Source: Desulfobacteraceae bacterium 4572_35.2 (GTDB lineage Bacteria; Desulfobacterota; Desulfuromonadia; Desulfuromonadales; Desulfuromonadaceae). Taken from it: DNA of 34,107 bases. The position numbers and the translations under genes were made by a program. Each line of letters opens with the position of its first letter. The first letter of the stretch is position 1. Location: NCBI GenBank assembly GCA_002084665.1, contig NBLY01000041.1, positions 1 through 34,107 on the forward strand, written 5' to 3'. Under the pieces are notes generated by a model that was not told the DNA's origin, ran no database searches, and saw only the letters and a list, made by a program, of their open reading frames with translations. Below are positions 1 through 34,107 of this stretch, in pieces.

Positions 1-329
1 GGGGTCAAGTCGGCTGTTGACTTATTCTGGAAGTGATGTAGCCTTATCCCATGTCAAGACCATTGCGCATAGAATATTCGGGAGCCTGGTATCACGTGAT
101 GAATCGTGGTCGCCGCCAGGAAGACATTTTTCAGGATGAGGGGGATTACCTCCTGTTTCTTGAGGTGCTGAAAGATACGGCAAAGATGTGGAACTTGAAG
201 GTTTCTGCTTATTGCCTGATGACGAACCATTATCATCTGCTGGTGCAAACGCCCGATGGCAATCTTGCACGTTGCATGCGTCATTTGAACGGCGTATACA
301 CGCAGCGCTATAATCGCAAACACGATCTT

Positions 330-369
330 GACGGGCAACTGTTTCGAGGGACGGGCAACTGTTTCGAGG
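330..369. repeat. 20-bp perfect tandem duplication (gacgggcaactgtttcgagg x2)
   Basis: Direct reading: 330-349 equals 350-369. Confidence 0.98.
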
Positions 370-420
370 TCGCTACAAGGCGGTGCTTGTCGATGAGGAC
401 AGTTACCTGCTGGAACTGCT

Positions 421-562
421 ACGCTATATTCACCGCAATCCGCTAGAGGCCGGTATGGTCACAGTGCTAGATGCCTATGTTTGGAGTAGCCACGCTATAT
501 TCACCGCAATCCGCTAGAGGCCGGTATGGTCACAGTGCTAGATGCCTATGTTTGGAGTAGCC
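421..562. repeat. 71-bp perfect tandem duplication
   Basis: 421-491 equals 492-562 (acgctatattcaccgcaatccgctagagg...tttggagtagcc). Confidence 0.98.
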
Positions 563-1013
563 ATCGCGGTTATCTTTCCCACGAAAAAGGATGGGATTGG
601 CTGCACCGTGACATGCTGTTGAAGATGTTTTCGAAGATAAAAAAACAGGCTTTTTCCGATTATCTTACCTTTGTGAATCAGCAGGACTCAAACGAAGTTC
701 AGCACTTTTTTTCACGTAAAAATACCCCCGCTATTTTAGGTTCTCCAGCCTTTATCGATACCATCAGAAATCGAACAAACACTTGCTGAAATCGGCAGCA
801 ACTTCCACGTCAGCAATTACAGCACTGTCAGTACGGTTGTCGAGCGTGCGAAAAGATTGTTGAAAGAAGATGAAGAAGTTGGCAAGTTGTTTGTGGAAAT
901 TGGTCTGAGGTTACAGGTCGGTCAACAGCCGACTTGACCCCTTTTATTCTTTCAGGCTTTTTTGATTTTTAAGCTGCAAATGTGCGTGCCTGCGCTATTG
1001 CAAATGTATGCGG

Positions 1014-1876
1014 CTATTGCGCGAGCGTTTGGCATAAAAAGAGCGTAAGCATATGTTGGGGCATAAACCCGGCGGTCAGTAACAGTTGTGGTGCTCCCTG
1101 TCTCACAACATACCAAATATTCTTTTTCTCTTGGGTTGGACCACTTAATTCCACTAAAAAAGCAGGATTGCGTAATGTCCTATTGTCCGTGAACCTGATG
1201 GCAGCAGATGTGTGCTCCCTTGTTTAAGTTCAACAAGCTGACGATTGAGGGAACAACGAAAGCCAATAGCCTGTTGTGAGTAAGATCCTGCCAGTATAAT
1301 GAGGTCATCATGGGTTAACGGATGATTGAAGCGAATGGTTGTTGTTTTTAGCTCGTGATCTCCCTTGAGTAGTGTGACGTTGCTCAGCATATCAATGGGG
1401 CGACCGGAGGGTGCCATTTGCGGCTTAAAACTGTTCAGGCGCAGGAAGTAACCACTCTGTGAAGGTATGGCGATTACTTCACCTTCGCCAATACTGTTAT
1501 TGCTGCTGCGCATGCCGTAAATACTTCCGCAGGCGTAAGCGATGACCACGAGTATAAAACCGAAATGGATGAGATACTCGCCCGCCGTTTTCCAGCGACT
1601 ACTTAAATGACAGCTCCAATCAATAAAACAGCAAAGGGTGTTCAGACCCAAAAGTAAGATGAGTGCGCTGCATAGGGGTATCCATAGGCTGTAGTAGTTT
1701 GCCTGAGGTAGATACGCGTGCCACCATTCCAGTAATGGTTTGCTGTCCATGGTGTTAAACAGCCGTGGGTTGTGCATGATTTGTGCTGAACCGAAAATCG
1801 CGATAAGCGTTGTTGCACTGGTGAGGATAATAGTGGTCTTGGCAGAGCAGCAGAATTTCCATAATTGACGAAACAT
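1014..1876 (-). pseudogene. resB: ResB-like cytochrome c biogenesis protein, probable frameshift near 1215-1225
   Basis: MFRQLWKFCCSAKTTIILTSATTLIAIFGSAQI...IHFGFILVVIAYACGSIYG...; a second frame continues as FTDNRTLRNPAFLVELSGPT, which resembles ResB (NPAVLVEL-type segment). ATG at 1876. Confidence 0.6.
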
Positions 1877-1893
1877 TTTGTTTCCTGACGGTA

Positions 1894-2691
1894 TTATGCG
1901 AGAGGATGGCTGCTTTTCATAAGCAGACCAATTCCTAGGTAGGTAAAGAGCACGAAAGCAAAGCCCAAAATAGAGAGCCATGCATAGCCGGTTCCTTGCC
2001 AATTGCGGATAAATTTGGCGTGGCACATGCCAGCAAAATATAACCAGATTAACGATGACCACAGTGCTTTAATATTCCAAGAAAAATAATATCCCCAAGC
2101 GATATAGGCCCAATAACTACCGAAAATCAGACTGAGAGTAAAGAAGCAGAAACCAAGGAAAATAGCTTCTTCGTTGAGCTGCTGTAACATGCTTCTTGAT
2201 GGCAGTGGTAATGCCGATGTTTTGCCCTGAATGAGATAAAGTACCGCTAAAGAGAAGGCCATGGTAAACAGTGCATAACCGAGAAAAGAAAAGACGATAT
2301 GCAGAGTGAACAGCGGCGTATCAAGCATTGGAATCAGCGCGGGGGGGCTTGGGTCTCGCGGCAGCGCGATGTGCAGAAGGATTAGATTAAGCACCATGAC
2401 AAACAGACCTGCGCAGGCGAGGCGATAGCGCAGTTCAAAATACACGTAGGTCGCGGCGAGAGCCCAACTAAAGAAAAACAGAGTTGAGAACAGATTGGTG
2501 ACCGGTAAATAGCCAGCGGCAAACCAACGTAGCCCAAGACTGAGGCTTTGACAACCAAACGCAAGAAGTACTGTGCCTAGGGCTAGCTGATGCAGCCTTG
2601 GCCAGCGTAGACATGCGTGTGCTATATAAAGTACAACGCTAATGCAATACACAGCAAAGCATCCATTAAGAAGAAGTGCGTTAATATACAT
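1894..2691 (-). CDS. ccsA: Cytochrome c assembly protein, CcsA/ResC family
   Basis: Multi-TM protein with SYWAYIAWGYYFSWNIKALWSSLIWLYFAG, a diverged WWD-type motif; adjacent to resB. Confidence 0.75.
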   Translation of the reverse strand: MYINALLLNGCFAVYCISVVLYIAHACLRWPRLHQLALGTVLLAFGCQSLSLGLRWFAAGYLPVTNLFSTLFFFSWALAATYVYFELRYRLACAGLFVMVLNLILLHIALPRDPSPPALIPMLDTPLFTLHIVFSFLGYALFTMAFSLAVLYLIQGKTSALPLPSRSMLQQLNEEAIFLGFCFFTLSLIFGSYWAYIAWGYYFSWNIKALWSSLIWLYFAGMCHAKFIRNWQGTGYAWLSILGFAFVLFTYLGIGLLMKSSHPLA

Positions 2692-2793
2692 CTGCTGCTT
2701 CCTTCGAACGATGAGAAGTTATGGCTTTGTTGGACAGGGTTTTATTCTGCCCCACTGCACCGGTGGGTCATGTTTTGCCTGTCAATATAAGAA

Positions 2794-2866
2794 CCTCTTG
2801 CAGTAATCGTCATTCCAGCCTGCGCGGGGATGACGATTACTGGATTTTCAAGAGTATTGCAAGAGG
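2794..2866. repeat. REP-like nested hairpin
   Basis: Outer arms CCTCTTGCA (2794-2802)/TGCAAGAGG (2858-2866); inner arms CAGTAATCGTCAT (2801-2813)/ATGACGATTACTG (2830-2842). Confidence 0.8.
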
Positions 2867-2909
2867 CATAAAATAAATTGGTTTTTATACTATGGGCAGT
2901 GCCTCTCAT

Positions 2910-4962
2910 TTATTTGGCATCGGTGTCACAAAAAGAGATTTTGTAGCGGTCCCAAATATCAAGAGCAATCCCCATCGGTTTCATCATGGGAACGGTATAG
3001 GTGTGGAACTTTTTGCTGTACAAGTACTTGCGGCACTTTGATATGTAGTCAGAAAAACCCCGTGGTGAAACGATCAGTGGTTTTTTCAGCTCTAAGCGTA
3101 GATCGGCAAGTTTTTCGGGTAGATATTCCGAAAGGGTAGGCACCTGAAAGTAGATCGCACTGAGGATAATGTCGGTGTTGGGGTCTTCATCGATAATTCG
3201 TAAAGTATCGATTAAGCGCTCATCGCAACAGTTGCCAAACAGGTCGATGGGGTTGCCACCGATCCCCTGCAGGATATGGTCTTTATCAATGTGGTCAACG
3301 CTGCCCATATTGTCACTAATAAGGGCGCGCAATTTTTCTTGTGTTTGCGCGGAGTAGTTAGCCAGCGGCAGCCCTACCGACGTGACTTGATCGGCCAATA
3401 AAATACCAGAACCGCCGCCGACACTGACGATGCCAACGCGCTGGCCTTGCGCTTGAGGCTGAGTGGTTAGGATAGATAGAATATTGACCAGTATCTTTGT
3501 ATCTTCCGTTAACTCTTCAATAAGGTAGAGACCTGATTGGCGGCAAGCTGCGCGAAAGGCTTCATGGCTTCCTGCTAGAGTCGCGGTATGTGACAGCGTT
3601 GCGGCAGCCCCTCCGCCAGCACCCCCTTTGATGATAATGACTGGCTTCTTTTCAGCGATCTGGCGGCTGACATTCATGAATTCGTAACCGTTTTCAATGC
3701 CCTCAAGATAGATAGCGATAATTTTTATCTGCGGGTCTGCACCCATGTGAGCAAGAATATTTGTTACGCTGACACTGCTGGCGTTACCGCATGAGACGCA
3801 TTGGCCAAGATTGACTTCATCGGCCTTGAGCATCTCTTTTAATTCTAGGCTGACACCGCCACTTTGAGAAATGATGCCGATGCCGTTGGCTTGTTCAATG
3901 ACGCTGGTTCTCTGCGCGGGGATATAAAAGGTATTAAGCCCGGTGAAATTGTCGATCACTCCCATGCAGTTGGGGCCGATATAGGCCACATTGTATTTTT
4001 TACTTAGATAGATCAAGCGATCCTCCAGATCGGATCTTCCTGCCTCGGCAAAGCCATCGCTGAAAATAATGGCCCCTTTACCACCCATTTGGAAGGCTGC
4101 TCAGTGACGGATAGCAGGTTAGCCCTTGAATGGTTTTCAATCGCGGATGAACCGGAAAAATCTTGTCGATTCGCATTGAGTTTTTCAAGATGATCCCACC
4201 CATTGTTCCGGGGCGCGATGCGCCGACTATGGCAACCGATTCGGGGGTAAAAATGGCCTGAAGACTTTTTAGCTTTTCAGCTAAATGCTCATCTGCAACA
4301 GGCCGGAGCAGTGGTTCGCCCTGAATGACCCGTGTATCGACGATGTTGACATCATTCTCATAAACGATGACTGGGTTGAGATCGAGTTCATGAATCTCAG
4401 GATGATCCGCCATAAGACGGGAAATATTCATTGCCAGATCGATGATCGACTCTTTGTCGAAAACATCGCCGCGGTAACCGTCTAATATCTGACCAGCCTT
4501 GGTTTCGGCCAGCATATCCAGTACATCTTCACGGGTTAAAATTCCGACACCGATAGCAACATCAGCAAGCAATTCGACATTTTTCCCGCCTAGGCCAACC
4601 ATGACTACCGGTCCGAAAGCGGGATCCTGCTTAGCGCCAACGAGTATTTCCAAACCATTTTTGGCCATCGGTTGCACCAAAATACCGTCCAACTCTACGA
4701 CTCCGACATTTTCGACGTTTAACAATAGCTGTTTATATGCTTTTTTTATTGCTTCTGGGTCTTGAAGGTTTAAAAAAACGCAACCAACATCGCTTTTGTG
4801 GATAATTTGAGCAGAGATCCCTTTTATAACAACTGGAAAACCTATTTTTCCTGCATCTTCTAGTATCTCATCAATGTTTTGCGCCATCTCTCCCGGCACA
4901 GAGATGTGGTAGTTATTTAAAAGTTGTTTTGTTTCTTTGAACCCGATTTGAATTTTACTCAT
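2910..4962 (-). pseudogene. Acyl-CoA synthetase (ADP/NDP-forming), ATP-grasp plus CoA-binding/succinyl-CoA ligase-like, split by a frame change near 4085
   Basis: N-terminal part MSKIQIGFKETKQLLNNYHI...PVVIKGISAQIIHKSDVG (ATP-grasp) to FTPESVAIVGASRPGTMGG; C-terminal part MGGKGAIIFSDGFAEAGR...IGPNCMGV...GIISQSGG...LSHTATLAGS. The two ORFs overlap by 11 bp and part of the CoA-binding domain is missing. Confidence 0.8.
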
Positions 4963-5042
4963 GTGCGCCCCTTTTAACCATTGATTTAAAAAAAGTACAT
5001 TTTTGGTATTTATAGCTGAACAGATCAATAAAATAAAGAATT

Positions 5043-5093
5043 AAAGGCTCATCGCTGTTTCAAATTACCCACTTGAAACAGCGATGAGCCTTT
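5043..5093. terminator. Strong hairpin terminator between the M24 gene and the acyl-CoA synthetase gene
   Basis: AAAGGCTCATCGCTGTTTCAA (5043-5063)/TTGAAACAGCGATGAGCCTTT (5073-5093), 21-bp perfect stem, 9-nt loop. Confidence 0.85.
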
Positions 5094-5097
5094 TAAG

Positions 5098-6028
5098 TTA
5101 ATCCACGTGGATCAGGCCAGGATGGTTGCCTGTGATGCATCGCCCCCCTTGAGGGGTGACGATAAAGGTGTTTTCGGTGCCGACCATACCGATACCAGCG
5201 ATCCCTTTTTTTGGTTCAATCGCCAGCACCATATTTTGTTGCAGTGGTTCATCAAATCCCTTGGCTAATACTGGCCATTCATCAATGTGCAAGCCAATGC
5301 CGCAACACAACGCTTATGGATCTCCACCGCGCTCTGTGGCAATTGTCCCTTGTAGATATAGGTCATCGTTTTATCGGTGTGATAGCCATCAACGCCGCAA
5401 CCAATATCAACAAAAATTAGATCATCATGCTGGAGTGTTCGCTGCCGGCTCCCTAATAGTGGAACTGCCGGACTCATGCCGTAGTTGCCGCCGGGACCAT
5501 CGAATGAGGTGGGGTAGATAGAGCTTTCGCCAAAACAGATGTGGCCGAGGAGGATCTCGGTGTCATACATGCTGAAGCGAGCGATACCATGGTGGCCCTC
5601 CCTGATCATTGCAGGGTAAAGTGCGCCGCCTAGATCGGCTTCTGCCATATCGTCGTGCAGCAGCGGTGGTAGTTTGTTGACGAGAATATGCGTTGGTACA
5701 TAGCGAGGGGAACACGCTCTGTTTCGAGATGAATCGTTGTTGGTAGCGGTGTCATTGCCGCGGCGGCATCGCGAAAACTGTGCATAGGGCGAATGTCGTT
5801 AAATTCTGATTCGTCCTGTGCGCGTTGCAGGCTACGACGTACCCAATAGATTGCTGGTTGGTCTCTTGGGATCAGCAGGACACCATCTTGCATGGTGCCA
5901 GTGAAGTAGAATTGATTGATTTTGCTAAAAATAGCGAGGAGTTGCCATGCAGGGCAATCGTGGTTCATGCGCGAACGGATTGCGCGTTGGCGTTGCTCCA
6001 GTTCCAATTTTGGTACGTTGGTAAGCAT
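5098..6028 (-). pseudogene. M24 family Xaa-Pro aminopeptidase, broken into three frames
   Basis: Fragments MLTNVPKLELEQRQRAIRSRM..., DDLIFVDIGCGVDGYHTDKTMTY..., and [33 protein letters not shown]... are consecutive pieces of a creatinase/aminopeptidase fold in different frames. Confidence 0.85.
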
Positions 6029-6219
6029 AGTGATCTCCTTTGCTGTGCGTGTAGATTGCTAGTGAGAGTTAAGCTTGTCAATGGGAATTAATTTTTTGGT
6101 CGATATTTTGCATAATTACCTACTGCTGTTGCATTGAGCTAGCCGTGAGAGACGATTTGTGAGGGTAGTCGTATATTGTCGCAGGTAAATATCTGTTGTT
6201 TTAATGATAAATGTGTTTA

Positions 6220-6349
6220 GTTATTAGTGGCTAATTCAGCTGACAAATTGGCAACGCCCATTGCAGGGGACGCATTGAAGCCATCCATGGTGACAAATAC
6301 CCTTTCCATGGACGGTGCCAGTTCAGCTAAAATTGTGCTGAATAGTTAC
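6220..6349 (-). repeat. MITE-like dispersed repeat, copy C (diverged)
   Basis: Shares CCCATTgCAgGGGACGC, GCCATCCATG, ACCCTTTCCATGG and terminus GTGCTGAATAGTTAC with copies at 17611-17766 and 25294-25419; left boundary approximate. Confidence 0.6.
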
Positions 6350-6443
6350 TTTTATTATTCTGAAGTAATTAAATTAGAGGACGACTTTCGCGTGATCTAG
6401 CTGGTTAAATAACGGGGTTGCGTGATGACGAGATGGTGATGTT

Positions 6444-7304
6444 ATGGGTGATTTGGCAAATTTTTTAATTATTTTTGGTGCATTGATCCTTGTTTTGGCG
6501 CTGTTTCCTGTTGATAAGCTCAGGAGGCGGTTGCCGATTGGCTTATGTCGACGATCGTGGATGTTCTTATCGACGTTAATTGTCTTTTTCTTTGTTGGTT
6601 ATCTCTTTTACGCCTACCTGTTTTGGGGGTGTGCGCTCCATTGGTCAGAGATGGTGGTGCCAGCTGTTTTCTTTTTTGGTGCTATATTTGTCCTTATTGT
6701 TTGTACGCTGGCAGCGAAAACAGCAGATGATGTGACGCGATTATGTCATCTAGAACATGAGAATGTGACTGATCCACTGATGGGTATTTATAACCGTCGC
6801 TATCTGGATCGCTGTCTAAAGCAAGAGGGTGCTAAGGCAAAGAGGTACGGTCTTGATTTTTCGGTGATGATGATCGATATCGATTATTTCAAGAAAGTTA
6901 ACGACACCTATGGCCACAGTGTTGGCGATCAAGTCTTGCAGTCTCTAGCTCAAATGATTCAAGGCAGTGTCCGTGACTTTGATCGGGTGTTTAGGTACGG
7001 TGGTGAAGAGATCGTGGTGTTGTTGCCTTATACCAATTGTGACGGTGCCATACTGCTGGGGCAGCGTTTATGTGATTGGGTGGGGGAACGACCCCTTGCT
7101 GAGCACGCCGGTAATAGTATTTCAGTCACCATTAGTGTTGGTGTGAGTTGTCTGTGCCCAGGGGTGGAAGATGTGGGGACCATGATGGCACGGGCCGATA
7201 GGGCACTGTATAGTGCTAAAGAGAATGGTAGAAATCGAGTTGAACGCGCTGCTGCACCTCAATTAACCAATGATCAATACGATAAGTTGATCATTAATGC
7301 ATAA
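6444..7304 (+). CDS. Membrane-associated diguanylate cyclase (GGDEF) with I-site
   Basis: N-terminal TM segments, DPLMGIYNRRYLD, DIDYFKKVNDTYGH, RDFD (RxxD I-site) five residues before GGEEI, ADRALYSAKENGRNRV. Confidence 0.92.
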   Translation: MGDLANFLIIFGALILVLALFPVDKLRRRLPIGLCRRSWMFLSTLIVFFFVGYLFYAYLFWGCALHWSEMVVPAVFFFGAIFVLIVCTLAAKTADDVTRLCHLEHENVTDPLMGIYNRRYLDRCLKQEGAKAKRYGLDFSVMMIDIDYFKKVNDTYGHSVGDQVLQSLAQMIQGSVRDFDRVFRYGGEEIVVLLPYTNCDGAILLGQRLCDWVGERPLAEHAGNSISVTISVGVSCLCPGVEDVGTMMARADRALYSAKENGRNRVERAAAPQLTNDQYDKLIINA

Positions 7305-8762
7305 TTTCCCCTGTAAATTATTAACTAATTATCGTCTGCGAATCTTTGCTACAGGGTTGTGTATCTTGATGCTGGTGCTGACGGTTTTAAGTGCCTATCA
7401 TTACTATGAAGACCGCTCTCGGGTGATGGAAAAAATTGACCAACGTCTCTATGCTGGTGCGACAGGGTTGCGCTATGCCGTGGGAGATGCGTTTCATAAT
7501 CGTAAGCTACAGCCAAATATGTCGTTGCAAGAGGATTATTTTCAAGCGAATTGTACTCTTGCTAAATTGACACACGATCTTGATCTTAAAAAACTTTACA
7601 CCCTTATCTCTGTTGATGATGGCCTGTATCAGATCCTTTCAAATGTGTGTGAAGAACCTATTAATGGGGGGCACAAGCATTTTTTTGCCCTTTATCCAGA
7701 TGCTGGCTTGGAAGGGGCTGAGGCGCATCGAAGTGCGGTGCCACGTTATTATGATACGGAGGATCAGGTCGGCAGTTATCGTTCGTTGTTGATCCCCTAT
7801 GTCACCGCGGGAGGGTATCGCTACCTTGTTGGTGCCTCTATCGATATTAGCCTTAATCATGCCCTTGCAGAAACACTGCAGCGGGCATTGGCGCAATGTG
7901 GCATCTTGTTGCTGTTGTCTTTTCCTTTAACTGCACTGTTTGTTTGGCCGTTGTTGTGTATTGACGGTTTTAAAGATATTAATCACTACTATGGTATTCA
8001 TGTAGGTGATCAACTTTTGATCAGTGTTGGCCGCTGTATCAAGGCACTTATCCCTGCGGGAACTCGATTGTATAAACTGGATGGTGATGAATATGCCCTG
8101 TTGTGCGAATCTTCTCCACGCAGTATCTCTGTCGATTATCTGATCTCGCGCATTAATGAACAGCGCATCAATATTGAAGATGCTGAGTTTCGTCTCTCCG
8201 TAACCGCTGGTGTGGCGCAGGGGACAACGCAACTTATTGAACATGCTGACCTTGCTCTTAAGGAAGCTAAACGTGTCTTAAAACCGTATAAGCACTACTC
8301 TTCGTACCTGCATACGGTACAAAACAGTCAGGCGAATCTCCTGTGGACCTATAAATTGAAGGATGCTATCGATAGCGATCGGATTGAAGCTTACTTTCAG
8401 CCTATTTATGATAATAGGCGATTAAATCGTTTATCGATCAAGTTCGGGTTTATGGGGTGCGCGTAGCGATTGATGATTTTGGAACCGGCTATTCAAACTT
8501 TGATCATATCTCTCATCTGGATGTTGATTATATCAAGATTGATGGCGGCCTCATTGAGCAATTAAATAGCTCTGATCGGTCGAAGACAATCGTTGAAGCG
8601 ATTATCCATTTTGCTAAAGAGTTAGAGATTGAGACCATTGCCGAATATGTTAGTGATGAATCGTTACAGCTGATGGTCAAAGAGATGGGGATCGATTATT
8701 CTCAGGGCTATTTTATCGGTAAACCGCAGTCTTCAGCTACTATTACCATTCAACGGGTTTGA
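7297..8762 (+). pseudogene. GGDEF-EAL protein with internal deletions; EAL domain split across two frames
   Basis: IDGFKDINHYYGIHVGDQLL...LDGDEYALL (degenerate GGDEF with start of domain missing), DRIEAYFQPIYDNR (EAL start), then in another frame VRVAIDDFGTGYSNF...VDYIKIDGGLI...TIAEYV...YSQGYFIGKP. Confidence 0.85.
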
Positions 8763-8833
8763 TTTATTACTTCTAATTGCGTGAATTGGTATTATTTGCA
8801 TTGCTATTGATAAGTAATTTTTAGCTTGACCTA

Positions 8834-8867
8834 TTTTCCTATTTGGCTAAACTGCCAAATAGGAAAA
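8834..8867. promoter_or_regulatory. Inverted repeat upstream of arsR, candidate operator
   Basis: TTTTCCTATTTGGC (8834-8847)-TAAACT-GCCAAATAGGAAAA (8854-8867), perfect 14-bp arms, 20 bp before the ATG at 8888. Confidence 0.7.
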
Positions 8868-8887
8868 CTCTTGTAGCGAGGTTTGTC

Positions 8888-9241
8888 ATGTTGTCAGAAA
8901 AAAAAATTCATTTAGAAGCGCGCGCTAAAGTTCTAAAGGCGCTGGCTCATCCAACGCGGCTCTTTATTATTGAGGAAATTGAGAAAGGTGAGAATAACGT
9001 TAACTCTCTTACTGCGCTGATCGAGGCCGATGTGTCAACAGTTTCAAAGCACCTTGCGGTACTTAAAAACGCTGGAATTGTTGTTGATGACAAGCGGGGC
9101 AATCAAGTGTTTTATCGCTTAACTGTTCCGTGTATCTCCAATTTCTTTGGCTGTATTGAAACAGTTCTTACTCAGCAGCATGCACAACAATCGCTGGCTC
9201 TTGGGGCGGACGTGTCGAATCGTCAAGCACGTGGCAAATAG
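8888..9241 (+). CDS. ArsR/SmtB family transcriptional regulator
   Basis: LKALAHPTRLFIIEEIEKGENNVNSLTALIEADVSTVSKHLAVLKNAGIVVDDKRGNQVFYRL, a classical ArsR winged HTH. The provided ORF start (8843) lies in the inverted repeat; ATG at 8888 preferred. Confidence 0.92.
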   Translation: MLSEKKIHLEARAKVLKALAHPTRLFIIEEIEKGENNVNSLTALIEADVSTVSKHLAVLKNAGIVVDDKRGNQVFYRLTVPCISNFFGCIETVLTQQHAQQSLALGADVSNRQARGK

Positions 9242-9286
9242 AAAACTAAAATTAGTTGGTTATTTTAAAAAAGAGTGTGAGGACTA

Positions 9287-10579
9287 ATGCAGTGGAATCG
9301 TGAATGGAAAACATTTTTAGTAATATTGAGTGCTTTTGTTGTGTGCTATACGCTACCCGTGGAGCAAATTGAAGCGGCTATTTGGCCATCTAGTCCACTT
9401 TGGGAAGCTTTATATCTTGTCCGTTGGTACGCCCAGGAACATGTGCTGTTGTGTCTGGTCCCAGCATTTTTTATTGCTGGAGCAGTGAGTGTGTTTGTTA
9501 GCCAAGCAGCAGTAATGAAATATCTTGGTCCGAAAGCTAACAAGGTTATCGCTTATGGTGTTGCCTCTGTGTCGGGGACAATCCTTGCCGTATGTTCCTG
9601 CACGATACTGCCTTTATTTGCCGGTATTTATCGTATGGGGGCCGGCCTCGGTCCTGCCAGTGCGTTTTTATATTCTGGTCCCGCTATTAATATTTTAGCG
9701 ATCATTTTAACGGCAACTGTTTTGGGTCCCGAGATGGGGATTGCCCGTGCTGTAGGGGCAATTATATTTAGCGTGTTGATTGGCGTATTGATGCATTTTT
9801 TCTTTCGTAAAGAGGAGATGGAGAAGGTTGCTGCTGCGGCGGCAATGCCGGAACCTGAAGTTAAGCGGCCACTATGGAAGGTGGCGATCTACTTTGTTAG
9901 TATGGTGGGTATTTTGGTGTTTGCCAATTGGGGTCAACCGCAGTCAGTTGATGATTTGTGGAGTGTGATTTGGACCAATAAGTGGCTTATTACAGGTGGT
10001 TTTGCCTGGTTTCGTGTTGTACCCAGTGCAATTTACGCCATTGCGATCTCTGTTTTGTTTTTGATTTTTATGTCCCCTGAGCAACCGGTGATCGCCTTCG
10101 CTGTTGGGATCATCGGTTTAAGTCTTATCTTAACTACCCAAAAAGATAACGAGGAGTTGCAGGAGTGGTTTGAAGCTTCGTGGGATTTTGCCAAAAAGAT
10201 TTTACCCTTATTGTTTTACGGCGTTCTCATAGCGGGCGTGCTTCTCGGTCGCCCCGGTCATGAGGGGATTATCCCGACAACGTGGATCTCCTCCTTGGTT
10301 GGCGGTAACACCGTAGCAGCAAATATTGTCGCAGCTGTGTTGGGTGCTTTTATGTATTTTGCTACTTTGACCGAAGTGCCGATACTGCAAGGATTGATGG
10401 GGGCGGGTATGGGTAAAGGGCCAGCATTAGCATTGTTGCTGGCAGGGCCAGCTTTGTCTTTGCCAAACATGTTGGTCATTCGCAGTGTGATGGGGACAAA
10501 AAAAACGGTGGTCTTTGTTTGTCTGGTGATTGTCATGGCAACTATAAGTGGATTAATTTACGGAACATTTTGGTGTTAA
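9287..10579 (+). CDS. Permease (ArsP/DUF318 family)
   Basis: Multi-TM; VSGTILAVCSCTILPLFAGIYRMGAGLGPASAFLYSGPAINILAIILTA, typical of this permease family; within the arsR operon. Confidence 0.88.
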   Translation: MQWNREWKTFLVILSAFVVCYTLPVEQIEAAIWPSSPLWEALYLVRWYAQEHVLLCLVPAFFIAGAVSVFVSQAAVMKYLGPKANKVIAYGVASVSGTILAVCSCTILPLFAGIYRMGAGLGPASAFLYSGPAINILAIILTATVLGPEMGIARAVGAIIFSVLIGVLMHFFFRKEEMEKVAAAAAMPEPEVKRPLWKVAIYFVSMVGILVFANWGQPQSVDDLWSVIWTNKWLITGGFAWFRVVPSAIYAIAISVLFLIFMSPEQPVIAFAVGIIGLSLILTTQKDNEELQEWFEASWDFAKKILPLLFYGVLIAGVLLGRPGHEGIIPTTWISSLVGGNTVAANIVAAVLGAFMYFATLTEVPILQGLMGAGMGKGPALALLLAGPALSLPNMLVIRSVMGTKKTVVFVCLVIVMATISGLIYGTFWC

Positions 10580-10601
10580 ATAACAAATAGGAGATGTGGT
10601 G

Positions 10602-10838
10602 ATGAAGGTTGTAGTTTTGGGAACAGGATGTAAAAAGTGTAATGATTTGGCAGCTAATGTAAAACAAGCCGCTGCGGATCAAGGTGTGGAGGTAAGTATT
10701 GAGAAGGTCACTGATCTGAATCAGATCATGACTTACGGCTGTATGACCACACCAGGACTTGTGATGGATGGAACGTTAGTCTCTCAAGGTAAGTTGTTGA
10801 AAGTTGAACAGATTGCGAAGTTTTTTCACGCAAAGTAG
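10602..10838 (+). CDS. Small thioredoxin-like protein (redox-active disulfide protein)
   Basis: MKVVVLGTGCKKCNDLAANVKQAAADQGV...TTPGLVMDGTLVSQGK; CKKC active site and cis-Pro TTPG. Confidence 0.88.
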   Translation: MKVVVLGTGCKKCNDLAANVKQAAADQGVEVSIEKVTDLNQIMTYGCMTTPGLVMDGTLVSQGKLLKVEQIAKFFHAK

Positions 10839-10867
10839 TTTGTCCTTGGGGTAAAACTGATGAACAA

Positions 10868-10887
10868 CCCCGTGGCAAGCCACGGGG
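10868..10887. repeat. Short perfect palindromic hairpin between convergent operons
   Basis: CCCCGTGGC-AA-GCCACGGGG. Confidence 0.75.
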
Positions 10888-11027
10888 TATCAAGAGCCTG
10901 CAACCTCTATTAAGCCATGCAGTACGCTGCGGAGTATTAAGCTCAGGCTACGAAGAGATTGAACTTTGGCGGAGATTTTAAATAGTTGTTAAACTGGTGC
11001 CGTATTGTGCTGCTTGATCATTGTGGC

Positions 11028-14000
11028 TCAACTCTCTTCAGCTAATGCCGTAATTTTGATAAATTGATCACTGCTGTGAGCCATGATTTGACCAACCAAC
11101 TGCGCTTCATCATGTTGATTCGAATGAAGCAGTTCCTTGTGGTATTCCATCAGCAGTTCATCAATTTGTTCAATATCGTTATCATCGACATCATTAAGTT
11201 CAACTTTTGCTCCCCACGCTAAGCGCTGGCGTATGGCAGATCGATCCATATTCATCTCTGGGTCTAGGTAGCAGTAGACCGTTCCGCCCGTCATCCCTGA
11301 ACAGATCCATGGTCCTGGGTCGCCAAGTACTACTACGCGCCCAGATGTCATGTACTCAAAGGCAAACCCTTTTAGGTTGGCGTGGCCAGCGATGTTGGCG
11401 AGGGTATCTTTGCGTGGTTCATGAATACGAGCACCAAGGACTACATCGGCACCCGATAGGCGGATGCAGGCGCGACTGTCAGCATCGCCTTGAATGATAA
11501 AAAGCCCGCCTTGAGCACCATAAGCTAGGCCCTTGCCGACGGAGCCGCCGACCCGTTTACCATCGATATTTTCCCCTTTTAAGATAACAATGCGACCGCC
11601 GAGTGCTCCTTTACCAACACCATCCTGAGCACCACCCTCGACACTGATATTGATCCCCTCAATGTTGAATGCACCTAAGCCGTTGCCGGGAATAGAGTCG
11701 CGGCGAAAATGGAGGTGTGCTTGTTTGCCTAATGGATAGCGACCATCGCGATAGGCTTGCGTCATCGCCCCTGCCAGTCGCGTGCCGATAGAGCGGTCAC
11801 AACTGTTGACACCATCATCGACAAAGCGCACCCGCTGTTCCCCTTCATCAAAGGCATCGGTCACCAATGTTGACAGCAGAGAGGTGAGGTAGTTGAGTGG
11901 TTTTCGAATCAATCGTGTTGAATCTTTACCGCGTTGACCAATTTCGCACGATTCGATACGTAATAGTTCGTCTAGTTCGAGCACGTCTTGACCGTGGGTT
12001 TGTTCAAGTAAGCACGATTGGCCAACAAGGTCTTGGCTGCGAGTAAAACCAAGTTTGGCGGTGATGTTGCGAATCTCCTCGCCAATGGCGCGGAAGAAGG
12101 TGGTTTCATAGATGATGCCATTTTCGAGAACGCGAGGGATGAAGCGTTTAAGACCTTTGCTGTGTGCTTCCTGTTCGCTTTCAATCTGAGTGGCAATACC
12201 GACATGGCATGTTCCGAGGTGGCAATTACGGCAGGCGGTGCAGCCGATAACCACCATTGGTAACGTTCCAAAGCCGACACGGTTTGCACCGAGAAGCATC
12301 ATCTTCACCACATCACGCCCTGTTCGCGCACCACCATCGGCCCAAATCTCAACTTTATCGCGCAGTCCACAACAGGAGAGGGCGCGGTGAGCTTCGCGAA
12401 CACCGATCTCAGCTGGTAAGCCGACGAATTTGATCGCATGTTTGCGCGCTGCACCGGTGCCGCCATCGTAGCCGCTGATGGTGATAATGTCGGCACCAGC
12501 TTTGGCGATACCCATTGAGATGGTGCCAATCCCTGCCACGGCAGGCACCTTAACCGAGATTCGCGCTTGCGGGTTAGCAGTGCGTAGCTCTTCGATGATT
12601 TGAGCTAAATCTTCAATTGAGTAGATGTCGTGATTGTTGGATGGCGAGATCAGGGTCACCCCTTCGCTTGAATTTCGTGCGGCGGCAATTTTCGCCGTGA
12701 CCTTAAAGCCCGGCAAATGACCACCTTCGCCGGGCTTAGCACCTTGACCCGCTTTGATCTCAAGAAAATCAGCTGAGTTGACCAGGTCCATGTGGACACC
12801 AAATCGGCCTGAGGCAATCTGTTGACCACGGTTTTTGCGATATTTACCCAACATATCGGGGATCTCTCCCCCTTCACCGTTCATGCAGATGATGTTGAGT
12901 TTCTTGGCCGCTTCGGCATAGATACGGAAAGCCGTTTCCCCTTGCGAGCCAAAGCTCATAGCCGAGATCAAGAATGGAAAATCGTGATTACCAATAGAGG
13001 TGTCAACTTCTTGGGGGTCAACACTTAGCTCAGTACCAAACTTGAAATCGAGAAGGTGACGAAGGGCCAGCGGGTGCTCGATCTCATATTCGCGGATTAA
13101 CTTAGAGAGGTCGTTGTAGCTCTCCTCCATCTTGGCCACAGCGCCCACTTTTTTCCAAATTTTAGGATAAAGGCGAAATTGCACCGGCACAGATTGTAAC
13201 TCTTTGCTTCTGACGATAGCTGTTCGGCTGCGGTTGTTCTCCTCTTGGCGGCTAAAGTTTAAACCGCGTTTACTCGAACCACAAAAGTTCGGTGTTTCAA
13301 AAACATCAACGATTTCAGGGCTTAAGCCGATGGATGAAAAGTATTTGCCGTAGCCGCCAATTTCATGGGTTCCCATGGTCGACATCACTTTTTCGATGCC
13401 ACGGGTGATCACGTTAAGCAGGTTAGTGAGGCCGTTGGCTGTTTCGCTACTTGGCGCTTGATCGGCAAGTTCCCAAAGCATGTAGGGGCAAACGGCATCG
13501 GCACCCATGGCGATACAAAACAGGATATCGTGTAGATTGCGTAACGCTCCCGAGCGTAACACCATTGCTGTTGAACGGCGTAAACTCTGACCGTTTTTAT
13601 TACGTTCGGCTTTCAAGGCTTTATGCAGGCTGCTGACCACCAGCGCTGGATCGAGAAAACTCTGTGTCGGCGTGAAGGCGCGGCTGTCATCTAAAAAAAG
13701 TAGCTGCGTGCCACGGCGAACAGCTTGTAATGCATCTTGTTGAAGGCGTAGCAGTGCCGTCTCAATGTTCTCGTCCCGTTTTAGAGTGCATGAAATTGTT
13801 TTGTAACGCTTACCGCATCCTGGCTGATACTGGCTCAGTAGGGTTTCAATGGAGCATAGACCGAACTGTTGCGCTGTTTTATTTTGATCAATTTGTGGCG
13901 TAATGCGCAATCCACCGGTCAACAGCGGTGCGGCGAGGCGTGTTACCGTCGCGATGCGGCCAGAGAATTGAGGTCTGGGACCGATAAAAACTTGCGAAGA

Positions 14001-15563
14001 AAAATGTTCAGTCTCACGTTCACGGTCGATAGCTGGGTTGGTTACCACCGCTACCTGCTCTTTGAAATAGTCAGCAATATTTTGATGACTGATAGCTAGG
14101 GCGGCGAGGGGGCCGTCGTAACCGAGGGATGCTATCGGGTCATGGCCCGATTTGGTGATCTCTTTGATGTTGAGCAGATCGCTACGCTTCCAAGCAAAAC
14201 CAGAGAGTAGATTTTCCTGCTTGAAGCTCGCCATCTTCTTGAATTGCTCTGTCTCTTTAATGGTCGAGCATGGCAGTTGGTCGCCGGCGAGCAGGTTCTC
14301 GGTGTAACGCTCCAACTTGGCGCGTTTACTCATCCGTTGATATACCAGTTCGCGTAATTCATCGTGAGGATAAACATCGATCCCCTGTTGTGGGTGCAGT
14401 TGCAGGGCGAGCTTTTCGCCGGGAGCGAGAACTTTTGGATCACTGAGAATCTCCTCCTGGGCGACAACTCCGGCCTCGGAAGAGGCAAAGTAGAACTTGT
14501 TGGTTTCGCCAAACCAAAGGGGGCGCAATCCCATGGCATCAACACTAAAGACACACTGATCTTGCCAGCGGGTGATGACAGCTGCTGGCCCTTGAGCACT
14601 GGCGGGGAAAAATTGACGTAATAGGGTGTACATCTGCTGTTGATTAACAGGTAGTTTTGCCGCTTCAGTAAAGATCGGTGGGAAGCAAACTTCCATCGCC
14701 TCGTACAGACTTAAACCATGGACTTGAATCAACCCTTCAAGGGTGCGATTGAGATCCTGTGAATCGCTGCCGCCAAGGGGCAGCGTTAAGCCGAGCATTC
14801 GCGCCTCTTCACGCAGTCGGGCGATGGTGTTGATCTCACCATTATGACCTAATAGGCTGAAAGGTTGAGCACGTAATACCGTGGGCAAGGTGTTGGTGGA
14901 AAAACGGCTGTGGCCAATGGTCGCCGATGATTGAAACTCTTTACGTTTCAATTCAGGATAATACAGACTTAAAATTTCGGGCGCGCCATGAACTTTATAG
15001 GCGGTTACAGAGTTGGACAGCGAGGCGACGTGGACCGGGAATTTTTTCTCAATGGCGACATTCAATTCATACAGGGTGCGAGCGCAGTTTTTGCCATCGT
15101 CAAGCTTGAGTGCCAGTTGAACAAAGAGAGGCTCACTGGTTTTGGCCATAGTCGAGAGTGCTTCGCGACGGACTTGACCGTGGCGTTCGACTAACAGTTG
15201 GGCACCATGCCGACCACACAGGGTCAATATGCGTGTCAACAGTTGCTCATCCTTGGCAAGTTCTTGACGAGGAACAAGGATGTGGGCGACGGCAAAACCC
15301 GTTTGATCGGCTAGCGCAGCACCTTTGCCCTCTTTTTCAAGGATCTCCCGCCACAGTTGGCGCGGAATATCCGTTAAAATTCCACAGCCATCACCTTCAC
15401 CACCAATTTCACCAGCACGATGGCCCATCTTGATCAACGCATCAATGGTGCGCTGAACATTGCCGTGACTGGGGTGACCGTTTTTATTGAAAAAACCGAT
15501 AATCGCGCACGCATCGCGCTCTTCGGGAATTAAGCCAGATTTGTTCGGATCAGGAATAGGCAT
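11028..15563 (-). CDS. gltB: Glutamate synthase large (alpha) subunit
   Basis: ERDACAIIGFF N-terminal glutaminase with candidate Cys nucleophile; FMN domain MSFGSQGETAFRIYAEAAKKLNIICMNGEGGE; 3Fe-4S region CTACRNCHLGTCHVGIATQ; C-terminal GXGXG domain. Confidence 0.97.
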   Translation of the reverse strand: MPIPDPNKSGLIPEERDACAIIGFFNKNGHPSHGNVQRTIDALIKMGHRAGEIGGEGDGCGILTDIPRQLWREILEKEGKGAALADQTGFAVAHILVPRQELAKDEQLLTRILTLCGRHGAQLLVERHGQVRREALSTMAKTSEPLFVQLALKLDDGKNCARTLYELNVAIEKKFPVHVASLSNSVTAYKVHGAPEILSLYYPELKRKEFQSSATIGHSRFSTNTLPTVLRAQPFSLLGHNGEINTIARLREEARMLGLTLPLGGSDSQDLNRTLEGLIQVHGLSLYEAMEVCFPPIFTEAAKLPVNQQQMYTLLRQFFPASAQGPAAVITRWQDQCVFSVDAMGLRPLWFGETNKFYFASSEAGVVAQEEILSDPKVLAPGEKLALQLHPQQGIDVYPHDELRELVYQRMSKRAKLERYTENLLAGDQLPCSTIKETEQFKKMASFKQENLLSGFAWKRSDLLNIKEITKSGHDPIASLGYDGPLAALAISHQNIADYFKEQVAVVTNPAIDRERETEHFSSQVFIGPRPQFSGRIATVTRLAAPLLTGGLRITPQIDQNKTAQQFGLCSIETLLSQYQPGCGKRYKTISCTLKRDENIETALLRLQQDALQAVRRGTQLLFLDDSRAFTPTQSFLDPALVVSSLHKALKAERNKNGQSLRRSTAMVLRSGALRNLHDILFCIAMGADAVCPYMLWELADQAPSSETANGLTNLLNVITRGIEKVMSTMGTHEIGGYGKYFSSIGLSPEIVDVFETPNFCGSSKRGLNFSRQEENNRSRTAIVRSKELQSVPVQFRLYPKIWKKVGAVAKMEESYNDLSKLIREYEIEHPLALRHLLDFKFGTELSVDPQEVDTSIGNHDFPFLISAMSFGSQGETAFRIYAEAAKKLNIICMNGEGGEIPDMLGKYRKNRGQQIASGRFGVHMDLVNSADFLEIKAGQGAKPGEGGHLPGFKVTAKIAAARNSSEGVTLISPSNNHDIYSIEDLAQIIEELRTANPQARISVKVPAVAGIGTISMGIAKAGADIITISGYDGGTGAARKHAIKFVGLPAEIGVREAHRALSCCGLRDKVEIWADGGARTGRDVVKMMLLGANRVGFGTLPMVVIGCTACRNCHLGTCHVGIATQIESEQEAHSKGLKRFIPRVLENGIIYETTFFRAIGEEIRNITAKLGFTRSQDLVGQSCLLEQTHGQDVLELDELLRIESCEIGQRGKDSTRLIRKPLNYLTSLLSTLVTDAFDEGEQRVRFVDDGVNSCDRSIGTRLAGAMTQAYRDGRYPLGKQAHLHFRRDSIPGNGLGAFNIEGINISVEGGAQDGVGKGALGGRIVILKGENIDGKRVGGSVGKGLAYGAQGGLFIIQGDADSRACIRLSGADVVLGARIHEPRKDTLANIAGHANLKGFAFEYMTSGRVVVLGDPGPWICSGMTGGTVYCYLDPEMNMDRSAIRQRLAWGAKVELNDVDDNDIEQIDELLMEYHKELLHSNQHDEAQLVGQIMAHSSDQFIKITALAEES

Positions 15564-15578
15564 GGAATCAACTCTCTC

Positions 15579-16241
15579 TTAAATAAGGTTGAGCAGTGCT
15601 CGAACTGTTTTCTCAATCCCATCTGCCGCTTCACCAATGGATCCGGCGAGCATGTAAGCAGGGGAGGAGACAAAGTTGAGCTCTTCATCGATGACAATTT
15701 CAGCTACCGGACAGTTGATGTGTTGTGCGCCCATCTGTTCGATGGCCTGAACCGTGCCGGCATCGTTGCCAATTGTAAGCTGAGGAGCGGGTGAATTAGT
15801 GCCAAGAATCTTAGCAATAACGGCTGGCGCGATACAGAGCGCAGCAAAAGGTTTTTTTGCTGCGACCGTCTCGTTGACAAGTCGTTCAACGTCGCTATTC
15901 ACCGTGCAGTCAGGGCCGTTAACGGCAAAGTCACACAGGTTCTTGGCGGCACCAAAACCACCGGGGAGGATGAGAGCATCGAAATCATTGGCACTGAGGG
16001 TGCTGATATCTTTCACCTCGCCGCGAGCAATACGGGCCGATTCAACGAGCACATTACGTTTTTCGTCAGCAACAACCTCGCCAGTAAGGTGGTTGATAAC
16101 GTGCATTTGGTCAATGTTTGGCGCCATGCAAACAACTTCAACTCCAGCGCGGCTTAATGCCAGCAACGTGATAACAGCCTCATGAATTTCACTACCATCG
16201 TAAACACCACATCCTGAGAGAATTACACCAACTTTAGCCAT
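15579..16241 (-). CDS. elbB: ElbB family (DJ-1/PfpI superfamily) protein
   Basis: MAKVGVILSGCGVYDGSEIHEAVITLLALSRAGVEVVCMAPN...LILPGGFGAAKNLCDFA...ALCIAPAV. Confidence 0.95.
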   Translation of the reverse strand: MAKVGVILSGCGVYDGSEIHEAVITLLALSRAGVEVVCMAPNIDQMHVINHLTGEVVADEKRNVLVESARIARGEVKDISTLSANDFDALILPGGFGAAKNLCDFAVNGPDCTVNSDVERLVNETVAAKKPFAALCIAPAVIAKILGTNSPAPQLTIGNDAGTVQAIEQMGAQHINCPVAEIVIDEELNFVSSPAYMLAGSIGEAADGIEKTVRALLNLI

Positions 16242-16272
16242 AATAGTTTACTCCTGTTTAATAGTGGGTCAT

Positions 16273-16875
16273 TTATGTTCGGTTGGGATTTTGATAAAGC
16301 ACGGCAATGGCGCGCGGCCTGATTGGGCCACGGGCAATGTAACCATGTGGTTCTGTCGAGTCGTAGTAGACCGAATCGCCAGGTTCAAGATAGATCACCT
16401 GATCACCATGACGGAACTCTAGTTGTCCTTTGAGGAGGTAGAGAAACTCCTCGCCGTCGTGGCGAACTAGCAGCTCTTCGCTCCATGTGTCGGCATAGAA
16501 CTCGATATCAAACGGTTCCATGTGATGATGTGTTTTGCCAAAGGCACGTGAATTGTAGGTGTACGATTGACTGCCGTGACCATGCGCAGAACGGAGTTGG
16601 CGAGCATGTTGTTCTCCCGCTCGAATCAGTAGACATTTTGTGTCGTTCCGTTCATCTTCAAAAAAACAGTTTAATGGTACCTGAAACGCTTTAGCAATAC
16701 GCAGCAGGGTTGCCAGAGGTGGAATGACCTGATTGTTTTCAATTTGAGATAGCAGCGGCTTAGAGAGCGTGGTTAGATTGGCAAGGTCTTGTAGGGTCAT
16801 CCGCCGTTCTTGACGTAAGTTGCGAATTTTCATACCAATTTGAAACTCTTTGACCTCTTCTCTGATGTTTTCCAT
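16273..16875 (-). CDS. XRE-family regulator with C-terminal cupin_2 domain
   Basis: IRNLRQERRMTLQDLANLTTLSKPLLSQIENNQVIPPLATLLRIAKAF (HTH_3); FLYLLKGQLEFRHGDQVIYLEPGDSVYYDSTEPHGY (cupin). Confidence 0.93.
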   Translation of the reverse strand: MENIREEVKEFQIGMKIRNLRQERRMTLQDLANLTTLSKPLLSQIENNQVIPPLATLLRIAKAFQVPLNCFFEDERNDTKCLLIRAGEQHARQLRSAHGHGSQSYTYNSRAFGKTHHHMEPFDIEFYADTWSEELLVRHDGEEFLYLLKGQLEFRHGDQVIYLEPGDSVYYDSTEPHGYIARGPIRPRAIAVLYQNPNRT

Positions 16876-16978
16876 AAAAAGAATCCAATGTTGAAGGTGA
16901 ACATGGTCTGCTGATACTATTATATTGCAAAATAAAAATTTATTAGGATAGCTATTTTTTTTGTGTGTGGAAGGTGGA

Positions 16979-17068
16979 AAATGATGATTGTATACAAAGT
17001 GAAGGTGTTATCTGGACGTTTTTAAATGATGATTGTATACAAAGTGAAGGTGTTATCTGGACGTTTTT
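16979..17068. repeat. 45-bp perfect tandem duplication carrying two TTGTATACAA palindromes
   Basis: 16979-17023 equals 17024-17068; palindromes at 16988-16997 and 17033-17042, in the divergent intergenic region. Confidence 0.95.
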
Positions 17069-17197
17069 AGTCGTTTTTTTCATTTGATAGGCCATTCTGA
17101 GTAAATGTGAATTGACATCGGTTGAGGTTCGAGGTAGAAAAGGAAGCTGGAAGTTTCAATGAATTGTTATGGGTGTTTGACCGAAGGAGTTAAGTAG

Positions 17198-17533
17198 ATG
17201 AAAAATCTGTTGTTTGCAGTTTTGGCTGTTGCGTTTGCTTTTGTGCCTGTTTTTCTGGCACAGCAAGATGGAACGACCTCTCCGATCACTAAGGTAGAAG
17301 TATTAGAAGAGGGTGTGTATAAATATGAAGGCGCAAGCAAGGGCTTTGTTACATTTGACCATAATATGCACAAAGAAGCATTAGATCAAGATTGCAGCAG
17401 CTGTCACGACGCTAAGCCTGCAAAAATTGATGTTTCTAGCATGTCTGCTGGTCACGGTTTATGTAGTGGCTGCCATGACGAAGTGGAAGATATGAAAAAT
17501 GTGGCAGGTTGTGCGATGTGCCATAGTAAATAG
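17198..17533 (+). CDS. Periplasmic triheme cytochrome c7 (class III c-type, PpcA-like)
   Basis: Signal peptide; CSSCH, CSGCH, CAMCH plus three further His (FDHNMHK, SAGHG), matching a bis-His triheme fold; RBS ggag upstream. Confidence 0.93.
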   Translation: MKNLLFAVLAVAFAFVPVFLAQQDGTTSPITKVEVLEEGVYKYEGASKGFVTFDHNMHKEALDQDCSSCHDAKPAKIDVSSMSAGHGLCSGCHDEVEDMKNVAGCAMCHSK

Positions 17534-17610
17534 TTTTATCGTTTAGAAAAATATTTAAGGGGAGGTAGCCGATGCTATCTCCCTTTTTTCGTTTACACGT
17601 AAATTATTTT

Positions 17611-17766
17611 GTAATTATTCAGCACTCATCCATAAGGGCTTGTGTTACCCATGGAAAGGGTGTCTGTCGCCCGGATGGCGACAGTCAAGCCACATGGATG
17701 GCCACACTTACAAACAATCGGCGTCCCTTGGAATGGGTGACTCAAGCTCTTTTGCTAAATAGTTAC
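17611..17766 (+). repeat. MITE-like dispersed repeat, copy A
   Basis: Termini GTAATTATTCAGCAC / TTGCTAAATAGTTAC (12/15 inverted match); core CCATGGAAAGGGTGTCTGTCGCCCGGATGGCGACAGTCAAGCC; matches the reverse complement of 25294-25419. Confidence 0.8.
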
Positions 17767-17790
17767 ATTCTTTTTATAATGGGTTTTTTG

Positions 17791-18504
17791 ATGCTACAAA
17801 CACCAATTAAAACAGTCTTGTTTGATCTTGATGGTACGCTGCTCGATGTTGATATGCATCAGTTTGTCCCTGCCTACCTTGATGGGTTGGCCGAAAGCAT
17901 TGATCCAAAATTGGAACGCAAGACATTTGTTGAAACGATGATCTCGCGTACCATGGAACGTTTAGCCAGTGATGATGGTTCGCAAACCAATGAAGATTTT
18001 TACCGTAAAGCGCTACTTTCTGATTTAGGTATTACATCCGCCCAGTTTAGTGCTGGGCTACAACTATTTTATCGTGATCATCTCAGTCAACTTGAACCGC
18101 TGGTCACATCGTTTCCCTTAGCGCGAAAGCTGATTGAACGCTGTCAATCACTTGGCCTCGATGTTGTTATCGCCACTAATCCTGTTTTCCCGCGCCCAGT
18201 TGTCGATGCCCGCTTGCAGTGGGCTGGCGTGGGTGACTTTGACTATCGTTGGGTCACCAGTTATGAAAATAGTTGCTACTGTAAGCCAAATCCACACTAC
18301 TTTACCGCCATATTTGATGAATTGGCCTGTGATCCGCAAAGTGTTTTGATGGTCGGTAACGATACCGAGCATGATCTTAGTGCTTCACAGTTAGGTGTCA
18401 CTACGTTTTTAGTTGAAACATGGATGATTGACCGTCAAAGCCCGTTTGTTGCCGACCACCGTGGTAGTCATTTAGATCTGTATCACTTTTTAGCTCAATT
18501 GTAG
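17791..18504 (+). CDS. HAD superfamily hydrolase
   Basis: KTVLFDLDGTLLDVDMHQF, VIATNPVFPRPV, CKPNPHYF, MVGNDTEHDLSASQLGVTTFLV. Start set at internal ATG because the upstream ORF extension reads through repeat copy A. Confidence 0.9.
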   Translation: MLQTPIKTVLFDLDGTLLDVDMHQFVPAYLDGLAESIDPKLERKTFVETMISRTMERLASDDGSQTNEDFYRKALLSDLGITSAQFSAGLQLFYRDHLSQLEPLVTSFPLARKLIERCQSLGLDVVIATNPVFPRPVVDARLQWAGVGDFDYRWVTSYENSCYCKPNPHYFTAIFDELACDPQSVLMVGNDTEHDLSASQLGVTTFLVETWMIDRQSPFVADHRGSHLDLYHFLAQL

Positions 18505-18639
18505 GCCGTGGATTGACAGGTATAGAACGTTGATGTGTTTGACAAAATAGTACTTTTTGGTTAACCTTTGCGACACTGAAAGTGTAGGATAAGCCTCTCT
18601 TTTTTTCGATCACTTTTGCCCCCTACACAGGAGATGTTG

Positions 18640-18909
18640 ATGGCGCGACTAGTAGATGATCCTGAACTTGCTTTTCGGTTAGCCCGAGCAATAGTTTCTG
18701 ATATTGCGCTTTATAATGCAGATAAGGTCAGCGAAGGGGTCAAGAATGATAACATTTTCGATCTATTGTCTGATGAGTTGCAAGAGGGCCGTGAGCACTT
18801 TGCTGAACGAACCGCTGATACGATAACTGACCGTAATCAAATTTTTGATCGTGCCATTGTCGATGTCATGATTAAGCAAGCTGGCAAAATTGAGAGTTCT
18901 ATTTGGTAA
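18640..18909 (+). CDS. Small conserved-looking hypothetical protein upstream of rluD
   Basis: MARLVDDPELAFRLARAIVSDIALYNADKVSEGVKNDNIFDLLSDELQEGREHFAERTAD...; RBS aggag; stop adjacent to the rluD start. Confidence 0.75.
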   Translation: MARLVDDPELAFRLARAIVSDIALYNADKVSEGVKNDNIFDLLSDELQEGREHFAERTADTITDRNQIFDRAIVDVMIKQAGKIESSIW

Positions 18910-19926
18910 ATGGATAAAACTATAGAGTTATATTTTGAACCGGGCCAAAGTGTTGAACGCTTGGACCGGTTTTTGTCTCATGAGCTAGCTGAGCTGAGTC
19001 GGTCCCAGCTTAAGAAACTTGTTGATCAACGGCAAATTATTGTCAACGGCGAGGCGGCAAAGGCGGGTCTGCGTTTGCGTGGAGGGGAAAAAATCCACAT
19101 AGTCATTCCGGCCGCTGAAGAGATTGAAGCAGTTGCCGAGCAGTTGCCATTAGAGGTGCTCTACGAAGATTCCGATCTGATTGTGGTTAATAAGGCGGCA
19201 GGGATGGTCGTTCACCCCGCCTGTGGCCACGCTAGTGGTACGCTGGTCAATGCCTTGTTGTATCATTGCCATGACCTGTCGGGGATTAGTGGCGAGCTGC
19301 GCCCCGGTATTGTCCATCGCCTCGATATGGATACGTCGGGAGTGATGGTTGCCACTAAAAATGATATGAGTCACACTCATTTGGCTGCGCAATTTAAAGC
19401 CCACACGGTGAATCGTCGTTACGTGGCCTTGATTCATGGCCTCATTGACGAGAATCGTGGCACGGTTGATCAACCCATTGGCCGCCATCCAACCCAGCGG
19501 AAAAAAATGAGTTCAAAGTGCCGCAATGGTCGCCATGCCGTAACCCATTGGAAGGTGCTGCGTCGCTACGAGTCAGACCGTTTGATGCTGATTGAATTAC
19601 GCTTAGAGACGGGGAGAACGCATCAAATTCGCGTCCATTTTTCCGAACTCAACTTGCCGATCATTGGCGACCCGCTCTATGGCAATCGATCACGAGCTAA
19701 TGGGATGAACGATGCGGCCATTCGACAACATATTCAACACCTCAACCGCCAAGCACTTCATGCTCGATTGCTCGGTTTTATTCATCCTCGTAGTGGCGAG
19801 TATATGGAGTTTACTTCACCCATTCCAGACGATATAGCAAGTATCCTTTGCGTTTTGGATGAAAAGTATGATATTGAGCCACTCTCTTTTTCTCATGTTT
19901 CATTGAGTGATGAAAATCACGTTTAA
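18910..19926 (+). CDS. rluD: Pseudouridine synthase, RluD family
   Basis: S4 domain RLDRFLSHELAELSRSQLKKLVDQRQIIVNG; catalytic segment PGIVHRLDMDTSGVMVATKN; LETGRTHQIRVHF. Confidence 0.95.
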   Translation: MDKTIELYFEPGQSVERLDRFLSHELAELSRSQLKKLVDQRQIIVNGEAAKAGLRLRGGEKIHIVIPAAEEIEAVAEQLPLEVLYEDSDLIVVNKAAGMVVHPACGHASGTLVNALLYHCHDLSGISGELRPGIVHRLDMDTSGVMVATKNDMSHTHLAAQFKAHTVNRRYVALIHGLIDENRGTVDQPIGRHPTQRKKMSSKCRNGRHAVTHWKVLRRYESDRLMLIELRLETGRTHQIRVHFSELNLPIIGDPLYGNRSRANGMNDAAIRQHIQHLNRQALHARLLGFIHPRSGEYMEFTSPIPDDIASILCVLDEKYDIEPLSFSHVSLSDENHV

Positions 19927-19953
19927 CAAAATAGTATCGGAGCAAAGCAAATC

Positions 19954-20757
19954 ATGGATTTGGTCAAATGTGGAAAGATAACGTGTTTACAAGCAGGTTG
20001 GTCGCAAGAGGGTTCTGTTGTTGCGGGTGTTTCAACACGTAATGGTGGTCTTAGTCGTCCACCGTATAATTCGTTGAACCTGAGTACTAATACCGATGAT
20101 CCTGAGTATAACGTTGAGGGCAATCGCTCGACATTTCTCAATGAGTTTGGTGTGTCGATGCACCATCTGTTGTTGGTGAAACAAGTTCATGGAACCGATG
20201 TGTTGGTTGTTGATAGTAAAAACCACGATGTTAGCCATTTTCAAGATGTCGCCGCCGATGCAATTGTCACCAACCAGCCGAATTTGATGATCGGTGTTCT
20301 GGTTGCCGATTGTTTTCCTGTGATATTGTTTGATCCGATTAAGAAGGTTTCAGCGGCTATCCATGTCGGCTGGCGCGGGGCTGCTCAAGGGATTGTTGGC
20401 AAAGCGATTGAGGCGATGACTGAAGAGTTTGGTTGCGATATTAAAGAGATTAAGGCGATGGTTGGTCCGGGGATCAGTGCTGATTATTATCTGGTTGGCA
20501 AAGATGTTCGTAATGCTTTTCGCACAGGGGCAGGCGATTGGAACGATATTGCCGAGGAGGTTGAGCTCGGCCTGTGGAAACTTGATATTCAGCGCAGTAT
20601 TGATCTTCAGTTGGCTGCTGCTGGTATCGTTGGCAAACAGCGTGAGATGAGCGATCTGTGTACATGGAAGCAGCGCGAGTTGTTTTTTTCCTATCGCCGC
20701 GATGAAGGTAAAACAGGTCGTCAGCTCGGCTTTATTATGTTTCAGGATAACGCTTAA
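19954..20757 (+). CDS. pgeF: Multicopper polyphenol oxidase (laccase-domain)/YfiH family
   Basis: VAGVSTRNGGLSRPPYNSLNLSTNTDD; VKQVHGTDV; ADCFPVILFDP; AAIHVGWRGAAQGIVGKAIEAM. Confidence 0.94.
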   Translation: MDLVKCGKITCLQAGWSQEGSVVAGVSTRNGGLSRPPYNSLNLSTNTDDPEYNVEGNRSTFLNEFGVSMHHLLLVKQVHGTDVLVVDSKNHDVSHFQDVAADAIVTNQPNLMIGVLVADCFPVILFDPIKKVSAAIHVGWRGAAQGIVGKAIEAMTEEFGCDIKEIKAMVGPGISADYYLVGKDVRNAFRTGAGDWNDIAEEVELGLWKLDIQRSIDLQLAAAGIVGKQREMSDLCTWKQRELFFSYRRDEGKTGRQLGFIMFQDNA

Positions 20758-20781
20758 CGATTGAATAGAAATCAAGATAAG

Positions 20782-20819
20782 AACAACAAAGGGAGGCTTT
20801 CGAGCCTCCCTTTGTTGTT
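20782..20819. terminator. Bidirectional terminator with UUCG tetraloop
   Basis: AACAACAAAGGGAGGCT-TTCG-AGCCTCCCTTTGTTGTT, 17-bp perfect stem, between convergent pgeF and trkH. Confidence 0.92.
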
Positions 20820-20889
20820 TGAACTGAAGCTGAAGTAGTGAGCCGCCCGACGGCAAATAGACTCTTGAACCCACAGCTGCAGCCGGAAT

Positions 20890-22188
20890 CTATTTACGCC
20901 AAAATGATGGTAAAAAGAGGACTAATACGGTGAACAGTTCGAGTCGGCCAAGCAGCATGCAAAAAATGAGCACGCTTTTGCCAAAGGCTGATATGTGGGC
21001 AAAGTTATCAACGGGGCCGACACTGCCAAGTTGGTCGACAGGGTTATTGCCGAGCTTAACCAAGCGTACCGCCCGAGGGTGGATGAGGTGATAAAGTTGA
21101 ACTGTGCCGTGTTTAAAGATCAGTAGAATACGCGCCACCTTCATGCCGCCACCGGTTGATCCAGCACAGCCACCAATAAACATCAAAAACAGTAAAATGT
21201 ATTGGGTTAATACCGGCCACAGTTCAAAATCGGCGGTAGCAAACCCTGTGGTTGTTAAGATCGATGCGGTTTGGAAGGCACTGTAGCGTAGGTTGTCGAT
21301 CACTGAATCGTAAACAGTTCCTTGGTTCATCCACATTAGGATGGCAACAGCACCACAGCTGATAAGGAGATAGAAGCGAAACTCCTCGTTACGAAAATAT
21401 TCACCAATGCGACCTTTTAAGGCGTAGTAGTGGAGGGAAAAGTTGACCCCTGCTAAAAACATAAACAGGGTGATCACCCAGTCAATATAGGCGCTGTCGT
21501 AAGCGGCAATCGAAGCATTGCGGGTCGAAAATCCACCTGTAGCTAAGGTGGCAAAGGAGTGACAGATGGCATCATAGAATGACATGTTGCCAGCCATTAA
21601 TAGCAGAGTTTCGAGGGCGGTAAAAATTACATAGACCCCCCAGAGTAACTTGGCGGTATCTTGAATGCGTGGTTTAAGTCGATCGGCTGTCGGCCCGGGA
21701 ACTTCCGCTTGAAATAGCTGCATGCCGCCAACGCCGAGCATGGGTAAAATGGCTAATGATAGGACGATGATCCCCATGCCGCCGATCCAGTGGGTCAGTG
21801 AGCGCCAAAAGAGGATGCTGCGTGGCAGACTCTCGATGTCGGTGAGAATGGTTGATCCGGTAGTGGTGAAGCCACTCATGGTTTCAAATATGGCATCAAG
21901 GGGGAAGCTGATGGCACCTGAAAGAAGATAGGGTAGGGCGCCGAAAACGGCAAATGTCAGCCAGCCAAAGGTGACGACGGCAAACCCTTCGCGCACCGAA
22001 AGTTCCTTCTTGTTTTTAAATATTTTTATCAGCATCAAGCCAGTGGTAAGGCAAATCGCTGATGACAGTGTGAACGCGGTGACCGTCCCCTGGTGCTCGT
22101 AAAAAGCAAATGGTAGCGGCGTGAGCAGGGCCAGTGATAGGCACACCAGCAGTGCGCCGAGAATATGGAGAATAAAAGTAATTTTCAT
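20890..22188 (-). CDS. trkH: TrkH family potassium uptake protein with apparent in-frame loss of part of the C-terminal repeat
   Basis: Pore loops FTTTGSTIL, LATGGFSTR, TTTGFATADFELWP; ends LGSVGPVDNFAHISAFGKSVLIFCMLLGRLELFTVLVLFLPSFWRK. Segment between VKLGNNPVDQ and LGSVGPVDNF is much shorter than expected. Confidence 0.9.
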   Translation of the reverse strand: MKITFILHILGALLVCLSLALLTPLPFAFYEHQGTVTAFTLSSAICLTTGLMLIKIFKNKKELSVREGFAVVTFGWLTFAVFGALPYLLSGAISFPLDAIFETMSGFTTTGSTILTDIESLPRSILFWRSLTHWIGGMGIIVLSLAILPMLGVGGMQLFQAEVPGPTADRLKPRIQDTAKLLWGVYVIFTALETLLLMAGNMSFYDAICHSFATLATGGFSTRNASIAAYDSAYIDWVITLFMFLAGVNFSLHYYALKGRIGEYFRNEEFRFYLLISCGAVAILMWMNQGTVYDSVIDNLRYSAFQTASILTTTGFATADFELWPVLTQYILLFLMFIGGCAGSTGGGMKVARILLIFKHGTVQLYHLIHPRAVRLVKLGNNPVDQLGSVGPVDNFAHISAFGKSVLIFCMLLGRLELFTVLVLFLPSFWRK

Positions 22189-23520
22189 CTATGCAAAAAA
22201 CTTCTCAATTTTGCTTAAGGAGTCTGGCAGGGCAAAAACAACCACTCTGTCTCCCGCAGTGGCAATTTCATAGCTTGAGCCGTGAACAATGACACCAATA
22301 ATTGCCCCATTGGGAAAGTTGATCTCCTTGAGGGGGATACCGATGATTGCACTACTTTGCTGTACTTCAAATTCAAGCACTTCAGAATTGCTGCCCTCAA
22401 TGGTTGCCAGCGAGATCACCCCACCGCGGCGGACATATTTAAGGATGGCCCCTGCTGCCGATAGCCGTGGTGAAACACAGGCATCAATGCCAAGCGAGGG
22501 GGCAAGGTTGAGCAACTCTGGTTTGCTGATGAGTGCCAGCGTCCGACTTGCGCCGTGCTGCTTAGCTAATAGCGCACAGAGGATGTTGGTTTCATCCTTC
22601 TCAGTTACCGCGATAAAAACATCGGCGTTATTGATCCCCTCTTCAATTAAGGCGTGAATGTCGGTACCTTCTACATTGATCACCATAGTTTTGTTTAGCT
22701 TAGCCGAAACCTTGCGACAGCGTTGTTCATCGCGGTCAACGAGTCGGACGTCGAAGTGTTGATTCTCCAGCTGGGTTGCGATGCGAACTCCTATTTTACT
22801 GCCGCCGAGAATAAAGACGCGCGGCATCTTTTTTTTCTTTGCCTTCGGCTGGAGTAAATATTGGATTGCCGGCAGGTCTTTTTTGTGGGCAAACAGGAAG
22901 ATGCTGTCACCGTCTTCAATGCGGTCTTCACCACGGGGGATGATGGTCGTTTCGTCGCGGGTGATCGCAGTAACGACAAAATGATACATGCCGCGCAGTT
23001 CGCCGAGTTCGCGTAAGGTCATGCCGCACAGTGGACTTTCACTGCCTATTCGGTAGCCGAGAAACTGAATTTTCCCCTCAACAAATTCCGCAACATCAAA
23101 GGCACCACTGCGACAAGAGATTTTCACCATCTCATCGGCTACCTCATCGTCTGGATTGATGAGCAGATCAATGCCGAGTTTCTCCTTAGAGAGGATGGCA
23201 CCGTGGCTTCGGTACTCAATGCTTTTGACGCGCGCGATGCGTGTTTTAACATCGTATTCGCGCGCCAGAAGGCAGGCGAGAATGTTGACCTCGTCCATAT
23301 TGGTGACGGCGATGAAAATGTCAGTGTTCTTGATGTCGGCCTGTTCTAAAATTTCAGCACTGGCACCATTACCAGCAAGGCCCATTACATTCAGGCGATC
23401 CTGAGCTTTACGTAGGTGGGTTTCATCTCGATCAATAAGGGTCACTTCGTGACCCTCTTGAGATAGCCGTTCACACAGGAAAAAACCAACCTGTCCTGCT
23501 CCAATAATAAGTATTTTCAT
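22189..23520 (-). CDS. trkA: Trk system potassium uptake protein TrkA
   Basis: MKILIIGAGQVGFFLCERLSQEGHEVTLIDRDE and second VFILGGSKIGVRIATQLENQHFDVRLVDRD (two TrkA_N), TrkA_C segments; stop abuts the trkH ATG. Confidence 0.96.
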   Translation of the reverse strand: MKILIIGAGQVGFFLCERLSQEGHEVTLIDRDETHLRKAQDRLNVMGLAGNGASAEILEQADIKNTDIFIAVTNMDEVNILACLLAREYDVKTRIARVKSIEYRSHGAILSKEKLGIDLLINPDDEVADEMVKISCRSGAFDVAEFVEGKIQFLGYRIGSESPLCGMTLRELGELRGMYHFVVTAITRDETTIIPRGEDRIEDGDSIFLFAHKKDLPAIQYLLQPKAKKKKMPRVFILGGSKIGVRIATQLENQHFDVRLVDRDEQRCRKVSAKLNKTMVINVEGTDIHALIEEGINNADVFIAVTEKDETNILCALLAKQHGASRTLALISKPELLNLAPSLGIDACVSPRLSAAGAILKYVRRGGVISLATIEGSNSEVLEFEVQQSSAIIGIPLKEINFPNGAIIGVIVHGSSYEIATAGDRVVVFALPDSLSKIEKFFA

Positions 23521-23738
23521 AAACGTATGCGCTACTCCAAAATAGTTACAATATCGTGCCACGTCAATTATCTCGTAGCTGCCGACAGCTTAGATAGCCA
23601 GTCAGAATGATGTCGATACCATATTAAGGTTTAAACGTGCTATCTTTGACATAGATTCCGATAATCTGCAAGAGATGGTTGATCGTTTTTGCGCTGCTGT
23701 GGGCGGCTTTTTGTGCCAAATATGGAGATAAATTGATG

Positions 23739-24032
23739 ATGTATGTGGATGTGCCTGAAGAGGTGTTGCGTAAGGAGCGTGCCAAAGCACGTGAGCTACG
23801 CAAGAGTGGTTGGTGGAAAAACCGGATTGCCTTGGGGGCGTGTCATTATTGTGCTGGAACGTTTGCGGCCAAAGAGTTAACCCTCGACCATGTTGTTCCA
23901 CTAGTGCGTGGCGGTAAAACAGCCAGAGGGAATTGTGTCCCTGCATGTAAGGCCTGTAATAGTAAAAAACAAGATCTATTGCCGAGTGAGTGGCAGGAAT
24001 ATTTGAATCACTTAGAACAGTTAGTAGACTAA
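23739..24032 (+). CDS. HNH endonuclease
   Basis: CHYCAGTFAAKELTLDHVVPLVRGGKTARGNCVPACKACNSKKQD; internal start at MMYVDVPEE preferred. Confidence 0.9.
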   Translation: MYVDVPEEVLRKERAKARELRKSGWWKNRIALGACHYCAGTFAAKELTLDHVVPLVRGGKTARGNCVPACKACNSKKQDLLPSEWQEYLNHLEQLVD

Positions 24033-24100
24033 TTTCTCGTCCATGTTATTTTTAGTGCTTATCCCTTGCGCCACCACCTTTGCAATGTCATAGTCACGCC

Positions 24101-25015
24101 ATGTCAAAACCATATCTAGTTTATTCTCAATATCTTAAACAGCGCTTTGGTGGTCGTGTACATAAGATCTCAATTGATGCGGGCTTTTCATGCCCGAATC
24201 GTGGCGGTTCGCGAACCAACCCGGGCTGCCTGTTCTGTGAACCCAATGGTTCAGGGTCGTTCGCGATTGCTCGCCGTCTGTCCGTGGCAGGGCAGGTGGA
24301 GCATGGCAAAGAGGTGATGATTCGCAAATATAAAGCTAAATACTTTATTGCCTATTTTCAGCCTTTTTCAAATACCTATGCCCCTGTTGAAAAACTACGT
24401 GCTCTTTATGATGAAGCGTTGGCAGTCAGTGATGTCGTTGGTTTAGCCGTAGGTACCCGACCCGATTGCCTCCCCATTGAGGTTGTTGATCTGCTGCATG
24501 AATACCACCAACGGACCGATCTGTGGTTGGAGATTGGGGTACAGAGTTGTCATGATAAAACCCTCAACTACCTGCGCCGCGGCCACGATTATGCCAGTTT
24601 TCTCAATGCTTATGCTGCGGCCAAGGAGCGCGATATACTGGTGTGCGCCCATGTCATTTTAGGGCTGCCGGGCGAGAGCCATGAGGAGATGTTGGCCACT
24701 GCCGATGAGATGGCGCGCTTAAAGGTGGATGGAATTAAGATCCACCTGCTCCATGTTTTGCAAGATACCGCCTTGGGGGATCGTTATCAACGGCGAGAAT
24801 TCGAAATTCTTTCACGCGAAGCCTATGTCCAGTTGGCGGTCGATTTTTTAGAACGAATACACCCTGATACGTTAATTCAACGCTTAACTGGTGATGGCCC
24901 ACGCGATATTTTATTGGCCCCACGCTGGTCGCTAAAAAAATGGGAAGTGCTTAATGCCATTGAGGATGAGATGGCTAAAAGGGGAACGGTACAGGGAAGT
25001 CACTGCCGTTTTTAA
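24101..25015 (+). CDS. Radical SAM protein, TIGR01212/YhcC family
   Basis: RFGGRVHKISIDAGFSCPNRGGSRTNPGCLFCEPNGSGSF...YFIAYFQPFSNTYAPVEKLRALYDEAL...LEIGVQSCHDKTLNYLRRGHDYASF. Confidence 0.93.
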   Translation: MSKPYLVYSQYLKQRFGGRVHKISIDAGFSCPNRGGSRTNPGCLFCEPNGSGSFAIARRLSVAGQVEHGKEVMIRKYKAKYFIAYFQPFSNTYAPVEKLRALYDEALAVSDVVGLAVGTRPDCLPIEVVDLLHEYHQRTDLWLEIGVQSCHDKTLNYLRRGHDYASFLNAYAAAKERDILVCAHVILGLPGESHEEMLATADEMARLKVDGIKIHLLHVLQDTALGDRYQRREFEILSREAYVQLAVDFLERIHPDTLIQRLTGDGPRDILLAPRWSLKKWEVLNAIEDEMAKRGTVQGSHCRF

Positions 25016-25127
25016 TTGCTGAAAGGGTGTGCCTAGAGGGGTTGCTGGTGGATGGTGAGTTGTTAATCGGGGCTGAGGTGGTCTGGGTACACCACACCAT
25101 ACGCTGAGATGCTGCTTAAAGAAGATT

Positions 25128-25253
25128 CTAGTGGATGGTAATTTCTACCTCTTGGAGTGTTTGTGCTGTTGCTGTTTCAGCAACACCGTCCCATGAAATA
25201 AAGACCATTGATGCCCATAAAATACTGACTATTAGAATGATGATTCGTGACAT
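25128..25253 (-). CDS. Possible 41-aa exported peptide or gene remnant
   Basis: MSRIIILIVSILWASMVFISWDGVAETATAQTLQEVEITIH; ATG at 25253, hydrophobic N-terminus; not in the supplied ORF list because of length. Confidence 0.25.
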   Translation of the reverse strand: MSRIIILIVSILWASMVFISWDGVAETATAQTLQEVEITIH

Positions 25254-25293
25254 GGCGGTTACCATACACGACCTTTATCATTAAAATCAAGAC

Positions 25294-25419
25294 GTAACTT
25301 CAGTAAAAGAGCTAGAGTCACCCATTCCAAGGGCATGGGGCTTGACTGTCGCCATCCGGGCGACAGTCACCCTTTCCATGGGCGACCCAAGCCCTTATGG
25401 TTGAGTGCTGAATCGTTAT
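25294..25419 (-). repeat. MITE-like dispersed repeat, copy B, flanked by CAAGAC direct repeats
   Basis: Near-identical to the reverse complement of copy A over most of its length; CAAGAC at 25288-25293 and 25420-25425. Confidence 0.82.
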
Positions 25420-25465
25420 CAAGACAACTATTTCGTAAAGTTCGCTAAGGTGTTCGTGTGCGATT

Positions 25466-27317
25466 TTGAATGGAAAAAATCATACCTTTACCAATAAGGC
25501 GGCTAAAGAGATGCGTGATCGCGTCATCGAAGAGGTGGGGCGTAAAAAGGCTAAGGGGTTAATTGTTGCCACCTTTCACTCGTTGGGTGTGAGGATTTTA
25601 CGCGAAGAGATTGAGCGCCTTGGTTATAAGAGAAACTTTTCGATCTATTCAGCCTCGGATCAATTGCGTCTTGTTCGTGATCTGGTTCAGGGGAATCTCA
25701 TCGAGGGGACAACTGTTGATCCTGATCGCGTGCTGTGGCTGATCTCGCAGGCAAAGAACCGCCTGATTACGGCGGGAAACTATCAGGCCAATCCACACGA
25801 TGATTATGACCTGATCGTGGCGCACACCTATCCCCGTTATCAGCGGATGCTCAAGGCCTGCAATGCTATTGATTTTGATGACATCCTCCAACTGACGATC
25901 CAGCTGTTTAATGAATTCCCAGCAGTTCTTGATCAGTATCGCCACCGTTTTCGTTACATTATGGTTGATGAATATCAGGACACTAATGTCGTGCAGTCGC
26001 AGCTGCTCCAGCTACTCAGTTCGTATCATCATAACCTCTGTGTAGTGGGCGATGATGACCAGTCAATTTACGGTTGGCGTGGTGCTGAACCCGGTAATAT
26101 TCTCGATTTTGGCAAAGACGAGGCCGACTCAAGGGTGATTAAGCTTGAGCAGAACTATCGCTCAACGGGGCGTATCCTTGCCGCCGCAAATGCGCTGATT
26201 CTGCACAATACTGAACGGCACGGCAAGCGACTGTGGACCGCTGGTGACGAAGGCGTTGCGGTTCATTATCGCTGTTGTGATGATGGCGAAGATGAGGCGA
26301 TGGCGGTCGTTGAAACGATCCATAAAGAGCGCTTTAGTCGCAAGTTAGAGTATCGCGATTTTGCCATTCTCTATCGCACTAATGGCCAGTCGCGCGCATT
26401 TGAAGAGCAATTGCGCTATGAAAATATCCCTTACGTCATCATCGGTGGCCAGCAGTTCTTTGACCGCAAAGAGGTTAAAGATGCCTTGGGATATTTAAAG
26501 GTGTTGGCCAATCCGCACGACGAAGTCAATTTGCTGCGTATTCTCAATTATCCGAAACGGGGGATTGGCGAAACCAGCGCCGAAAAGATTATCCAATCAT
26601 CCATCGAGCAGGATCAACCGTTATGGGAGATCTTGCAACAGGCACGGCATATCCCCGAGTTGGGCGACAAAGCCATCGCCTCAATCGAAGCGTTTGTGCT
26701 GTTGCTGGAGCGCTATCAGCGCCAATTTCGTCACCCCACGCAGATGGTGGCGATTGTTCAGGAGCTGTTTCGTGAGCTGAAGCTCGAAGAGGAGCTGTTT
26801 CGTCAGGCTGATGACCCTGTTAAGGCGCGGCGGCGGGTGGAAAACCTCCATGAGGTGATTAACTCCCTCTCCACCTATGTCGAACGCGAGCCAGTGCCAA
26901 CCCTTGGTGGTTTTCTCGAAAAGGTTTCACTGCTTGATCGCGATGAGCCTGCCCGTGGCAGCAAAGAGGAGAAGCTTAAGCAGGATGCTGTGGTGATGAT
27001 GAGCCTGCATTCGAGTAAAGGTTTGGAATTTCCGTGTGTTTTTTTAGTCGGCATGGAGGAGGGTTTTTTGCCCCACAACAAGATTGTTGACGAGGGTGGT
27101 GATATCGCCGAGGAGCGGCGGTTGTGTTATGTCGGCATGACACGGGCGCGGCAAAAATTGGTGATGATATGGCAAATTGCAGCCGAAAGATCCGAGTCGC
27201 TTTCTGCTCGAAATACCAGAGGAACTGCTCGAAAAAGAGGGGGCGATGACTGTTGAAGCGTCCCCATTAGAGCAAGAGGCGCTGGCGAATCATTTTTTTA
27301 GCGGTGGTGCTGTTTAA
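25466..27317 (+). pseudogene. UvrD/Rep/PcrA-type superfamily 1 helicase lacking the N-terminal Walker A region, with C-terminal frameshift
   Basis: Begins at TFTNKAAKEMRDRV; retains VDEYQDTNVVQSQLLQLL, GDDDQSIYGWRGA, LEQNYRST, LMSLHSSKGLEFPCVFLVGMEEG-like and YVGMTRAR. The C-terminus continues in another frame as KDPSRFLLEIPEELLEKEGAMTVEASPLEQEALANHFFSGGAV. Confidence 0.88.
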
Positions 27318-27356
27318 TTTTCGTTGTTTGTTGATTAGCAGGAGGCAAAACTGACG

Positions 27357-28153
27357 TTGTTTAAAAGAAAGAGTTCAACCCATAAAGGGGTAGTAGGTCT
27401 GACTTTTTTTTCGGATGGTCTTGCTTTGGTGCAGCTTGAAACTTCCGTCGAAGGTGATGTCACGTTGCGTGTCGCCGAAAGCGTTGACTGCGGTCGTAGC
27501 GACCATGGCCAGGTGTTGGCTGAGTTGGTGCAGCGCCACCAGTTACAACACTCACCGTGCTGTGCTGTCCTAGCACGTGGAACCTATAACTTGATACAGA
27601 TCGATCAGCCCGATGTTCCCGAAGCTGAACTGCGCGATGCGGTGCGCTGGCAAGTCAAAGATCTTCTCGATTTTCCAGCTGATCAGGCCGTCATCGAACT
27701 ATTTTCCGCAGCGGGTTCGGCTGGTAGTCCGATGAACTTTGCCGTCGCTGCTGCGGAAGAGCATATCCGTTATGTGGTCGATGTCATGCAGCAGGCCAAT
27801 TTGGCGATCAGGGCGATTGATATCCCTGAATTGGCCCTGCGTAATGTTTTAGATCGTTCGTTTGTGTCGGAACGTGGGGTGGCCTTGCTGAGCTTGTGGC
27901 GCGACAATGGCTTGGTCACCATCGTTCGTAATGGTGAACTATGTATGGCGCGTCGCAACCTGTCTCAGCTGTCCTGCTAGCCCCTCTAACTGACCCCGTA
28001 CCGGGGTTACAGTCCTATCTCGACAGTTATTTAACCCCTGATGTTCAACAGCTCGATTTAGATAGTTGGCTCGGCAATAGTGCTGTCGTCACGGCTCAGC
28101 AGTCACGCTGTATTGCTGCCATTGGCGCTGCGTTACGCAGCGATTGGAGTTGA
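27357..28153 (+). pseudogene. mshI: MshI/PilM-like pilus assembly protein, frame disrupted near 27940-27975
   Basis: MFKRKSSTHKGVVGLTFFSDGLALVQLE...DQPDVPEAELRDAVRWQVKDLLDFPADQAVIELF; C-terminal AVLLAPLTDPVPGLQSYLDSYLTPDVQQLDL in another frame. Confidence 0.75.
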
Positions 28154-28155
28154 TG

Positions 28156-28761
28156 ATGCAGCAAATCAATCTATATCAAGACCAGTTTAAGCCGCACCGG
28201 GAAATTCCGTGGCTGCTCATTGTCACGGCAACTTTTTGTCTGCTATTGGTGGTGATGGCTGGTATCAGCTGGAAGCAAAAACAGACCATTCAGCAGGCTA
28301 AAACCAGTTTAGATCGTCAACGAGCGCAGCAGCAACAGATGGCTGAGTCGGTGGAGCTGCTCCAGCAACGGTTGTCGGCACGGTTGCCGAGTGAATCCCT
28401 GAAACGAGATCTGCAGCTATTACGAGCTGAATTGGTGCAGCGCCAACCTCTCCGTGTGGCACTCGATAAGGCCATGACCCAGGAAAACACCATCCCCCAG
28501 AGTCTTGATGCCTTTGCGGCAAAGCCCCTTAAACAGTTATGGTTTAGTCGGATTTTGCTCATGGATTCAGGAATAACAATTCGGCTGCATGGATTCACGC
28601 CGCACGCCCAAAATATTCCGATATTGATCGACGACCTCTCTTCACAGGAGGTTTTTCGCCAACAACAATTTTCGCAATTAGAGCTTGAACGCCAGGAGAA
28701 TGGTTTGTATCAATTCTTACTCTCGACAAAGAGGGGGGACAGTGATGGCACTGGAGAATGA
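28156..28761 (+). CDS. PilN-like MSHA fimbrial assembly protein
   Basis: MQQINLYQDQFKPHREIPWLLIVTATFCLLLVVMAGI, single TM plus coiled coil; position within the msh operon. Confidence 0.8.
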   Translation: MQQINLYQDQFKPHREIPWLLIVTATFCLLLVVMAGISWKQKQTIQQAKTSLDRQRAQQQQMAESVELLQQRLSARLPSESLKRDLQLLRAELVQRQPLRVALDKAMTQENTIPQSLDAFAAKPLKQLWFSRILLMDSGITIRLHGFTPHAQNIPILIDDLSSQEVFRQQQFSQLELERQENGLYQFLLSTKRGDSDGTGE

Positions 28762-29458
28762 AGTAGTTGTTAAATTGAATGATCTGTTTTCTGCTCTGAG
28801 TAAGAGGGAGCGTATCATTGTGCTCCTTGCGCTGTTTTTGATCCCCATTTATCTGTTTGCTGAGCTGGTGTTTTTGCCCGCTCAAAAGGAACAGAAACTG
28901 TTAACGACGCAATATCAAACAGCGCAACAAGATGTTGTTTCGTTGCAACAACAGTTACTGGAGCTAGAAAGTGCGCTAAATAATGATCCCGATCAAGGTA
29001 AACGCGATCAGCTCGCCTCGTTGCGTGAGCAGATCACTTCATTTGATCAATCGTTGCAACGCAACCTTGCAGGGTTAGTGCCTCCACAGCAGATGGCGGC
29101 AATGTTGCGCGGCATGCTATCGCAGCATAAGGGGTTGACACTTATTTCATTAAAAAATCGTGTCCCCTCTGCTTTGGTTGCGGTGGTTACGCCAGCGCCA
29201 GAGGGTAAAGAACCCCCTACGAGCGAGGAGCTCGTGCTTAGTCAGAAAACAGCACCGGTGTTGTATCAACATGGTATCGAGGTGCAGTTGACGGGCAGTT
29301 ATCTTGACACATTGCACTACCTCCATCAGTTGCAGGGGTTGTCACATCGGCTGTTTTGGCAAAGTGTTGACATTGAGATGTCTGATCGTTATCCAAGCGC
29401 ACGGGTTCTGCTCAATGTTTATACCTTGAGTTTTCAGGAGGGCTGGATCGGTGGTTAA
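28745..29458 (+). CDS. mshJ: MshJ (PilO-like) MSHA biogenesis protein
   Basis: LSKRERIIVLLALFLIPIYLFAELVF TM and coiled coil; GSYLDTLHYLHQLQGLSHRLFWQSVDIEM. Confidence 0.82.
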   Translation: MALENEVVVKLNDLFSALSKRERIIVLLALFLIPIYLFAELVFLPAQKEQKLLTTQYQTAQQDVVSLQQQLLELESALNNDPDQGKRDQLASLREQITSFDQSLQRNLAGLVPPQQMAAMLRGMLSQHKGLTLISLKNRVPSALVAVVTPAPEGKEPPTSEELVLSQKTAPVLYQHGIEVQLTGSYLDTLHYLHQLQGLSHRLFWQSVDIEMSDRYPSARVLLNVYTLSFQEGWIGG

Positions 29459-29855
29459 GCGAGAAAAGCGAACTAAGTTTGAATATCGTGGCGTGGCACT
29501 GGCGGTGGCCATCGTTGTTATTGGACTGATAAACGCGACCCCGAGCATTGCCGGCGTTCATGATCCGATGCGTCCTCAGGTTGAATCAGTTGCTGCTGAT
29601 TCCGTCGCGCTAGAAAAGACTGAATTTCATCTTGAGGCAACGATGGTTTCAGTCCAGCGTCGAGTTGCGATTATTGATGGTTCAACAGTCAGCGTGGGTG
29701 ACCAGTATCAAGGTCATAGCGTTACTTCGATTAACGAGGGATGTGTGGTGTTGGCGCAACGAGGTAAAAAGACCTCATTGACATTGCAACCGATAATTAA
29801 AACGCGAACGGATGCAGTCAATGGAATGTTGCATCACCTACGTGGAGTGGAATAA
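29451..29855 (+). CDS. mshK: MshK-like MSHA biogenesis protein
   Basis: Signal/TM N-terminus; HDPMRPQ...LEATMVSVQRRVAIIDGSTVSVGDQYQGHSVTSIN, PilP/MshK-type; between mshJ and mshL. Confidence 0.8.
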   Translation: MVKREKRTKFEYRGVALAVAIVVIGLINATPSIAGVHDPMRPQVESVAADSVALEKTEFHLEATMVSVQRRVAIIDGSTVSVGDQYQGHSVTSINEGCVVLAQRGKKTSLTLQPIIKTRTDAVNGMLHHLRGVE

Positions 29856-31571
29856 ATGGTGAAATTAGCGAACATGGCAATTTTGTTGCTGTTGATATTT
29901 AGTGGCCTGTTTTTTATGGCTGGTTGTAGCGCAACTGTGGCCAAGGACCCTGTTACATCATCGCCATCAGCACCATCATCGCTCATCCTTGAGCAGATGC
30001 AACGGCCTGCATTGGCGGTTGAGGCTGTGCAACCATTACCCGCGGCAGTACAGCAGGCCCTAATGCCTTCGCTGTTTAGCTCACAACAACTGGGTGGTTC
30101 AGATGAAGTGGAGCAGCGTTTTGATGTTGGTGCTGAGAATGTTGAAGCCAGTGCTTTTTTCGCCGGTCTCGTCGAGGGGACAGCCACCAATATGGTGGTT
30201 CATCCGCAGGTTGCAGGAACTGTTAGTTTACGCCTTAAAAATGTCACCTTGGCTGAGGTGATGGCTATTGTCCAGGACGTTTATGGTTACCATTATCGCA
30301 CCATCGCCGGTGGCTATCAGATTCTGCCAAATAATTTGCAAACGCGAATTTTCGAAGTTGATTATTTAACCTTGCAGCGTAGTGGCACCTCATCGATGAA
30401 GGTCAGTTCTGGTCAGGTTACTGACGGAGCTAATTCATCCGACAGTAGTAGCGCCAGCAATGATTCAGGTAGGTCCTCATCAGGTAACGATAGCGGTACC
30501 GGCAGTCAGATTGAAACTACTTCTGAAACCGATTTTTGGCCAGCCTTTCAACGGGCACTTGAGGCATTGATTGGTGTTGAGGATGGCCGTAAAGTGATTA
30601 TTCAGCCCCAGGCAGGATTAGTCGTCGTTCGCGCGCTCCCTTCAGAGTTGGACTTTGTCGCCAACTATTTGCAGAGGACGAAAAGCTCGTTGCAACGCCA
30701 AGTGATCCTTGAAACTAAAATTATTGAGGTGCAACTCAATGACGGTTTTCAAACTGGCATAAACTGGGGATCTCTTATCCATAATGGCACCAATTTAGCT
30801 CGAATTGGTCAGGTTGGCGGTGGCAGCAGTCTCAGTAGCGGATCGAGTGAGATCTCTGGTAGCAACGGAAATCTTAATCCGAGTGCCCCAACAGCGATTA
30901 ATGGTTTGATCTCCTCTGCTTTTGGCGGGGTGTTTTCGGCGGCCGTTGAGTTCGATGATTTTCAAGCTTTTGTTGAAGCGGTGAAAACTCAAGGCGATGT
31001 GCAGGTGCTATCCAGCCCGCGTATTTCGACCCTTAACAATCAAAAAGCGGTTATCAAAGTTGGCACCGATGAGTTTTTTGTCACCGATGTTTCAAGTGAT
31101 ACCGATACGGAAACCGATACCGCAACTGCTGATATTACCCTAACGCCATTCTTCTCAGGTATCGCCTTAGACGTGACCCCACAAATCAGTGAGAATGGTC
31201 AAGTGACGTTACATATCCATCCGACTGTTAGCGATGTTGAAGATCAAACAAAAGTGATCACCGTCAATGGTCAAGAACAATCTCTGCCGTTGGCGTTTAG
31301 TAGTGTGCGTGAGTCCGACACCATTGTTAGTGCTCGTAATGGTCAAGTGGTGGTGATTGGCGGTTTGATGAAAAATACTGAAACCAAAAAGACCGCAGGG
31401 GTGCCTATCTTGGGTGATCTCCCTGGCGTTGGCTATCTGTTTCGTCAGCAGCAGGATTCGACCCGCAAAACTGAGCTGATTATTTTACTCCGCCCGCAGG
31501 TGGTCAATCAGGATCAAGATTGGGCTACCGATGTCGAGCAAGCGCGTCAGCGCATGCAGCAGTTGTTGTAA
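29856..31571 (+). CDS. mshL: MSHA secretin MshL
   Basis: Lipoprotein signal MAGCSAT; secretin domain QVLSSPRISTLNNQKAVIKVGTDEFFV...VVIGGLMKNTETKKTAGVPILGDLPGVGYLFRQQ. Confidence 0.94.
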   Translation: MVKLANMAILLLLIFSGLFFMAGCSATVAKDPVTSSPSAPSSLILEQMQRPALAVEAVQPLPAAVQQALMPSLFSSQQLGGSDEVEQRFDVGAENVEASAFFAGLVEGTATNMVVHPQVAGTVSLRLKNVTLAEVMAIVQDVYGYHYRTIAGGYQILPNNLQTRIFEVDYLTLQRSGTSSMKVSSGQVTDGANSSDSSSASNDSGRSSSGNDSGTGSQIETTSETDFWPAFQRALEALIGVEDGRKVIIQPQAGLVVVRALPSELDFVANYLQRTKSSLQRQVILETKIIEVQLNDGFQTGINWGSLIHNGTNLARIGQVGGGSSLSSGSSEISGSNGNLNPSAPTAINGLISSAFGGVFSAAVEFDDFQAFVEAVKTQGDVQVLSSPRISTLNNQKAVIKVGTDEFFVTDVSSDTDTETDTATADITLTPFFSGIALDVTPQISENGQVTLHIHPTVSDVEDQTKVITVNGQEQSLPLAFSSVRESDTIVSARNGQVVVIGGLMKNTETKKTAGVPILGDLPGVGYLFRQQQDSTRKTELIILLRPQVVNQDQDWATDVEQARQRMQQLL

Positions 31572-31580
31572 GGGAACTTT

Positions 31581-32486
31581 ATGTATCTGGACTACTTTCA
31601 TCTGAATGACCGTCCGTTCTCACTGACGCCAGATACCAGTTATTACTACAATAACTTTAGCTGTCAGGAGGCGATGAACGTTGTTCTTGTCGCCTTAAGC
31701 AATGGTGAGGGGATTGTTAAAATAACCGGTGAAGTGGGTACGGGTAAGACATTGATGTGTCGTAAACTGCTCAATGATCTTCCCGATGAGATGCTCACCG
31801 TTTATCTACCTAACCCATTGATGGAAGCGCAGCAGCTCTATCGTGCTGTGGCTGGGGAGCTTGGTCTTGCTTCAACAACGGATGTTTCAGTTGCTGATCT
31901 ATTGAATCAATTAAATACTCGCTTGATTAATCTGAGTGCCTCAGGTCAGCGTGTTGTGGTGTGCGTTGACGAAGCGCAATCAATGCCAACGCAAACTCTT
32001 GAAGCGTTGCGGTTATTGAGTAATGTTGAAACAGAAAAACGAAAATTACTTCAAATCGTGTTGTTTGGCCAACCTGAGCTAAACGAACGCTTGGCGCAGT
32101 CCGAACTGCGTCAATTACGCCAACGAATCAGCTTCTCTTATGCTCTTGGTCCGCTAGATTTTGAAGGATTTCAGGGTTATTTAGTCCATCGTTTACAGAT
32201 GGCAGGTTATCAGGGCGTGCCACTATTCACTGTTGGCGCGCAACGCAAGTTGTTTAAAGCCGCTAAAGGGGTGCCGCGCTTGGTTAATATTTTAGCTCAC
32301 AAGGCATTAATGGTCAGTTATGGCTGTGGCTTGCATCACGTTGGTGTTGGTCAGGTGAAGGCGGCTATTGTCGATACCGATGGTGTTTCGTTACCACACA
32401 ACTGGCTGTTTGGTGTTGCGTTAATAGGACTGCTTACAACTCTTTTTTATGTGGGAATTTTGTTAACCCCTATGGTTGGGGGCTAG
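31581..32486 (+). CDS. mshM: MshM, ExeA-like AAA ATPase
   Basis: MYLDYFHLNDRPFSLTPDTSYYY; Walker A GEVGTGKT; VVVCVDEAQSMP; ALRLLSNVETEKRKLLQIVLFGQPEL. Confidence 0.93.
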   Translation: MYLDYFHLNDRPFSLTPDTSYYYNNFSCQEAMNVVLVALSNGEGIVKITGEVGTGKTLMCRKLLNDLPDEMLTVYLPNPLMEAQQLYRAVAGELGLASTTDVSVADLLNQLNTRLINLSASGQRVVVCVDEAQSMPTQTLEALRLLSNVETEKRKLLQIVLFGQPELNERLAQSELRQLRQRISFSYALGPLDFEGFQGYLVHRLQMAGYQGVPLFTVGAQRKLFKAAKGVPRLVNILAHKALMVSYGCGLHHVGVGQVKAAIVDTDGVSLPHNWLFGVALIGLLTTLFYVGILLTPMVGG

Positions 32487-32493
32487 AAAAACG

Positions 32494-33579
32494 ATGAGTC
32501 TAATTAATCAGATGTTGAAAGATTTAGACGCTCGTAAGCAGCAGGGAGCAAGCCACGCTGCACAGGAGGCGGAGATTGTTGTTTGTCACCCGCCGCAACG
32601 TTCTCGCTTTCGAACCGTTGCTGTGTTGGTTGCTGTGACCTCTCTATGTGTTGGTGGTTGGTGGTGGTTTTCTAGTCAGGCGACTGTAGTGATACCGCCG
32701 GCTTCACTGCAAACTCAGCAACAGCAGAAGGTTGAATCAGTTGCGCTTATTGAAGCTGTGCCATCAACAGAGACGGTTGTTGCTCCGGTTGAATTCTCCG
32801 CAGCTCAACAGCTTTCTGAGCCAGTAGTGGTTCCAGTGTTAGCGAAAAGTAGTGGGTCGCCGCTAAACGTCGCTGTTGTAAATTTACCTGTTGAGCGGCT
32901 GAGTGAGGCTGATGCGGAAGGTGAGCTGCAACTATCCGCCGTGAACTTAACAGCCAGACCGTCAATTCCGTCAGCACGGCTGGTGATCGAACCACCGAAT
33001 TTAGCCGAGCAAGCACAACAGCTACGCCGTGAAGGTCGTGCTTTTATTCACCAGCAACAGTACCATTCTGGCGCACAATTGCTTAATCAAGCACTTGAAC
33101 TTGATCATGGCAGTGCCCAGCAATGGCAAGAACTTGTTCGAGCATGTGTTCAAGCTGGCGATCTTTCATCTGCTATGGATGCAGTAATACGCGGTTGTGA
33201 GGCGTATTCAAACGATGTCGGTTTACGTGTTTATCGTGCACGACTTATTGTAGAAACAGGTGATTATCATTCAGCTCTGACCGTGCTACAAACGGGCGCG
33301 ACACCTAGTGTTGGCGCATCGAGCGATTATTACGCTTTGTTGGCGAGCGTTCTGCAGCAGCTCAGTCAATTTACTGAAGCGGCGGCACAGTATGCGCTAC
33401 TGACAACGACATACCCTCAGCGAGGAGATTGGTGGATTGGTCGTGCTGTTTGTGCCGACCAACTCGGCTTAGCGCAACACGCCATAACGTACTATCAACA
33501 GGCAATAAGATGTCAGCAGCTTAATCCTCAGCTTAAACAATTTGCCGTGCAGCAATTAACGCGTCTGGGTAAAGGGTAA
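32494..33579 (+). CDS. mshN: MshN, TPR-containing MSHA protein
   Basis: MSLINQMLKDLDARKQQG N-terminus, TM VAVLVAVTSLCVGGWWWF, C-terminal TPR repeats. Confidence 0.87.
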   Translation: MSLINQMLKDLDARKQQGASHAAQEAEIVVCHPPQRSRFRTVAVLVAVTSLCVGGWWWFSSQATVVIPPASLQTQQQQKVESVALIEAVPSTETVVAPVEFSAAQQLSEPVVVPVLAKSSGSPLNVAVVNLPVERLSEADAEGELQLSAVNLTARPSIPSARLVIEPPNLAEQAQQLRREGRAFIHQQQYHSGAQLLNQALELDHGSAQQWQELVRACVQAGDLSSAMDAVIRGCEAYSNDVGLRVYRARLIVETGDYHSALTVLQTGATPSVGASSDYYALLASVLQQLSQFTEAAAQYALLTTTYPQRGDWWIGRAVCADQLGLAQHAITYYQQAIRCQQLNPQLKQFAVQQLTRLGKG

Positions 33580-33583
33580 ACTT

Positions 33584-34107
33584 ATGACACTACGTAAAAA
33601 AATACGCATTGGTGACCTACTTGTATCTGAGGGGATTATCATTGAAGACCAGTTGATGCATGCGCTAAAGGTGCAAAAATCAACGGGTGGCAAACTCGGT
33701 CACACCCTGATTGAGCTCGGTTATCTTACTGAAGATCAGATGTTAGAGTTTTTATCAAAACAGTTGCAAATTTCGCTGGTTGATCTGCGCCATTTTAAGT
33801 TTGATTCGCAATACGTTAAGTTGATTCCCGAAACACTGGCTCGCCGTTTTCGTGTCATTGTGCTAACGCGTGAAGCTGGTGGTGTTTTAATTGGCATGGC
33901 TGACCCCACCGATATCTTTGCTCAAGATAAGTTAGAAGCGCTGATTGGCGAAACGATTGTCCCTGCCGTTGTGCGCGAGTCAGACCTGCTGCGTTCCCTC
34001 GATAATGTCTACCGTCGTACCGATGAGATCGAAAATATTGCCGAAGAACTTGGTGAAGAGCTAGCCCAAACAGATTTCAATTTAGCGGAGCTATTGCCAG
34101 ATAGCCA
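33584..34107 (+). CDS. mshE: MshE (GspE/PilB-type ATPase), N-terminal part, truncated by window end
   Basis: MTLRKKIRIGDLLVSEGIIIEDQLMHALKVQKSTGGKLGHTLIELGYLTEDQMLEFLSKQL..., T2SSE_N domain. Confidence 0.92.
   Translation, partial: MTLRKKIRIGDLLVSEGIIIEDQLMHALKVQKSTGGKLGHTLIELGYLTEDQMLEFLSKQLQISLVDLRHFKFDSQYVKLIPETLARRFRVIVLTREAGGVLIGMADPTDIFAQDKLEALIGETIVPAVVRESDLLRSLDNVYRRTDEIENIAEELGEELAQTDFNLAELLPDS

Follow-up and report, generated by a model that had tools for sequence, protein, structure and literature searches.

An IS66-type MITE of the Desulfuromonadales with a TwoAYGGAY-like interior of two GGA hairpins, putative dispersed CsrA sites

Results

The stretch of DNA analysed here (34,107 nucleotides, referred to as the window) contains copies of a short, gene-less transposon, which on comparative sequence evidence is real and found in dozens of related bacteria. 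Its termini, its target-site duplications, its empty sites and an IS66-family parent in related genomes are established on the same footing. We consider it likely that the element is an IS66-type MITE of the Desulfuromonadales with a TwoAYGGAY-like interior of two GGA hairpins, that these hairpins constitute putative dispersed CsrA sites, and that the window copies are relics.

Copies in the window

Three copies, termed A, B and C, were located in the window with a model of the core (E = 2e-19, 8e-14 and 4e-7, respectively). Their parts are as follows:

17603-17610 (no strand): target-site duplication left of copy A (ATTATTTT), 7/8 identical to the right flank; empty site ATTATCTT in the closest relative (G005)
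17611-17766 (+): copy A, 156-bp long form of the IS66-type MITE; match to model R1 at 17641-17744, 86 bits
17611-17624 (+): left terminal inverted repeat of copy A, GTAATTATTCAGCA (family consensus GTAACTATTCAGCA)
17636-17660 (+): left arm of the long stem P1 of copy A, from folding and pair counts
17661-17687 (+): hairpin P2 of copy A, TGTCTGTCGCC [CGGAT] GGCGACAGTCA, with GGA in the loop, as in 72 of 76 distinct relatives
17691-17701 (+): remnant of hairpin P3 of copy A, CACATGGATGG, with the loop ATGGAT kept and the stem weakened, from alignment A1
17725-17749 (+): right arm of P1 of copy A, from folding and pair counts
17753-17766 (+): right terminal inverted repeat of copy A, TGCTAAATAGTTAC
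17767-17774 (no strand): target-site duplication right of copy A (ATTCTTTT)
25286-25293 (no strand): first copy of the target-site duplication flanking copy B (ATCAAGAC); in G005 the unoccupied site reads AAAATCAAGACAAGTATTTCC
25294-25417 (-): copy B, short form, P3 deleted
25343-25369 (-): hairpin P2 of copy B, loop CGGAT
25418-25425 (no strand): second target-site duplication of copy B (ATCAAGAC)
about 6227-6349 (-): copy C, the oldest and most decayed, with one GGA hairpin remaining
6336-6349 (-): the terminal repeat of copy C that is still intact, GTAACTATTCAGCA read on the - strand

For copy A, the span, the imperfect termini and the 7/8 agreement of the flanks given in a preliminary description of this DNA were all reproduced exactly. 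Copy B was correctly placed on the opposite strand and shares a long core with copy A, consisting of 85 nt and 35 nt at 91% identity each; its end had been set at 25419 and was corrected to 25417, one terminus being without its last two bases. The hexamer CAAGAC, noted at both borders of copy B, is present there, but only as part of the perfect 8-bp direct repeat. Copy A had been judged nearer to the full form, and it does represent the long form of the family, but an intact short form of about 143 bp also exists, of which copy B is a version with an internal deletion. Copy C was retained as a diverged member, with its boundary moved from 6220 to about 6227; its second terminus has decayed, its flanks agree at 6/8 positions, and its centre was apparently lost in part by a deletion between two CCATGGAYGG repeats. 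At the right end of copy A, a promoter-like sequence pointing outwards matched no better than expected by chance.

Distribution and mobility

Copies in the genome of the window (G000, 80% complete) were counted with blastn and covariance-model searches, yielding 19 hits and 22 copies, respectively, and family members were found in 45 of 136 genomes of the order, with a patchy distribution within the genus (5/10 genomes). The family reported from the window is thus real and larger than the three copies first described. The element is 125-157 bp long, multicopy and without coding capacity, in agreement with the earlier statement that it has no ORF of its own. Terminal repeats (GTAACTATTCAGCA) were present at both ends of 95 copies, of which 31 had identical 8-bp flanks, compared with 0-5 at any other length, and randomised flank pairs gave no perfect duplications; copies of the L029 and L067 types have imperfect ends, yet perfect duplications. 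In G005, the orthologous sites of copies A and B are empty, and in a reciprocal case near window position 20763 a copy is present in G005 and missing from the window.

These observations bear on two other explanations, both of which we regard as very improbable. According to the first, the repeats would represent an immobile gene for a conserved non-coding RNA, located at orthologous positions, as a conserved, covarying fold might suggest; this is refuted by the empty sites, and the duplicated targets, the many copies per genome and the presence in only half of the genomes of the genus also speak against it. The preliminary description had itself set a conserved structured RNA, or a family of two or three copies without common boundaries, against its MITE reading. 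A covarying RNA-like fold does exist in the core, but on a mobile element and not at orthologous loci, and the roughly 22 copies have common boundaries and 8-bp duplications. The second explanation is a RAYT/REP system, in which the repeat would be moved by the Y1 (IS200-like/REP-associated) transposase encoded at the window start (51-446). This gene has its own 21-bp inverted repeats (GGGGTCAAGTCGGCTGTTGAC, 1-21 and 921-941), which are unrelated to the element. To our knowledge, Y1 enzymes produce no target duplications, and RAYT mobilisation was rejected on the basis of the clear 8-bp duplications.

Parent elements

Six IS66-family elements of 1.70-1.73 kb with the same termini as the MITE were found in five of the 136 genomes (two in G057, one each in G112, G051, G039 and G012), four of which are MITE-rich. 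Their transposase matched the NCBIfam model transpos_IS66 with 276 bits, as well as Pfam DDE_Tnp_IS66, and two of the elements are surrounded by perfect 8-bp duplications. As these intact elements in related genomes carry the same termini, they support the MITE reading and identify the parent family. No match to the IS66 transposase (PF03050) was obtained in any of the ten genomes of the genus, several of them incomplete and the genome of the window included.

Like other IS-derived MITEs, the element is short, intergenic and without an ORF, and it shares the GTAA-starting termini and the 8-bp target duplication with the intact IS66-family elements, which are of the single-ORF type with DDE_Tnp_IS66. 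Unlike them, it has an interior that is not visibly IS-derived, with a conserved foldback and two GGA hairpins, and its host genus is without a detected transposase. In the proposed mechanism, an IS66-family transposase would recognise the GTAACTATTCAGCA ends, move the non-autonomous element of 125-157 bp in trans and duplicate 8 bp of the target. Among the checks put forward in the preliminary description, a blastn search of the genome and searches for empty orthologous sites and, in related genomes, for a cognate transposase with matching ends all returned positive results, and its MITE reading stands on multiple copies, shared boundaries, duplications, empty sites and the IS66-family parent.

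Literature searches covering the terminal sequence, MITEs of Desulfuromonas/Geobacter and IS66 MITEs brought up nothing that matches the family. The multicopy sequences of G. metallireducens, as described in the main text of the respective paper (PMC2700814), have different consensus motifs and were set apart on that basis.

The conserved core

The core folds into a closing stem P1 and a three-way junction bearing the hairpins P2 and P3. Double compensatory changes, on both sides, were seen in 18 of the 30 pairs of this fold, and 94% of the cells were paired, compared with 83% in shuffles and far less in slid controls. Across diverse copies, identity was 0.81-0.98 in the core and 0.55-0.58 in outer P1; the unpaired bases of GGA and AAG likewise vary far less than the arms of P1. 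In both hairpins the stem varies but GGA persists in the loop, mostly within A-N-GGA-Y; it was present in 72/76 distinct matches in P2 and likewise in 72/76 in P3, with variable neighbouring bases. Neither this fold nor the name of the parent family appeared in the preliminary description.

Mismatches were compared in a strand test for selection at the RNA level, which is supported weakly: G-U outnumbered A-C by 172 to 66 over all copies, which are not independent, and by 14 to 4 at the level of subfamily consensus sequences. For private arm mutations, the G-U excess was not significant (81 vs 60, p = 0.09), such that individual copies look near-neutral. The orientation relative to flanking genes leaned towards antisense in a crude count (31 vs 15), but this did not hold under a stricter count (22 vs 13, p = 0.18).

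The near-neutral private mutations and the lack of an orientation bias would fit an ordinary IS66-derived MITE, with a foldback typical of long-inverted-repeat MITEs, arm-to-arm copying and GGA loops inherited from a founder without any role. The termini, duplications and empty sites are likewise as expected of such an element, and neither transposase nor csrA was found in its own genome. We consider this explanation rather unlikely, as it accounts neither for the conservation of the core, unpaired GGA and AAG included, far above that of the P1 arms, nor for covarying stems around a constant GGA, nor for the core copies of Idiomarina without these termini.

In this gammaproteobacterium, 28 core copies without the MITE termini were found, with GGA kept in 20/20, and copies without both termini also occur in Pelovirga, Geoalkalibacter and Geopsychrobacter. 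Terminal repeats on both sides accompany 27/43 and 5/5 copies in some isolates, and 2/10 and 0/10 in others; G004 has tandem cores without termini. The core may therefore be a dispersed, TwoAYGGAY-like, CsrA-binding RNA with a history of its own, captured between IS66 ends in some Desulfuromonadales, the MITE being one vehicle among several. We regard this as a serious alternative, with a probability somewhat short of even; against it, the termini of old copies may simply have decayed, and the L029 and L067 types combine imperfect ends with perfect duplications.

Similarity to TwoAYGGAY and putative CsrA binding

TwoAYGGAY (RF01731, gathering score 43) was the recurring best bacterial Rfam family for core copies, always on the core strand, with 26-42 bits (top scores: L096 42.2, L030 36.5, L093 33.1). 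No copy reached the cut-off of 43, copy A gave no TwoAYGGAY match, and the whole window gave no Rfam match at curated cut-offs. Intact copies share with TwoAYGGAY the architecture of two hairpins on a closing stem, with conserved loops of A-Y-GGA-Y type, the CAAG linker and the restriction to a single strand; this architecture is damaged in the window copies. The element differs in its scores below gathering, in the 5-nt loop (CGGAT) of many P2 hairpins, and in that its core sits in a transposable element with dozens of copies per genome. TwoAYGGAY has independently been proposed to bind CsrA (PMC4333381).

The GGA loops match the CsrA/RsmA binding consensus, from which we infer binding of CsrA. 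Read on one strand, the interior would thus present P1 and, beyond the three-way junction, P2 and P3, each capped by GGA in a TwoAYGGAY-like manner. An element located in a transcribed gap would become RNA, to the two loops of which a CsrA dimer could bind, and the copies might serve as dispersed CsrA sites, either changing their host transcript locally or forming a pool that titrates CsrA. The known RNAs CsrB/CsrC and RsmX/Y/Z also expose the CsrA/RsmA recognition motif GGA in hairpin loops; unlike them, the element has two loops instead of many, occurs as dispersed repeats instead of one dedicated gene, and is a putative CsrA ligand.

CsrA is a global regulator, which in Geobacter sulfurreducens controls biofilm formation and electron transfer; in this organism, RNAs of the CsrB/CsrC type have not been characterised (PMC13407953). 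It is conceivable, and we put it forward tentatively, that transposition scatters ready-made pairs of CsrA-binding hairpins, such that a burst of copies would yield a distributed CsrA sponge in a group without a characterised CsrA-antagonising RNA. If true, a mobile element with CsrA-type hairpins would be a candidate RNA partner of CsrA in many genomes of the order, transposition would be a route to rewire a post-transcriptional regulon, and the orphan TwoAYGGAY family would gain a relative on a mobile element and a function that can be tested. Should the RNA part fail, a clean IS66-type MITE family, new to the literature searched, would still remain.

csrA was found in 22 of the 29 near-complete genomes that carry the element and in 27 of the 55 that lack it, a weak association in which kinship is ignored. 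The gene was not found in near-complete genomes such as G012 and G118, where copies are numerous, nor in the incomplete genomes of the window (80% complete) and of G005. Since csrA was not found and the hairpins are impaired, with the P3 loop lost in copy B, P2 lost in copy C and P3 weak in copy A, the window copies are probably decaying relics, in a genome where the transposase was not found either.

The ERIC and NEMIS repeats differ from the element in termini, duplications and hosts, and we know of no GGA-loop core in them. Like the element, they are mobile intergenic foldbacks of about 100-160 bp, potentially transcribed with neighbouring genes.

Repeat copies and distribution

The preliminary description placed three intergenic, MITE-like repeat copies in the window, and these were borne out at their positions by re-reading of the window and by matches of a covariance model based on 27 relatives. 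By sequence comparison within the window, the copies are:

17611-17766, + strand: copy A
25294-25417, - strand: copy B
about 6227-6349, - strand: copy C

Copies A and B align with 91% identity over two blocks of 85 nt and 35 nt, and the model finds copies A, B and C at E = 2e-19, 8e-14 and 4e-7, respectively; on sequence grounds, chance is excluded as their origin. Searching with copy A (blastn) yielded 19 matches in the organism's own 1.9-Mb genome (G000) and also hit 15 of 58 relatives; the family is multicopy. With the covariance model, about 22 copies were found in G000 and members in 45 of the 136 genomes of the order, many with 20-30 or more copies each; carriers are Desulfuromonadales MAGs and isolates, e.g. 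Pelovirga terrestris. In a class-wide sample of 277 genomes, the positives were the same 45 only, every one from the same order. Within the genus, five genomes carry the element and five others, including near-complete ones, lack it, a patchiness that fits the expectation for a mobile element.

Target duplications and empty sites

The target-site duplication noticed in the window recurs across the family. Both ends can be recognised in 95 copies, of which 31 are flanked by identical octamers, and identical flanks of other lengths (3-7 or 9-12 bp) occur in 0-5 of the 95; perfect 8-bp flanks are found at 29 of 88 oriented copies and in none of 1000 reshufflings of the flank pairs. The insertion target is AT-rich (72%). 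In the closest relative, G005, the orthologous sites of copies A and B are both empty, with a single target for copy A (...GTAAATTATCTTTATTATGGG) and AAAATCAAGACAAGTATTTCC for copy B, which is flanked in the window by ATCAAGAC on either side; reciprocally, one G005 copy has no counterpart at the corresponding place in the window, near 20763. Identical flanks, empty sites and the reciprocal copy together show that the family inserts with an 8-bp target duplication.

An IS66-family parent

Scanning relatives for the terminal repeat GTAACTATTCAGCA revealed two inverted pairs in one genome (G057), spaced 1.72 kb and enclosing an ORF for a 472-aa IS66 transposase (150 bits to Pfam DDE_Tnp_IS66, 276 bits to NCBIfam transpos_IS66). 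Homologues are present in 5 of 136 genomes, four of which are rich in the MITE. Six intact IS66-family elements of 1.70-1.73 kb in relatives all bear GTAACTATTCAGCA ends, two with perfect 8-bp duplications, and thus supply a cognate transposase with matching ends. The ten genomes of the organism's own genus yielded no IS66 transposase, so either mobilisation has ceased in that genus or incomplete assemblies lack the enzyme. A 203-bp element of another relative (L070, G034:C51:43393-43595) has GTAACTATTCAGCA ends around an unrelated interior, so that IS66 ends also enclose other types of cargo.

Fold and conservation of the interior

RNA folding gave z = -6.2 for copy A and z between -3.9 and -9.7 for intact relatives, with a common fold in which a long closing stem (P1) leads to a junction bearing hairpins P2 and P3. 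Across 25 diverse copies, both partners have changed in 18 of 30 pairs, and 94.3% of cells are paired; shuffled controls reach 82.9% and slid ones 32-52%. Identity between copies is about 0.55-0.58 in outer P1 columns and 0.81-0.98 in the core, which is therefore under stronger constraint than the arms.

Unpaired positions are conspicuous: in the P3 loop, A and GGA are invariant across these 25 copies, with variable bases between and after them; among 76 distinct sense matches, GGA is present in 72 P2 loops and in 72 P3 loops. Another 118 matches have mainly ATGGAT, AGGGAT or ATGGAC as P3 loops, and CGGAT, TGGAT or ATGGAC as P2 loops. Of the window copies, A retains both GGA loops with a weakened P3 stem, B has lost P3, and C lacks the segment between the two CCATGGAYGG repeats; intact copies elsewhere in G000 (e.g. 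on contigs C123 and C99) score about 100 bits with the covariance model. As the excess of G-U over A-C among private mutations is not significant, individual copies look near-neutral after insertion, and any selection is on the spreading form.

Cores without IS66 ends

Idiomarina aquatica (Gammaproteobacteria) has 28 core matches, many as inverted pairs 90-220 nt apart and none with GTAACTATTCAGCA ends. All 20 copies examined have GGA in both loops, and the inner P1 varies in sequence from copy to copy with pairing kept. Inverted core pairs at L309, L311, L288, L302 and L306 have inner P1 arms that are wholly different from copy to copy yet paired; several of these arms have a conserved outer GTGATTGA on one side and the conserved core on the other. 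Cores without recognisable ends also occur in several Desulfuromonadales lineages. The Idiomarina copies indicate that the history of the core is broader than its IS66 vehicle.

The main rival explanation is an ordinary MITE whose foldback interior is decorative; what chiefly speaks against it is that conservation is uneven and that Idiomarina carries such cores.

A sequence from relative G004 (L025, from C35) holds, at its positions 1-281, a tandem array of the GGA-hairpin core with a 130-bp period and no terminal repeats, and a truncated core at about 1000-1060. An Idiomarina core (L115 4709-4788, - strand) is matched on its opposite strand by the Rfam Yersinia sRNA Ysr224 (22 bits), which may therefore represent a related repeat whose annotation is on the reverse strand.

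Resemblance to TwoAYGGAY and possible CsrA binding

The element's loops resemble the known CsrA/RsmA site, a hairpin loop A-N-GGA-N with a C-G closing pair. The rule of GGA within the loop is summarised in PMC11934962. The top bacterial Rfam family for the elements is TwoAYGGAY (Pelovirga copy 33.1 bits, Idiomarina 26.6 bits); another nine hits, at 26-42 bits, came from 57 kb of sequence, every one on the core strand. All fall below the gathering score of 43, and the elements are thus not filed as members. CsrA binding by TwoAYGGAY was proposed from motif evidence (PMC4333381), with no experimental follow-up in the literature searched.

The gene csrA is present in 31 of 58 relatives and 67 of 136 genomes of the order, with no match in G000 (80% complete) or G005 (88%). 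Uncorrected for kinship, near-complete genomes have csrA in 22 of 29 element carriers and 27 of 55 non-carriers (Fisher p = 0.02), and in 14 of 16 with at least 7 element copies, likewise uncorrected; we therefore regard the association as a hint. In the mechanism we propose, the element would be transcribed, its RNA could bind CsrA, as its loop motifs suggest, and host genes or CsrA levels might be affected. IS-derived MITEs, TwoAYGGAY and CsrA-binding RNAs are each of a known kind; the literature searched held no report of all three combined within one transposable repeat.

Other features of the window

A separate mobile element at 1-941 has perfect 21-bp inverted repeats (GGGGTCAAGTCGGCTGTTGAC) around a Y1 (REP-associated/IS200-like) transposase gene broken by tandem duplications of 71 bp (411-481/482-552) and 20 bp (330-369). 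Several adjacent ORF pairs at 1154-8762 resemble single genes split by frameshift, and are pseudogenes or sequencing errors:

1154-2691: cytochrome c assembly
2910-5028: acyl-CoA synthetase-like
5265-6028: peptidase-like
7297-8762: GGDEF/EAL

Adjoining copy B, a UvrD/PcrA helicase ORF (25426-27256) lacks the start and Walker A region relative to G005, G002 and G009, with about 160 bp apparently deleted some 45 bp from copy B, through gene decay or assembly error. A 45-bp tandem duplication (16968-17057) lies upstream of a small cytochrome c gene, and a small HNH protein (23679-24032), weakly similar to Cas9d/IscB HNH domains, is probably an ordinary HNH endonuclease.
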